From Luteitalea sp. TBR-22 (lineage in GTDB: Bacteria > Acidobacteriota > Vicinamibacteria > Vicinamibacterales > Vicinamibacteraceae): DNA of 64,000 bases. A program made the position numbers and the translations under genes. The notes under the pieces are model-generated. The model saw only the letters and a program-made list of their open reading frames with translations, did not search any database and was not told where the DNA came from. Positions 1 to 64,000 of this stretch are shown in pieces; positions within the stretch are counted from its first letter, which is position 1; each line of letters starts with the position of its first letter. The stretch is taken from positions 1 to 64,000 of the forward strand of contig NZ_AP024452.1 in assembly GCF_016865485.1 (NCBI RefSeq), written 5' to 3'.

Positions 1-1344
1 ATGAGTGAACACATCTGGGAACGCGTCCTCGCCCGTGTCGAGGCGAAACTGAACCGGCACACGTTCCTGACCTGGTTCAAGCCGACCCGCTTCATCCGCG
101 AGGACGGCGACACCTTCATCGTCGAGGTCCCCGACGGGACGGTGCGCGACTGGTTGCTGCGCCACTACGGGTCGATCCTGGCCGAGGCCGTCGCGGAGGC
201 CGGGCGACCGGGCGCCGTGGTGTCGTTCGTCCCAGCCGATGGCTCGGCGCCGGTGGAACCCTCGCCGGCCGAGGATCTGCTGATCCGCCAGGCCGACGAC
301 CCCTCCCTCCCGGCGAGTCCCACCCAGGGCCCCTCCGGGCTGAACCACCGTTACACCTTCGAGACCTTCGTGGTCGGGCCGTCGAACCAGTTCGCCAACG
401 CCGCGGCCCGGGCGGTGGCCGAGGCGCCGGGGCGATCGTACAACCCGCTGTTCCTGTACGGGGGCGTGGGCCTGGGCAAGACGCACCTGATGCACGCCAT
501 CGGGCAGTACGTGGACCGCCATCACCGGCAGGCGATGCTCACCTACATCTCGTCCGAGCGGTTCATGAACGAGATGATCAACGCCATCCGCTACGAGCGC
601 ATCATCGACTTCCGCGAGCGCTACCGGAACGTCGACGTGCTGCTGGTCGACGACGCGCAGTTCCTGGCCGGCAAGGAAGCGACGCAGAACGAGTTCTTCC
701 ACACGTTCAATGCGCTCTACGACGCCGGCAAGCAGATCGTCCTGAGCAGCGACCGACCGCCGCACGAGATCCCGGCGCTCGAGGAGCGACTGCGTTCGCG
801 CTTCAACTGGGGCCTGATAGCCGACATCCAGCCGCCCGATCTCGAGACCAAGGTCGCGATCCTCAAGAAGAAGGCCGACGCCGACGGCGTGCCGCTGCCC
901 GACAACGTCGCGCTGTTCATCGCCACAAAGATCAAGTCGAACATCCGCGACCTCGAAGGATCGCTGATCCGGCTGGTCGCCTACGCCTCGCTGACCGGCA
1001 AGGACATCACCCTGGCGCTGGCCCAGGACGTCCTGCGCAGCATCATCGGCACCGAGGAGAAGGCGATCACGATCGACACGATCCTGAAGTTCGTCGCCGA
1101 CTTCTACGGCGTGCGCCCGAGCGAGCTCAAGGCGGCCAGCAACTCGCGCAACATCGTGATGCCGCGCCAGATCGCGATGTACCTGTGCAAGTCGCTGACG
1201 TCGGCGTCGCTGCCCGACATCGGACGAGCGTTCGGCAAGCACCACTCGACGGTGCTGCACTCGATCCGGAAGGTCGAGGACGAGCGGGGCAAGGACAGCG
1301 ATTTCAACAGCCAGATCAACGCCATGCTGGACAATTTCCGCTAG
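1..1344 (+). CDS. dnaA: Chromosomal replication initiator protein DnaA
   Basis: This AAA+ protein binds DnaA boxes at oriC and opens the duplex for DnaB loading. The 447-residue product has the full layout: an N-terminal helical domain I (residues 1-80), a short proline-rich linker, the AAA+ core with Walker A GGVGLGKT (154-161), Walker B VLLVDDAQ near 213-220 and the RLRSRF arginine-finger box near 263, and the C-terminal DNA-binding domain whose signature reads GKHHSTVLHSIRKVE (412-426). The length is normal for the family. The reading starts at base 1 of the window, so the promoter and any upstream origin sequence are out of view. dnaN, gyrB and gyrA follow in the classical order. Confidence 0.98.
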   Translation: MSEHIWERVLARVEAKLNRHTFLTWFKPTRFIREDGDTFIVEVPDGTVRDWLLRHYGSILAEAVAEAGRPGAVVSFVPADGSAPVEPSPAEDLLIRQADDPSLPASPTQGPSGLNHRYTFETFVVGPSNQFANAAARAVAEAPGRSYNPLFLYGGVGLGKTHLMHAIGQYVDRHHRQAMLTYISSERFMNEMINAIRYERIIDFRERYRNVDVLLVDDAQFLAGKEATQNEFFHTFNALYDAGKQIVLSSDRPPHEIPALEERLRSRFNWGLIADIQPPDLETKVAILKKKADADGVPLPDNVALFIATKIKSNIRDLEGSLIRLVAYASLTGKDITLALAQDVLRSIIGTEEKAITIDTILKFVADFYGVRPSELKAASNSRNIVMPRQIAMYLCKSLTSASLPDIGRAFGKHHSTVLHSIRKVEDERGKDSDFNSQINAMLDNFR

Positions 1345-1633
1345 GCGGACCGGCGGCGGACGAGGTTTTCCACAACCCGGGCGAGGCGACCCTGTGGACA
1401 ACGTGTGGAGGCCGGGCGGCAGGGCTGGCGCCCACAGGATCGGGGCCGTTTTTGCACACCATCCCTGCACAGGGTAAATGGTTGTAGGAAATGGGTTTAG
1501 ATGCTGCCCACACAGCTTCAAACGCCCTTCTGATCTCTGTTATACTTCTTTTCTTGCGATCTCTATGGAGAACACCTCCTAGGGACGTCGCACGCGCCAA
1601 GGGGCTCGCTCCCGTACACGAGGTATCGGCTGC
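1345..1633. other. dnaA-dnaN intergenic region, candidate part of oriC
   Basis: This 289-bp gap separates dnaA and dnaN. It contains TTTTCCACA at 1366-1374 and TGTGGACAA at 1393-1401, each one base from the DnaA consensus TTATCCACA and in opposite orientations, plus a weaker TTTTGCACA at 1450-1458. The stretch 1525-1565 is the least GC-rich part (it contains tgttatacttcttttcttg) and could serve as an unwinding element. Origins often lie beside dnaA, but the region upstream of dnaA is not visible, so it may be only part of the origin. Confidence 0.5.
1541..1546 (+). promoter_or_regulatory. Candidate -10 box of the dnaN promoter
   Basis: TATACT sits in the AT-richer part of the dnaA-dnaN gap, 87 bp before the dnaN start. 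The -35 position (around cttcaa, 1516-1521) is weak. This suggests that dnaN has its own promoter in addition to any read-through from dnaA. Confidence 0.4.
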
Positions 1634-5436
<3,803 letters not shown>

Positions 5437-5473
5437 GCGCGGTTCCCCACGTCTGCAAGGCAGGGCCGGCTGT

Positions 5474-5500
5474 TCCCCCTCGACGTCGCTCGGGGCAGGC
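5474..5500 (-). repeat. Copy of a dispersed ~24-nt imperfect palindrome
   Basis: Read on the minus strand this is a variant of the element at 20889-20912 and 46213-46239, with the shared skeleton gcYtgcccYgagcga..gtcga.gggga. It lies in the gyrB-gyrA gap. This copy differs at several positions (cgacgtcgctcgggg), as expected for an old insertion. Confidence 0.6.
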
Positions 5501-5556
5501 AGCGCGGCGCTCTCACCCGGTCGTCGACCGCGTGAGACACAAGACCCGATATCGCT

Positions 5557-8175
<2,619 letters not shown>

Positions 8176-8197
8176 GGTCGTCACGCACGTAGCGAGA

Positions 8198-8223
8198 CCG
8201 CCGACCTGAAGGTCGGCGGCTAC
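8198..8223 (-). repeat. REP-like element (GTAG plus 9-bp hairpin), copy 1
   Basis: On the minus strand this reads GTAG followed by CCGCCGACC, loop TTCA and GGTCGGCGG, a perfect 9-bp stem. It is arranged head to head with the copy at 8253-8278 in the tail-to-tail gap between gyrA and the helicase gene. GTAG followed by a palindrome is the layout recognised by RAYT transposases in REP elements. The pair could also act as a bidirectional terminator. Confidence 0.75.
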
Positions 8224-8252
8224 GCCACTCCATCTCGCAGGCGCTCCATCTC

Positions 8253-8278
8253 GTAGGCGCCGACCTTCAGGTCGGCGC
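8253..8278 (+). repeat. REP-like element (GTAG plus 9-bp hairpin), copy 2
   Basis: This reads GTAG, GCGCCGACC, loop TTCA, GGTCGGCGC. It differs from copy 1 only by a compensated C-G to G-C swap in the outermost base pair, which argues that the fold is selected or was copied as a family. A 16-bp tandem duplication (8228-8243 and 8244-8259, unit ctccatctcgYaggcg) leads into it. Confidence 0.75.
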
Positions 8279-8285
8279 ACCGCGC

Positions 8286-10598
8286 CTAGACCGGCTGCAG
8301 GCGCGCGTACTTGGCGATCAGCTTCTTGGTGCCCACCGTCTGGAAGTACACGGTGAGCTTCATGTCGTCGCCCTTGCCGTCCACTTCCTTGACCGTGCCG
8401 ACGCCGAACTGCGCGTGGCGAACCTTCTGCCCCGCCTTCGGCCGGGATCCGTCGCTCGACTGGTCCTCGTCCTCGTACTTGTACGTGGTCGCCGGCGCCT
8501 CCTCACGCGCCGGCGTCCGGCGTCCGTACGGGTTCGGCCGCGATTCGTAGGCAGCGCGGCCGCCGTACGACGAGGTGCCGAACGAGCGGGCGCGCGTGTA
8601 CGACGGGGTCTCCAGCACCAGTTCCTTCGGGATCTCGTCGAGGAAGCGTGAGGGCTCGGTCGCCTGGTACTCGCCGAAGACGCGTCGGCGCGCGGCGCTG
8701 GTGAGCAGCAGGCGCGACTGCGCCCTGGTCATGCCCACGTAGCAGAGCCGGCGCTCCTCCTCGATCTGCTCCTGGTCCTCCCCTGCCCGGCTGTGCGGGA
8801 AGAGGCCCTCTTCCATGCCGGCGAGGGCGACGACCGGGAACTCCAGGCCCTTGGCGGCGTGCATGGTCATCAGCCACACGCGCGCGCTGTTGGACCCCTG
8901 CGACTCGTCGGCTTCCGACAGCAACGACAGGCGATCGACGAAGCCGCCGATCGACGCGTCGGCCTCCCGCTCCTCGTACTCGCGCGCGGTCGAGACGAAT
9001 TCGGCGAGGTTGTTGATGCGGCTCTCCGCTTCCTCGGTGTTCTCCTCACGCAGCGCCTTGAGGTAGCCCGATTGATCGAGCATCTTGCCGATCAGCGTCG
9101 ACACCGGCTCGTGCTTCGCGATGCCGACCAGGGCGTCGATCAACTCGACGAACTGCTTGAGCGCGTTGTGGGCGCGACCTGGCAGGGTGCGGGACGCAAT
9201 CAGGTGCGTCGCCCTGGCCCAGAGCGACTGCGACGCCGCGACCTCGAACAGGCCGGCCGCCATCATCGGCGGCGCGCTGCCGCCCGCGCCGGGGTCGTCG
9301 CGCTCGAGCGCGTCCATCACCGACTTGCCGATGCCGCGCGCCGGCACGTTCACCACGCGCCTGAAGCTCACATCGTCGTGCGGGTTGATGATCAGCTTCA
9401 GGTACGAGAGCGCGTCCTTCACTTCCTTGCGCTCGTAGAAGCGGACGCCGCCGATGATGCGGTACGGCGTGCCGTCGCGCATCAACTGATCTTCCAGCGC
9501 GCGCGACTGCGAGTTGAGGCGATACAGGATGGCGACGGTCGCGTCGCGCCGCGCGGTCACCTCCTTGCGCAGCTCGCGCGCGATGAACGACGCCTCCTCG
9601 AGCTCGTCCTCGCCGCGGAAGTACGTGATCAGGTCGCCCCGGCCCTGCTCGGTCCAGAGGCGCTTCTCCTTGCGGTCCGCGTTGTTGGCGATCACCGCCG
9701 ACGCCGCGTCGAGGATGTTCTGGGTCGAGCGGTAGTTGCGCTCGAGGCGGACGGTCGCGGCCTCGGGGAAGTCCTGCTCGAAGTCGAGGATGTTGCGCAG
9801 GTCGGCGCCGCGCCACTTGTAGATGGACTGGTCGGGATCGCCGACGACGGCGAGGTTGTGCCGGGCCCCCACCAGGTGCTTGATCAGCAGGTACTGCGGC
9901 CTGTTGGTGTCCTGGTACTCGTCGATCATCACGTACCGGAACTGCCGCTGGTACTTCGAGCGCACGCCCTCGTGCTCGAACAGCTCCACGGTCTTGAGGA
10001 GCAGGTCGTCGAAGTCGAGCGCGTTGGCTCGCTCGAGGGCCTTCACGTAGCCGTCGTAGATCTTCGCGATCTGCTCGTCGCGGTAGGAGCCGTTGCCGAC
10101 CTTGTCGGGGGCCTCCATGCGGTTCTTCGCCTGGCTGATGCGCCCGAGCACCTGGCGCGGCTGGATCAACTTGTCGTCGATCTGCAACTCGCGCATCACC
10201 TGCTTGACCGCGACCTGCTGGTCGCTGCTGTCGTAGATCACGAAGTCGCGCGACAGGCCGATGGCCGGCGCCTCGCGCCGCAGCAGCCGTGCACACAGCG
10301 AGTGGAACGTCGACACCCACACGTCGCGTGCGTCGGCGCCGATCAGCTTCCCGACCCGCTCCCGCATCTCCTCGGCAGCCTTGTTGGTGAAGGTGACCGC
10401 CAGCACCTCGAACGGCCGGGCGAGCCCGCTGCCGATCAGGTACGCGATGCGATAGGCGATGACGCGCGTCTTCCCAGAGCCCGCCCCGGCCAGGATCAGC
10501 AGCGGTCCGTCGGTGTGCAGGACGGCGTCGCGCTGCTCGGGGTTGAGGGAGGAGAGGAAATCCTCGCCGGCAGTCGGCAGTCGGCGGTCGGCAGTCAT
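8286..10598 (-). CDS. UvrD/PcrA-type ATP-dependent DNA helicase
   Basis: This is a superfamily 1A 3'-5' helicase acting in repair and in clearing transcription or replication blocks. Walker A GAGSGKT follows the Q motif (SSLNPEQRDAV). Motif II is DEYQDTN, and later motifs include GDPDQSIYKWRGA and TMHAAKGLEFPVV. The C-terminal tail is a Tudor-like KVRHAQFGVGTVKEVDGKG module known in PcrA/UvrD for contacting RNA polymerase. The chosen ATG at 10598 lies 4 nt after the stop of a short upstream reading frame. An in-frame ATG at 10643 would add 15 residues; neither start has a good ribosome site. The first codons are made of a heptamer array (10569-10596). A TATAAT (10732-10727, minus) about 130 bp upstream is the likely promoter. 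Confidence 0.93.
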   Translation of the reverse strand: MTADRRLPTAGEDFLSSLNPEQRDAVLHTDGPLLILAGAGSGKTRVIAYRIAYLIGSGLARPFEVLAVTFTNKAAEEMRERVGKLIGADARDVWVSTFHSLCARLLRREAPAIGLSRDFVIYDSSDQQVAVKQVMRELQIDDKLIQPRQVLGRISQAKNRMEAPDKVGNGSYRDEQIAKIYDGYVKALERANALDFDDLLLKTVELFEHEGVRSKYQRQFRYVMIDEYQDTNRPQYLLIKHLVGARHNLAVVGDPDQSIYKWRGADLRNILDFEQDFPEAATVRLERNYRSTQNILDAASAVIANNADRKEKRLWTEQGRGDLITYFRGEDELEEASFIARELRKEVTARRDATVAILYRLNSQSRALEDQLMRDGTPYRIIGGVRFYERKEVKDALSYLKLIINPHDDVSFRRVVNVPARGIGKSVMDALERDDPGAGGSAPPMMAAGLFEVAASQSLWARATHLIASRTLPGRAHNALKQFVELIDALVGIAKHEPVSTLIGKMLDQSGYLKALREENTEEAESRINNLAEFVSTAREYEEREADASIGGFVDRLSLLSEADESQGSNSARVWLMTMHAAKGLEFPVVALAGMEEGLFPHSRAGEDQEQIEEERRLCYVGMTRAQSRLLLTSAARRRVFGEYQATEPSRFLDEIPKELVLETPSYTRARSFGTSSYGGRAAYESRPNPYGRRTPAREEAPATTYKYEDEDQSSDGSRPKAGQKVRHAQFGVGTVKEVDGKGDDMKLTVYFQTVGTKKLIAKYARLQPV
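10569..10596. repeat. Heptamer array, 4 units of GGCAGTC
   Basis: Four contiguous 7-nt units (third unit GGCGGTC) lie over the first codons of the helicase gene, which translate them as an ADRRLPTAG-like stretch. The reverse-complement array occurs at 11186-11213, so the two bracket the four-helix-bundle gene in inverted orientation. Confidence 0.85.
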
Positions 10599-10784
10599 TG
10601 TCTCAGCGCGACCAGAAGCGCCCTGTGCGTTCGTGTGACTCATTGACGGAGGACTCGAGGCCGAGAGTGCGCCAGGCGTGGCTGTAGCGTCGTTGCAGTT
10701 TCTGCACGATCACTTCAGGAACCTCGATTATACCGTCGCCACGCTCGAAGCACCGTCTGGCCCTTGCCGTGCAATGCCCGCCGT

Positions 10785-11144
10785 GTGCACCCACGCTCAT
10801 TCAGGGACCTCGAGGTGTGGCAACTCTCGAAGGAGTTGGCCAAGTGCGTGTACCACGCCACCCTCACCTACCCCTACATGCATCGCATCGAGATCGGCTC
10901 ACAGATGCGGAGAGCATCCGTGTCGGTCGCCTCGAACATCGCAGAGGGATACCGACAGAGATCCCGGCATGCCTATGCCCGGTATCTGAACATCGCTGCG
11001 GGCAGCAACGCTGAACTGGAGACGCAACTGGACCTCGTCAGGGAACTCGGCATCGGAGACCCTGAGGGGGTCTCGGAGATGGCAGCACTTTGCCACCGTG
11101 TGGGCCGCATGCTCAACGCGCTCGTCTCGAGGCTGGAGTCGTGA
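10785..11144 (+). CDS. Four-helix-bundle protein of the 23S rRNA intervening-sequence (S23/IVP) family
   Basis: The family is recognised from FRDLEVWQLSKELAKCVYHAT near the start, MRRASVSVASNIAEGY in the middle and the C-terminal helix RVGRMLNALVSRLES. Members are about 120 residues long and fold as a four-helix bundle; their function is unresolved. They were first seen inside 23S rRNA intervening sequences but are common as free genes in Acidobacteriota and Bacteroidota. The GTG at 10785 gives 119 residues; a TTG at 10764 would add seven. It stands alone on the plus strand between two minus-strand genes and is flanked by inverted heptamer arrays. Confidence 0.85.
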   Translation: MHPRSFRDLEVWQLSKELAKCVYHATLTYPYMHRIEIGSQMRRASVSVASNIAEGYRQRSRHAYARYLNIAAGSNAELETQLDLVRELGIGDPEGVSEMAALCHRVGRMLNALVSRLES

Positions 11145-11185
11145 CGCAGCCGACAGTGCTGCCACTGCCCCGCCATGGAGCTGGC

Positions 11186-11213
11186 ACTGCCGACTGCCGA
11201 CTCCCGACTGCCG
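11186..11213. repeat. Heptamer array, 4 units of ACTGCCG
   Basis: Units are ACTGCCG, ACTGCCG, ACTCCCG, ACTGCCG. This is the reverse complement of the GGCAGTC array at 10569-10596. It ends on the base before the glmS stop codon. Confidence 0.85.
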
Positions 11214-13058
11214 TCACTCGACCGTGACCGACTTCGCGAGATTCCTCGGCTGGTCGACGTCGCAGCCTCGCAGCACGGCGACGTGGTAGGCGAGCAACTG
11301 CAGCGGCACCGTCATCGTGATCGGTGACAGCAGCGGGTGGATCGGCGGGAGCACGAGGCGCGCGTCACGGCGGGGATCGAGCAGCGACCAGAGGTGCGGC
11401 TCCCCCTCCTCGGTGATCGCGATCACCGAGCCGCCGCGGGCCTTCACTTCCTGCACGTTGCCCAGCATCTTCTCGAACACGTGATCGCGCGGCGCGAGCG
11501 CCACCACGGGCATCTTCTCGTCGATGAGCGCGATCGGGCCGTGCTTCATCTCGCCGGCCGGATAGCCCTCGGCGTGGATGTACGAGATCTCCTTCAGCTT
11601 CAGCGCGCCCTCGAGCGCGATCGGGTAGTGCATGCCGCGCCCGAGGAAGAGGAAGTCGGAGCACTGGTAGAAGCGACGCGCCACGTCCTCGAGATAAGGC
11701 GCGCACGAGAGCACCTGCTCGACGTGACGCGGCAGCTCGGTGAGGGCCTGCAGGATGGGCCGCACGGCGTCGGCGTCGAGCACGCCGCGGGCGCGTCCGA
11801 GCTTCAGCGCCAGCAGCGTCAGCGCCACGAGCTGCGTCGTGAACGCCTTGGTGGACGCGACGCCGATCTCGGGTCCCGCGTGCGTCTGGATCGTGCCCTC
11901 GGCCTCGCGCGTCGCCATGCTGCCGACGACGTTGCAGATGGCCAGCGTCCGCGCGCCCTGCCGACGCGCCTCACGCAGCGCGGCGAGCGTGTCGGCGGTC
12001 TCGCCCGACTGCGTGATCGCCACCATCAGGTCGGTCGTCGCGATGATCGGCTGGCGGTAGCGGTACTCCGAGCCGTAGTCCACGTCCACCGGGATGCGTG
12101 CGAGCTGCTCGATGAGGAACTTCCCCACCAGCGCCGCGTGCCACGACGTGCCGCAGGCCAGCAGCACGACGCGAGAGAACCCGGTCATCGCCGCCGTGTC
12201 GAGGTTGGCCTCCGGCAGGTGCACGTCGCCCTGCTCCATCGACAGCCGCCCGACCAGCGTCTCCTTGATCGCCCACGGCTGCTCGAAGATCTCCTTGAGC
12301 ATGAAGTGCTTGTACCCGGCCTTCTCCGCCATCACCGGATCCCAGGTGATGCGCTGCGCCTGGCGCACGACCGGTCGCCCGTCGGCGTCGAAGAACCGCA
12401 CGCCCTCGCGCGTGAGCACCGCCACCTGCCCGTCCTCGAGGAACACGACGTCGCGCGTGTGGGCGAGGATGGCCGGGATGTCCGAGGCGACGAACCACTC
12501 CTGTTCACCGAGGCCGATCACCACCGGCGGCCCGTTCCGCACGGCAACGATGGTGCCCGGGTCGGCGCTCGAGATGACGACGAGCGCGAACAGGCCCTGC
12601 AGCCGCGCCAGCGCCCTCCGCACCGCCGCATGCAGCCCATCGTCACGGAGCTCGAGCCCGATCAGGTGCGCCACGACCTCGGTGTCCGTCTCGGTGCGGA
12701 ACACGATGCCGCGGCCCTGCAGCTCCTTCTTGAGCTCGAGGTAGTTCTCGATGATCCCGTTGTGGACGAGGACCACGCGCCCGGACTGGTCGCGGTGAGG
12801 GTGGGCGTTCTCCTCGGTGGGGCGACCATGGGTGGCCCACCGGGTGTGCCCGATGCCGTAGGTGCCGCGCAGCGGCTGCTCGTGCAGGGCGCGCTCGAGG
12901 TTCCCGAGCTTGCCGGCACTTCTGCGAACGTCGATGCCGTCGGGGCCGACGACGGCGATGCCGGCCGAGTCGTAGCCGCGATACTCGAGGCGCCTCAGGC
13001 CGTCGAGCACCACGGGCACGACGTCCTGCTGACCGATATACCCGATGATGCCGCACAT
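11214..13058 (-). CDS. glmS: Glutamine-fructose-6-phosphate aminotransferase (isomerizing)
   Basis: This enzyme makes glucosamine-6-phosphate from fructose-6-phosphate and glutamine, the first step toward UDP-GlcNAc, peptidoglycan and LPS. The start MCGIIGYIG exposes the N-terminal nucleophile Cys (residue 2) after Met removal, so the ATG at 13058 is secure. The class II glutaminase domain occupies roughly residues 1-220 ([15 protein letters not shown]). Two SIS domains follow ([33 protein letters not shown]), and the protein ends in the usual [11 protein letters not shown]. At 614 residues it is full length. It follows rsmI and glmU on the same strand with a 107-bp gap. Confidence 0.97.
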
Positions 13059-13165
13059 GCCACGGGATCAGACACCGTGGCCCGCACCAGGCGCAAGCCG
13101 AACCTTACTGTTGGGCTGGAGTCCGCCGGCCCCGCAGCGCAGGGCCGGGCGGGGGAGGCCGGACG

Positions 13166-14548
13166 TCAGCCGCGGTTCCGGCGCTTCGCCCAGCCGTCCT
13201 TGTTCTCCTGGCGGCTGCGTGCGATGCCCAGGGACTCCTCGGGCACGTCGCGGGTGATGGAGGAGCCTGCGGCCACGAACGCGCCGCGCCCGACCGTGAC
13301 CGGCGCCACCAACTGCGAGTCGCTGCCGATGAACGCGCCATCGCCAATCACCGTGGGGTGCTTGTTGACGCCATCGTAGTTGCACGTGATCACGCCCGCG
13401 CCGACGTTGACGTCGGCGCCGATGGTGGCATCGCCCAGGTAGGTCAGGTGGCTGGCCTTGGAGGCCCGTCCGAGCGTGGTCTTCTTCAACTCGACGTAGT
13501 TGCCGACGCGCGCGTCCTCGCCCACGTCGCTGCCGGGGCGGATGTGCGCGAAGGGCCCGAGCTGGGCGCGTGAACGCACCACCGAGTCGGTGACGACGCA
13601 GTAGTTGAGGATCACCACGTGGTCCTCGAGCGTGGCGTCCACCAACCGGCTCCCGGCGTGGATCTCGCAGGCGGTGCCCACCCTGGTGCGCCCCTCGAGA
13701 TAGACGTTGGGGTGGAGCACCGTGTCGTGGCCCACCTCCACGTCAGGCCCGACGTAGGTCGTGGCGGGGTCGATGATGGTGACCCCCGCCGACATCAGTT
13801 CCTCGCACTTGGCTTGTCGCATGATGGCGCTTGCCTCGGCCAGCTCCGTCTGGCTGTTGATGCCGCGGATCTCGTGCGGCACCGTGGCGCTGATGGTGTC
13901 CACCTCGTGGCCCGCTCGCCGGAGTGCGGACACCAGTTCCCCGAGCGTCCGCTCGCGCTCGACGTTGTCCCAGGAGAAGGTGGCCAGGGCGGCGCGCAGG
14001 GCCTGTGCCGAGCAGGCGAACACGCCGCTGGTGCACTCCTTGATGGAGCGCTGCTGTCGGGAGGCGTCCTTCTCGCCGACCAGGCCCATCACCTCACCCG
14101 TGTCACTCCTGAGCACCCGCATGAGTCCGTACGGGCGTTCCGAGACCGCCGTCACCATCGTGAGGGCGGCCGATGAGGTCACTCGGTGGGCCAGCAGGGC
14201 GCGCAGTGTCTCGCGGCGGAGCAGGGGGACGTCCGCGGGCAGGACCACGACCGACCGGTCCGGTTCGTCGGCGAGGTCGAGGGCGGTCAGCGCGTGGACC
14301 GGTCCGAGCAGTGGCTCGAGCGTCGCGACGTCCAGTTGGCGCGCCATCAGGGTGGACGCGATGATATCTGCTGAATAACCTAGAATGGTCACGCGCCGAG
14401 CGGCCTCGAGGTCGTCCGACGCCCGAAGGACTCGCTCGATCATCGAAAGGCCGGCGACGGGCAACAGCACCTTGGGCCTTCGGGTCCCCATGCGGAGACC
14501 GCGCCCGCCGGCAAGAATGACGATGACGCAAGGCACGGAGCGGCTCAT
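13166..14548 (-). CDS. glmU: Bifunctional UDP-GlcNAc pyrophosphorylase / GlcN-1-P acetyltransferase
   Basis: This enzyme catalyses the last two steps to UDP-GlcNAc. The N-terminal nucleotidyltransferase carries LAGGRGLRM followed by RPKVL (residues 12-27), a variant of the usual LAAGxGTRM..LPKVL. After about residue 240 a left-handed beta-helix of hexapeptide repeats follows, with KKTTLGRASKASHLTYLGD containing the acetyltransferase histidine and NYDGVNKHPTVIGDGAFIGS. The 460-residue length is normal. Its ATG overlaps the rsmI stop by 4 nt (ATGA at 14548-14545), so translation is probably coupled. With glmS downstream, this is a cell-wall precursor cluster. Confidence 0.95.
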   Translation of the reverse strand: MSRSVPCVIVILAGGRGLRMGTRRPKVLLPVAGLSMIERVLRASDDLEAARRVTILGYSADIIASTLMARQLDVATLEPLLGPVHALTALDLADEPDRSVVVLPADVPLLRRETLRALLAHRVTSSAALTMVTAVSERPYGLMRVLRSDTGEVMGLVGEKDASRQQRSIKECTSGVFACSAQALRAALATFSWDNVERERTLGELVSALRRAGHEVDTISATVPHEIRGINSQTELAEASAIMRQAKCEELMSAGVTIIDPATTYVGPDVEVGHDTVLHPNVYLEGRTRVGTACEIHAGSRLVDATLEDHVVILNYCVVTDSVVRSRAQLGPFAHIRPGSDVGEDARVGNYVELKKTTLGRASKASHLTYLGDATIGADVNVGAGVITCNYDGVNKHPTVIGDGAFIGSDSQLVAPVTVGRGAFVAAGSSITRDVPEESLGIARSRQENKDGWAKRRNRG

Positions 14549-15417
14549 CCTTCGAATTCGGCGGCCTTGCGCCGCTCCAGGGCATCGAACACGTCACGGG
14601 TGCGCACGTGCAGTCGCCTCGCGACCTCGCTCATGGCGGCGCGCCGCTCGAAGGTCCCCTTTTCGGTTATTCGGTCGAATTCGTCAAGCAAGTCCTGTTC
14701 GACGATGGCGGCGGGGATTTCCGTGCGGAGAGGGGCTTCCAGGATGCAGGTGAACTCGCCGATGGGCTCGGCGATGGCTGGATGGGTGACGACTTCACCG
14801 ATGGCGCCGCGGATGAGCTGTTCGTGCTTCTTCGTGATCTCCCGGCACACGGCGATTCGTCGCTGGCCACCGACGATCTCGGCCAGCATTCCCAGGGTCC
14901 CGGCGATACGGTGGGGCGCCTCGAAGAAGACGACCGGGTGCTGGTACGCGCCGGCTTCCTCGCACCACCGGCGGCGGGGGCCGTTCTTTACGGGTGGAAA
15001 CCCTAAAAACGTGAACGCGCTCGCCGGGACACCGCTCATCGTCAACGCCGCGAGGACGGCGCTGGCTCCCGGCACGGGTTCCACGGGGATGCCCTCGTCG
15101 AGACAGGCGCGAATGAGATGATCACCGGGGTCGGACAGCAGGGGCGTGCCTGCGTCGGTCACCAGGGCGACCGGCTCGCCGGCGCGGAGCTTCTCGAGCA
15201 AGCCCGGCAGTCGCGAGACCTCGTTGTGGGCGTGCACGCTCACCATGGGGGTCTCGATCCCGGCGTGGGCCAGGAGCTTGGCGGTCCGACGCGTGTCCTC
15301 GGCGGCGATCACGCGTGCCTCGCGGAGGACCCGCAACGCGCGGAGCGTGATGTCCTCCAGGTTGCCGATGGGGGTCGCCACGACGAACAAACGTCCGGGC
15401 GCCGGCCGGGAGAGCAC
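14545..15417 (-). CDS. rsmI: 16S rRNA (cytidine-1402-2'-O)-methyltransferase
   Basis: This is a SAM-dependent tetrapyrrole-methylase-fold enzyme that 2'-O-methylates C1402 in the ribosomal P site. FVVATPIGNLEDITLRAL and AAEDTRRTAKLL are the family signatures, followed by LVTDAGTPLLSDPG and VPGASA. I place the start at GTG 15417, giving 290 residues, because the family begins just before the RLFVVATPIGN strand and a TACAAT lies 7 nt upstream. A longer frame to 15489 would overlap the divergent gene and add nothing conserved. It overlaps glmU by 4 nt. Confidence 0.93.
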   Translation of the reverse strand: MLSRPAPGRLFVVATPIGNLEDITLRALRVLREARVIAAEDTRRTAKLLAHAGIETPMVSVHAHNEVSRLPGLLEKLRAGEPVALVTDAGTPLLSDPGDHLIRACLDEGIPVEPVPGASAVLAALTMSGVPASAFTFLGFPPVKNGPRRRWCEEAGAYQHPVVFFEAPHRIAGTLGMLAEIVGGQRRIAVCREITKKHEQLIRGAIGEVVTHPAIAEPIGEFTCILEAPLRTEIPAAIVEQDLLDEFDRITEKGTFERRAAMSEVARRLHVRTRDVFDALERRKAAEFEG

Positions 15418-15424
15418 GGAAGGT

Positions 15425-15430
15425 ATTGTA
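15425..15430 (-). promoter_or_regulatory. -10 box for rsmI-glmU, predicted leaderless start
   Basis: On the minus strand this is TACAAT followed by 7 nt and then the GTG of rsmI. Transcription would begin at or beside the start codon, so the mRNA would have no 5' leader. Confidence 0.5.
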
Positions 15431-15487
15431 CATTGGGAGATTGGGCCCCACAGGCCCACCGGCCACCATCCTTGTCCGTGCGAGCGC

Positions 15488-17152
15488 ATGCGATCTGCTG
15501 AGACCCTTCCGCACTTTGCGGCCGACTACCTGTCCTGGCGCCACGAGGTGCAACCGACGGCGGCGACCTTCGACGGCGTCCACGTCCACGACGACCTGCT
15601 CGAGGACTTCAGTCGCGCCGCCATCGACCGGCAGGTGCGCGACCTGAACGGCTTCGCGCGTCGGCTGGCCTCCATGCCCGTCGACCAGATTCCAGCGGCC
15701 GAGCGTCCCGATCACTCGGCGCTCATGGCCAGCGCCCAGGCGCGCCTGCACGAACTGGAGGTCGTGAGGACCTGGGAACGCGACCCCCAGTTGTACGCCG
15801 ACACGATCGCCACGAGCCTGGCGGCGCAGGCCATCTTCACCTACGCCCCGGCTGCCGAACGGGCGCGTCGGCTGCTGTCCAAGCTGCGGCAGGTGGCCGG
15901 CGTCCTCGATGCGGCTCGCGCCAACGTGCGGGAACCGGCCGGCATCTTCATCAAGACCGCCACCGAGACCTTGCGTGGCGTGGTGAGCTTCCTCAATCGC
16001 GACTTGCCGCGCGCCCTCCGCGAGGTCGACGACCTCTCCCTGCTGGCCGACCTCGACGATGCGGCGACGCTGGCGCGGACGTCGATCGAGCGGTACGTGC
16101 GCGACCTGGAGGAGGAACAGGCGCCGCGCGCCAAGGCGACGTTCCGCCTCGGCAAGGAGCGGATCGAGCAGAAGCTGAAGCTCGGTGACGGCGTGACGCT
16201 GGACACCGACGCCCTGCTGCGGATCGCCGACCGTGAGCTGGCGGCGACGCGCGAGCGGTTCGCGGAGGTGGCTCGCAAGCTGGGCAAGGACGCGCCCGAT
16301 CAGGTGTGGGCCAGGGTCAAGCAGACCCACGTGGAGCCCGGCGGACTGGTCACGCGCGTCCGCGAGCAGTGCGCGGCGCTGTACACGTTCCTGCGCGACC
16401 GCAACATCGTGACCGTCCCCGACGCCGACGCGCTGGTCATCGCGCCGACGCCGCCCTTCTATCGCTGGACCTTCGCGAGCCTGTGGGCCCCGGGGCCGCT
16501 CGAGGCCCGCCAGCAGCGGTCCTTCTACTACGTCACCGACGCCGACCAGTCGTGGCCGCAGGAGCGGCAGGACGAGCACCTGCGCGACATGAACGACGCG
16601 GTGCTCTGGGCGATCTCGATGCACGAGGCGCTGCCGGGGCACTTCCTGCACTTCGAGCACCTGCGCAAGATCCCTGCGGCGTGGCGCAAGGCCACCGTGC
16701 TGGCGCCGCTGTCGGTGCTCGAGGGCTGGGCGCACTACGCCGAACACCTGGTCATCGACGAGGGCTTCGCGAAGAAGGACCCGGCGATCGAGCTCGGTCA
16801 GCTCGCCGAGTCGCTCGTTCGCCTGTGCCGCCTGATTGTCGGCCTCCGCCTGCATGCCGAGGACCTGTCGGTGGAGCAGGGCGTCCGGTTCTTCCGCGAG
16901 GAGGCGATGCTCGAGGAGGGCAGCGCCCGCCGCGAGGCCGAGCGGGGCACCTTCGATCCCAGCTACGTCATCTACGCGCTCGGCAAGCTGATGCTGCTGA
17001 AGCTGCGCAAGGACGTCGAGGCCCACCGCGGGTCGGCGTTCGACGCGCGTCGCTTCCACGACGAGTTCCTGGGCCTGGGCCTGCAGCCGTTCGACGTCCT
17101 CCGCCAGCAGATGCTGCCCGGCGAGGCCAACGACGGCGTGGTCCTGGCGTAG
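15488..17152 (+). CDS. DUF885 family protein, probable zinc carboxypeptidase
   Basis: This 554-residue protein belongs to the DUF885 family, thought to be metallopeptidases distantly related to M32 carboxypeptidases. The decisive motif is HEALPGH (residues 379-385), the HExxPGH zinc site of the family, followed by LEGWAHYAE (from about 411), whose glutamate is the likely third ligand. The rest is helical, with several charged coiled segments (about 165-260). I see no signal peptide from the ATG at 15488, so it may be cytoplasmic. It is transcribed divergently from rsmI. A GC-rich hairpin 12 bp after the stop may end transcription. Confidence 0.85.
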   Translation: MRSAETLPHFAADYLSWRHEVQPTAATFDGVHVHDDLLEDFSRAAIDRQVRDLNGFARRLASMPVDQIPAAERPDHSALMASAQARLHELEVVRTWERDPQLYADTIATSLAAQAIFTYAPAAERARRLLSKLRQVAGVLDAARANVREPAGIFIKTATETLRGVVSFLNRDLPRALREVDDLSLLADLDDAATLARTSIERYVRDLEEEQAPRAKATFRLGKERIEQKLKLGDGVTLDTDALLRIADRELAATRERFAEVARKLGKDAPDQVWARVKQTHVEPGGLVTRVREQCAALYTFLRDRNIVTVPDADALVIAPTPPFYRWTFASLWAPGPLEARQQRSFYYVTDADQSWPQERQDEHLRDMNDAVLWAISMHEALPGHFLHFEHLRKIPAAWRKATVLAPLSVLEGWAHYAEHLVIDEGFAKKDPAIELGQLAESLVRLCRLIVGLRLHAEDLSVEQGVRFFREEAMLEEGSARREAERGTFDPSYVIYALGKLMLLKLRKDVEAHRGSAFDARRFHDEFLGLGLQPFDVLRQQMLPGEANDGVVLA

Positions 17153-17163
17153 CGCGCCTGTGA

Positions 17164-17190
17164 GGGCGGGCGCGGTCTTCCGGCCCGCCC
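17164..17190. terminator. GC-rich hairpin after the DUF885 gene
   Basis: GGGCGGGC and GCCCGCCC form an 8-bp stem around an 11-nt loop, 12 bp after the stop codon. There is no T-run, so it is at best a weak intrinsic terminator. Confidence 0.35.
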
Positions 17191-17270
17191 GAGCGTCGTC
17201 ACGGTAGCGCCCGGTCTCCCTGGGCACCGAAGGGGCCCACCGCGCCATTGGGCGACGTGGGTGGCTCACG

Positions 17271-17294
17271 GCGGGGTGGGACACCCCGCCCTAC
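17271..17294 (-). repeat. REP-like element (GTAG plus 8-bp hairpin), copy 3
   Basis: On the minus strand this reads GTAG, G, GCGGGGTG, loop TCC, CACCCCGC. It lies between the DUF885 gene and the FmdB gene and abuts a heptamer array (17298-17325). Confidence 0.75.
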
Positions 17295-17297
17295 CAG

Positions 17298-17325
17298 CCC
17301 GGTGCCCGGTGCCCGGTGCCCGGTC
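17298..17325. repeat. Heptamer array, 4 units of CCCGGTG
   Basis: Three exact CCCGGTG units and one CCCGGTC unit lie immediately before the FmdB -10 box. The likely -35 region of that promoter therefore falls inside the array, and a change in unit number would alter the promoter. Confidence 0.85.
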
Positions 17326-17327
17326 GG

Positions 17328-17333
17328 TATAAT
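17328..17333 (+). promoter_or_regulatory. -10 box of the FmdB-family gene
   Basis: A perfect TATAAT, 23 nt before the ATG at 17357. A ggttggag (17339-17346) downstream can serve as ribosome site. Confidence 0.6.
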
Positions 17334-17356
17334 CAAGGGTTGGAGTCACACGCAGC

Positions 17357-17653
17357 ATGCCTCTCTACGAGTACGAATGCGACACGTGCGGTCACCGCTT
17401 CGAGGTGATCCAGAAGTTCTCTGACGGCCCGCTGACCGAGTGCCCCAAGTGCCAGGGACCGGTTCGCAAGCTCCTGTCGTCGCCGGCCATCCAGTTCAAG
17501 GGGTCGGGGTGGTACATCACCGACTACGCCAAGAAGAGCGGCACGGCAGCCGGCAACACGAAGTCGGAAGGCGGTTCGAGCGAGTCCAAGAGCACCGACT
17601 CGCCGGCGCCCAAGACCGACGCCGGCGCCAAGCCGTCGGGCGGGACCACCTAG
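17357..17653 (+). CDS. FmdB-family zinc-ribbon protein
   Basis: This is a small 98-residue protein with the FmdB/CxxC regulatory zinc ribbon. MPLYEYECDTCGHRFE supplies C8 and C11, and TECPKCQGPV supplies C29 and C32. The ribbon is followed by SSPAIQFKGSGWYITDYAKK, a stretch common to the family. The C-terminal third is low-complexity Ser/Lys/Ala-rich sequence. Members are widespread and were named after a putative regulator of formamidase; their role in most bacteria is unknown. It has its own TATAAT promoter and stands ahead of serS with a 259-bp gap in which I see no gene. Confidence 0.88.
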   Translation: MPLYEYECDTCGHRFEVIQKFSDGPLTECPKCQGPVRKLLSSPAIQFKGSGWYITDYAKKSGTAAGNTKSEGGSSESKSTDSPAPKTDAGAKPSGGTT

Positions 17654-17900
17654 TCCACCGCACGTTCCGGCGCGGCGCTCCCGCCGCGCCGCCCCCCACG
17701 CCTGCGGCGACGCGCGCAGCGTCACCAGGCACGCGCCGAGTTCCGACCGCCCGCCTCTTCGCGCACAGTCGACCGCCATCAGGTCGCCCACCACCCTGCC
17801 CGTGTCCTGCCGGGCGGCTGTCTCCTCGCCGGCCTCGATGGGCGCTGCTGCGGCAGGTCGCGAACGCTGCTGATCCAATCGCCGCGGTCGCCGGAATCCG

Positions 17901-17906
17901 TACAAT
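17901..17906 (+). promoter_or_regulatory. -10 box of serS, predicted leaderless start
   Basis: TACAAT is followed by exactly 6 nt and the GTG start of serS, so the expected transcription start is the G of the start codon. Confidence 0.5.
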
Positions 17907-17912
17907 GAGGGC

Positions 17913-19196
17913 GTGCTGGATACCGCCCAACTGAGGGACGCCTTCGACGACACCCGCGCGCGACTGCAGGCCCGGGGACCGGCGGCCGACGCCGTGCTCG
18001 ACCGCCTGCAGGAACTCGACAGACGCCGTCGCGACCTCCTGCCGCGCGTGGAAGCGCTGAAGGCCGAGCGCAACCGGGCCGGCGATCTGATCGCGCAGGC
18101 CAAGCGCGCGGGTCAGGACGCCACCGAGCTGCTGGCGCAGAACAAGCAGCGCGCCGAGGAGATCAAGACGCTCGACGCGGAGCTGGCCAGCCTCGAGGAG
18201 GAGCGCACCCCGCTCCTGCTGGCGCTGCCCAACGTCCCCCACGCCTCGGTGCCGGTCGGGCGCAGCGCCGACGACAACGTGGAGGTGCGCCGCTGGGGCA
18301 CGCCGCGCGTGTTCGACTTCGAGCCCAAGGCGCACTGGGACCTGGGCCCGGCGCTCGGCATCATCGACTTCGAGCGCGCCGCACGCATGTCGGGCGCCCG
18401 TTTCGCGGTGCTGATGAAGGAAGGCGCCCGCCTGTCGCGTGCCCTCATCAACTTCATGCTCGACCTGCACACGCGCGAGCACGGCTACACGGAGGTCGAG
18501 CCGCCCTACCTGGTGAACCGCACCGCGCTCACCGGCACCGGCAACCTGCCCAAGTTCGAGCAGGACCTCTTCAAGGTCGCAGGGGAGTGGGACCTGTTCC
18601 TGATTCCCACGGCCGAAGTGCCGCTCACCAACCTGCACCGGGAGGAGACGCTGGAGGACGGCGACCTGCCGCGACGTTACGTCGCCTACACGCCCTGCTT
18701 CCGCAGCGAGGCCGGCAGCTACGGCGCCGATGTCCGGGGCCTCATCCGGCAACACCAGTTCGCCAAGGTCGAGCTCATGTCGTTCGCCCGGCCCGACGAC
18801 TCGTTCGACGAGCTCGAGCGCCTCACCGGCTGCGCCGAGAAGGTGCTGCAGCTGCTCGGCCTGCCCCATCGCACGATGCTGCTCTGCACGGGCGACATGG
18901 GCTTTGCGTCGGCCAAGACCTACGACATCGAGGTGTGGCTCCCGAGCCAGGGTGTGTACCGCGAGATCTCCTCCTGCAGCAACACCGAAGCCTTCCAGGC
19001 CCGTCGCGCCGGCATCCGCTACCGCCCGGCAGGCGGCGGCAAGCTCTCGTTCGCGCACACGCTGAACGGGTCGGGTCTCGCCGTCGGCCGCACGCTGATC
19101 GCCATCATCGAGAACTACCAGGAGGCGGACGGCAGCATTCGCGTGCCCGACGCGCTGGTGCCCTACATGGGTGGCGTGACGGCGATTCGCCCCTGA
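17913..19196 (+). CDS. serS: Seryl-tRNA synthetase
   Basis: This class II aminoacyl-tRNA synthetase charges tRNA-Ser; one tRNA-Ser gene lies 5.6 kb downstream. The N-terminal 100 residues form the long antiparallel coiled coil that holds the tRNA ([19 protein letters not shown] and onward). The catalytic core shows motif 2 as [20 protein letters not shown] and the serine-site region as [15 protein letters not shown], with motif 3 near the end as [19 protein letters not shown]. The 427-residue length is normal. The GTG start has no ribosome site but a TACAAT 6 nt upstream, suggesting a leaderless transcript. Confidence 0.96.
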
Positions 19197-19293
19197 TCCC
19201 GCCGTTCGGCGCATCCGCATGCGGTGATGCGGCGCCGATGGATCGGCGTCGCCACCGCGCCGGATACTCGCCTCCATCCCTGGAGGCACGTAC

Positions 19294-20817
<1,524 letters not shown>

Positions 20818-20830
20818 AGCGCAGCATGGG

Positions 20831-20853
20831 GTAGGTCGCGGTCCCGGACCGCG
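20831..20853 (+). repeat. REP-like element (GTAG plus hairpin), copy 4
   Basis: This reads GTAG, GT, CGCGGTCC, one base, GGACCGCG. It is found 13 bp after the aldehyde dehydrogenase stop. Confidence 0.65.
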
Positions 20854-20880
20854 CCCTTGGCTGATGCGCACCGATGACGG

Positions 20881-20927
20881 CGGGGTGGCTTGCCCTGAGC
20901 GAAGTCGAAGGGGACACCCCGCCCTGC
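20881..20927. repeat. Decayed REP-like element split by a second repeat
   Basis: The ends, cggggtgg (20881-20888) and gacaccccgccctgcc (20913-20928), equal copy 3 except that CTAC is mutated to CTGC. Between them, at the loop, lie 24 extra bases (20889-20912) that start cttgccctgag and end gtcgaaggg. Those 24 bases are the dispersed element also seen at 5474-5500 and 46213-46239. One repeat family appears to have inserted into the loop of another. Confidence 0.7.
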
Positions 20928-20941
20928 CACGGAGTCACCGA

Positions 20942-21331
20942 ATGCCCGAACAGGCGGCGACCGTCCCTCGCGTCACGTGCACACCTGCCGCGGAGGATCT
21001 GATCCGCACGTTGCAGGCCGAGCACGGCCCGGTGCTGTTCCATCAGTCCGGCGGCTGCTGCGACGGCTCGTCGCCGATGTGCTACCCGCAATCGGACTTC
21101 ATCGTCGGCGACCGCGACGTGTGCCTCGGCACCATCGCGGACGCGCCGTTCTACATGAGTCCATCGCAGTTCGAGTACTGGCAGCACACGCAACTGATCA
21201 TCGACGTCGTGCCGGGCCGCGGCGGCATGTTCTCGCTCGAGAACGGCAGGGAAGTGCGCTTCCTCACGCGATCGCGGTTGTTCGACGAGCAGGAGGCCGC
21301 GTCGCTCGCGCCCGTCACGACGGGCGCCTGA
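20942..21331 (+). CDS. DUF779 family protein, aldehyde dehydrogenase partner
   Basis: This 129-residue protein is typical of DUF779, which in many genomes sits directly behind an acetaldehyde-type dehydrogenase, as here. Diagnostic sequence is GPVLFHQSGGCCDGSSPMC with its cysteine cluster, then YMSPSQFEYWQHTQLIIDVV and PGRGGMFSLE. Its biochemical role is unknown; conserved cysteines and histidines suggest metal or thiol chemistry. I place the start at ATG 20942 because upstream sequence is repeat-derived. The stop codon lies in the first unit of a heptamer array. Confidence 0.85.
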   Translation: MPEQAATVPRVTCTPAAEDLIRTLQAEHGPVLFHQSGGCCDGSSPMCYPQSDFIVGDRDVCLGTIADAPFYMSPSQFEYWQHTQLIIDVVPGRGGMFSLENGREVRFLTRSRLFDEQEAASLAPVTTGA

Positions 21332-21388
21332 GTCCCGGATCTCCCAGTCCTAGCCCCGAACCCTGAGCCCGAGTCCCCGAGCCTTGAG
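21326..21388. repeat. Heptamer array, 9 degenerate units
   Basis: Units in order: GCCTGAG, TCCCGGA, TCTCCCA, GTCCTAG, CCCCGAA, CCCTGAG, CCCGAGT, CCCCGAG, CCTTGAG. The period of seven holds although the sequence drifts. The DUF779 stop codon lies in unit 1, and the TTG of the DinB gene lies in unit 9. Confidence 0.75.
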
Positions 21389-21896
21389 CAACGACAATCT
21401 TCCCGAAGTGTGGATGCGCGGCCCTGTCGAGGGCGTCGCGCCCGAACTGCAACCGGTTGCGCACTCGTTCCTGCAGGTGCGCGAGGAGATCGAACGATTC
21501 GCCGCCGACCTCACGCCCGCGCAGCTGTGGGCGCGGCCGGGCGGCGCCGGCTCGATCGGCTTCCACCTGCGCCACATCGCGGGCGCCACCGACCGTCTCC
21601 TCACGTACGCGCGCGACGAGGCCCTCACCGCCGAGCAACTCGCGTGGCTGAAGGCGGAGGCCGATCCTGGCGCGCCGCCAGCCGGCGCCAGGGAAACGCT
21701 GGAGGTCGCCTGTGCCGCCATCGATCGGGCGCTCGCGCAGGTGCGCGGCACCGACGTGGCCAGGTTGCTCGATGCGCGCGGCGTGGGACGGGCCAGGCTG
21801 CCCACCACGGTTCTCGGCTTGCTGTTTCATGCGGCCGAGCACGCCACGCGGCACGCCGGGCAGATTGCGACGATGCGGAAGATCGTCCTGGGCTAG
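21384..21896 (+). CDS. DinB-like four-helix metalloprotein
   Basis: This 170-residue protein fits the DinB/YfiT superfamily: IGFHLRHIAGATDRLL (about residues 53-68) and the C-terminal FHAAEHATRHAGQI supply the histidine triad of the metal site. Members include thiol-dependent S-transferases and many proteins of unknown role; the specific reaction here is unknown. The TTG start at 21384 gives the longest sensible protein; ATG 21414 is an alternative. Its stop overlaps the stop of the convergent ureohydrolase by 4 nt. Confidence 0.8.
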   Translation: MSNDNLPEVWMRGPVEGVAPELQPVAHSFLQVREEIERFAADLTPAQLWARPGGAGSIGFHLRHIAGATDRLLTYARDEALTAEQLAWLKAEADPGAPPAGARETLEVACAAIDRALAQVRGTDVARLLDARGVGRARLPTTVLGLLFHAAEHATRHAGQIATMRKIVLG

Positions 21897-22717
21897 TCGC
21901 CGAGGAGCCGCCGCCAGAGGGGTTCGAGTGCCTCCACGACGGGGGCGGGCGACACCGCCTGGCCTCCCGGGTGCCAGGCTCCCTGGAACTCGGCGATCTC
22001 GACGCCGACCACCTCGCCCTCTGCCACCGCGGTCGACAGGTCGTGCACCTGCGCGAGCGTGAGTCCGCCTGCCACCGAGTAGTCGGTCGGGACGATCCCC
22101 GGTTCGAGCACGTCGCAATCGAGGTGTACGTAGGCCGGTCGCCCCATCAGCGCGGCCCTGAGATCCTGGGCGACGCGTGAGCCGATCCTGACCACTCGGA
22201 TGCCGCTGGTCTCGATCACCTCCTGTTCGGCGGGGTCGAGGTCGCGCGTCCCGACCAGGACCACGTTGGCGAGCGCGATCCCGGCGCCGAGTCCGGAGTT
22301 CCAGAGCCCTGCCGCCCCTGCCACTGCCATGCCGCCGAGATACCCGCTGGAGGTGGTGGCCGGCGTGTTGAGGTCGGCGTGCGCGTCGAGCCACACGAGG
22401 CAGGCGTCTGGCCGGTGCCGCGCGACGATCGGCACGGTGCCCAGGGCGGCGGCGCAGCGGGTGAGTGCCGTGATCGGGGTGGCGCCCCGCGTCATCGCGC
22501 GATCGATCACCTCCGCCAGCGTCCTGAGGTCGGCCGACGCGGCGGCGAGCTCCACGTCCCACGCCGCGGCCAGCGCTGGCGCCTGGTGGCCGACGCGCGC
22601 GATGTGCACGCCGAGCCGGGTCGCGAGGTGGCCTGCCATCGCGGCCGCCCCGGGCACCGCGAGATCGTTGCGGTCGCCGGCGCGCCCCTCGTACACGGTC
22701 AGCGCGATCGAGGTCAT
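21893..22717 (-). CDS. Divergent ureohydrolase (arginase/agmatinase fold)
   Basis: The 274-residue protein has the arginase-family layout. Two of three metal motifs are intact: WLDAHADLNTP (about 128-138) and HLDCDVLEPG (about 198-207), followed by GGLTLAQVHDL and VEIAEFQGAWHPGG. The first motif, normally GGDHS with a metal-binding histidine, reads LTRCAAAL here, so the A-site histidine appears replaced by Arg/Cys. Such a protein may bind a single metal, act on another substrate or be inactive. It is last in the minus-strand set 24668-21893, 13 bp after a 61-residue protein gene. Confidence 0.75.
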   Translation of the reverse strand: MTSIALTVYEGRAGDRNDLAVPGAAAMAGHLATRLGVHIARVGHQAPALAAAWDVELAAASADLRTLAEVIDRAMTRGATPITALTRCAAALGTVPIVARHRPDACLVWLDAHADLNTPATTSSGYLGGMAVAGAAGLWNSGLGAGIALANVVLVGTRDLDPAEQEVIETSGIRVVRIGSRVAQDLRAALMGRPAYVHLDCDVLEPGIVPTDYSVAGGLTLAQVHDLSTAVAEGEVVGVEIAEFQGAWHPGGQAVSPAPVVEALEPLWRRLLGD

Positions 22718-22730
22718 GCGGCAGGTGGCG

Positions 22731-22916
22731 CTACCGGCCTGGCGTGGGCGCCGGCCGGGTGTCGTGCGGGCGGGTGAACTGGCGTGCGATGGCGTCGCGC
22801 AACGGCCGCGAGAGCGTCAGCCGCTCGAGCGTGATCGGGGCTCCGGCGCGCGACACGGTGCGCCGCTGGCTCACGGCTGCAGACGATGTGGGGGCGGGAG
22901 AGTCGCGTTGGTTCAT
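22731..22916 (-). CDS. Small protein A, paralogue of the protein at 23729-23914
   Basis: I do not recognise the family. The 61-residue product aligns without gaps to the product at 23729-23914, with 36 identical positions. The core GAPITLERLTLSRPLRDAI matches at almost every residue, and SQRR and ARQF are also shared. The N-terminal third is Ser/Ala/Pro-rich and the tail Pro-rich. There is no membrane segment and no cysteine. Its ATG lies 7 nt after the stop of the PEP-CTERM-like gene, so it is probably translated with it. Strong paralogy in one frame with both termini matched is the evidence that it is a real gene. Confidence 0.6.
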   Translation of the reverse strand: MNQRDSPAPTSSAAVSQRRTVSRAGAPITLERLTLSRPLRDAIARQFTRPHDTRPAPTPGR

Positions 22917-22923
22917 GTGGGGC

Positions 22924-23565
22924 TCAGTGTCTCCGTCGTCGTGAGCGGTGGGCGAGTGCTGCGCACAGGCTCACCTCGAGCATCGTCAGCAGTCCGGGCT
23001 CGCCGACGAGCAGTGTGCTCGCTTCTGCGCGGAACATCGGCGTTTCTCCGTCCGGATCCCAGGGCCCTGTGAGTACGAATTCCTTCCGCTCCAGGCGCGA
23101 GAGGAAGCCGAGATGCTCAGGAAGGGAGCCATCGAACACGGGGGTTCCGGCCGCCCAACTACGCGGGCTCCACAGGGACAGATACGCCCTGTCGATGCCC
23201 ATGATGTGAGGGCCGCCGACAGGTTCGAACCAGAACTCGAGGAACAGGTCGTACGGGAACACCTCGAGCCGCGAGTACGGCGCGATCCGATCGGTGAAAT
23301 CGATGCCGTCGATGGAGAAGTGCCCGGTTGGTTCGGCGCCGTCAGAGTAGTCGGGATCGAACCGACAGGAGCTGTACTCTTGCCCGTTCGCGTTGCACGG
23401 CATCGTCGGGTCCCACGTGACCTCGCCGGCAAACGTGCTATCGACCTTGCCGCCGACCGACGACAGGTCTGTCGTGCCCTTGAACCTCAGCGTGACAGGC
23501 GCGGCGGTCGCGTGACCGGCCAAGGTGCAGATGATCACGACGAGCAGCCACGAGCGCCGGCACAT
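22924..23565 (-). CDS. Secreted protein with PEP-CTERM-like sorting tail
   Basis: The 213-residue product starts with a signal peptide (MCRRSWLLVVIICTLAGHATA). Its body is beta-rich with many aromatic and acidic residues, including CNANGQEYSSCRFDPDYSDG. The C-terminal end, EPGLLTMLEVSLCAALAH followed by a run of arginines, has the Glu-Pro, hydrophobic helix and basic end of PEP-CTERM anchors that exosortase processes in exopolysaccharide-producing bacteria. No exosortase gene is in the window. AGGAGG precedes the ATG at 23565 with good spacing. The function of the body is unknown. Confidence 0.65.
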   Translation of the reverse strand: MCRRSWLLVVIICTLAGHATAAPVTLRFKGTTDLSSVGGKVDSTFAGEVTWDPTMPCNANGQEYSSCRFDPDYSDGAEPTGHFSIDGIDFTDRIAPYSRLEVFPYDLFLEFWFEPVGGPHIMGIDRAYLSLWSPRSWAAGTPVFDGSLPEHLGFLSRLERKEFVLTGPWDPDGETPMFRAEASTLLVGEPGLLTMLEVSLCAALAHRSRRRRH

Positions 23566-23728
23566 GGACCGTCCTCCTGCGATGGCCCTCGACAGGACTC
23601 CTGCGCGGTACTCGACAGGGTACTTCCGGGCACAAGCGAGCGCAACACCGCGGGAGCGGCCTGAGAAGGCGCGGGACCTGAGACACGGTGAGCGCCCGGC
23701 CCCATTGGAGGCGCCGCTCCTGGCGCGG

Positions 23729-23914
23729 CTACTGCGCGGGGGATGGAGTGGCGCGCGGGTCGGACACGCGCACGAACTGGCGGGCGATGGCGTCGCGAAT
23801 GGGGCGCGACAACGTCAGTCGTTCGAGCCGGATGGGCGCGCCGACCTGCGACACGACGCGCCGCTGGGTCACCGACGGCGACGATGACGCGGCGGACGAT
23901 TCGTTGTGGGTCAC
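23729..23914 (-). CDS. Small protein B, paralogue of the protein at 22731-22916
   Basis: This is the second 61-residue member of the pair. From GTG 23914 the product has the same length as its paralogue and shares TQRRVVSQ-type and GAPIRLERLTLSRPIRDAI segments; differences are mostly conservative (Leu/Ile, Thr/Val). gagg lies about 8 nt before the GTG. The gene begins 19 nt after the stop of the membrane GAF-like gene and is followed by a 163-bp gap before the PEP-CTERM-like gene. The family is unknown to me. A longer frame to 23965 would overlap the upstream gene and lose the length match. Confidence 0.55.
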   Translation of the reverse strand: MTHNESSAASSSPSVTQRRVVSQVGAPIRLERLTLSRPIRDAIARQFVRVSDPRATPSPAQ

Positions 23915-23933
23915 GTGAAAGCCTCGCGTGGCG

Positions 23934-24668
23934 TCAAGCGTAGCGCTCGGCCACATAGCGCGCAACGCCGACAGCGGCGCGGAGGATCAGGTCCTGGCGG
24001 GCCTCGTTGAAGAAGCCGGGGTCGCGCGAGTCGAGGTACAGGATGCCCTCGAGGCGTCGGCCGGCGCCGAGCGGCACCGCCATCCAGCTCATGGACGCAG
24101 CGTCGACCTTGCGCGCCTGTGGCTCGGAGTACGCCCACTGCTCGACGAGGTCGCGCACGTAGGCTTCGTAGTCGGCGTCCTCACGTCGGGCGTGGTAGGC
24201 GTCGCCGGTCCGATAGACGTGTCCCGCGATGCCGCAGTGGACGGGTAGGCGACGACCCGCGGTGCGTCCGCCGCGCCCATCGCCGACGTAGTCCAGCACT
24301 TGCACGAGCTCCCGATGGTCGGCGGTGGGCACGTGCACGGTGAGCCGGAGGCCGACGCGGGCCTCCTCTCCGGCGCGATCGGATTCGACCAGGAGGGCGT
24401 GCAGGGTCATCAGGCAGCCGCGGAGTTCGTGGATCGACTCCCGCCGTGCGTCGCGGGTCCAGGCGACGCCGGCCCGCGTGATCGTGAGCGCGCAGCTCAG
24501 TAGCGCGCAGGTCGCGGCGAGCCACGCGGCCTGCGTGCGCCCGGCGGCGGCCAGGCCCGCCACCCCGGTGGTGCCGGCCAGCAGGGCGGTGCAGGCGATG
24601 AGGATGTCCCACGTCTGGCTGGCCTGGAGAATCGTGCGGGTCCAGCTCGCGCGGACTGGGATGGGCAT
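23934..24668 (-). CDS. Membrane-anchored GAF-like sensory protein
   Basis: From ATG 24668 the 244-residue protein has two hydrophobic segments near the N-terminus (about residues 14-36 and 44-66, separated by a short AAGRTQ turn), a basic/helical linker, and a C-terminal GAF-like domain. That domain ends with MSWMAVPLGAGRRLEGILYLDSRDPGFF and a final helix. No kinase, cyclase or output domain follows, so it probably signals through a partner or oligomerises. It heads the minus-strand set with the two 61-residue proteins, the PEP-CTERM-like protein and the ureohydrolase. The ligand cannot be predicted. Confidence 0.65.
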   Translation of the reverse strand: MPIPVRASWTRTILQASQTWDILIACTALLAGTTGVAGLAAAGRTQAAWLAATCALLSCALTITRAGVAWTRDARRESIHELRGCLMTLHALLVESDRAGEEARVGLRLTVHVPTADHRELVQVLDYVGDGRGGRTAGRRLPVHCGIAGHVYRTGDAYHARREDADYEAYVRDLVEQWAYSEPQARKVDAASMSWMAVPLGAGRRLEGILYLDSRDPGFFNEARQDLILRAAVGVARYVAERYA

Positions 24669-24791
24669 GGTGGAGCAGCCGACCCCGGGAGGACGGGCGG
24701 GCGGGCGAGGATCTGACGGGACGGCTGCGATGCCGCGATGCCGGGGGTGTGGAGCGTGACCCGCCACTTCGCGCGCGGCAACCGGGGCGGG

Positions 24792-24797
24792 TACACT
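24792..24797 (+). promoter_or_regulatory. -10 box of the tRNA-Ser gene
   Basis: TACACT ends 8 nt before the mature 5' end of the tRNA, so the primary transcript would have almost no 5' leader. Confidence 0.45.
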
Positions 24798-24805
24798 CAC
24801 GGGCT

Positions 24806-24895
24806 GGAGAGATGGCCGAGGGGTTTAAGGCAGCGGTCTTGAAAACCGCCGTACGGGTAACCGTACCGTGGGTTCGAATCCCACTCTCTCCGCCA
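24806..24895 (+). tRNA. tRNA-Ser (anticodon UGA)
   Basis: The acceptor strands GGAGAGA (24806-24812) and TCTCTCC (24885-24891) pair fully, followed by discriminator G and an encoded CCA (24893-24895). The anticodon arm GCGGT-CTTGAAA-ACCGC gives anticodon TGA. A long variable arm, GTACGGGTAACCGTAC, identifies a class II tRNA. The T arm GTGGG-TTCGAAT-CCCAC is canonical. The total of 90 nt fits tRNA-Ser. Confidence 0.97.
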
Positions 24896-24916
24896 CCGTT
24901 CGCCGGTGGCGAACGG
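24896..24916. terminator. Perfect 9-bp hairpin directly after the tRNA CCA
   Basis: CCGTTCGCC, loop GGT, GGCGAACGG begins on the base after the CCA end. There is no T-run. It may terminate transcription or mark the 3' processing site of the tRNA precursor. Confidence 0.4.
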
Positions 24917-25002
24917 GGCGGAGAGAGCCGTCTTCAGGCTCGCGGCCACTCGCCTGCGGCTCGTGCCCGCGAGCTCGAATCCCACTCTGGCGCTGGATCG
25001 TG

Positions 25003-25665
25003 AGCATCTCGGCAGAGGCCGTCGGCTTGGCCTCGGCCCGTGCGTCTCGGGCATGGCCTCAGGGCTGGCGCTCGTGGGTCGAGAGCATCTCGGCAGAGGC
25101 CGTCGGCTTCGCCTCGGCTGTGCGTCTCGGGCACGGCCTCAGGGCTGGCGCTCGTGGGTCGTGAGCATCTCGGCAGAGGCCGTCGGCTTGGCCTCGGCCC
25201 GTGCGTCTCGGGCACGGCCTCAGGGCTGGCGCTCGTGGGTCGCCAGCATCTCGGCAGAGGCCGTCGGCTTGGCCTCGGCCCGTGCGTCTCGGGCATGGCC
25301 TCAGGGGCTGGCGCTCGTGGTCGCCAGCATCTCGGCAGAGGCCGTCGGCTTGGCCTCGGCCCGTGCGTCTCGGGCACGGCCTCAGGGCTGGCGCTCGTGG
25401 GTCGCCAGCATCTCGGCAGAGGCCGTCGGCTTGGCCTCGGCCCGTGCGTCTCGGGCATGGCCTCAGGGGCTGGCGCTCGTGGGTCGTGAGCATCTCGGCA
25501 GAGGCCGTCGGCTTGGCCTCGGCGCGTGCGTCTCGGGCATGGCCTCAGGGCTGGCGCTCGTGGGTCGTGAGCATCTCGGCAGAGGCCGTCGGCTTCGCCT
25601 CGGCTTGTGCGTCTCGGGCACGGCCTCAGGGCTGGGCTCTGGTTGGTCGCATCTCGGCAGGGGGG
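25003..25665. repeat. 81-bp minisatellite, 8 full units plus a partial ninth
   Basis: Units begin with agcatctcggcagaggc at 25003, 25084, 25164, 25245, 25326, 25407, 25489 and 25570, with a degraded ninth at about 25648. The period is 80-82 bp, mostly 81. Within each unit GAGGCC and GGCCTC form a stem around gtcggctt. Units differ by a few substitutions and single-base indels (for example tcagggct/tcaggggct). Indels shift every reading frame, so it is not a clean repeat protein. The remaining stretch from the tRNA to the next gene (24917-25002 and 25666-25709) shows no gene; it includes a 14-nt copy of the tRNA T-arm at 24975-24988. Confidence 0.93.
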
Positions 25666-25709
25666 CCTGGGCTTCGATCTCTGGCGGCGCGTTTGCATCT
25701 CTTCCGCGC

Positions 25710-26366
25710 GTGCGTGCGTCAACGGATGACCTGCTGGTGTCGCTCTGTGCCCGGTTTCTCGAGGCGCAGTTGAAGGGGGACCGTCGACGCGCCGTGCGGT
25801 TGTTGATGGAGCAGGGCCTCGACACCGGGCTGTCGGCGACCGACCTGTTGCTGCGGGTCATCACGCCGGCACAACGCGAGATCGGGCGGCTCTGGGAGGC
25901 CAACGCGGTGTCGGTCGCAGACGAGCACGTCGCCACCGCCATCAGTCAACTGGCGATGTCACACCTGTACGGCCGAGCGTTGCCGACGGACATCCGCCGG
26001 GAGCACGTCCTTGTCGCGTGTGTCGACGGCGAGTGGCACGACATGGGGGCGCGCGTCGCGGCAGATGTCCTCGAGCATCATGGCTTCTCGGTCAGGCTGC
26101 TGGGCCCCAGTGTTCCGGTCGACGCCCTCCTCGAGCGCGTCGCCAGCGAGGCGCCCGACATCGTCCTCCTCTCCATGACCATGGACGTGCACGCGCCGGC
26201 CCTCACGACGGCAGTCCGCGCCCTGAAGGCTCGCTTTCCGAACCTGCCTGTCCTGGTGGGCGGGCGGGGGTGTGCCGATCGCAACCTCGCCGAGTACGGC
26301 CTGCCTCACCTCACGGCGCCGCGCGCCGCAGTCTGCGCGGAGATCGAGCGACTGCTCGACGCCTGA
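25710..26366 (+). CDS. Cobalamin (B12)-binding domain protein
   Basis: This 218-residue protein combines an N-terminal helical cap (B12-binding-2 type: FLEAQLKGDRRRAVRLLMEQGL, then PAQREIGRLWEANAVSVADEHVATAISQ) with a Rossmann-like B12-binding domain. The cobalt-ligand motif DxHxxG appears as EWHDMG with H110. GPSVPVDALLERV and PDIVLLSMTMDVHAP follow, with VLVGGRGC later. There is no DNA-binding or catalytic domain, so it resembles stand-alone B12 sensor or corrinoid proteins. The GTG at 25710 is chosen because upstream sequence is the minisatellite; other starts are possible. Two sensor kinases lie just downstream, suggesting a sensory role, possibly light or corrinoid sensing (inference). 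Confidence 0.8.
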   Translation: MRASTDDLLVSLCARFLEAQLKGDRRRAVRLLMEQGLDTGLSATDLLLRVITPAQREIGRLWEANAVSVADEHVATAISQLAMSHLYGRALPTDIRREHVLVACVDGEWHDMGARVAADVLEHHGFSVRLLGPSVPVDALLERVASEAPDIVLLSMTMDVHAPALTTAVRALKARFPNLPVLVGGRGCADRNLAEYGLPHLTAPRAAVCAEIERLLDA

Positions 26367-26511
26367 ACACGGGCCTCCGCAGAGACTGCATCCGCGACGC
26401 CGCTGTTCGGTTCCGCTACAGCTGTCGCCTTTTCTTGGCGTCCCCCGAGAGCGTACGGGAAAGCGGTCCGTCCAGGCGGTCTGGCATCCGGCTTGCTCCC
26501 TTGCAGTTGGA

Positions 26512-28569
26512 ATGCGCGGCGAACCAGGGGGACGCGAGGCACCCGACATCAGCGCCCTCAGGCGCGAGGCCTCGCTGCTCTGCGACGCCACGGGACGGGT
26601 GACATGGGCCGACGACTCGGCCGCTCGCGTGCTCGGCATCGCTCCCGGCGACATCCTCACGACGCACGCCGTGCCAGGTACGGAAGCCAAGCTGGCGCGC
26701 CTGCTCGACGAGGCGACGCGCGGACCGATCAAGGACTATGAGATCTGCCTGATGGTCGCCGGGGCGCCACGCACGGTGCTTTGCTCGGTCTTCGACTACC
26801 CCGGGCAGCGCCTCCTCTTGGTCGGCAGTCTCGTCCCGGAGCAGTACAGCCGCATGGTGAGTCAGGTCAGCCAGGCGGTGGCCGAGCTCGGCGAACTGCA
26901 GCGGCAGTCCGATCGGCAGCAGCGGGAACTGCAGCGCCGACACGACGACCTCGCGCGACTCAACGTCGAGCTCGACGACTCGGCACGCGGCATGGCCGCG
27001 CTGCACGCGGAGGTGCAGGAGAACGCCGACTCGCTCCGGCGCCTCTCCGAGGTGAAGTCGCGCGTCGTCTCCAACGTGAGCCACGAGTTCCGCACCCCGC
27101 TGAACTCGATCATCGGACTGACCAACATCCTGCTGTCGCGTGTCGATGGCGAGCTGTCGCCCGAGCAGGAGAAGCAGATCACGTTCATCCGGCGTTCCGC
27201 CGAGAGCCTCACCGAGTTGGTGAACGACCTGCTCGACCTCTCCAGCATCGAGGCCGGCAAGGTGGCGTTCCGGCCGACACGCTTCACCGTCGCCTCACTG
27301 TTCGGCGCCTTGCGGGGCATGCTGCGGCCACTGGTCGCCCCCCCGTCCCCCGAGGTGACCTTCGAGACCCCCGACGAGGAGGTCGCGCTCGAGACCGACG
27401 AGGGCAAGGTGTCGCAGATCATGCGCAACCTGCTCTCCAATGCGATCAAGTTCGCGCCCGAGGGCGACGTGCGGGTGCAGGTGCGCGCCGAGGGCGACGA
27501 GGTGGTGTTCGCCGTGGCCGACTCGGGCATCGGCATCGCCCCCGAAGATCACGAGCGCGTGTTCGAGGAGTTCACGCAGCTGGACAATCCGATCCAGCGC
27601 CGCGTCAAGGGCACCGGCCTCGGCCTCGCGCTGTCACGGCGCCTGGCGGGCATCCTCGGCGGCACCCTCGTCGTGGCCAGCTCGGCGCCCGGCGAGGGCA
27701 CCACGTTCGAGCTGCGCATCCCGCGCGTCCATCCCGAAGTCACCGAGATGGCGGCGATGGAGGAGCGCAGCCGCGCTCTCGATCCCCGCCGCGCGCCGAT
27801 CCTCGTGCTCGAGGACGACCGCCAGACGCTCTTCCTCTACGAACGCTACCTGCGCGACGCCGGCTTCCAGATCGTGCCGGCCCGCACCATCGACGACGCG
27901 CGAGAGGCGATGCGACGGATGCGCCCGGCCGCCATCGTCCTCGACGTGATGCTCGAGGGCGAGACCTCCTGGGCTTTCCTCGCCGAGCTGAAGGCCTCGC
28001 CCGACACGCGCGACATCCCCGCGCTCGTGGTGACCATCACCAACCGGGAGGATCGCGCCCGGGCGCTCGGCGCCGACGAGTTCTTCGTCAAGCCGCTCGA
28101 TCAGGAGTGGATCGCCCGCAAGCTCCAGCAACTGGCGCATCGCTCCGGGCCCATTCGCACCGTCCTGGTCGTCGACGACGACGAGGTCGCGCGGTACATG
28201 CTGCGTCGGCAACTGGCCGACAGCGAGTACCGGATCATCGAGGCGGCCGACGGCATCGAGGGCCTGCGCCTGGCGCAGCTCGAGCGGCCGCAGGTCATCT
28301 TCCTGGACTTCGTGCTGCCGGGCACCAACGCCTTCGACCTGCTCGACGACCTGAAGGCCAACCCGGCCACCCGCAACATCCCCGTGATCATCCACACGTC
28401 CAAGTCGCTGGCCGACGAGGAGAAGTCGCGCCTCTCGCAGCAGGCCGCGGCCATCCTCCCGAAACAGAGCCTGTCGCGCGAGGTGGCCATCGCCCGCATC
28501 CGTGATGCGCTCGTGGCCGCAGGGCTGAGGCCCGAGGCCCAGGACCGGGAGGCGAGCCGTGCGGGCTGA
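26512..28569 (+). CDS. Hybrid sensor histidine kinase (PAS-like, HisKA, HATPase, REC, REC)
   Basis: From ATG 26512 the product has 685 residues. A PAS-like domain (about 15-105) is followed by a coiled coil (about 120-185) and HisKA with SNVSHEFRTPLNSIIG (H191). The HATPase domain shows NLLSNAIKFAP and GTGLGLALSR. Two receiver domains follow: the first with VLEDD and phospho-acceptor D478 and VKPLD, the second with VVDDDE and D599. There are no membrane segments, so it is cytoplasmic. It ends by overlapping the next kinase gene by 11 bp. No separate response regulator with an output domain is adjacent, so the output is unknown. Confidence 0.9.
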   Translation: MRGEPGGREAPDISALRREASLLCDATGRVTWADDSAARVLGIAPGDILTTHAVPGTEAKLARLLDEATRGPIKDYEICLMVAGAPRTVLCSVFDYPGQRLLLVGSLVPEQYSRMVSQVSQAVAELGELQRQSDRQQRELQRRHDDLARLNVELDDSARGMAALHAEVQENADSLRRLSEVKSRVVSNVSHEFRTPLNSIIGLTNILLSRVDGELSPEQEKQITFIRRSAESLTELVNDLLDLSSIEAGKVAFRPTRFTVASLFGALRGMLRPLVAPPSPEVTFETPDEEVALETDEGKVSQIMRNLLSNAIKFAPEGDVRVQVRAEGDEVVFAVADSGIGIAPEDHERVFEEFTQLDNPIQRRVKGTGLGLALSRRLAGILGGTLVVASSAPGEGTTFELRIPRVHPEVTEMAAMEERSRALDPRRAPILVLEDDRQTLFLYERYLRDAGFQIVPARTIDDAREAMRRMRPAAIVLDVMLEGETSWAFLAELKASPDTRDIPALVVTITNREDRARALGADEFFVKPLDQEWIARKLQQLAHRSGPIRTVLVVDDDEVARYMLRRQLADSEYRIIEAADGIEGLRLAQLERPQVIFLDFVLPGTNAFDLLDDLKANPATRNIPVIIHTSKSLADEEKSRLSQQAAAILPKQSLSREVAIARIRDALVAAGLRPEAQDREASRAG

Positions 28570-30514
28570 TCGGTCCGGGGTGATCCTCAACGTCAACGAC
28601 GACGAGGCGACGCGGTACGTGCTCAGCCGGACGCTGCGGCGCGCCGGGTACGACGTGCGCGAGGCGTCGTCGGGATACGAGGCGCTGATGCTGGCCCGCG
28701 AAGGCCCGCGCCTCATCGTGCTCGACATCAAGCTGCCCGACCTCGACGGCCTCGAGGTGTGTCGCCGCCTGAAGGCCGACCCGCGCACCGCGACGATCCC
28801 GGTGTTGCAGACGTCGGCCACCTTCGTGTCGGCGGCGCGCAAGGCGCAGGGCCTCGACAGCGGCGCCGACGGCTACCTCGTGCAGCCGGTCGAGCCCGCC
28901 GAGCTCATCGCCACCGTGCGCGCGCTGCTGCGGGCCCAGGATGCCGAGGCCAACCTCCGCGAAGCCGGCCTGGAGTGGCAGCGCACGTTCAACGCGATCG
29001 CCGAGTCGGCGGCGGTGCTGCGCGCCGACGGCACCATCCTGCGCACCAACCGCGCGCTGCTGGCCCTCGTCCGCGCCTCTGCCGAAGAGGTCGACGGACG
29101 TCCCGTGCGCGAGGTCTTCCGACAGCGCCTCGGCATCGACGACCCCATCCTCGAACTCGAGGCGGGCAACCTCGAGCGACGGGTCGCCGAGGTCCGTGCC
29201 GGCGACTGCTCGTACCGCATCGTCACCGACCCGATCCTCGACGAGCGCGGGCACGCCCATCGCCACGTGCTGGTGATGACCGACATCACCAGCCTGCGCG
29301 ACCTCGCCGACGCCGAGCGCCGGCGCGCCGACGAACTGCTCGAGGACAACCGCCGCAAGGACGAGTTCCTGGCGATGCTTGCCCACGAACTGCGCAACCC
29401 GCTCAACGCCATCGCCACGGCCACGGCGCTGCAGGACCGCACCGACGTGCCGGAGGAACACCTCGGCCACGTGCGCGCCTCGGTGGCGCGGCAGGTGCGA
29501 CAGCTCTCGCGCCTGATCGACGACCTGCTCGACGTGTCGCGCCTGACGCGCGGTCGCGTCCAGCTGCAGAAGGACAGCCTCGATCTCTCGTCGGTCATCC
29601 ACGAGGTGGTCCAGATGGCGCGGCCGTACCTCGATGCGCGTCGGCAGCCGCTGATCCTCGACCTGCCGGATTCGCCGCTGCCCGTGCACGGCGACAGCCT
29701 GCGCCTGGGGCAGGCGCTGGCCAACCTCCTGTCGAACGCGAGCAAGTTCTCCGAGGTCGGCCGGCGCATCCTGCTCCGCTGCGAGATCGATCGGGCCGAC
29801 GAGGCGCACCCGGTGGTGACGATCCGGGTCGTCGACGAGGGGATCGGCATCGATCCGGCGCGCATCGACAGCATCTTCGAGCCGTTCGTGCAGGGCCAGA
29901 CGACGCTGGCGCGATCGGAGGGCGGCCTGGGCATCGGCCTCACCATCGCCAAGCGGATGGTCGAGCTGCACGAAGGTCAGCTCACCGCTCACAGCGCGGG
30001 CCTCGGTGCCGGCACGGAGTTCCGCGTGACGCTCCCCCTGGCGCCTCTGAACCTGGCAACTCCGCCGCAGGCGACCGCCCTCGACAGCTACCTCCGCGAT
30101 TACCGCCCGCCCGCACTGCTCGACGTCCTCATCGTCGAGGACGACGAGGACGCCGCCGATCTCATGCGCGCGCTCTTCACCGCGGTCGGTCACACCACCC
30201 GCGTCGCCCGCGACGGCATCGCCGGCCTGACCGAAGTGCTGTCGCATCCCCCGGATGTCGCCTTCATCGACATCGGGCTGCCGCGCATGGACGGCTACGA
30301 AGTGGCGCGGACCATCCGGCGCTCCGACCAGGGCGGCTCGGTCTACCTCGTGGCCCTCACCGGGTATGGCCGTCCCGAGGACCGGGCCCGGGCGCTGGCG
30401 GCCGGTTTCGACGTGCACCTGGTCAAGCCGCTGGAGATCCAGCGCGTCCACGAACTCATGGAGCGGCGCCAGCATCGCGTCATCACCCACGACGAGGCCC
30501 CGGGGACGCATTAG
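28559..30514 (+). CDS. Hybrid sensor histidine kinase (REC, PAS, HisKA, HATPase, REC)
   Basis: This is a 651-residue cytoplasmic kinase. An N-terminal receiver (NDDEATRY, D56 in IVLDIKLPDLDG) precedes a PAS domain (about 140-245). HisKA follows with MLAHELRNPLNAIA (H276), then HATPase with NLLSNASKFSE and GGLGIGLTIAKRM. A C-terminal receiver has VEDDED and D571 in FIDIGLPRMDGYE. GTG 28559 overlaps the upstream kinase gene by 11 bp and has gggagg before it, so the pair is co-translated. Receivers at both ends suggest phosphorelay with the neighbouring kinase. No HPt or output domain is seen. Confidence 0.9.
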   Translation: MRADRSGVILNVNDDEATRYVLSRTLRRAGYDVREASSGYEALMLAREGPRLIVLDIKLPDLDGLEVCRRLKADPRTATIPVLQTSATFVSAARKAQGLDSGADGYLVQPVEPAELIATVRALLRAQDAEANLREAGLEWQRTFNAIAESAAVLRADGTILRTNRALLALVRASAEEVDGRPVREVFRQRLGIDDPILELEAGNLERRVAEVRAGDCSYRIVTDPILDERGHAHRHVLVMTDITSLRDLADAERRRADELLEDNRRKDEFLAMLAHELRNPLNAIATATALQDRTDVPEEHLGHVRASVARQVRQLSRLIDDLLDVSRLTRGRVQLQKDSLDLSSVIHEVVQMARPYLDARRQPLILDLPDSPLPVHGDSLRLGQALANLLSNASKFSEVGRRILLRCEIDRADEAHPVVTIRVVDEGIGIDPARIDSIFEPFVQGQTTLARSEGGLGIGLTIAKRMVELHEGQLTAHSAGLGAGTEFRVTLPLAPLNLATPPQATALDSYLRDYRPPALLDVLIVEDDEDAADLMRALFTAVGHTTRVARDGIAGLTEVLSHPPDVAFIDIGLPRMDGYEVARTIRRSDQGGSVYLVALTGYGRPEDRARALAAGFDVHLVKPLEIQRVHELMERRQHRVITHDEAPGTH

Positions 30515-30553
30515 TCTCGCTTATTGGGGTGGGCCAGAGCGGCTGTCAGGAGT

Positions 30554-30559
30554 TATACT
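30554..30559 (+). promoter_or_regulatory. -10 box of the leuCD operon, predicted leaderless start
   Basis: TATACT followed by exactly 6 nt and the GTG of leuC. Transcription should begin at the start codon. Confidence 0.5.
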
Positions 30560-30565
30560 CTCGGC

Positions 30566-31999
30566 GTGGGACACACCCTTCTTCAAAAGGTCTGGGATCA
30601 ACACACGGTGCGGACCCTGCCCACCGGGCAGACACAGCTCTTCATCGGGCTGCACCTCGTGCACGAAGTGACCTCGCCGCAGGCGTTCGACGACCTGCGG
30701 CAGCGCGGCTGGCCGGTGCGCTTCCCGCAGCGGACGTTCGCCACGGTCGATCACATCGTGCCCACCGGCAGCCTCGCGCGCCCGTTCCAGGACGTGATGG
30801 CCGAGGCGATGCTCTCGGCCCTCGAGCGCAACTGCCGCGACTTCGGCGTGCCGCTGTACGACCACTCCACCGGCCGCCAGGGCATCGTCCACGTGATAGG
30901 ACCGGAACTCGGGCTCACGCAGCCGGGCATGACGATCGCCTGCGGCGACAGCCACACGTCCACGCACGGCGCGTTCGGCGCGGTGGCGTTCGGCATCGGC
31001 ACCAGCCAGGTGCGCGACGTGCTGGCCAGCCAGTGCCTCGCGATGGAGCCGCTCAAGGTGCGGCGCATCCGCGTCGAGGGCACGCTGCAGCGCGGCGTCT
31101 ACGCCAAGGACGTGATCCTCAAGATCATCCAGGTGCTCGGCGTCAAGGGCGGGGTCGGTTACGCGTACGAGTACGCGGGATCGGCCGTCGACGCCATGTC
31201 GATGGACGAGCGCATGACGATGTGCAACATGTCCATCGAGGGCGGTGCGCGCGTCGGGTACGTCAATCCCGACGAGACGACGTTCGCCTACATGGAGGGC
31301 CGGCCGTTCGCGCCGCAGGGCGAGGCGTTCGAGCGCGCCAAGGCCTGGTGGCGCGGCCTGGCCAGCGACGCCGATGCGCGCTACGACGATGACGTGGAAC
31401 TGCGGGGCGACACGCTGAGCCCGGTGGTGACGTGGGGGCTGCACCCGGGACAGTCGGTGGGCGTCGACGAGCGCGTGCCGACGCCGGGCGAGGTGCCCGC
31501 CGAGGACCGGCCGCTGGTCGAGGAGGCGCTGCAGTTCATGGGGTTCGCGCCCGGCCAGCCGATTGCCGGCACGCCGATCGACGTGGCGTTCGTCGGGTCG
31601 TGCACCAACTCGCGCCTGTCGGACCTGCGCGAGGCGGCCAGGTTCGTCAGGGGCCACAAGGTCGCCAGGGGCGTGCGGGCGATGGTCGTGCCCGGATCGC
31701 AGAACGTGCGTGCCCAGGCCGAGGCCGAGGGCCTGCACGAGATCTTCATGGAGGCGGGCTTCGACTGGCGCGGTTCGGGCTGCTCGATGTGCCTCGGGAT
31801 GAACCCCGACAAGCTGCAGGGCCGCGAGATGAGCGCCTCTTCGTCCAACCGCAATTTCAAGGGGCGGCAGGGCAGTCCCACGGGCCGCACGCTGCTCATG
31901 AGCCCGGCGATGGTGGCGGCCGCGGCGGTCGCCGGGGAAGTCGTCGACATCCGTTCGTTCGAGCCCGCCGAGGCGGCGCTCGCCGGAGGCCGCGCATGA
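30566..31999 (+). CDS. leuC: 3-isopropylmalate dehydratase large subunit
   Basis: With LeuD this enzyme isomerises 2-isopropylmalate to 3-isopropylmalate in leucine synthesis. The 477-residue aconitase-type protein has the [4Fe-4S] cysteines in [12 protein letters not shown] and [15 protein letters not shown], and the substrate/active-site stretches [13 protein letters not shown] and [23 protein letters not shown] place the start at GTG 30566 ([12 protein letters not shown]...), where the conserved N-terminus begins, 6 nt after a TATACT. It overlaps leuD by 4 nt (ATGA). Confidence 0.96.
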
Positions 32000-32604
32000 G
32001 CGCCATCGTCCGCATCGAGCGCGTCGAGGGGCGCCTCCTCCCCTTGCGCGGGCACGACATCGACACCGACCGCATCATCCCGGCGCGGTTCCTGCGCGTG
32101 ATCACGTTCGAGGGGCTCGAGAAGCACGCCTTCGAGGACGACATCGCGTCGCGGGCGGCGGCAGGCGATCCGCACCCGTTCGCGCAGGAGCGCTTCGCGG
32201 GCGCGCGGATCCTCGTGGTGAACCGCAACTTCGGGTGCGGGTCGTCGCGTGAGCACGCCCCGCAGGCGCTGCAGCGGTGGGGCATCGCCGCGGTGGTGGG
32301 CGAGTCGTTCTCGGAGATCTTCTTCGGCAACAGCTTGGCGATCGGCCTGGCGTGCGTCACCGCGTCGCCGGAGGATCTCGAGTGGCTGCAGGCCCTCGGC
32401 GAGCAGGATCCGCAGGGCAGCGCGACGCTCGACCTGACCACGCTCACGCTGCGGGCGGGTGGCCGCGACATCCCGGTCAGCGGCCCCAGGGCCGCCATCG
32501 AGGCTTTCGTGACCGGCGCGTGGGACGCCACCGGCCTGCTGCTCGAGGACCAGGCGGCGGTGCAGGCGACCGCCGAGCGGCTGCCATACGTCAGCGGTTT
32601 CTGA
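31996..32604 (+). CDS. leuD: 3-isopropylmalate dehydratase small subunit
   Basis: This is the swivel domain of isopropylmalate isomerase. It has 202 residues with the family marks [18 protein letters not shown] and [18 protein letters not shown]. The ATG overlaps the leuC stop (ATGA at 31996-31999), giving coupled translation and subunit balance. The DAC-like gene begins 3 nt after its stop, so the three form one operon. Confidence 0.96.
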
Positions 32605-32607
32605 CGC

Positions 32608-33882
32608 GTGACCAGAGCCTACCCGCCGGACGTGTCGGCGCGGCTGGGCCGTCGATGGGCCGAGGCCGGTCCATCCCGCATCCGCCTGCCGCACGACGCC
32701 GCGCTGCGCGAGATCGTCGAGACCGCCTACCACGCCAGCCTGCTGTCCGAGGAGCAGCGGCCGCTGCGGTTCCGCCTGCTCGTGGGACCGCCGGCGGCGT
32801 TGCCGGCGTGCTCGCCCCGCGACCTGCACCTGCAGGTGCTGGAGTTCGACCCGTCGCGGCGCTTGTCCGACAGCGAACTCCGCCGCCTCGCCCCGGCCGC
32901 CGACTTCGAACGCACGCTGATCGGCATCCACGCCGAGGGCGAGGGTGCGCCTTACATCTGGGGGCTCGCCTCGTCGGGCGCGCAGTGGCTGCGCGACATC
33001 CAGAGCGGGCGCGCGACCCACGGACCGAAGCTGCCGGAGGCGCTGGTCGTCCACGTGCTCGGCCCCGGACAGTTGCTGCTCGGCCGCGGCTCCATCCCGC
33101 TGTTCGAGCTGCAGGGCGGCAAGGTCCTCGACAGCGGCCACGACGTCTTCGGATCGACGTGGATGCCGCGGCTGTTCGCGCCGGTGCGCGCCGAGGTCGT
33201 CCGGCTCCGGGCTCCGGACGCCTCGTCCCCCGGCCGCCCGACGGTCTCCGACGACGTCGTGCGTGCCGTGGCGCAGCACCTGTTGCGCCGGGCGCTGGCG
33301 GCGATTCGGCGGGCCCGGCACGGCGGCACGCTGCTCCTCGTGCCGCCCGACGACCAGGGCAACCTCGAGATTCCCGGGGTCACGCTGAAGTACCGGTTCG
33401 CCGACCAGGACACCCGGCGACGGTTCCGCCAGCTCATTCTCTCCATCGTCGAGACCCTGCAGACCCTGGCCGCCCGCGACGGCGTGGGGCACGTGGACTG
33501 GGCGTACTACCTCCAGCGCGACGATCGCGAGCTGCGGGAGCTCGAAGATGCGGTGGTGGAGCTGGCGCAGTTGATGGCGTCGCTGGCGTCGGTGGACGGC
33601 GCCCTGGTGATGAATCGCCGCTTCGAGCTGCTCGGATTCGGCGGCGAGATCACGGTCGCCGAGACGGTGCTGCAGATCCACCGCGCGATCGACCTCGAAG
33701 CCGAGGTCACGGTCGCCGAGGTCGTGGACGGTGTCGGCACCCGCCATCGATCGGTGTACCGACTCTGTCAGGCCCACCCCGCCACGCTGGCCTACGTGGT
33801 CTCGCAGGACGGAGCCGTCACCGTCGTGCATGCCCGCGACGGCAAGGTGATCTGCTGGGACCAGCAGACGTTCGGGCTCTGA
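32608..33882 (+). CDS. Diadenylate-cyclase-like protein with N-terminal sensor domain
   Basis: The 424-residue protein is not a leucine enzyme. Its C-terminal third resembles the DAC (DisA_N) nucleotide-cyclase fold: both catalytic motifs are present, DGA at 330-332 (SVDGALVMNRRFELLGFGGE) and RHR within GTRHRS at 377-382, followed by the expected strand pattern AYVVSQDGAVTVVHARDGKV. The N-terminal 320 residues would be a sensor domain, resembling the DACNV-type proteins described by comparative genomics. If active it would make c-di-AMP or a related nucleotide. It starts (GTG) 3 nt after leuD. No known c-di-AMP effector is nearby. The assignment to the fold is moderate; activity is untested. 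Confidence 0.65.
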   Translation: MTRAYPPDVSARLGRRWAEAGPSRIRLPHDAALREIVETAYHASLLSEEQRPLRFRLLVGPPAALPACSPRDLHLQVLEFDPSRRLSDSELRRLAPAADFERTLIGIHAEGEGAPYIWGLASSGAQWLRDIQSGRATHGPKLPEALVVHVLGPGQLLLGRGSIPLFELQGGKVLDSGHDVFGSTWMPRLFAPVRAEVVRLRAPDASSPGRPTVSDDVVRAVAQHLLRRALAAIRRARHGGTLLLVPPDDQGNLEIPGVTLKYRFADQDTRRRFRQLILSIVETLQTLAARDGVGHVDWAYYLQRDDRELRELEDAVVELAQLMASLASVDGALVMNRRFELLGFGGEITVAETVLQIHRAIDLEAEVTVAEVVDGVGTRHRSVYRLCQAHPATLAYVVSQDGAVTVVHARDGKVICWDQQTFGL

Positions 33883-33897
33883 CGCGGCGTACGGCTC

Positions 33898-33925
33898 AGC
33901 CTTGAGCCTGTAGCCTCGAGCCTAC
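33898..33925. repeat. Heptamer array, 4 units of AGCCTNN
   Basis: AGCCTTG, AGCCTGT, AGCCTCG, AGCCTAC fill the gap between the DAC-like gene and the LysR gene and end on the base before the LysR stop codon. Confidence 0.85.
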
Positions 33926-34837
33926 CTACTCCGCGGCGGCGATCTCCTTCGACACGTCCTTCTCGAACTTGCGCGCCACCTCGATGAACGCGAGGGCGGC
34001 ATGAGAGAGCTGCGCCTGCTCGGGGTAGACCAGCCGCAGGTGGCGGGGGAGCCGTACCTGCGCGACCGGCACGGCAGCCAGCCGGCCACTGGTGATCTCG
34101 GCGATGGCGCAGCGACGGGGCAGCAGGGCCACGCCGAGGCCCATCTCCACGGCCCGCTTGATCCCGTCCAGGCTGGGCAGGGCGAGCGTGATGTTCAGCT
34201 GCTCGTGCCGCTGCTCGAAGAGCCTGAGGACTCGCTCACGCGCCGGCGACGCCTCGTTGTGCGCGATCACGTCCTGCCTGCCGAACTCCGCCATCGTCAC
34301 CTGAGCGCGCCCGGCGAGCGGGTGGTCGGGCGAGGTCAGCATCACGAGCTCGTCGTCGCCGATCAGGACCGAGGCGAGTCCCTTTTCGGCGGGCGGGAAG
34401 CTGAGGACGCCCACGTCGAGGCTGCGCTGCAGGACCTCGACGCCGATCTGCCGGCTGGGCACGCGGCGGATGTCGACCTGCACCCGCGGATGCGCCAACC
34501 GGAATTGCTCGACCACCGGCAGCACCACATGGACCGCCGCCTCGTTGGCGCCGACGAGCACGCGCCCGCGCTGCAGGTCGCGGAGCTCGCGCACGGCGCT
34601 GTCGGCCTCCTCGGCGAGCCGCATCAGTCGCTGTGCGTAGTCGAGCAGCACCCGCCCGGCCTCGGTCAGCTTGCCGTCCTTGGCCGCCCTGTCGAACAGG
34701 CGCTCGCCCAGGTGGTCCTCCAGGCGCCTGATGGCCTGGCTCACCGCCGGCTGTGTGCGGTGGAGCCGGGCGGCGGCCTTGGAGAAGCTCCGCTCGGACG
34801 CAACGGTCAGAAATACCTGTAGTTCAGCGAGATCCAT
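33926..34837 (-). CDS. LysR-family transcriptional regulator
   Basis: This is a 303-residue LTTR with the winged helix-turn-helix at the start (MDLAELQVFLTVASERSFSK, then LHRTQPAVSQAIRRLEDHLG). The effector-binding domain follows (GRVLVGANEAAVHVVLP, LPSLDGIKRAVEMGLGVALLPR). I use ATG 34837, the canonical LTTR start; an upstream ATG at 34876 would add 13 residues. It is divergent from leuA across a 121-bp region holding an AT-rich inverted repeat, so it is a candidate regulator of leuA and of itself. The inducer is unknown. Confidence 0.93.
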   Translation of the reverse strand: MDLAELQVFLTVASERSFSKAAARLHRTQPAVSQAIRRLEDHLGERLFDRAAKDGKLTEAGRVLLDYAQRLMRLAEEADSAVRELRDLQRGRVLVGANEAAVHVVLPVVEQFRLAHPRVQVDIRRVPSRQIGVEVLQRSLDVGVLSFPPAEKGLASVLIGDDELVMLTSPDHPLAGRAQVTMAEFGRQDVIAHNEASPARERVLRLFEQRHEQLNITLALPSLDGIKRAVEMGLGVALLPRRCAIAEITSGRLAAVPVAQVRLPRHLRLVYPEQAQLSHAALAFIEVARKFEKDVSKEIAAAE

Positions 34838-34880
34838 GGGGTTCCCTGCCCCTGCCGACGATGGGGCGTGGCGCAACCGA

Positions 34881-34903
34881 TTATATTTCCAGAAAGATTA
34901 TAA
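34881..34903. promoter_or_regulatory. Candidate LysR operator between lysR-type gene and leuA
   Basis: TTATA (34881-34885) and TATAA (34899-34903) face each other across a 13-bp centre that itself contains TTTCCAGAAA. LTTR sites have interrupted dyads of this type. Two minus-strand TATAAT boxes (34885-34880 and 34902-34897) overlap it and could serve the regulator gene. It is the only AT-rich stretch in this part of the window. Confidence 0.5.
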
Positions 34904-34958
34904 CCTTGACTAACAGGTCTCGCTCCGAGGAATGTGGCACACAGGGAGACCTGTCCGC

Positions 34959-36152
<1,194 letters not shown>

Positions 36153-36158
<6 letters not shown>

Positions 36159-36222
36159 CGTTTGACGTTTGACGTCTGACGTCTGACGTCCGGCGCGATC
36201 CCCGATCCGCGATCCGCGATCC
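36153..36222. repeat. Heptamer array, 10 units changing from GTTTGAC to GCGATCC
   Basis: The order is GTTTGAC x3, GTCTGAC x2, GTCCGGC, GCGATCC, CCGATCC, GCGATCC x2. The leuA stop codon (36156-36158) is in the first unit. The array ends 12 bp before the leuB -10 box. The stepwise change in unit sequence within one phase is clear here. Confidence 0.9.
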
Positions 36223-36234
36223 GCCGCTCCAAAC

Positions 36235-36240
36235 TACAAT
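36235..36240 (+). promoter_or_regulatory. -10 box of leuB, predicted leaderless start
   Basis: TACAAT followed by exactly 6 nt and the ATG of leuB; there is no Shine-Dalgarno sequence. Confidence 0.5.
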
Positions 36241-36246
36241 CCCCGC

Positions 36247-37308
36247 ATGACTCGCTCGCTCGTGCTGCTTCCTGGCGACGGCATCGGCCCCGAAGTGGTG
36301 GCGGCTGCCGAGGTCGTCCTCAAGGCCGTCTGCCAACGCTTCTCCCATCAGGTCGAGACCCGCAGCTTCGCCATCGGTGGCGCGGCGCTGCGCGCAGGCC
36401 TGCCGGTGTATCCCGACGACACGCGCGCCGCCTGCACGGCCGGCGATCCCGTGCTGCTCGGCGCGGTCGGCGACCCGGCGTTCGATCACCTGCCGCGTGA
36501 GCAGAAGATCGAGACCGGCCTGCTGGCGCTGCGGTCGTCGATGGGCGTGTACGCGAACCTGCGTCCGGCGCGGGCCTGGGAAGGCCTCGAGGACGCGACG
36601 CCGTTCAAGCCGCAGCGCACCGCCGGCACCGACCTCATCATCGTGCGCGAGCTGCTCGGCGGCCTGTACTTCGGCGAGCCGCGCGCCATCGCGGCCGACG
36701 GGCAGTCGGCGTACAACACGATGAAGTACTCGGTGGGCGAGGTGCAGCGCGTGGCGCGCGTCGCCTTCGGGCTGGCACGTGCGCGGAGCAAGCGGCTGCT
36801 GTCGGTCGACAAGGCCAACGTGCTCGAGACCTCGCAGCTGTGGCGCCGGACGGTGACCGCGATGGCGGCCGACTACCCGGACGTGGCGCTCGAGCACCAG
36901 TACGTCGATGCCTTCGCGATGAACCTCGCGCTCAACCCGACGCGCTACGACGTGGTGCTCACCGAGAACCTGTTCGGCGACATCCTGTCGGACGAGGCGG
37001 GCGCGGTGTGCGGCTCGCTGGGCCTGCTGCCGTCGGCGAGCCTGGGAGACGGCGGCGCGCTCTACGAGCCGGTGCACGGGTCGGCGCCGACGCTGGCGGG
37101 CCGTGACGTCGCCAATCCGGCAGGCGCGATCGGCTCGCTCGCGCTCGTGTTCCGCCACAGCTGGCAGCTCGAGGACGAGGCGCGGGCGATCGAGTCGGCG
37201 CTGGCGCGCACGATTCGCGAAGGCCACCGCACCGCCGATCTCGTGACCGCTGGCCAGGCCGCGACCTCGTGCTCGAAGTTCGCGCAACTGGTCGCCGAAC
37301 GGATCTGA
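36247..37308 (+). CDS. leuB: 3-isopropylmalate dehydrogenase
   Basis: This enzyme oxidises and decarboxylates 3-isopropylmalate with NAD+. The 353-residue protein has [12 protein letters not shown] at the start, the substrate loop region [26 protein letters not shown], and the metal/NAD segment [12 protein letters not shown] followed by [17 protein letters not shown]. The length is normal. It is separated from leuA by 88 bp of heptamer array and carries its own -10 box, so it can be transcribed independently. Confidence 0.96.
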
Positions 37309-37318
37309 ACACACGCCG

Positions 37319-37402
37319 GCCCTGGGCCATCGGCCGTCGGCCTTGGGGAGCGCCCTTTCCAAGGCCCAAGGCCCAACGCCCGAGGCCCAAGCCCCAAGCC
37401 CC
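37319..37402. repeat. Heptamer array, 12 units
   Basis: GCCCTGG, GCCATCG, GCCGTCG, GCCTTGG, GGAGCGC, CCTTTCC, AAGGCCC x2, AACGCCC, GAGGCCC, AAGCCCC x2. It fills the gap between leuB and the next gene. Confidence 0.8.
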
Positions 37403-37415
37403 TCAGACTACCCCC

Positions 37416-38321
37416 ATGCCCCTCGCCCGCTCGATCACCGTCACAGTCGCAACGACCATCGCCGCTGCGTGCCTCCTCTGGCCGGGCACTCAGCCCGTCT
37501 CGGCGCAGCAGGCCGTGCCGAAGCGCTTCGTCATCGACGCGCACCAGCACTGGCGCAACACGCCTGACTACATCCCGACGCTCGTGAAGACCTATCGGGC
37601 GCGCAACGCGATGGCGTGCGTGCTGACGCGCATCGAGCACCTCGACGCGCTGATGGCCGCCGCGAAGCAGTATCCGGACGTGATCATCCCGTACGGGCAC
37701 CTCGACGTCGACCATCCGCAGGCGAGGGCGCACGTCGAGGCGTTCGCGAAGGCTGGCGTGAAGGGCATCAAGATGCACACGCCGAAGTACAACTGGGACG
37801 ACTTCGGCTACTTCCCGCTCTACGCGCGCATGCAGGAACTCGGCCTCGTGGCGCTCTTCCACACGGGCATCGTCTCGGGCAGCGGCAGCGGCGAGCCGGA
37901 GCCCTCGTCGATGGCGCGCATGCGGCCGTCGTTCCTGCACACGATCGCGCGCTCGTTCCCGAAGCTGAAGATCCACGGGTCGCACCTCGGCAACCCCTGG
38001 TACGACGAGGCGGCCGAGGCGGCGCGCTGGTCGCCGAACCTGTACTTCGACGTGACGGGCTCGACGCTGCAGAAGAAGCAGCACAACCTGACGGTGTTCC
38101 GCGAGTACCTCTGGTGGGACGGTCCGGCCGAGCACAGCCCGTCGACGGCGGTCTACGCCTTCGAGAAACTCGTGTTCGGCACCGACGAAGCCCCGGAGGC
38201 GCTCGACAGCGTGCTGGCGCGGTACGAGGCGATGCTCGAGGCCAACAAGGTCCCCGAGGCGAGCCGCAGGAAGATCTACGGCGAGACGATGGCGCGGCTG
38301 CTGGGCATCACGCCGAAGTAG
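37416..38321 (+). CDS. Exported amidohydrolase-family protein
   Basis: The 301-residue protein starts with a signal peptide ([22 protein letters not shown]) and continues as an amidohydrolase-2-type TIM barrel. FVIDAHQHW (H43 and H45) is the HxH metal motif, [12 protein letters not shown] provides the next strand, and FGTDEAPEA the C-terminal aspartate; the end [13 protein letters not shown] is typical. Relatives include decarboxylases such as ACMSD and 4-sulfomuconolactone hydrolase, but the substrate here is unknown. The ATG at 37416 is chosen for the signal peptide. It stands after leuB but is probably unrelated to leucine synthesis. Confidence 0.85.
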
Positions 38322-38440
38322 GCTCAGGGCGTGCGGGTCGGAGCCGTTCGCCTGCGATGAATGGCCGGTTCCCGGCCGTCTCGTCCCATCCTCGTCACAC
38401 GCGACTGCGGGCGCCTTGCCCGCGGTCGGGCCTGCCCGCG

Positions 38441-38446
38441 TACAAT
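38441..38446 (+). promoter_or_regulatory. Candidate -10 box of the TonB-receptor gene
   Basis: TACAAT 46 nt before the ATG at 38493. GAGGAGG (38481-38487) follows with good spacing, so this transcript would have a normal leader. Confidence 0.45.
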
Positions 38447-38492
38447 CGAGCCGCTTCCGTCATCGCCGAGTTCGCCCGCCGAGGAGGTGGCC

Positions 38493-41405
38493 ATGTCTGC
38501 CAGGCTGTTCGCGCTCGTCGCGTGCGTCGTCCTGATTCCCGTCCTCGCGCTGGCGCAGGGCAATCCCACGGGGGCCATCTCCGGCAAGGTCACCGACACG
38601 GGCGGCCTGGCAGTGCCTGGCGCGACGGTCACGGCCTCGTCGCCGGCGTTGCAGGGCACGCGAACGGTGACGACATCCGAGAGCGGCGACTACATCGTCC
38701 CGTTCCTCCCGCCGGGCACGTACTCGGTCGTCATCGAGCTGGCGGGGTTCCAGACGCAACGGCGTGACGGCGTTGGCGTGGTGATCTCCGAAACCGTCAC
38801 GGTCAACGCGACGCTCGCGCCGTCGGCGGTCAGCGAGACAGTGGAGGTGCAGGCCAGCGCCGCCACCGAGATCGGTCCAGCGCTCACGGTGGCGACGACG
38901 TTCAAGGCCTCGCAGATCGAGCTGCTGCCGGTCGGGCGCACGCTGAACTCCGCCGTGCTGCTGGCGCCTGGCGTGCAGGACAACGGGCCGGGCGGCAACA
39001 TCATGATCTCGGGCGCCATGTCGTACGAGAACCAGTTCCTCATCAACGGCGTGGTGGTCAACGAGAACCTGCGCGGCCAGGCCCGCAACCTCTTCATCGA
39101 GGATGCGATCCAGGAGACCAAGGTCTCGACCGGCAACCTGTCGGCCGAGTACGGTCGCTTCCAGGGCGGCGTCGTGAACATGGTCACCAAGTCCGGCGGC
39201 AACCGGTTCAGCGGGTCGTTCCGCACCTCGTTCGCCAACGACAGCTGGGGCTCGCTGACGCCGTTCGAGGGCGACGCGGCCGTCGACAAGACGGTGCCCA
39301 CCTACGAGATCACCTTCGGCGGCCCCGTCCTCCGCGAGCGGCTCTGGTTCTTCACCGCCGGCCGCTTCGAGAACAACGAGGAGAACCTCACCACCAGCTA
39401 CACCGCCTACAACTACACACGCAAGGACGACGAGAAGCGCTACGAGGGCAAGTTGACGTACGCGCTCACCACGAAGCACACGGCCAAGGCGGCCTACACC
39501 AAGCGCCGGCTCGACACGATCAACAACAGCTTCGGCACGATCATGGACGCGCGGTCCCTGTACGACAACGCCAACGACGAGGACCTGCTGTCGCTGAACT
39601 ACACCGGCGTGCTCACCGACTCGTGGTTCGTCGAGGGCCAGTACTCGGCGCGCGACTACGCCATCATCGGGTCGGGCGGGCGCCTCACCGACATCCCCAA
39701 CGGCACCCCGATCTGGGATCGCTCGCGCGGGCAGGCGCGCTTCAACGCCGCGACGTTCTGCGCCGTGTGCGGCAGCGGCGTCGAGGATCGCAACAACTGG
39801 AACGTGCTGCTCAAGACCAGCTACTTCCTCTCGACGCCCCGGTTCGGGTCGCACACGCTCGTCGTCGGTGCCGACCTGTACCGCGAGACGCGCGAGAACG
39901 ACAACTACCAGTCGGGCAGCAACTTCCGCGTACAGTCGACCGGCGCGGTCATCAACGGGCAGGACATCTACCCGATCTTCCGCGGCGACAACACGACCTT
40001 CATCGAGTACCTGCCGCTGGTGGCGCCGACACAGGGCAACGACATCCGCACCACGTCGTTGTTCGCCAACGACACCTGGCGTCTGAACACGCGGCTGACG
40101 TTCAACGTCGGCCTGCGTTACGACCGGAACAATTCGAAGGACCAGGCGGGGACGCAGGTGGTGGAGGACTCGGCCTGGAGCCCGCGCCTCGGCGCGACGT
40201 GGTCGATCGACGACGGCGCCAGGTGGGTAGCGAACGCCGGGTTCGCGCGCTACGTCACCGGGATGAGCACCGCCATCGTCGATGCCGGCTCTGCCGGTGG
40301 CCGCACGGCGACGTTCAGCTACTTCTACCAGGGCCCGAACGTCAACGCCGACCCGACGCGTCCGCTGCTCACCGCAGAGCAGGCCCTGCCCATCATCTTC
40401 GGCTGGTTCGAGGCCAACGGTGGCATCAACCGGACCACGCGCAACGCGCCCAGCATTCCCGGTGTGACGACGATGGTGGGCACGGACCTGGTGGCCCCGA
40501 GTTCGACCGAGTGGACCGCCGGCCTCGTGCGGCAGCTCGGCAGCCGTGCCACCGTGCGCCTCGACTGGGTGCATCGCGAGTTCACCGACTTCTACGGCGA
40601 CTACCGCGACATGAGCACCGGCAAGGTCACCGACCCGACGGGTCGCGTGTACGACCTCACGGTGGTCGGCAACACGGACGTGGCCAACCGCAGCTACAAG
40701 GGCCTCGTCGCGCAGGCCAGCTATCGCAGCAGCCGCGTGACGGTCGGGGGCAACTACACGCTGTCCTGGCTGCGCGGCAATTTCGAGGGCGAGGACACGG
40801 GAAGCGGGCCGGTGCGGTTCTCCGGGCTCGACCAGCCCGAGTATCGCGGCGAGTCGTGGAGCTACCCGACCGGGTACTTCAACGACCAGCGCCACAAGGT
40901 GCGTGCGTGGGTGCAGTACAGCGTGCCCGTGCCGGAACCGCTCGGGCGCCTCGAGCTCGGGTTCCTCGAGCGGTTCGACACGTCCGATGCCTCGAGCATC
41001 GATGGCACGATCGACCCGCGGCCGTACGTGACCAACCCCGGCTACCAGACGCCGCCCTCGACGGTGCCGTACTTCTTCGGCGATCGCGGTGACCTGCGCT
41101 ACGACAACGTGTTCCGCAGCGACCTGTCGGTGTACTGGGGCAAGAAGATCGCCGGGCTCGGCGGCTCGGAGATCTTCTTCCGGGGCATCGTCACCAACCT
41201 GTTCAACCACTCGGCGCAGACCGGCGGCAACGAGACGGTGCTCACGCGCACCAACGACTCGTCGTACCAGCTGTTCAACCCGTTCACGCAGACCCCGGTG
41301 CAGGGCGTGCACTACGACCTCGGCCCCATCTTCGGCCAGCCCACGGGCGTGGGCGACTACCAGGCACCGCGCGAGTTCTCGTTCTCGGTGGGCGTGCGGT
41401 TCTGA
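38493..41405 (+). CDS. TonB-dependent receptor with carboxypeptidase-regulatory-like domain
   Basis: This is a 970-residue outer-membrane protein of the OAR/SusC-like type abundant in Acidobacteriota. A signal peptide (LFALVACVVLIPVLALAQ) precedes a CarboxypepD_reg-like beta-sandwich (GAISGKVTDTGGLAVPGATV to PPGTYSVVIELAGF). The plug domain follows, with QFLINGVVVNENLRGQARNL and FQGGVVNMVTKSGG. A long beta-barrel ends FSFSVGVRF, with the terminal aromatic outer-membrane signal. No clear TonB box is visible. It probably imports an oligomeric or peptide substrate, possibly linked to the neighbouring secreted peptidase, but the ligand is unknown. Confidence 0.9.
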   Translation: MSARLFALVACVVLIPVLALAQGNPTGAISGKVTDTGGLAVPGATVTASSPALQGTRTVTTSESGDYIVPFLPPGTYSVVIELAGFQTQRRDGVGVVISETVTVNATLAPSAVSETVEVQASAATEIGPALTVATTFKASQIELLPVGRTLNSAVLLAPGVQDNGPGGNIMISGAMSYENQFLINGVVVNENLRGQARNLFIEDAIQETKVSTGNLSAEYGRFQGGVVNMVTKSGGNRFSGSFRTSFANDSWGSLTPFEGDAAVDKTVPTYEITFGGPVLRERLWFFTAGRFENNEENLTTSYTAYNYTRKDDEKRYEGKLTYALTTKHTAKAAYTKRRLDTINNSFGTIMDARSLYDNANDEDLLSLNYTGVLTDSWFVEGQYSARDYAIIGSGGRLTDIPNGTPIWDRSRGQARFNAATFCAVCGSGVEDRNNWNVLLKTSYFLSTPRFGSHTLVVGADLYRETRENDNYQSGSNFRVQSTGAVINGQDIYPIFRGDNTTFIEYLPLVAPTQGNDIRTTSLFANDTWRLNTRLTFNVGLRYDRNNSKDQAGTQVVEDSAWSPRLGATWSIDDGARWVANAGFARYVTGMSTAIVDAGSAGGRTATFSYFYQGPNVNADPTRPLLTAEQALPIIFGWFEANGGINRTTRNAPSIPGVTTMVGTDLVAPSSTEWTAGLVRQLGSRATVRLDWVHREFTDFYGDYRDMSTGKVTDPTGRVYDLTVVGNTDVANRSYKGLVAQASYRSSRVTVGGNYTLSWLRGNFEGEDTGSGPVRFSGLDQPEYRGESWSYPTGYFNDQRHKVRAWVQYSVPVPEPLGRLELGFLERFDTSDASSIDGTIDPRPYVTNPGYQTPPSTVPYFFGDRGDLRYDNVFRSDLSVYWGKKIAGLGGSEIFFRGIVTNLFNHSAQTGGNETVLTRTNDSSYQLFNPFTQTPVQGVHYDLGPIFGQPTGVGDYQAPREFSFSVGVRF

Positions 41406-41430
41406 CCGACCCGCGCCGCCATCGCGCCCG

Positions 41431-42675
41431 TCACGGCGCGGGCTTGACGCCTGTGTAGAACCGCCCGAGCGCCTGGATGATCGCCGCGCCAGACGCTTCA
41501 TTGAGTTGACGCGTCTGCAGCACGGCGCCGCCTTCGCACAGCATCGCCGTGATCCCGAACTGCTTGTGCGGGCCGTCGGTCCACGTCCGGTTCTCGTACT
41601 GACCGACCTTGGCGAGCGTCACGGGCTCGATCAGGCCGAGTCGATCGGCCGAGGCCAGCGCCTGCCGCAGTGCCGTCCAGTCGCCTAGCGACCCGGCCTG
41701 CAGTTCCGGCCCCGGGATCAGCTGCGGCTCGACGATGCCCGACCAGGTGTGGATGGCCCAGATGGTGGTGACCGGCGCGTCCGACGCCATCAAGGCCTCG
41801 AGGTCGCGCTGCCACAGGTAGGCCTCGTGCGCTTGCCTGGTGTTCGCGCCGCCGGGGCTGTAGCTGCGGTTCATGTCCACGCCCTGCGCGTTCACGCGGT
41901 ACCAGCCGTTGGCCGGCGCGTCCGGGCTCATCATCAGCACGACGTGGACGATCTGGCGCGCTCGCACGTCGGCGCCCGCATCGCTCAGCAGCCAGTCCAC
42001 CAATCCCACGAGGCGCCACTGCGAGTTGTGCTCGCCCGGGTGCTGGTTGGCCAAGTAGTGCACCCAGCGCCGCGATCGTGGGTGCGGGCTGGTGGCGGTC
42101 GTGATCTCGAGCCGCAGCATGTCACGCCCCCCGAGCGTCCTGCCCACGGTGTGCACCGTGACGTCGGGGTGTTGGCGCCACCGCGCGATCAGCCCGAGGG
42201 CATCGCCGTCCCACGACAGCGGCGTCTGCGTGCCGATCCACACCTGGTCGGCCTGCAGCGGCGGCAACTGCAACGTGTCGGCCAGAGGCGAGGCCAGGTA
42301 TCCGCGCTCCCACGCCAGCGGGTGCCAGTGCACGCCGTCGTACGAGAACGACTGGTGGTACTCGTTGAACGCGTAGTCGGTGCCTTGCGGGAACACGACG
42401 TCGAGCCGCGGGGCGCGCCCACGCGCGTGGCGCAGGATGCGCGCATTGAGCTTGTTGGGCCAGCCGGGCTGATTGGGCGCTGCGCCCAGCACGATGCGGA
42501 AGTGGTCGGGGCCGACGAGGGTGGCCGTCGCGCCCTGGGAACCGAGGGGCCCGTCGAACGCGATGTCGGACGCGTCGAGAGACGTCGGCTGCGCGACGGT
42601 CGTTCGCGCGGTCGCAGGTCGGGCCGTCGTCAGGGCAGCGGCGAGGGGGGCGGAGAGCAGGTCGCGGCGGCGCAT
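41431..42675 (-). CDS. Tat-exported M14-family zinc carboxypeptidase
   Basis: From ATG 42675 the 414-residue protein begins MRRRDLLSAPLAAALTTA, a twin-arginine signal. A beta-sandwich domain (about 45-150) precedes the M14 peptidase domain. The zinc site is NQHPGEHNSQW (H212, E215) with the third ligand in WAIHTW, VNAQGVDMNRSYSP supplies the substrate arginine region, and the catalytic glutamate is in AMLCEGG. It probably trims peptides or cell-wall fragments in the periplasm. It is convergent with the TonB receptor, 25 bp away. Confidence 0.85.
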   Translation of the reverse strand: MRRRDLLSAPLAAALTTARPATARTTVAQPTSLDASDIAFDGPLGSQGATATLVGPDHFRIVLGAAPNQPGWPNKLNARILRHARGRAPRLDVVFPQGTDYAFNEYHQSFSYDGVHWHPLAWERGYLASPLADTLQLPPLQADQVWIGTQTPLSWDGDALGLIARWRQHPDVTVHTVGRTLGGRDMLRLEITTATSPHPRSRRWVHYLANQHPGEHNSQWRLVGLVDWLLSDAGADVRARQIVHVVLMMSPDAPANGWYRVNAQGVDMNRSYSPGGANTRQAHEAYLWQRDLEALMASDAPVTTIWAIHTWSGIVEPQLIPGPELQAGSLGDWTALRQALASADRLGLIEPVTLAKVGQYENRTWTDGPHKQFGITAMLCEGGAVLQTRQLNEASGAAIIQALGRFYTGVKPAP

Positions 42676-42718
42676 GCCGGCAAGGATATGCCGCCGGACC
42701 CGACTCGTGCCGCGACCG

Positions 42719-43462
42719 CTACTGCACCACCACGACCTGGTACCCGGAGGACACGCGCTGGTAGCGCGTCTGGCCGCACTGCGAATAGGTGACCCCGCCG
42801 GACGTGACCGAGGTGCAGCCTGCCGGCAGGGTGGTGATGACGGCGCCGACCGGCGGGGCGACCACCTGGTAGACCACCTGTCCTTCGTGCATCGCCTTGG
42901 TGTAGAACGTGCCGGCGTCGTAGTAGTAGGTCGTGCTGCTGACCACGACGGTCGTCGCCTGCTTCGGTGGCTTGGCCAACATCGTGCCGATCGCGATGCC
43001 GGCCGCCACGCCGACCGCGATGCCGGCCGCCGTTCGCCACGCGTCGTTGTCCTCGTAGACGACGACCCCGCCCCGATAGCCATAGCGGCCGACCGCCGCC
43101 GCGCCCTCTTCACCCACGACGACCGCGCCCCGACGCGTGACCGCGGCTGCGCCCTCTTCTCCGACGGCGACGGCGCCGCGTGGCGGGACGCCATACGCCC
43201 CCCTGGACACGGTCGACACGCCTTCCTCGGTCTTGACGGCGGCGCCCCGCCGCGTCACCGCGGCGGCGCCGTCCTCGGTCTTGACGGCCGCTCCGCGTCG
43301 GCCGACGGCGGCGCCACCGTCCTCGGTCTTCACGGCACCGCCGCGACGCGCCGTGCGCACCTGCGCGCCAAGGTCCGGCATGGCCTGCAGCACCAGCGCG
43401 CCGGTGAGCGCCAGGGCCATCGTCGGGCGGATCCAGTTGCAGCGACTCGATGTGGTGTTCAT
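42719..43462 (-). CDS. Secreted repeat protein with DUF6515-like C-terminus
   Basis: The 247-residue product has an N-terminal signal segment (PTMALALTGALVLQAMPDLGAQ). About five copies of a 15-16-residue repeat of the form RRGAAVKTEDGAAAV follow (residues 38-130, later copies as RRGAVVVGEEGAAAV). A Gly/Ala-rich hydrophobic stretch (AAGIAVGVAAGIAIGTML) may be a glycine-zipper membrane segment. The C-terminus, with TTYYYDAGTFYTKAMHEGQVVYQVVAPPVGAVI, is reminiscent of DUF6515. Function is unknown. It is 25 bp downstream of the DUF2092 lipoprotein gene and likely co-transcribed with it. Confidence 0.7.
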   Translation of the reverse strand: MNTTSSRCNWIRPTMALALTGALVLQAMPDLGAQVRTARRGGAVKTEDGGAAVGRRGAAVKTEDGAAAVTRRGAAVKTEEGVSTVSRGAYGVPPRGAVAVGEEGAAAVTRRGAVVVGEEGAAAVGRYGYRGGVVVYEDNDAWRTAAGIAVGVAAGIAIGTMLAKPPKQATTVVVSSTTYYYDAGTFYTKAMHEGQVVYQVVAPPVGAVITTLPAGCTSVTSGGVTYSQCGQTRYQRVSSGYQVVVVQ

Positions 43463-43487
43463 CAGAAAACCTCGGTGCGCGGCATCG

Positions 43488-44309
43488 TCACGGCCGCGGA
43501 GCAGTCGCCGCCGGTTCGGAGGAAGACGAAGTCGACGCGGGCCCGTCGTCGACCGCCACCACGAGCTTGATCCGCTCGAATCCTGCGGGCACTTCCGGGG
43601 TGAACGTCGCGTCGGTGACCGCCACGCCCAACGTCCACGCGGTGAAGGTCACGTCGGTGGTCCGCGGCCGGCCGGTCTTGTCGGTGACGCGGAACTTCTT
43701 CGGCAGCGGGTCGCCCGTTTCTGCGACCCAGAGGTCCCAGTCGACGGCGGGGTGCTGGTAGGCGACGTGCACGCAGGGGATGCCGTCGATGGATTCACGT
43801 CCGACGTAGCCGCCCTTGGAGTCGGGACCGATCAAGGCGTCGAACGGCGAGCTGTAGACGAAGTCGGCCATCGGCAGCGGCATCGCCAGTCGCTCGGCCA
43901 GGCGGTCGAGCGTGTCGTCGATCGTGGCGGCGCCGTCGGTCCTGGCCCACACCTTGTTGGGGTCGGACACGAAGGTCAGCTTCTTGCCGTCGAACCACCC
44001 CCTGAACTCCACGTCACCGGTGACGCGGAACGCGAGCCGGTCCGGCCGCCGCACGGTCAGCTGGCGCGTCGTGCGCAGGGCGACTTCCTTGCCGCCCCGC
44101 ATGCGCGGGCGGGTGTCGGTGGTCTCCACCGTGAACGTCCGGGCGGCAGCGAGGTGCTCGCTCATCCGGCGGACGATCTCGTCGCCGCGCTGTCGCCGTG
44201 CCTCGGGGGTGGTGGGTTCGCGCGAGCAACCCGCCGCAGCGAGCCATGCCGCACATGCCAGCAGCACGATGCCGGTCCGGGCGCGCCCGGCGGCCGTGAA
44301 TGTACTCAT
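43488..44309 (-). CDS. DUF2092-family lipoprotein
   Basis: The 273-residue product has a lipoprotein signal ending LAAAGC, so it is probably anchored to a membrane by Cys. The mature part fits DUF2092, a beta-structured family related to LolA/LolB lipoprotein carriers: EIVRRMSEHLAAARTFTVETTDT, then RRPDRLAFRVTGDVEFRGWFDGKKLTF, and VDWDLWVAETGDPLPKKFRVT. The tail is Ser/Pro-rich. GGGGAGA precedes the ATG at 44309. It leads a two-gene unit with the repeat protein. Confidence 0.82.
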   Translation of the reverse strand: MSTFTAAGRARTGIVLLACAAWLAAAGCSREPTTPEARRQRGDEIVRRMSEHLAAARTFTVETTDTRPRMRGGKEVALRTTRQLTVRRPDRLAFRVTGDVEFRGWFDGKKLTFVSDPNKVWARTDGAATIDDTLDRLAERLAMPLPMADFVYSSPFDALIGPDSKGGYVGRESIDGIPCVHVAYQHPAVDWDLWVAETGDPLPKKFRVTDKTGRPRTTDVTFTAWTLGVAVTDATFTPEVPAGFERIKLVVAVDDGPASTSSSSEPAATAPRP

Positions 44310-44444
44310 GGGGGTCTCCCCTTGGCCCCGGGGACGCCGTCGTCCATCCGGTGAGGTCAGCCGGGGCAAGGCGCCAGCATCTCACAACCGCAACCGGGTC
44401 GCCATCCACCAGTCGGCTCGGCCGCCTTCGCGACAACGCGCCGT

Positions 44445-45470
44445 TCAGTTCCGCTGCGACACGGGCCACGCGCGGACGTCACGACCCACGACACCGACGA
44501 GGACCTTGCCGTCGCCGGTGAACGCGAGTGCGGACGGCGGCACGCCTCCCGTGTCGAACGTCGCGACCGCTGCCCGCGTCGTCGCGTCGACAATACGAAG
44601 ACCGCCCCTGGCGAGGGTGCCATCGTCGATGTCGCCGATGGCAAGGAACCGGCCGTCAGGCGACCAGGCCAGCGCCCCGACCATCAGGGGCGCCTTCAGA
44701 TCCACCGTGGCGGTGCTGGCGAAGGCTGCGTCACGCAGCGTGACGCGCCTGTCCACGCCACCAGACGCGAGCGTGCCCCCGCGCGGACTGAAGGCCACGG
44801 CGAATAGCGAGAGATCCTGCGCGATGGCCGTGATCGCCGTGCCGGCGGCGACGTCCCACAGGCGCAGGTCGGCTTCCGCGCTCGCCGTCGCGGCGACTGT
44901 CGAACCGGGACGCACCGCCAGCGCCTGCAACTCGGTCCGGTGGCCGCGCAGCGTGTGCCGCAGGCCGCCGGTGGCGGTGTCGAAGACCCGCACGTCGCCG
45001 AACTCTCCGCCGGTCAGCAGGATCGCGCCGTCGGCGGAGAATGCCGCGGCGCGCGTCGGCGCGGGGCCGAGATCGACCTTCACGACCACGGGCGATGCGC
45101 CAGCAGCCGTTCGTGTCCGCGCGAGCGAGCCGTCCTCGGACAGGCTCCACACCTCGGTGCCGTCCTTGGAGGATCCGACCGCGAGCACGCTCCTGTCGTG
45201 CGGCTTCATCAGCACGGGCGCGCCGGTCGTCGTCCAGATGGCCACCTGGCCATCGCCAAGGCCCACGGCTACCGACGAGGAGCCGTTGACGGCGACCAGG
45301 CTCGTGACTCGCGTCGGAAGGGTCACTGTGGCGGAGTGCACGACGGCCCCGGCACTGGTGCCGCCGGCGGCCACCGACGCCACCGGCGGTGCGGCCTCGC
45401 GCGGAGCGGAGCACCCGGCGCCGACGTGAACCGCGGCGAGCAGCGAGAACACCACGGGGATACGGGGCAT
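44445..45470 (-). CDS. WD40-repeat lipoprotein
   Basis: The 341-residue product has a lipoprotein-type start (VVFSLLAAVHVGAGC). WD40-type blades follow: LGDGQVAIWTTTG, GEFGDVRVFDTATG, ASAEADLRLWDVAAG and AWSPDGRFLAIGD. Together they would build a seven-bladed propeller, usually a protein-binding scaffold. No enzymatic motif is present. It starts 4 nt after the stop of the dioxygenase gene, so the two are an operon. Confidence 0.82.
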   Translation of the reverse strand: MPRIPVVFSLLAAVHVGAGCSAPREAAPPVASVAAGGTSAGAVVHSATVTLPTRVTSLVAVNGSSSVAVGLGDGQVAIWTTTGAPVLMKPHDRSVLAVGSSKDGTEVWSLSEDGSLARTRTAAGASPVVVKVDLGPAPTRAAAFSADGAILLTGGEFGDVRVFDTATGGLRHTLRGHRTELQALAVRPGSTVAATASAEADLRLWDVAAGTAITAIAQDLSLFAVAFSPRGGTLASGGVDRRVTLRDAAFASTATVDLKAPLMVGALAWSPDGRFLAIGDIDDGTLARGGLRIVDATTRAAVATFDTGGVPPSALAFTGDGKVLVGVVGRDVRAWPVSQRN

Positions 45471-45474
45471 GACG

Positions 45475-46110
45475 TCAGGCCTTCTCGAGCACCAGCTCGA
45501 ACTCCACCGACGCGAGCGCGGCCTCGGGCTTCCCTGTCAGCGTCACCGGACGTACCAGCGTGCGCGACGTGATCAGCGGATCCCTCGAGAAGTTCTTGTC
45601 GACGTTGCCCTCGAAGACCTCGTCGGTCGAGAAGTACAGCTGCGTGCTGAGCGGCCTGAAGCCTGGCGCGGTCACGAAGTAGTGCACGTGCCTGGCGACT
45701 CGCGCCGGGTAGTGGCCGGGCATGATCGACTCGAAGGCGTAGGCGCCTGATGGTGGCGGCGCCAGCGAGGTGCGGAACCGGTAGCCTTCGAGGTCGTACA
45801 GCCCGTGGTCGTCGGCCTGCCAGATCTCGATGGTCGCGCCACGCACCGGCTCGCCGTGCACGGAGATCACGCGGCCACTCACGGCCATCGGCAGCCCGGG
45901 GTCGCCGGGCCGCCGCAACGCCGTGGTCGCGGGCGCCTTGCGCTTGTAGAACGGGCCCATCTCGACGTGCGCCGTGGGCTGGCGCTCGGCTTCCGCGTCG
46001 ATCCACGCGTGCAGGACCTCGGCCTCGGTCCACCGGGCCGGCACGAGCAACACGCCGGCAGCCAGGCACTCCCGCAGGACGTCCCTGCGCGACCTCTCAC
46101 GTTGGGGCAT
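45475..46110 (-). CDS. Tat-exported intradiol ring-cleavage dioxygenase-like protein
   Basis: From ATG 46110 the 211-residue protein begins with a twin-arginine segment (SRRDVLRECLAAGVLLVPA). Its core is the intradiol dioxygenase sandwich: SVHGEPVRGATIEIWQAD, and the Fe(III) ligands can be placed as Y105, Y134, H141 and H143 (in GHYPARVARHVHYFVTAPG). All four appear conserved. Secreted members of this family exist in soil bacteria and fungi and act on aromatic compounds. The substrate is not predictable. GGGAGG lies close before the ATG. Confidence 0.85.
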   Translation of the reverse strand: MPQRERSRRDVLRECLAAGVLLVPARWTEAEVLHAWIDAEAERQPTAHVEMGPFYKRKAPATTALRRPGDPGLPMAVSGRVISVHGEPVRGATIEIWQADDHGLYDLEGYRFRTSLAPPPSGAYAFESIMPGHYPARVARHVHYFVTAPGFRPLSTQLYFSTDEVFEGNVDKNFSRDPLITSRTLVRPVTLTGKPEAALASVEFELVLEKA

Positions 46111-46212
46111 GGGGCCTCCCGAGACACCGCAACCCGCTGACTCGTCTTGAAGCCCGGCCACGATATCACCGGTCGGCGACCGGCCTGGGCGACGCATCCA
46201 GGCAGGACGCGG

Positions 46213-46239
46213 TCTCCCCTTCGACTTCGCTCTGGGCAA
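46213..46239 (-). repeat. Copy of the dispersed ~24-nt imperfect palindrome
   Basis: Read on the minus strand this matches the insert at 20889-20912 with one or two changes. It lies where coding similarity of the kinase remnant is lost, so it may mark the site where that gene was broken. Confidence 0.65.
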
Positions 46240-46299
46240 GCGACCGCGCAGTTCGAGCCAAACGCGACCACCAACCCGTCACTCGCCTCAGGAGCAGGC

Positions 46300-46559
46300 C
46301 CCAGCGGGCCGTTCAGCCAGTTGCCAGGCCTCTCTTCGGTGGCGGCGAGCAGGCGCTGGATGGCCTTGACCGTGCGGTCGGCCTGGTAGGCGAGTCGCTC
46401 CTGCTCGCGCTGCGCCTCGACCGCCTCGTCGCGGCGCAGCATCTCCCACCCCAGCCAGCCGAAGGCGATGGCCGAGGCGACCGTCACTGCTGCCAGAGCC
46501 ACCAGCAGGTGGCGTGGCGGCTCGATCCAGCGCCTGAGGCGAGGGTGCAGGCCGAGCAA
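46300..46559 (-). pseudogene. Remnant of a sensor histidine kinase N-terminus
   Basis: The frame from TTG 46559 encodes a transmembrane segment (LVALAAVTVASAIAFGWLGW) followed by a charged helix (RRDEAVEAQREQERLAYQADR). The arrangement is the same as the N-terminus of the intact kinase at 51090-52976 (LLATSLIVSAVLLWSGWRLV, then a similar charged helix). After about residue 85 the sequence becomes low-quality and runs into a dispersed repeat; no kinase core follows. A GTCAG-N6-GTCAG box precedes it, as it does the intact gene. The region 46111-46299 contains no other gene I can support. Confidence 0.5.
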
Positions 46560-46570
46560 GGCGCCATTAC

Positions 46571-46610
46571 AGGAACGGCTCCCTGGGCAACGCGTCGGCG
46601 CTGTGTCAGC
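46571..46610. repeat. Repeat R1 beside toxin-antitoxin module 1
   Basis: This 40-bp stretch (aggaacggctccctgggcaa and onward) recurs with few changes at 47431-47469. A weaker relative lies at 48168-48196. Each copy lies at or just beyond the distal end of a toxin-antitoxin module. Confidence 0.7.
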
Positions 46611-46620
46611 GTTGTGTCAG
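46605..46620. promoter_or_regulatory. GTCAG-N6-GTCAG box 1, upstream of the kinase remnant
   Basis: Two GTCAG half-sites 11 bp apart (46605-46609 and 46616-46620). The spacing is that of OmpR-family regulator sites. The box overlaps the stop codon of the vapC-like gene and lies 45 bp before the kinase remnant start. Confidence 0.5.
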
Positions 46621-47024
46621 CGACCCCAGTCCTCGACGCGCAGCCCGGGCACCCTCGTCATGTGGGTGAGGTTTGCCGTCACGAGGGTCGCGTCGCGAGC
46701 GACGGCGTGTGCGGCGATGGCGGCATCGAAGTCCTCGATCCGCGTTCCACGCCGTTCGAGGGTGGCCTTGATGCGGCCGAATGCGACGCTCACGTCATCG
46801 GTCCATTCAACGCGTGGGACCTCGCCGACAACGAGTTCGAAGCGCGCCTGCAACGCCGCCCGGCGCTTCGATCGCGGCAGCCGCTCGATGCCGTACGCGA
46901 TCTCGGCCAGCACGGGTTGCGGGATCGCGACGTCGGCAGGCGCGGTGGCGACCAGTCGCTCGACGACCGCCGGGTTGCCCTTCATGAGGGCCGAGACCGC
47001 GTTGGTGTCCAGGACGTACGTCAC
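46617..47024 (-). CDS. PIN-domain toxin (VapC family)
   Basis: This 135-residue PIN-domain RNase starts MTYVLDTNAVSALMKG with the first catalytic aspartate, continues with the conserved acidic residue in PVLAEIAYG, and has further acidic residues in IEDFDAAIAAHA and VTANLTHM. VapC toxins cleave tRNA or rRNA and are neutralised by the cognate antitoxin. Its start overlaps the antitoxin gene by 4 nt, the classic type II layout. Confidence 0.9.
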   Translation of the reverse strand: MTYVLDTNAVSALMKGNPAVVERLVATAPADVAIPQPVLAEIAYGIERLPRSKRRAALQARFELVVGEVPRVEWTDDVSVAFGRIKATLERRGTRIEDFDAAIAAHAVARDATLVTANLTHMTRVPGLRVEDWGR

Positions 47025-47269
47025 AGGTCGAGCGGGGCCTTCGAGCGGCGCGCCACCGTGACCGCCGCCAGCATGTCGTCCACGGCATCGGCGGTATCGC
47101 GGTTCACCTGCCTGAGACGCTCGAGGAACTCCGGCGCCCAGGTCGCCTGCGGGGCAACGGCCTGCTCCAGCGCGCGGATCACGAGCCTGTTCCGGCTGAT
47201 GCCGAGGGCCTTCGCCCGGCGGTCGACCGATTTCAGCAGCGGATCGGGAATGTGCACGGTGGTCGGCAT
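47021..47269 (-). CDS. Ribbon-helix-helix antitoxin of module 1
   Basis: From ATG 47269 the 82-residue protein begins TTVHIPDPLLKSVDRRAKALG followed by SRNRLVIRALEQAV, a ribbon-helix-helix DNA-binding fold. The C-terminal half (LERLRQVNRDTADAVDD) would wrap the toxin. A longer frame to 47326 would run through the promoter. It precedes the toxin gene and overlaps it by 4 nt. It is likely autoregulated through the palindrome at 47276-47285. Confidence 0.85.
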   Translation of the reverse strand: MPTTVHIPDPLLKSVDRRAKALGISRNRLVIRALEQAVAPQATWAPEFLERLRQVNRDTADAVDDMLAAVTVARRSKAPLDL

Positions 47270-47275
47270 GAATAC

Positions 47276-47285
47276 ATTCGCGAAT
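47276..47285. promoter_or_regulatory. Operator-promoter of toxin-antitoxin module 1
   Basis: The perfect palindrome ATTCGCGAAT lies 6 bp before the antitoxin ATG and overlaps a minus-strand TATATT (47289-47284), a plausible -10 box. RHH antitoxins bind such sites to repress their own operon. Confidence 0.6.
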
Positions 47286-47430
47286 ATATCAGCGCGGACT
47301 GCCGGTGTCACGCGATCGCGGCGCAAACCCTAGAACAGCTGCTCCTCGGGCGGACGCCAGCCCGGCGGCCGGGGCCCTGGACGCCGGGTGTCTTCCTGTA
47401 CCGAATCGTCGGATGGCACCTGAAACAGAT

Positions 47431-47469
47431 AGGAACGCTCCTTGGGCAACGCGTCTGCGCTGTGTCCGC
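47431..47469. repeat. Repeat R2 between toxin-antitoxin modules
   Basis: This is a near-copy of 46571-46610. It ends just before the stop codon of the module 2 toxin. The gap 47270-47474 holds this repeat and the module 1 promoter but no further gene. Confidence 0.7.
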
Positions 47470-47474
47470 CGCTG

Positions 47475-47876
47475 TCACGACTCCTCTCCGGCCCACAGGG
47501 TCTTGATGGGATAGCGCCGCAGGATGCGGTCTGCAGAGACGAGCGTCAGTTCGTGCTCGATCGCCTGGCACACGAGCAGACGGTCGAACGGATCGCTATG
47601 AATGTCGGGCAGCTTCGGAAGGTGCGCAATCGCCGCTTCGTCGATCGGCAGCGCCGTGATGCGGTGCCTCGTCCGCTCCGCGATGGCGAACTCGGCGGCA
47701 GGGCCAGGCAGATCGATCCGCCCGAGCCCCTGCTTGATGGCCAGTTCCCAGACCGACGCCGCGCTGAGCCACACAGAGACATCGCGAGCGCAGACCCGCT
47801 CGCGCAGCGCCCCGGGCATGCGGTGGCTCCCGGCGACCATCCACAGGAACACCTGCGTATCCAGCAGCAGCCTCAT
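47475..47876 (-). CDS. PIN-domain toxin of module 2
   Basis: The 133-residue PIN protein begins MRLLLDTQVFLWMVAG, has the second acidic residue in SAASVWELAIKQGLG, and the third cluster in IHSDPFDRLLVCQA, then LVSADRIL. This is the subgroup usually paired with Phd/YefM antitoxins, which is what precedes it. Its ATG overlaps the antitoxin gene by 4 nt. Confidence 0.9.
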   Translation of the reverse strand: MRLLLDTQVFLWMVAGSHRMPGALRERVCARDVSVWLSAASVWELAIKQGLGRIDLPGPAAEFAIAERTRHRITALPIDEAAIAHLPKLPDIHSDPFDRLLVCQAIEHELTLVSADRILRRYPIKTLWAGEES

Positions 47877-48121
47877 CGGCTCGCGCGACCCTCGAAGGCG
47901 GCAAGGACATCGTCTGGGAGAGGCGCGTCGAAGTCGTCCGGCACGTCGAACGTGCCGCGCGCCAGACCCCAGGGCCGCGGGCGGTCCTCGGGCCGGGCAA
48001 CGGGACGGATTTCCGCCACCGGAACGTTGTGGCGGGTAATCGTCACCGGGTGCCCCTGCTCCACATCGTCCAGGAGGCTGGAGAGACGCGCCTTGGCCTC
48101 CGCAAGGCTGACCCGTTTCAT
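47873..48121 (-). CDS. Phd/YefM-family antitoxin of module 2
   Basis: The 82-residue protein starts MKRVSLAEAKARLSSLLDDV followed by EQGHPVTITRHNVPVAEIRP, the Phd/YefM DNA-binding fold. The C-terminal half is acidic (FDVPDDFDAPLPDDVLAAFEG) and would mask the toxin. It overlaps the toxin gene by 4 nt. Confidence 0.9.
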   Translation of the reverse strand: MKRVSLAEAKARLSSLLDDVEQGHPVTITRHNVPVAEIRPVARPEDRPRPWGLARGTFDVPDDFDAPLPDDVLAAFEGRASR

Positions 48122-48205
48122 GACCAGATTGTAGCCTAGTCTGCAGATCGGGCCAGGCGGCCAGCCAGCGTGGCCAGCGCCTCGGTGCTGTGTCAGCGGG
48201 GAGGG

Positions 48206-48228
48206 GGCGCGGTCCGACCGCGCCCTAC
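48206..48228 (-). repeat. REP-like element (GTAG plus 9-bp hairpin), copy 5
   Basis: On the minus strand this reads GTAG, GGCGCGGTC, one base, GACCGCGCC. The TAG inside GTAG is the stop codon of the TolB-like gene, so the element forms that gene's 3' end. Confidence 0.75.
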
Positions 48229-50273
48229 CTGGAGCCTGTCGCGAGGCTCTCGAGCGCCCACACCTCGCGCCCATTCTTGCCGGTGAAGAACGCGATGTGC
48301 GTACCCGATGGATCGAACCGGATACCTTCCTCGATCGACCAATCCCGGATGTCGATGTCGAGCCGAGTCGGCGCCGAACCGTCGATCGGCACGGCCCACA
48401 GCCCGCTCCCTCGCTTGGAGGCCACCACGGCCTTTCCGTCGGGCAACCACGTGACCCGTTCGAAGAACCTGTCCCGCAACTCGACGCGACGAACCGGTTC
48501 GTCCGCGGCGATCGGCGCGAGCACGAGAGTCGAGGTCTTCCCGTCGCTGCTCGGGCTGATCGCGGCCAGCAGCCGTCCATCCGGAGAGAGGTCGCCGCCG
48601 ATGCCGTCGCCTCGCCTGACTTCACGCGATGCACCGGTTGCGAGATCGTGCTGGACGAGTCGCGCGCTCTCGGCAGGTCCCAGCGTGGCGCGTCCGATCT
48701 GGTGGAAGATGCTGTTCCCGTCGGACGATACCTTGACCCTGCTGGCATCAGACGCAGCAACCAGCAAGGATGTGCCGCGCGTGACGTCGACGCGATGGAT
48801 CCCACCCTTGCCCTTGAAGTCCCGACCGAACACCACCAGTGACTGCCCGTCGGCAAGCCAGGCAGGCTCGAACAGGTAGTCCAACGCCATGGGGATCTCC
48901 CGGATCCGGCCAGTCTCGAGGTCGCGAACCGCGATGCTCCTCACGCCATCGAATCGGGTGACGACGTAGGCCAGGCGCTTGCCGTCTCGGGACCACGACG
49001 GGCGCGCACTGCGGAAGTTCTCGAGCACCGGCGGTCCAGCCAGCCGCCGGGCTGCGCGATCGAACGGCGCGAGCTGCAGGCTCAAGGTGCTCGTGTCCTT
49101 GACGATGTGCAGCGTGCCAGCTGCGGTGAGGCCGAGGGACTGGATCGACCCGATCTCCTTCTTCACGAGCGTGGGTGCTCCCGCGGACCTGCCGTCGGCC
49201 ACGGGCATCGACCAGAGGCCCACCACACCACTACGATCACTGGCATACAGCAACTGTTTCCCGTCCGGCGACCAACCCATCACCACGTCCTGGGCCGCGT
49301 GGTCGACGATGGCCGTGTCGCGGCTTCCGTCGGTCGCCATCACGAACACGTCGCGGTTCGTGGCGGTGTCGCTCGAGGGAAGGTCGTAGGCCAGATGCTT
49401 TCCGTCGGGCGAGAAGAACATCTTGCGAGGGCCGCGCCAGCCGACCGTCTTCAGGCTGCGGAACGATCCGTCCTTCGCACCCACCAGCGCGATCTGCGCG
49501 GTGCGATCACGCCGGGTGGCGAGCACGGCGATCCACCGGCCGTCCCTCGACCAGTCCATCGCGTCGTAGAACTCGATCTCGGCATCGGCGTGGACGGTGC
49601 GCGCCTGTGTCCCGGGTGGCGCATCGACGACCGCAATCCGCAACTCGTTCTCGTTCAGCGCCGGGGCCTGCCGGTAGGTTCGCCATCCGTACGCCACGGA
49701 CTTGCCGTCCGGCGAGAACGTCGACCCGTAACTGCTCCCAGGCCGCCAGGCCCCGTCCTTGTTGCCCGTCAGCGCCCGCTCGGCGCCCGACACGAGATCG
49801 TGCAGCATCAGGTTGCCCGAGCCCGAGAAGTCCGTGTAGGAGATGTACCGGCCATCCGGTGATACCCGGCCATCACCCCATGTGATGTCCTCGCCAGCCT
49901 TGACGATCCGATCGATGGCGACGGCGGCCTCGGCTATCGCCGTGCCCGCCGTGCCGATGCGCGCGCGCGCGGTGCTCGCCTCCGGCATGTCGCCGAACTC
50001 ACGCACCAACCGCTCGTACGCCTGGCGCGCCTGCACGTCGCCGAGCTTCGTGTGGCACTCGGCCATGCGCAGCAGCGCCTGCGCCGCGAGCGCGCGGTTC
50101 GCGCCTGCCTGCGCGACGACCTTCCGGTACGTCTCGATGGCCGCCCGCAGGTCGCCCTGCGTCGTCTCCTGGTGCCGTGCGCTGGCGAACAGCTTCTCGG
50201 CCGTTGCGGGAGTCTGGGCGTGCAGCGCTCCCGTGGCGAGCAGTGCGGCGAGGACGAGTGAGAGTCGCTTCAT
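48225..50273 (-). CDS. Exported TPR and TolB-like beta-propeller protein
   Basis: From ATG 50273 the 682-residue protein has a signal peptide (RLSLVLAALLATGALHAQ), a TPR-like helical region (about 25-110: FASARHQETTQGDLRAAIETYRK, then ALLRMAECHTKLGDVQAR) and a long array of PD40/TolB blades. The blades recur as SPDGRYISYTD, SPDGKSVAYGW, SPDGKHLAYDL, SPDGKQLLYAS and RDGKRLAYVV. Such TPR-propeller proteins are common in Acidobacteriota and probably act as periplasmic scaffolds. A GTCAG-N6-GTCAG box lies 111 bp before the start, suggesting control by the adjacent two-component system. ATG 50315 is a less likely start. Confidence 0.85.
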   Translation of the reverse strand: MKRLSLVLAALLATGALHAQTPATAEKLFASARHQETTQGDLRAAIETYRKVVAQAGANRALAAQALLRMAECHTKLGDVQARQAYERLVREFGDMPEASTARARIGTAGTAIAEAAVAIDRIVKAGEDITWGDGRVSPDGRYISYTDFSGSGNLMLHDLVSGAERALTGNKDGAWRPGSSYGSTFSPDGKSVAYGWRTYRQAPALNENELRIAVVDAPPGTQARTVHADAEIEFYDAMDWSRDGRWIAVLATRRDRTAQIALVGAKDGSFRSLKTVGWRGPRKMFFSPDGKHLAYDLPSSDTATNRDVFVMATDGSRDTAIVDHAAQDVVMGWSPDGKQLLYASDRSGVVGLWSMPVADGRSAGAPTLVKKEIGSIQSLGLTAAGTLHIVKDTSTLSLQLAPFDRAARRLAGPPVLENFRSARPSWSRDGKRLAYVVTRFDGVRSIAVRDLETGRIREIPMALDYLFEPAWLADGQSLVVFGRDFKGKGGIHRVDVTRGTSLLVAASDASRVKVSSDGNSIFHQIGRATLGPAESARLVQHDLATGASREVRRGDGIGGDLSPDGRLLAAISPSSDGKTSTLVLAPIAADEPVRRVELRDRFFERVTWLPDGKAVVASKRGSGLWAVPIDGSAPTRLDIDIRDWSIEEGIRFDPSGTHIAFFTGKNGREVWALESLATGSR

Positions 50274-50300
50274 CGTGGGGAGCCTCGGTAATGGGAGAAC

Positions 50301-50325
50301 GGCCGGGTGGGACACCCGGCCCTAC
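50301..50325 (-). repeat. REP-like element (GTAG plus 9-bp hairpin), copy 6
   Basis: On the minus strand this reads GTAG, GGCCGGGTG, loop TCC, CACCCGGCC. It lies in the leader region of the TolB-like gene, between the GTCAG box and the start codon. Confidence 0.75.
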
Positions 50326-50383
50326 CTCTGAAGTCGTACAACCCACGGTAGGGAGTGCGATTCCGGTTCACGCCACCGCATGT

Positions 50384-50399
50384 GTCAGGTTCGCGTCAG
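50384..50399. promoter_or_regulatory. GTCAG-N6-GTCAG box 2, upstream of the TolB-like gene
   Basis: Two GTCAG half-sites 11 bp apart. It matches box 3 at 14 of 16 positions. It lies between the response-regulator stop and the TolB-like start. Confidence 0.55.
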
Positions 50400-50406
50400 G
50401 TCTCGC

Positions 50407-51087
50407 TCACGCGTCGAGCCGGTAGCCGAGGCCGCGCACGTTCAGCAGGTGGCGCGGCTCGTCGGCCTCTGGCTCCAGCTTCCGGCGCAGGCTGCCGATG
50501 TGGTTGTCCACCACGCGGTCGCTCACGAAGGTGCCCGGACCCCACGCCCCGGAGATCAACTGATCGCGCGTCAGGATGCGCCCCTTCGCAGCCGCGAACA
50601 CCTGTAGCAGCTTGAACTCCAGCGGCGTCAACGGCGTCACCGTCCCCGCGCGCCGCACTTCGCCGCGATCGAAGTCCACCTCCGCGTCGCCGATTCGGAG
50701 CGTCGTCGATGGCGTCGCCTGGCGGGCGGCGCGGCGCAGGTGTGCCGCGATGCGCGCGCGCAGCTCCCGTGGGCTGAACGGCTTGGTCACGTAGTCGTCG
50801 GCGCCCGACTCGAACGCGAGCACCTTCTCGGCGTCCTGCGTCCGCGCGGTGAGCATCACGATGGGCGTCATCACCTTCGTGCGCCGCAACTCGCGCACCA
50901 CGTCGAAGCCATCCTTGCCCGCCAGCATGATGTCCAGGAGGATGAGGTCGAAGGCGGTCTCGCGTGCCTTCCTGATGGCGACGGTGCCGTCGCCGGTCAC
51001 CTCGACATCGTGTCCCTCGAGCCGGAGATCGTCCTCGAGCGCGAGCGCGATGCCCGGTTCGTCCTCCACCACAAGAATCCGCGCCAT
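50407..51087 (-). CDS. OmpR-family response regulator
   Basis: The 226-residue protein has a receiver domain (ILVVEDEPG, phospho-acceptor D52 in LILLDIMLAGKDG, DYVTKPFSPREL) and a C-terminal winged helix (RILTRDQLISGAWG, then RVVDNHIGSLRRKLEP). It is a DNA-binding transcription factor. It starts 2 bp after the histidine-kinase stop, so the two are one operon. Candidate binding sites with 11-bp spacing flank the operon. Confidence 0.95.
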   Translation of the reverse strand: MARILVVEDEPGIALALEDDLRLEGHDVEVTGDGTVAIRKARETAFDLILLDIMLAGKDGFDVVRELRRTKVMTPIVMLTARTQDAEKVLAFESGADDYVTKPFSPRELRARIAAHLRRAARQATPSTTLRIGDAEVDFDRGEVRRAGTVTPLTPLEFKLLQVFAAAKGRILTRDQLISGAWGPGTFVSDRVVDNHIGSLRRKLEPEADEPRHLLNVRGLGYRLDA

Positions 51088-51089
51088 AC

Positions 51090-52976
51090 CTAGGCCTCCG
51101 AATCGCGTGCCGTCAGCGGCAGCCGGATCGTGAACGTGCTACCGCGCCCGGGTTCACTCTCGACGTCGATCCGGCCGCCGTGTGCATCCACCACATGCTT
51201 CACGGCAGCCAGCCCGACGCCCGTGCCCTGCACGCGCGCCGCCACCGCACCGCGCCCGCGCACGAACTTGCCGAAGATCGCGCGTTGCTCATTGCGCGGG
51301 ATGCCGAGCCCCCGATCGCTGATGGCGACCGACGCGTGCCCGCGATCGGCGGCGATGCGCACCGTGACCGCCGGGGTCGCCGGCGAGTACTTGACGGCGT
51401 TCTCGACGAGGTTGCGGATCGCCACGCGCAGCGATGCCGCATCGGCCTCGACGCGAGCCACGCCGTCGCACGCCACGTCGATACGGCCGCCACGCTCCTC
51501 GGCGCTCGGCCGCATCTCCTTCACCACGTCGTCGACGAGTGCCGCCAGGTCGAGACGCTCCCGCCGAATCGCGCCCTGGCCAGCCTCCATCTGCCCGAAG
51601 TCGAGCAGTCGCTCCACCAGGCGCTGCAGGCGCGTCGTTTCGCCGGCGAGCACGGCGTAGTACTGCTTCCGCCTCGCCTCGTCGGGCACCCGGTCCGACT
51701 CCAGCATCTCCGCCATCTGCCGCATCGTCGTCAGCGGCGACCGGAACTCGTGCGACACGGCGGCCACGAAGTCGGTCTGCAGCTGCGCGACGCGTGCCTC
51801 CCTGGTGAGGGCTCGCGCCATCAGGCCGGCGGCCGCCCACACGAAGAGCACCGTGCCGGCTGTGGCCGCGATGAGAAGCGGTTCCTGGCGCCCGCGCGAC
51901 GTGGCGGCGCCAGGCAGGGCCCACGCCCGCAGCAACCACGAGGAGCCGCCGCCGATCACACGATCGACGGTGCCAACTGGAAGTGGGCCGGCCGCGCCGG
52001 CCAGGTGCCGGCCGTCGGCGTCGGCGAGTCGCCAGGCGATATCGTCTCGCGACGCCGAGGCCACGAAGCGATCCGCGAACGTCGTCTCGAAGGCCGCGCC
52101 ATCGGCGTTGGCGCGCCACGCGACGAGCACCGAGCGCCCACCGGGCGCCAGCGTTGCCAGGCCACGCGCCGGCAGCGGGGGCCCGCCATGGGAGGTCCAC
52201 GTCTCGGCGACAGCGGCCGCGAGGAGCCACGTCTCGGGGCGCGGGATGTCGGACACCTCGTCGCGATAGAAGTCGGCGGTGCCGCGGTCCACCATCCACC
52301 GACCGGCGTCGAGTCGGGCGCGGATGTCGTCGGCCACCCGCCGTGCACCGGTGCCGTCGCCGCGAAGCGTCAGCGCCAGGCGTTGTCCGTCGAGCCCTGC
52401 GAGCGAGGCGGGCACACCCTCGGCGTCTTCGTCGCCAAGGGCGGCGAGGGCCTCGGACGCGGTCATCGCGCCTGCGATGTCGCCCTGCTTCCTGAGCACC
52501 CGCGCCAGGCGGAGCAGGGCACCGGCGCGCACAGCGTCGTCCGGGTGAGCCGCCAGCGAGCGGTAGCGCTGCGCGGCGGTGTCGAGCGTGCCTTGCCTGA
52601 ACTCCGCCGCCTCGGCGTCGGCGAAGACGTGTGCCTGGCCCGCTGCCGACGTCGGCCACGGCACGAACGGCAATCCGCCCGATGAGACCTGGCGGTCGAG
52701 TCCCGCGCGCCAGGTGGCGGTCACCGTACCGGCGGGCGACGCCTGCCCGGCGTCGCCGTCGAGCCGCGCGCTCAACCTGTCGCCCTGCTCGGCGAGGGCC
52801 TCGCGGATGTCGGCGGCCAGCGCGTCGGCGGCCGCCTCGACCGCCTGGCGGGCCTGCCGCGCGTCGAGCTCTCGCTGCTGGGTCACCAGGCGCCACCCGG
52901 ACCACAGGAGCACCGCAGACACGATCAGCGACGTGGCCAGCAGGCCGCCTGCGAGGGAGCGCTGTCGGAGTGGCAC
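51090..52976 (-). CDS. Membrane sensor histidine kinase
   Basis: The 628-residue kinase has an N-terminal membrane segment (LLATSLIVSAVLLWSGWRLV), a large extracytoplasmic region (about 35-370), a second membrane segment (LLIAATAGTVLFVWAAAGLMA), HisKA with AVSHEFRSPLTTMRQM (H409), and HATPase with NLVENAVKYSP and GTGVGLAAVKHVV. The sensor region contains a helical TPR-like part (AAQRYRSLAAHPDDAVRAGALLRLARVLRKQGD), which is unusual. It is followed 2 bp later by the cognate response regulator. A GTCAG box lies 57 bp upstream. Confidence 0.92.
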   Translation of the reverse strand: MPLRQRSLAGGLLATSLIVSAVLLWSGWRLVTQQRELDARQARQAVEAAADALAADIREALAEQGDRLSARLDGDAGQASPAGTVTATWRAGLDRQVSSGGLPFVPWPTSAAGQAHVFADAEAAEFRQGTLDTAAQRYRSLAAHPDDAVRAGALLRLARVLRKQGDIAGAMTASEALAALGDEDAEGVPASLAGLDGQRLALTLRGDGTGARRVADDIRARLDAGRWMVDRGTADFYRDEVSDIPRPETWLLAAAVAETWTSHGGPPLPARGLATLAPGGRSVLVAWRANADGAAFETTFADRFVASASRDDIAWRLADADGRHLAGAAGPLPVGTVDRVIGGGSSWLLRAWALPGAATSRGRQEPLLIAATAGTVLFVWAAAGLMARALTREARVAQLQTDFVAAVSHEFRSPLTTMRQMAEMLESDRVPDEARRKQYYAVLAGETTRLQRLVERLLDFGQMEAGQGAIRRERLDLAALVDDVVKEMRPSAEERGGRIDVACDGVARVEADAASLRVAIRNLVENAVKYSPATPAVTVRIAADRGHASVAISDRGLGIPRNEQRAIFGKFVRGRGAVAARVQGTGVGLAAVKHVVDAHGGRIDVESEPGRGSTFTIRLPLTARDSEA

Positions 52977-53032
52977 GGGTGACGACAGGAGTCTACGGTA
53001 GGGCCGCCCGCTCCGACCTGCCTCCCGACTCC

Positions 53033-53048
53033 GTCAGGTTTGTGTCAG
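53033..53048. promoter_or_regulatory. GTCAG-N6-GTCAG box 3, upstream of the kinase-regulator operon
   Basis: GTCAG, 6 bp, GTCAG, in the 86-bp gap between the DUF2141 gene and the kinase. This position would suit autoregulation by the OmpR-type regulator. Confidence 0.55.
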
Positions 53049-53062
53049 CTCCGGACCCACGC

Positions 53063-53506
53063 CTACTGCATGGTGACAGTGATCGACATCTCCGCCTTCA
53101 CGGTGAACTGCGCATCCTTGAACGAGGGCGGGCCCATGCGCCCCTTCGCGTCGTTGGACGCACCGGTCGGTTCCTTCGGGATGCCGATGAAGTTCGTGTC
53201 CATCCGACCGTTGCCGTTGACGTCGTGATACGCCGACACCGCGTAGGTGCCGGGCCCGAGGTTCCGGAACGCCACCGTGGCCGATCCGCCCACGATCGAG
53301 ACCCGCTGTCTGGCAACCGCCTTCTCCGGATCCTTGGGAAACGCAGGGGCCTGATCGAACAGCGCCACTTCGACCGCGCCCTTGTCCGACCTGAATCCCC
53401 TCAGGTTCACGGTGAGGGTGAGGGGCTCGGCCGAGAGGACGACCTCGGCGAGCAGGCACAGGAGCGTGATCGTGTTCACGAACATGGCCCTCTGCCGCGC
53501 GTTCAC
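53063..53506 (-). CDS. DUF2141-family exported protein
   Basis: The 147-residue protein has a signal peptide (NTITLLCLLAEVVLSA) and the DUF2141 beta-sandwich: LTVNLRGFRSDKGAVEVALFD, LGPGTYAVSAYHDVNGNGRMDTNFIGIPKEPTG. The DVNGNGRMD loop may bind calcium. Its role is unknown. It overlaps the membrane-fusion gene by 4 nt and is the last gene of the exporter operon. Confidence 0.85.
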   Translation of the reverse strand: MNARQRAMFVNTITLLCLLAEVVLSAEPLTLTVNLRGFRSDKGAVEVALFDQAPAFPKDPEKAVARQRVSIVGGSATVAFRNLGPGTYAVSAYHDVNGNGRMDTNFIGIPKEPTGASNDAKGRMGPPSFKDAQFTVKAEMSITVTMQ

Positions 53507-54558
53507 TGGCGACCTCCAGTACGGGCGTCGATGAAGACGTCCACCTGTTGTCCCGGGAACGGCTGGTTCTCCTTCGCGTCAATCCGATAGATCACCTGCA
53601 GGACGCGTGTGTCGACGCGTTCGGCAGCATTGCTCGACAGCGAGCGCTTGGCGACCACATAGGGCTCGAAGCGCACGAAGCGCAGGGGCAGCCGGCGACT
53701 GCCGTCGCCGCGCAGCAGGGCGTAGGCGGCCGCCTGTGGCCGGACCTTCGGGGCGTCGTACTCGTCGATCTCCGCCCGCACGTGCAGGTCGTCGGTGGCG
53801 CCGAGCAGAATCAACGCGTCGCCGCCCCGTGCCGGATCCGCGGACTCACCGGCCCTGACCTTCACCTGCAGGCACTGCCCGGCGGCCGGGGCCCGCACGG
53901 TGAGTCGCGCGAGTTCCGCCTCGGCCCGGGCCAGTTCCGCCTCGGCCAGCTTCAACTCGCTGGCGAGCACCTGCTGATCCGCCATCCAACTGCCGGCACG
54001 AACCAGCCTGAGCTGAGCCTCGGCGGCCTCGAGACGCGCCTCGGCGCTGCGGACCGCATGACGCCGGCTCTCCAGTTCATCGGCCGGCACCAGGTCGGGG
54101 GTTGCCTCACGGCGCGTCAGCTGGGCGCGCTGATCGGCAAGGCTCGCTTCGGCCTCGCGCACCTGGGCGACGAGCGGGTCGACCTCCTCGGAGCGAGGGA
54201 AGCTGGACAGCCTGGCCTGCTTCTGCCGCACGTTCGCAACGGCGGCCCGTCGCACCGACACCTCGGCCTGCAGCGCGCGGTCGTCCAACTGGAACAGGGG
54301 GTCGCCGGCGCGAACCGCCTGCCCCACCCGGACGAAGACGGCCGTTACCAGCCCGGATGCCGGAGCGCCAATCGAGATGCTCTCCGAGCTCGGCTCCACG
54401 AGTCCGGTGCCGCTCACGGCACGGTCGAACCCGTTCGCGGGTGGCGCCTCCACCGGGATCGCTGTCGGCACGTTTGCCGACGTCGCAGGCACGCGCACGA
54501 GCGCGAAGACGAGCCCGGCGGCTGCGAGCATCGGAATGACGAGGCGAATGAACTTCAT
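53503..54558 (-). CDS. HlyD-family membrane fusion protein of an ABC exporter
   Basis: From ATG 54558 the 351-residue protein has an N-terminal membrane anchor (VIPMLAAAGLVFALVRV), a lipoyl half (ISIGAPASGLVTAVFVRVGQAVRAGDPLFQLD), a long helical hairpin (about 100-215, heptad-rich) and a beta-barrel. It ends with NQPFPGQQVDVFIDAR. It links the inner-membrane MacB-like transporter to the periplasm. It overlaps both neighbours by 4 nt, so it is tightly co-translated. Confidence 0.9.
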   Translation of the reverse strand: MKFIRLVIPMLAAAGLVFALVRVPATSANVPTAIPVEAPPANGFDRAVSGTGLVEPSSESISIGAPASGLVTAVFVRVGQAVRAGDPLFQLDDRALQAEVSVRRAAVANVRQKQARLSSFPRSEEVDPLVAQVREAEASLADQRAQLTRREATPDLVPADELESRRHAVRSAEARLEAAEAQLRLVRAGSWMADQQVLASELKLAEAELARAEAELARLTVRAPAAGQCLQVKVRAGESADPARGGDALILLGATDDLHVRAEIDEYDAPKVRPQAAAYALLRGDGSRRLPLRFVRFEPYVVAKRSLSSNAAERVDTRVLQVIYRIDAKENQPFPGQQVDVFIDARTGGRQ

Positions 54559-55274
54559 GGCTGGTTCTCCGGGGAAACCTGTGTGTCGTCGGCCACGACC
54601 AGGCCGTCGTTCAGGGTGACGATGCGGTCGGCGAATCCGAAGACGCGGGAATCGTGCGTCACCACGATGAGCGTCCTGCCGTCCACGGTCACCAGGTCGC
54701 GCAGCAGCTGCATGACCAGGCGACCGTTCTCCGCGTCGAGCGCGCTGGTGGGTTCGTCGCACACCACCAGGTGCGGGTCGTGCACGAGGGCGCGGGCGAT
54801 CGCGACCCGCTGCTGTTGCCCGCCCGAGAGCTGCCTCGGCAGGTTGTCGAGCCGTTGGCCGAGTCCCACACGGCGGAGCATGGCGGCGGCGCGCTGCTCG
54901 GCATCGCGACGTCGAGCGCCGTTGAGCAACAGCGGCAGCGAGACGTTCTCGACGGCGGTCAGCGCCGGGATCAGGTTGAATGCCTGGAACACGAACCCGA
55001 TCTCGACCCCGCGCCGATGTGTGCGCTCTTCGGGTCGGGCGTCGCGCCAGCTGCGGCCGCCGACCAGGCAGTCACCCTCGTCGGCGTCCATCACCCCCGC
55101 GATGATCGAGATGAGCGTCGTCTTGCCGCAGCCGGACGGCCCCGACAGCACCACCAACTGGCGCTCAGGGATCTCCAGGTCGATGCCGCGCAGGGCGTGC
55201 ACGGGCTGTCCTCCCATCCAGTACTGCTTGCGCAGGGCGCGGCAGGACACCGCCGGATGCAGGGATTGGTTCAT
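54555..55274 (-). CDS. ABC transporter ATP-binding protein (MacB/LolD type)
   Basis: The 239-residue ATPase has Walker A GPSGCGKTT, Q-loop in FVFQAFNLIPALT, signature LSGGQQQRVAIARAL, Walker B LVVCDEPTSALD and the H-loop THDSR. The FNLIPALTAVENV segment is typical of the MacB/LolD exporter group. It overlaps the fusion-protein gene by 4 nt and follows the permease by 12 nt. Confidence 0.95.
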   Translation of the reverse strand: MNQSLHPAVSCRALRKQYWMGGQPVHALRGIDLEIPERQLVVLSGPSGCGKTTLISIIAGVMDADEGDCLVGGRSWRDARPEERTHRRGVEIGFVFQAFNLIPALTAVENVSLPLLLNGARRRDAEQRAAAMLRRVGLGQRLDNLPRQLSGGQQQRVAIARALVHDPHLVVCDEPTSALDAENGRLVMQLLRDLVTVDGRTLIVVTHDSRVFGFADRIVTLNDGLVVADDTQVSPENQP

Positions 55275-55286
55275 GGCCGTCCTCCG

Positions 55287-56426
55287 TCAGCCGTTGAAGA
55301 CCGCCGACGGCGGCAGCCTGAGGATGCGGCGCACGCTGAGCAGCGCGCTCACCACGGCGATCAGCAGGATCGCCGCGCCCACCGCGCCGATCAGCCAGTA
55401 CGGTGTGCGAATCGTCAGCGCGGAGTTGCGCGCAAGGTAGCCAATCCAGGCCGCGATGCCGGCGCCGATGCCGAATCCCTGCAGGGCCACCGTGGCCGAC
55501 TGCAAGGCCACCATGCCGACGATCCGTCGGTCGGTCGCCCCCATCGCCTTCATCACGCCGAAGTAGCGCAAGTTGTCCTGGATGAAGGCGAAGAACGTCT
55601 GTCCTGCCACCGCCAGGCCGATCAGGAAGCCGAGGCCAAGGGTCAGTCCGAAGTTCTGCGCGATTCCTGTGGCGCCGAAGATGTAGCGCACGGTGCTGCG
55701 AGCGAACTCCGGCCCGGTTCGCGCGCCGAGGCCCGTCTCGCGCTCGATGCGGCGTGCCAGGTCGACAGGGTCGACGCCATCGGCTGCCTTGACCAGGATG
55801 AACGTCAGCGGCTTGCGCTCCGGCGGGGCGAACGCGATCGCCCGCTGGTACGTGGTGAACAGCGTCGGTACCGTGTCGAAGCTCGGCGTGATGCGCACGA
55901 AGCCCGCGATCACGGCCCGGCGATCGTTCAACTCGAGCGTGTCTCCGAGGCGCAGGGGACGGTCGGGCCGGGACAGCTTGCCGGCCGCCTCGGCGCGATC
56001 GACGAACACGGCATCAGCCCTGCGAAGGTCCGCCAACCTCCCTTCCAGCACGACGGGCGGGCCCGCGGTCAGCGTCGCATCGTCGATGCCCACCAGGGTG
56101 CACGTCTGGAAGTCGCCATTGGCGAGGCGGGCCTTCACCTTCCCCCGAAGCATCGGGACCGCCCAGCGCACGCCATCGACGCCGCGCACCCGCGAGAGCT
56201 CCACCTCACGCATCCCGACGGTGTTGTCGATGGCGGTCACCGTCGGGTCCATCACCCAGACGTCGGCGATGCCGGCATCGGTGATGGGCGCCGTCATGCG
56301 CCCGACCAGCCCGACGAAGATCGAGCCGAACAGGCTGAGCAGCAGCGAGGCGAACACCATCCCCGAGAGGATTCCGAGGTACTTGGCGCGGTCGCCCGTC
56401 AGCATCTTCAGCGGGATGTGGTTCAC
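55287..56426 (-). CDS. ABC transporter permease (MacB/FtsX family)
   Basis: From GTG 56426 the 379-residue permease has one N-terminal membrane helix (YLGILSGMVFASLLLSLFGSIFVGLV), a large periplasmic domain (about 45-245) and three C-terminal helices (FGLTLGLGFLIGLAVAGQTFFAFI; MVALQSATVALQGFGIGAGIAAWIG; LIGAVGAAILLIAVVSALL). This is the FtsX/MacB topology. It ends RLPPSAVFNG. GAGGGG lies before the GTG. With the ATPase and HlyD-like protein it should form a tripartite exporter; the cargo is unknown. Confidence 0.9.
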   Translation of the reverse strand: MNHIPLKMLTGDRAKYLGILSGMVFASLLLSLFGSIFVGLVGRMTAPITDAGIADVWVMDPTVTAIDNTVGMREVELSRVRGVDGVRWAVPMLRGKVKARLANGDFQTCTLVGIDDATLTAGPPVVLEGRLADLRRADAVFVDRAEAAGKLSRPDRPLRLGDTLELNDRRAVIAGFVRITPSFDTVPTLFTTYQRAIAFAPPERKPLTFILVKAADGVDPVDLARRIERETGLGARTGPEFARSTVRYIFGATGIAQNFGLTLGLGFLIGLAVAGQTFFAFIQDNLRYFGVMKAMGATDRRIVGMVALQSATVALQGFGIGAGIAAWIGYLARNSALTIRTPYWLIGAVGAAILLIAVVSALLSVRRILRLPPSAVFNG

Positions 56427-56436
56427 GGCACACCCC

Positions 56437-57102
56437 TCAGCGACGGAAGAACCGCTTGAGCTCGGGTCCGAACTCCTGCACCACGTTGACTGCCGTGTTG
56501 ACGCCGACCTGGATGGCGCCCGCCCGAACGCCCTCTCCCGTGGCGCGGTAGCGGTCCGGATACCAGGTCTCGGTCGCGATCGCGCCCCCACCGAACACGC
56601 CACCGATGTACGCGACGTTGGGCACCGTCCTGCCCGAGCCGGTCCGGGTCAGGAACGTCCGCGACAGTGCGTATCCGAGTCGCTTCACGCCGCCCGTGCA
56701 CGTGCAGCGGCGGTACCCGGTCTCCGTCCCCAGCGCTGCCGCCGACGAGTGGTAGAGCGCGGTCTGCAACTGGTACTGGGCCGCACGGCGCACCAGCCTG
56801 TTGCCGAAGCCGCTCCAACCCTCGCCGTACTCTGCGGGCTGGTTGCGCCGCTGCTCCCCCAGGGCCGGCATCACCGTTGCGAAGTACGGCCCCGGCGACA
56901 GGAAGGCGTCGTTGACGTAGTTGCGCCACCGCTCGTCGCGGGTGACGGGCGGCGCATCTTTTCGTGGAGTGTCACTCGAAACCACGCCGGGGTCCGGCGG
57001 GGCTTCCTGGGCGTTCGCGACGCCCAGCGCAGCGAGAAACGCGATGCACGTGAAGAGGATGATGGGGTTGATCACCAGCGGGGTCCTTGTCTGAAGACTC
57101 AC
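56437..57102 (-). CDS. Hypothetical exported protein, first gene of the exporter operon
   Basis: I do not recognise the family. The 221-residue product has a signal peptide (NPIILFTCIAFLAALGVANA) followed by a mostly helical body. It has a CTC pair (RRCTCTGG), a Gly-rich stretch (VAYIGGVFGGGAIAT), and WYPDRYRATGEG near the end. It starts (GTG 57102) on the exporter side of the divergent TetR promoter region and ends 10 bp before the permease start, so it is probably the leading gene of the five-gene operon. An outer-membrane or periplasmic role in the same exporter is an inference. Confidence 0.7.
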   Translation of the reverse strand: MSLQTRTPLVINPIILFTCIAFLAALGVANAQEAPPDPGVVSSDTPRKDAPPVTRDERWRNYVNDAFLSPGPYFATVMPALGEQRRNQPAEYGEGWSGFGNRLVRRAAQYQLQTALYHSSAAALGTETGYRRCTCTGGVKRLGYALSRTFLTRTGSGRTVPNVAYIGGVFGGGAIATETWYPDRYRATGEGVRAGAIQVGVNTAVNVVQEFGPELKRFFRR

Positions 57103-57149
57103 TCCAGCCCTTCGGACGCGCTCGTTTTCGTGTAAGATTCAAAAATTCG

Positions 57150-57181
57150 ATCAGCACACTAAACATCGACTGGTGCTCGAT
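57150..57181. promoter_or_regulatory. Candidate TetR operator between the exporter operon and the TetR gene
   Basis: ATCAGCAC (57150-57157) and GTGCTCGAT (57173-57181) form an imperfect inverted repeat in the divergent promoter region. TetR regulators commonly bind such dyads to repress an adjacent exporter. Confidence 0.35.
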
Positions 57182-57241
57182 TCGGTTCTCGCCTGCGGGC
57201 AGTTTCCTGATGCATCATCGGGGCGGAGGTCGACCAGGCTC

Positions 57242-57877
57242 GTGGCCAACGCCAACCGCCCCAGCATCCGGGAGATCAACAAGCAGCGGCTCCGGCAGGA
57301 CATCCTCGACGCCGCCGGACGGCTGTTCTCGGCAGAGGGCTACCAGAACGTCACCTTCCGCCGGATCGCCGAGGAGGTCGGCTACTCGCAGAGCGCGCTC
57401 TTCTACTACTTCAAGGACAAGGAAGAGGTGGTGAAGGCGCTGTGCGTGCAGACCTTCGAGGGCCTGTCGAAGATCTCCGCCGCGCTGCTCGCCGAACTGC
57501 CGGACCCACTGGAGCGGCTGCTGAAGATGTCTCGCGCCTACATCCAGTTCGGTCGCGAGCACCCGCACCACTACCGGCTGGTCTTCGATCCGTCATCTGA
57601 ACTGATCGGGCAGAACCGGGTCGAGTTCATCGGCGAGATCGGCCGCGAGCAGTTCTCGCTGTTCCGTCAGCTCATCGCCGACTGCGTCGAAGCCGGTGCG
57701 TTCGCGGCTGGCGCGCCCGACGTCCTGAGCCCGGCCTGGATGTCCGCCATCCATGGGTTGACGAGCTTCCTGATCATCCACGCGCACTCGCCCTGGGTGA
57801 ACCCGCCGGTGCTCATCGACGCGCTGCTCGACCGCCTGGTGGTGGGGTTCCAGCAGGGCCCGCCATCACGCCCCTGA
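57242..57877 (+). CDS. TetR/AcrR-family transcriptional regulator
   Basis: From GTG 57242 the 211-residue protein has the TetR helix-turn-helix: RQDILDAAGRLFSAEGYQNV, then FRRIAEEVGYSQSALFYYFKDKEEV. A helical ligand-binding domain follows (RAYIQFGREHPHHYRLVFDP, then SAIHGLTSFLIIHAHSPW). GTG 57173 would add 23 residues but lies inside the inverted repeat. It is divergent from the exporter operon and is its likely repressor. Confidence 0.9.
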   Translation: MANANRPSIREINKQRLRQDILDAAGRLFSAEGYQNVTFRRIAEEVGYSQSALFYYFKDKEEVVKALCVQTFEGLSKISAALLAELPDPLERLLKMSRAYIQFGREHPHHYRLVFDPSSELIGQNRVEFIGEIGREQFSLFRQLIADCVEAGAFAAGAPDVLSPAWMSAIHGLTSFLIIHAHSPWVNPPVLIDALLDRLVVGFQQGPPSRP

Positions 57878-57972
57878 TCAGCAGCACGATGGCCGATCAA
57901 CACTGGTGTCGTCCGCTGGCGTGCAACCCGACCCCCCAACGAACCAGGATGCCGAAGCGCAGGAGTCCCTCA

Positions 57973-59115
57973 ATGACCCTCATCGCTCGACTGGCCACCA
58001 TCGCCGCGACCGTCGTCGGCGTCACCCTCGTCGCGCTCCACGCGCAGCAGGCACGGACCTCGTCGAAGGCGCTACCCCTCGAGAAGATCATGCTGCCGCC
58101 GGGCTTCACGATCAGCATATGGGCGCAGGGCGTGAAGAACGCCCGCCAGATGGCCGTCGGCAGCAAGGGGACCGTGTTCGTAGGGAGTCGTCAGGCGGGC
58201 CTGGTGCACGCCGTGGTCGACAGCAACGGCGACAACAAGGCCGACAAGGTCTACGTCATCGCGAAAGGCCTCGACCAGCCGAGCGGCGTCGCCTTCAGGG
58301 ACGGCGCGCTCTACGTGGCCGACATCAGCAAGATCTACAGGTTCGACGATATCGAGGCGAAGCTCGCGGCTCCGCCCAAGCCGGTGCTCGTCACCAACAC
58401 CTACCCGACCGAGGGCCACCACGGCTGGAAGTTCATCGCCTTCGGCCCGGATGGCTGGCTCTACGTGCCGGTCGGCGCGCCGTGCAACGTGTGCGACAAG
58501 CGGTCCGAGAATCCGGTGTTCGCCACGGTGACGCGCATCAGGCCCGACGGCACCGGTCGCGAGATCTGGGCGCACGGCATCCGCAACAGCGTCGGCTTCG
58601 ACTGGCACCCGGGCACGAAGACGATCTTCATCACCTCGAACGGCCGCGACATGCTTGGCGACGACGTGCCGCCCGACACGCTGAACCACGCGCCGACGCA
58701 GGGCCTCGACTTCGGGTTCCCGTACTGCCACGCCGGCGAGATCGCCGATCCCGAGTTCGGGTCGAAGCGCCCGTGCAGCGAGTTCACGAAGCCGGCGCAC
58801 AAGTTCGGCGCGCACGTCGCGTCGATCGGCGCGCGCTTCTACACCGGCACGGCCTTCCCCGCCGAGTACCGGAACCAGCTGTTCGTCGCAGAGCACGGCT
58901 CGTGGAACCGCAGCACGCCGGTCGGCTACCGCGTGTCGGTCGTGACGATGGACGACAAGGCCAACGTGACCGGCTACAAGCCGTTCGCGCAGGGCTGGCT
59001 GCAGGGCGGCGACGCCTGGGGCCGCCCGGCCGACGTGCAGCCCCTCCCCGATGGCTCCCTGCTCGTGAGCGACGACAAGTCGGACGTCATCTACAGGATC
59101 GCGTACGGCAAGTGA
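57973..59115 (+). CDS. Exported sorbosone/glucose dehydrogenase-like beta-propeller protein
   Basis: The 380-residue protein starts with a signal peptide (IARLATIAATVVGVTLVALHA) and is a six-bladed propeller of the glucose/sorbosone dehydrogenase class. Marks are MLPPGFTISIWAQGVKNARQM, GLDQPSGVAFRDGALYVAD, EGHHGWKFIAFGPDGWLYV, HGIRNSVGFDWHPGTK and FVAEHGSWNRS. Four cysteines in PCNVCDK and YCHAGE/PCSEF may form disulfides. PQQ is the usual cofactor of this class, but its use here is not proven. AGGAG precedes ATG 57973 with good spacing. It overlaps the next gene by 4 nt (GTGA). Confidence 0.85.
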   Translation: MTLIARLATIAATVVGVTLVALHAQQARTSSKALPLEKIMLPPGFTISIWAQGVKNARQMAVGSKGTVFVGSRQAGLVHAVVDSNGDNKADKVYVIAKGLDQPSGVAFRDGALYVADISKIYRFDDIEAKLAAPPKPVLVTNTYPTEGHHGWKFIAFGPDGWLYVPVGAPCNVCDKRSENPVFATVTRIRPDGTGREIWAHGIRNSVGFDWHPGTKTIFITSNGRDMLGDDVPPDTLNHAPTQGLDFGFPYCHAGEIADPEFGSKRPCSEFTKPAHKFGAHVASIGARFYTGTAFPAEYRNQLFVAEHGSWNRSTPVGYRVSVVTMDDKANVTGYKPFAQGWLQGGDAWGRPADVQPLPDGSLLVSDDKSDVIYRIAYGK

Positions 59116-59411
59116 CCAGGACCATCTTCTGGCACCGCGACCTTCCGCCCCTCGACGCCGAGATCATCGGCGACCACATCGTGGAGGCCACGAGCCTGCA
59201 CGTGTCCGGCCGCATGGACCGTCGAGACGAGCTGTGGACCCGCTGCGAGGTCGACCTGATGACGAAGGTCGAGGCGCGCATCCGCGAGGAGATGGCGCGG
59301 CTCGGCGGGCGCTACGCGCACGTGCGCGAGGAGCACATCGACTCGCGCCACAACGACGCGACGGGCGAGGCTTGGCTCGCCGGCCGGTTCGGCTACACGC
59401 TGTACCGCTAG
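59112..59411 (+). CDS. Conserved small protein of unknown function
   Basis: The 99-residue product begins TRTIFWHRDLPPLDAEIIGDH and contains VEATSLHVSGRMDRRDELWTRC and EEHIDSRHNDATGEAWLAGRFGYTLYR. It has several His, Asp and Glu residues. There is no signal peptide or membrane segment. GTG 59112 overlaps the stop of the propeller gene, so translation is coupled and the two are likely functionally linked. I do not recognise the family. Confidence 0.7.
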   Translation: MTRTIFWHRDLPPLDAEIIGDHIVEATSLHVSGRMDRRDELWTRCEVDLMTKVEARIREEMARLGGRYAHVREEHIDSRHNDATGEAWLAGRFGYTLYR

Positions 59412-60344
59412 TCAGGCGTCACGCGTGAGCATGTAGTGCAGGGCGAATCGACGTCGCCCGCGCGCGTCCTTCGTCGGCCGGAACAGCGGCAGCGATCCCC
59501 CCAGCACGAGACGGGCGTACGGGCCGGTGAGATCGGTCACCCACGTGCCGAGAAGGAGGTCGTCGTCCAGGCGGCGCAGCTCCGGCGCCGCAGCGACCAG
59601 GTCGGGCCCGGTGAGATGATCGACGAGCGCCGGTGGGAGGACGCCTCGCCCGGCATCGGTGGGCTCGAGGCGACTCTCCACCGGCCCCCGAGTGCTTGAC
59701 GAGCACGTCAGGTGCGCCACGCCGACGCTCTGTCGCCCATGCACCAGGTCCATGCGCCACCGGCCGAGCAGGTGACGTCTGCTGACCGCGGTCGCGCGTC
59801 GGACCAGCGCCTCGTGATCGTCGACGCCCGCTTGCCCGAACCCGTACCGTCGGAGCAATGGCGCCGTCCAGCCGCGACGCCCGCCCGGGAACTGCCCGGT
59901 GTAACCGCGATACAGGATCACGTCCGTGCTGACCATCTTCATCGTGTCGTAGAAGATGTGCTCGAACACCGGATCGGTATAGCGCAGCAGGATGTAGCGA
60001 CCCGCGTCGAGGTCGTTCACCGGCTGCTCGAGCGTGACTTCCTCGAGGACGTGCTTGAGGTTCACGCGGCCATCGAGGTACTGCGTCTCGCCGAGACACC
60101 GTGCCCGCTGCATCCAGAAACGCTTGGCGTATCCGGTCGACAGGCGTGCCGCGACCTCGTCGAGGGGCAGTCCCTTCGGCAGGAAGCCCTTCCAGCGCGC
60201 GTCGTTGACGATCTCGCGACGCGACACGTCGATGCGGTGCGCGCCGGTGTTCACGAAGGACGCGAGGGGCAGCGTCGTCGCCTGCCTGAACAGGGCATCG
60301 AGTTCGACATCCGTGGATGCGATCAACCGGTCGGCTTCGAGCAT
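59412..60344 (-). CDS. Protein of unknown function
   Basis: I do not recognise this 310-residue product. From ATG 60344 it reads MLEADRLIASTDVELDALFRQA. The middle is rich in Tyr and charged residues (YILLRYTDPVFEHIFYDTMKM, then VILYRGYTGQFPGGRRGW), and the C-terminal half contains LLLGTWVTDLTGPYARLVLGG, a beta-structured stretch resembling a lipocalin-type strand pair. There is no signal peptide. It converges with the 99-residue gene, stop next to stop. Longer frames upstream to 60581 overlap the next gene's promoter and look non-coding. Confidence 0.7.
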   Translation of the reverse strand: MLEADRLIASTDVELDALFRQATTLPLASFVNTGAHRIDVSRREIVNDARWKGFLPKGLPLDEVAARLSTGYAKRFWMQRARCLGETQYLDGRVNLKHVLEEVTLEQPVNDLDAGRYILLRYTDPVFEHIFYDTMKMVSTDVILYRGYTGQFPGGRRGWTAPLLRRYGFGQAGVDDHEALVRRATAVSRRHLLGRWRMDLVHGRQSVGVAHLTCSSSTRGPVESRLEPTDAGRGVLPPALVDHLTGPDLVAAAPELRRLDDDLLLGTWVTDLTGPYARLVLGGSLPLFRPTKDARGRRRFALHYMLTRDA

Positions 60345-60511
60345 GGGACGCTCCGTTCGGGCAAGGGCGGGCAGGGCGTCCGTGGCGAGGATGCCTCGAA
60401 GGGCAAGAACGCTCGAGCCTGGCGCCCCGTACAGTCGGATCGGACCGCGACAACCTCCGGCTGATGTTCGGCATGCAGCCGTTCTGAGCCAGCGTGCTAA
60501 CCTCGGCCGCC

Positions 60512-61963
60512 ATGAACAGCGCCGAGATGATCCGGACCGGGATGTTGCTGGCGTTCGTCCTGGCGACTGGTGCGTCGGCACAGGAACGGACGCGTGAACA
60601 GACCGACTTCCCGCGCGAGGAGTTCGCGGCGCGTCGCACCGCGGTCTTCGAACGCATCGGCCGCAACGCCATCGCCGTGGTGCAGGGCGCGGCCAACGTC
60701 GGCGCCTTCGCCCGCTTCCGCCAGTCCAACGAGTTCTACTACCTGACCGGCGTCGAGATCCCGCACGCCTACCTCGTGCTCGACGGCCGCAACCGCCGGA
60801 CCTCGCTGTACGTGCCCCACCGCAACGAGGCGCGTGAGCGGAACGAGGGCAAGGTCCTCTCGGCCGAGGACGCGCCGGCGATCGTCGCCTCGACGGGCGT
60901 CGACGAGGTCCACGGCGTCGAGCTGCTCGCCCAGCACCTGTCGCGCCCCCTCATCAAGACACCCGTGCCGCAGCTGTACACGCCGTTCAGCCCCGCCGAG
61001 GGCCGGGTGGCGAGCCGCGACGAGATCCTGACCGGCACCGCCGGCAACGTGAGCGACCCGTGGGACGGACGGCCGTCGCGCGAGGGTGTCTTCCTGAACC
61101 ACCTGCGCACGCGGTTCCCGCAGTTCGCGTTGCAGGACCTCAGCCCTATCCTCGACGACCTCCGCCTCGTCAAGAGTCCTCGCGAGATCGCCCTGATCCG
61201 TCAGGCGTCACAGCTGGCCGGCCTGGCGCTGCTGGAAGCCATGCGCAGCACGCAGGCGGGGGTCATGGAGTATCAGCTCGACGCTGCGGCCCGTTACGTG
61301 TTCCAGGTCAACGGCGCCCGCGACGAGGGCTACGCCTCGATCACCGCCGGCGGCACCAACGCCTGGTGGGGACACTACTTCCACAACGACAGCGCGCTGA
61401 AGGACGGCGACCTGGTGCTGATGGACTACGCGCCCGACTACCGCTACTACACGAGCGACGTCACGCGGATGTGGCCGGTCAACGGCCGGTTCAGCCCGGC
61501 GCAGCGCGCGCTGTACGGGTTCATCGCCGCCTATCGCGACGCCCTGGTCCGGCACATCCGCCCCGGCCTGACCGCCGACGAGATCCTCGATCGCGCCGCC
61601 GCCGACATGGCGACCGTGCTCGCGCGGACCACCTTCGGCAACGCCAACCACGAGCGCGCGGCGCGCGAAGCGCTGAAGTTCCGCGGCCATCTCTCGCACC
61701 CGGTCGGCCTGACCGTGCACGACGTCGGGACGTACCGGACAGGCCCGCTGCGCCCCGGCCAGGTGTTCTCGATCGATCCGATGCTCTGGGTGCCCGAGGA
61801 ACGCCTCTACGTGCGCGTCGAGGACGTCGTCGTGGTGACCGAGACCGGGGTGGAGAACTTCAGCGACTTCGTGCCGGTCGCGCCCGACGCCCTCGAGGCC
61901 ATCGTTCGGGAGCCGGGCATCCTGCAGTGGCGCGGCGCCACGCCGCTGCCGCTCCAGCGCTGA
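60512..61963 (+). CDS. Exported Xaa-Pro aminopeptidase-like protein (M24B)
   Basis: From ATG 60512 the 483-residue protein has a signal peptide (IRTGMLLAFVLATGASAQ), an aminopeptidase P N-terminal domain (FARFRQSNEFYYLTGVEIPHAYLVLDG) and a pita-bread catalytic domain. Metal ligands can be placed in LVLMDYAPDYRYYTSDVTR (two Asp), the histidine in LSHPVGLTVHDVG and the glutamates in VFSIDPMLWVPEE and VRVEDVVVVTETG. One change from the consensus GHGVGLDVHD is the SHPVGLTVHD motif. It removes N-terminal residues before proline. The M1 peptidase follows 13 bp later. Confidence 0.88.
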   Translation: MNSAEMIRTGMLLAFVLATGASAQERTREQTDFPREEFAARRTAVFERIGRNAIAVVQGAANVGAFARFRQSNEFYYLTGVEIPHAYLVLDGRNRRTSLYVPHRNEARERNEGKVLSAEDAPAIVASTGVDEVHGVELLAQHLSRPLIKTPVPQLYTPFSPAEGRVASRDEILTGTAGNVSDPWDGRPSREGVFLNHLRTRFPQFALQDLSPILDDLRLVKSPREIALIRQASQLAGLALLEAMRSTQAGVMEYQLDAAARYVFQVNGARDEGYASITAGGTNAWWGHYFHNDSALKDGDLVLMDYAPDYRYYTSDVTRMWPVNGRFSPAQRALYGFIAAYRDALVRHIRPGLTADEILDRAAADMATVLARTTFGNANHERAAREALKFRGHLSHPVGLTVHDVGTYRTGPLRPGQVFSIDPMLWVPEERLYVRVEDVVVVTETGVENFSDFVPVAPDALEAIVREPGILQWRGATPLPLQR

Positions 61964-61976
61964 GGTCGACACCAGC

Positions 61977-64000
61977 ATGCGGTTCATCAAGGTCTCCCTG
62001 CTGGCGCTGCTGCTGGCCGGGCCGGCGCCCGCGTCGGCCGGCACCCAGGCCGTCGACCTCACCCGACGGCCGGTACGGTCGCTGCGCAGCCACGACTTCG
62101 ACGTGCAGCACTACCGGATCCGGCTGGCCATCGACGACGAGCGCCGCACGGTGGACGGCGAGACGACGGTGACGCTGCGGCCTCTGAAGGACGACTTCCG
62201 CACGTGCGTGCTCGATGCCGAGACGTTCACCGTGTCGGCCGTCCGCGACGCGTCGGGCAGCAACCTCGAGTTCCGGCAGACGCCGACGTCGCTGCGCATC
62301 GAGCTCGCCAGGCCCTACCGCCACGACGAGACGGTCGTCGTGACGGTGAGCTACCGGCTCGTGAATCCGAAGGTCGACGCCAAGGCGTACGGCATGGAGC
62401 CGTCGTACCGGCTGGGCCTCGACTTCAAGGAACCCGGGCCGCGCAATCCGGCCATGGTCTCGACCCTCTCGTTCCCGCAGGGCGCGCGCCACTGGTTCCC
62501 GTCGTACGACGACCCCGACGACAAGGCGACCTCCGACATCATCGTCACGGTGCGGCGCGACCACAGCGTCGTGTCCAACGGCCGCCTGGTCGGCGTCACG
62601 GCAGACGAGCAGGCCGGCACGCGGACCTTCCACTGGGCACAGGAGCAGCCCCACTCCACATACCTGTTCATGCTGGCCGCCGGCCCGTACGTCGTCGTCC
62701 GCGACACGCTGGGCACGCTGCCGATCGCCTACTGGGTGTACCCGCAGGACGAGCCCCATGCGCGACGGACGTTCGGCCGCACCCCGGACGTGATCCGCTT
62801 CTTCAACGAGCGCTTCGGCTACCCGTACCCGTGGGCCAAGTACGACCAGGTGATCATCCCCGGCATCGGCGGCGGCGCCGAGAGCACCACCGCGACCGTC
62901 ATCGGCGAGAGCGCCATCGTGCCCGACGACCGGGCGATGCAGGACTTCCCGTCGGACTGGTTGGTGGCGCACGAGGCCGCCCATCACTGGTGGGGCGACC
63001 TCGTGACGATGCGGACGTGGAGCGAGACGTGGATCAACGAGGGCTTCGCGACGTTCAGCGAGCACGTCTACACGTGTCACGCGCGCGGCCCCGACGAGTG
63101 CGCCCTCGACCTGCGGCAGAAGCAGGACAGCTACTTCGCCGAGGCGAGGACCCGTTACGCCAGGCCGATCGTGTTCGAGCGGTACGAGTACCCGAACGAG
63201 AACTTCGATCGGCACACGTACCAGAAGGGCGCGGTGGTGCTGGACATGCTGCGCTTCGTGCTCGGCGAGGAGCCGTTCTGGCGCGCCGTCTCGCGCTTCC
63301 TGCACGCGCACGCCTTCGGATCGGCAGACACGAACGACCTGGTGGTGGCCATCCACGAGGCCACCGGCCAGAACCTCGACTGGTTCTTCGAGCAGTGGGT
63401 GCGCAAGCCGGGCCACCCGGTCCTCGTGGTCACGCAGTCATGGGATGAGGCCGCGCGTCGCCTGTCGCTGCGCGTCCGGCAGACACAGGACACGTCGAAG
63501 GGCATCCCGATCTTCCGGATGCCGGTGGACGTGGAAATCGTGACGTCGCGCGGCGCCACGCGGCACCGGATCCAGCTCGAGTCGGCCGACCAGTCGTTCT
63601 CGCTCGAGGCCGTCGAGAAGCCCCTGCTTGTCAGGTTCGACAAGGGCAACCACCTCCTCGACGAGCTCACCTTCGCGAAGGACACGACCGAACTCCTCTA
63701 TCAGCTCGGCCACGACGATGTGAGTGGGCGGGTGTGGGCGGCGTCGGAGCTCGGGGGGCGACTGGCGGAGTCGGGGGTCCGTGAGGCGCTGCACGCCGCG
63801 ACCGGCGACCGGTCCTGGGCGGTGAGGGAACGAGCGCTCACGGTACTGGCGGCGAGCGATCGGTCGTTCGGCGTGGACCAGCTGAGGGCACTCGCGACCG
63901 ACCCGAGCAGCCGTGTGCGCGTGGCCGCCCTGAAGGCCCTCGGCGCTCGCCGCGACGCCACCCTGCTGCCGTTCTACCGCGAGCGTTTCGAGCGCGACGA
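61977..64000 (+). CDS. Exported M1-family metallopeptidase, cut by the window end
   Basis: The frame is open from ATG 61977 to the last base (674 codons visible). A signal peptide (FIKVSLLALLLAGPAPASA) precedes the M1 N-terminal beta-domain. The exopeptidase motif, usually GAMEN, is GGGAEST here. The zinc site HEAAH (332-336) with E355 gives the full HExxH-x18-E, within VAHEAAHHWWGDLV and INEGFATFSE. After about residue 570 Ala/Leu-rich helices (WAVRERALTVLAAS, then VRVAALKALGARRD) look like HEAT repeats. With the upstream Xaa-Pro peptidase it forms a secreted peptide-degrading pair. gagg lies about 11 nt before the ATG. Confidence 0.9.
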   Translation, partial: MRFIKVSLLALLLAGPAPASAGTQAVDLTRRPVRSLRSHDFDVQHYRIRLAIDDERRTVDGETTVTLRPLKDDFRTCVLDAETFTVSAVRDASGSNLEFRQTPTSLRIELARPYRHDETVVVTVSYRLVNPKVDAKAYGMEPSYRLGLDFKEPGPRNPAMVSTLSFPQGARHWFPSYDDPDDKATSDIIVTVRRDHSVVSNGRLVGVTADEQAGTRTFHWAQEQPHSTYLFMLAAGPYVVVRDTLGTLPIAYWVYPQDEPHARRTFGRTPDVIRFFNERFGYPYPWAKYDQVIIPGIGGGAESTTATVIGESAIVPDDRAMQDFPSDWLVAHEAAHHWWGDLVTMRTWSETWINEGFATFSEHVYTCHARGPDECALDLRQKQDSYFAEARTRYARPIVFERYEYPNENFDRHTYQKGAVVLDMLRFVLGEEPFWRAVSRFLHAHAFGSADTNDLVVAIHEATGQNLDWFFEQWVRKPGHPVLVVTQSWDEAARRLSLRVRQTQDTSKGIPIFRMPVDVEIVTSRGATRHRIQLESADQSFSLEAVEKPLLVRFDKGNHLLDELTFAKDTTELLYQLGHDDVSGRVWAASELGGRLAESGVREALHAATGDRSWAVRERALTVLAASDRSFGVDQLRALATDPSSRVRVAALKALGARRDATLLPFYRERFERD

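Follow-up and report, generated by a model that had tools for sequence, protein, structure and literature searches.

A genus-restricted family of small protein genes, present in two copies around a PEP-CTERM-like gene in Luteitalea sp. TBR-22

Background

Two kinds of described system come closest to the locus reported here. Lineage-restricted (orphan) small proteins encoded in operons are short, match no profile, are limited to one genus and are co-directional with larger genes: the small protein described below resembles them in all these traits, and is unlike them in being duplicated around another gene. In the peptide-arginase RiPP systems (OspR, FlmR, OhkR), a ureohydrolase is found beside duplicated small ORFs containing Arg, an arrangement that recurs here; the locus differs from these systems in the family and motifs of its ureohydrolase, in the absence of the precursor anatomy and in that no maturase is recognised among the five genes scanned. 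A further likeness, to the enzyme of solved structure 6lug, belongs to the neighbouring ureohydrolase and not to the small protein.

The locus is located in Luteitalea sp. TBR-22, whose published chromosome is 6,468,984 bases long (PMC8852301). The window, which is the whole stretch of 64,000 nucleotides analysed, corresponds to bases 1-64000 of a single 6,468,984-base contig. The TBR-22 genome is indicated as G000, and another genome of the genus Luteitalea as G004.

Results

Five genes on one strand

The two copies of the small gene, A and B, are part of a row of five genes, listed below in the order of transcription.

23934-24668, minus strand: membrane GAF protein, 244 aa, with a hydrophobic N-terminal part followed by a GAF domain (Pfam GAF)
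23729-23914, minus strand: small protein copy B, 61 aa, GTG to TAG, 19 nt behind the GAF gene; homologue C in G004
22924-23565, minus strand: PEP-CTERM-like protein, 213 aa, between B (gap of 163 nt) and A; C-terminus VGEPG...RRRRH
22731-22916, minus strand: small protein copy A, 61 aa, ATG to TAG, 7 nt behind the PEP-CTERM-like gene and 13 nt before the ureohydrolase gene
21893-22717, minus strand: ureohydrolase, 274 aa, nearest to N-omega-hydroxy-L-arginine amidinohydrolase (Pfam Arginase, 81.8 bits; 6lug, E = 2.1e-52)

The common strand, and the short gaps that precede A and B, are as the initial annotation had described them. Neither a sigma-70-type promoter nor a terminator-like site was found, which says little at 70% GC.

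The GAF domain scores 25.4 bits in Pfam, versus a cut-off of 22.4, when scanned on the longer frame 23934-24800; no second domain is recognised by Pfam. The most hydrophobic 19-residue stretch of this protein reaches 1.93, its predicted model is poor (mean pLDDT 38.6), and 196 of its 244 residues are identical in G004. The PEP-CTERM-like protein stays below the cut-off of all PEP-CTERM models of NCBIfam, the best being THxN (E = 0.054); its homologue in G004 ends in VPEPG...RRRGARRR.

Beside the row, a tRNA-Ser(TGA) gene (24806-24895) is found, and just behind it an 81-nt tandem array (24994-25660; 8.3 copies, 94% matches), through which long frames are open on both strands. A two-unit query of this array matches only within 24994-25676 of its own genome, with no match in G001, a further genome considered below, or in G004. 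Large frames, which by eye resemble sensor kinases and response regulators, occupy positions 26272-30514 and separate the tRNA from the next shared gene; in the G004 contig, the tRNA-Ser almost directly adjoins the shared gene that follows them in the window.

A third copy and its neighbours

G004 contains a single copy of the small gene, C, coding for 68 aa in an intact frame: a homologue in a related genome, with its frame open, is thus available. C starts 23 nt behind the homologue of the GAF gene and, at its end, overlaps the homologue of the ureohydrolase gene by ATGA; the latter homologue is cut off by the contig end. The neighbours flanking the small gene are therefore conserved. The PEP-CTERM-like homologue of G004 is located on a different contig, where it is followed by a convergent frame, by eye a hybrid histidine kinase, and where a profile search finds no small gene beside it. 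The order GAF, small gene, ureohydrolase is the common one, and the presence of the PEP-CTERM-like gene between two copies is peculiar to the window among the genomes seen. The initial annotation, which had treated the row as one gene set with a link to PEP-CTERM and secretion, stands for the GAF gene, the small gene and the ureohydrolase gene; the PEP-CTERM part of it is not borne out, and this neighbour looks incidental.

The distribution of the neighbours was compared in 193 genomes of the class. The PEP-CTERM-like gene is found in G000 and G004 only; the GAF gene is found in the same two genomes, and a long frame of G066 contains a weak match to it (E = 9e-6, 42 residues); bar this one match, its distribution is that of the small gene. 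The ureohydrolase is more widespread: matches are present in 15 of 60 genomes and, at E <= 1e-20, in 8 of 396 genomes of the phylum. Besides G000, it is found at 56-57% identity in G001 and G004, all other matches, in both sets, being far weaker. In G001 (7,480,314 bases), the ureohydrolase gene lies beside the same tRNA-Ser, with neither the GAF gene nor the small gene between them, and no small-gene remnant was seen by eye, in three frames, between tRNA and enzyme: the enzyme, then, is not always accompanied by the small protein. The tRNA-Ser of G001 (L046 9598-9687) is inverted relative to its otherwise collinear surroundings.

Searches for further members

The A/B/C profile, at E <= 0.001, finds only G000 and G004 in the 193 class genomes, among the best candidates (up to 33) scored per genome; at E <= 0.01, the best candidates (up to 16) per genome in the 396 phylum genomes again comprise G000 and G004, along with ten weak matches (E = 0.002-0.009), three of which contain internal stops. 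With such ceilings, both runs could overlook a relative that has diverged very far. The small gene is absent from G001, G002 and G003. B alone, searched at E <= 0.1 in 60 genomes, its own included, has matches in 17: G000, G004 and 15 weak ones. With the reversed sequence as a control, 17 of the 60 genomes have weak matches, about as many as the real sequence outside G000 and G004; the weak matches to B therefore look like background. No GAF or ureohydrolase protein was found near the weak matches by tblastn (E <= 1e-3; flanks up to 1.5 kb) at 29 loci, three of which are from TBR-22 itself, weak matches lacking a locus being left out.

Against 84,980 species genomes, B alone gives nothing confirmed, and the profile finds the G004 contig and one Labrys locus. 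The latter was taken as a chance match: its frame overlaps, in another phase, a frame of 512 codons, and does not include the GAPI-x-LERLT part. The small protein has no match in plasmids and viral contigs, nor does the profile match any solved structure at E <= 10. Among the genomes searched, the family appears confined to two genomes of one genus.

The profile libraries were equally negative: A and B match no family in Pfam, NCBIfam, PADLOC and PHROGs, and C matches none in NCBIfam, PADLOC and PHROGs. By these four libraries the small protein is undescribed. The earlier suggestion of an undescribed small-protein system is thus retained as regards a duplicated coding unit, and is narrowed in breadth to two genomes of one genus.

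Coding potential and constraint

Neither A nor B contains internal stops. In a gapless alignment, they share 36 of the 60 residues past the start codon, a number never reached when the residues of B are shuffled 100,000 times (best shuffle: 17), which bears out the claim of two matching 61-residue frames. With A as a query against its own genome, B is found at E = 4.5e-17, and the next match at E = 0.087. DNA similarity between the two copies is concentrated in the ORF and drops at its ends: successive 30-nt blocks within the ORF feature 19, 22, 22, 22, 24 and 15 identical positions, versus 11 and 11 in the blocks upstream and 14 and 7 in those downstream.

The dN/dS ratio is 0.47 for A-B, hence below 1 rather than near it, 0.62 for A-C and 0.50 for B-C. 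A null which ignores codon position, and keeps the changes, reaches the observed ratio in 16 (A-B), 204 (A-C) and 12 (B-C) of 5000 replicates. In the core, residues kept in the annotated frame are 28, 24 and 21 of 36 (A-B, A-C and B-C, respectively), versus 24, 20 and 16 of 35 in the best alternative frame, which is antisense. For A and B alone, one antisense frame is equivalent to the annotated one (pN/pS 0.59 versus 0.58), so that the strand call depends on those comparisons that include C, on start and stop codons, on the place in the operon and on GC at the three codon positions, which is highest at position 3 (0.81-0.89) in the small genes. Between G000 and G004, the neighbours have dN/dS ratios of 0.19 (GAF), 0.33 (PEP-CTERM-like) and 0.43 (ureohydrolase): the small gene appears to be under constraint, but a loose one, looser than that of all three. 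In our judgement, drawn from three sequences, it is a real gene, though a loosely constrained one.

Features of the small protein

Invariant residues of A, B and C bunch in one central block, at about residues 15-47: its conserved middle reads GAPI-[RT]-LERLT-[LI]-S, followed by a short helix ending in AI-x-RQF. The predicted model, of low confidence (mean pLDDT 64.9), consists of a single helix at residues 37-47, the rest being unstructured. One conserved central block in an otherwise unstructured chain is, as far as the model goes, what a short docking segment would look like. Net charge is +7 in A and +5 in B, both basic, and +1 in the nearly neutral C; Arg residues are 11, 9 and 9 in A, B and C. 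The highest mean hydropathy over 19 residues is 0.21, 0.22 and 0.40, respectively: by this measure none of the three features a hydrophobic segment, a result with which leader types devoid of such a segment remain compatible. Secretion of the small protein does not find support here.

The ureohydrolase

The gene closing the row had been annotated as a divergent ureohydrolase. Its nature is confirmed, and its assignment may be refined: the closest solved structure is the N-omega-hydroxy-L-arginine amidinohydrolase 6lug, while the best arginase scores E = 3.6e-23. The alignment with 6lug spans residues 4-247, including the cysteine, DxHxD and DxDVLEPG stretches, and the Cys aligned with that of 6lug is kept in G000, G001 and G004. 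In arginases, a metal-binding His occupies the position of this cysteine. By sequence, the enzyme thus appears closest to an N-omega-hydroxy-L-arginine amidinohydrolase, over ordinary arginases. We take 6lug to be DcsB, of the D-cycloserine pathway. PMC10214352 reports, for DcsA and B, hydroxyurea made from L-arginine. No gene of the NO-synthase family is found in G000, G001 and G004, so that it is not evident where hydroxyarginine would come from in these three genomes. A Pfam scan of the ureohydrolase up to E = 10 lists only Arginase (PF00491) and YlxR, PF12640 not being listed, and the peptide-arginase motifs given in PMC12703449 are absent from its sequence.

History of the duplication

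Synonymous divergence is 0.67 for A-B, 0.77 for A-C and 0.92 for B-C, and 0.64 for the GAF genes of G000 and G004. Since the A-B value is close to the GAF one, the duplication is about as old as the split between the two genomes, which it may have preceded or followed. Where A and B are compared with C, 20 sites of C match A only, 19 match B only and 14 match neither. By halves, the 5' part has 10 sites shared with A and 12 with B, the 3' part 10 and 7: an origin of C as a hybrid, 5' from B and 3' from A, was considered, and these counts form a slight trend which decides nothing.

The order GAF, small gene, hydrolase may be the older one. The PEP-CTERM-like gene would have entered later, in the TBR-22 lineage, each half of the split set keeping one copy of the small gene: GAF with B, and A with the hydrolase.

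Discussion

It is nearly certain that the small genes form a genus-restricted family, whose member C is single, between a GAF gene and a hydrolase gene, and which in the window is present in two copies around the PEP-CTERM-like gene. What the product does may be read in different ways. The ATGA overlap in G004, and the 13 nt which separate A from the ureohydrolase gene, would suit a translated spacer or leader, whose translation re-initiates or regulates that of the next gene, while the peptide itself matters little. Constraint, however, acts at the protein level and is focused in the central block, B is 163 nt away from the next gene, and the enzyme gene of G001 does without a small ORF: this explanation is rather unlikely. 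The same loose constraint and high divergence, together with the presence in two genomes only and the absence from G001, G002 and G003, could indicate a young orphan ORF that is weakly constrained and drifts, its function being slight or nil. Yet the null blind to codon position rarely gets to the ratios that A-B and B-C show, less clearly so for A-C, and both copies remain open, which makes such an ORF plainly unlikely.

Size, the positive charge of A and B and, by eye, a possible strand followed by a helix in the core recall small transcription regulators, or antitoxin-like proteins, binding DNA or a toxin. The nearly neutral C, the lack of matches to profiles, PADLOC included, and a model with one helix and no fold do not agree with this, nor did the scan of the five genes bring up a toxin; a regulator or antitoxin is accordingly judged decidedly improbable. 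The last alternative is a precursor whose Arg residues are modified by the ureohydrolase, in the style of peptide-arginase RiPPs. All three copies contain Arg, the small gene is coupled to a ureohydrolase gene, and PMC12703449 describes duplicate precursors for FlmR and OhkR. The enzyme, however, falls in PF00491, outside the peptide-arginase family, and is nearest to one named for free hydroxyarginine; G001 has the enzyme without the small gene, and conservation is central, rather than arranged as a leader and a variable core. The peptide precursor proposed by the initial annotation is thus disfavoured, to the point of being highly improbable.

Of the options put forward there, partners of their neighbours is, we infer, the likeliest. 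The small protein may be a soluble, mostly unfolded chain, as its predicted model suggests, whose conserved middle would dock on a partner, thereby passing on or tuning the signal of that partner. This partner would most likely be the GAF sensor, whose gene comes just ahead. The GAF protein is the likeliest partner because no other domain is recognised in it, because it occurs where the small gene does, and because its gene immediately precedes B and C; against this, copy A sits behind the PEP-CTERM-like gene and not behind the GAF gene. As a whole, mechanism included, a genus-restricted family of docking proteins is proposed tentatively, with less than even confidence. A more specific version, in which a genus-specific adaptor joins the GAF sensor to the amidinohydrolase, and was duplicated as the PEP-CTERM-like gene split the operon, so that each part kept a copy, is quite unlikely.

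If the small protein is such an adaptor, the locus would be a small signalling module caught in the middle of its rewiring, where a newly arisen protein attached to a sensor and was then duplicated to serve the two parts of an operon that had been split. If not, an ordinary case remains: another small gene limited to one genus, with a mildly interesting duplication history. A possibly more useful by-product is the neighbouring enzyme, which appears to resemble a hydroxyarginine hydrolase rather than an ordinary arginase.
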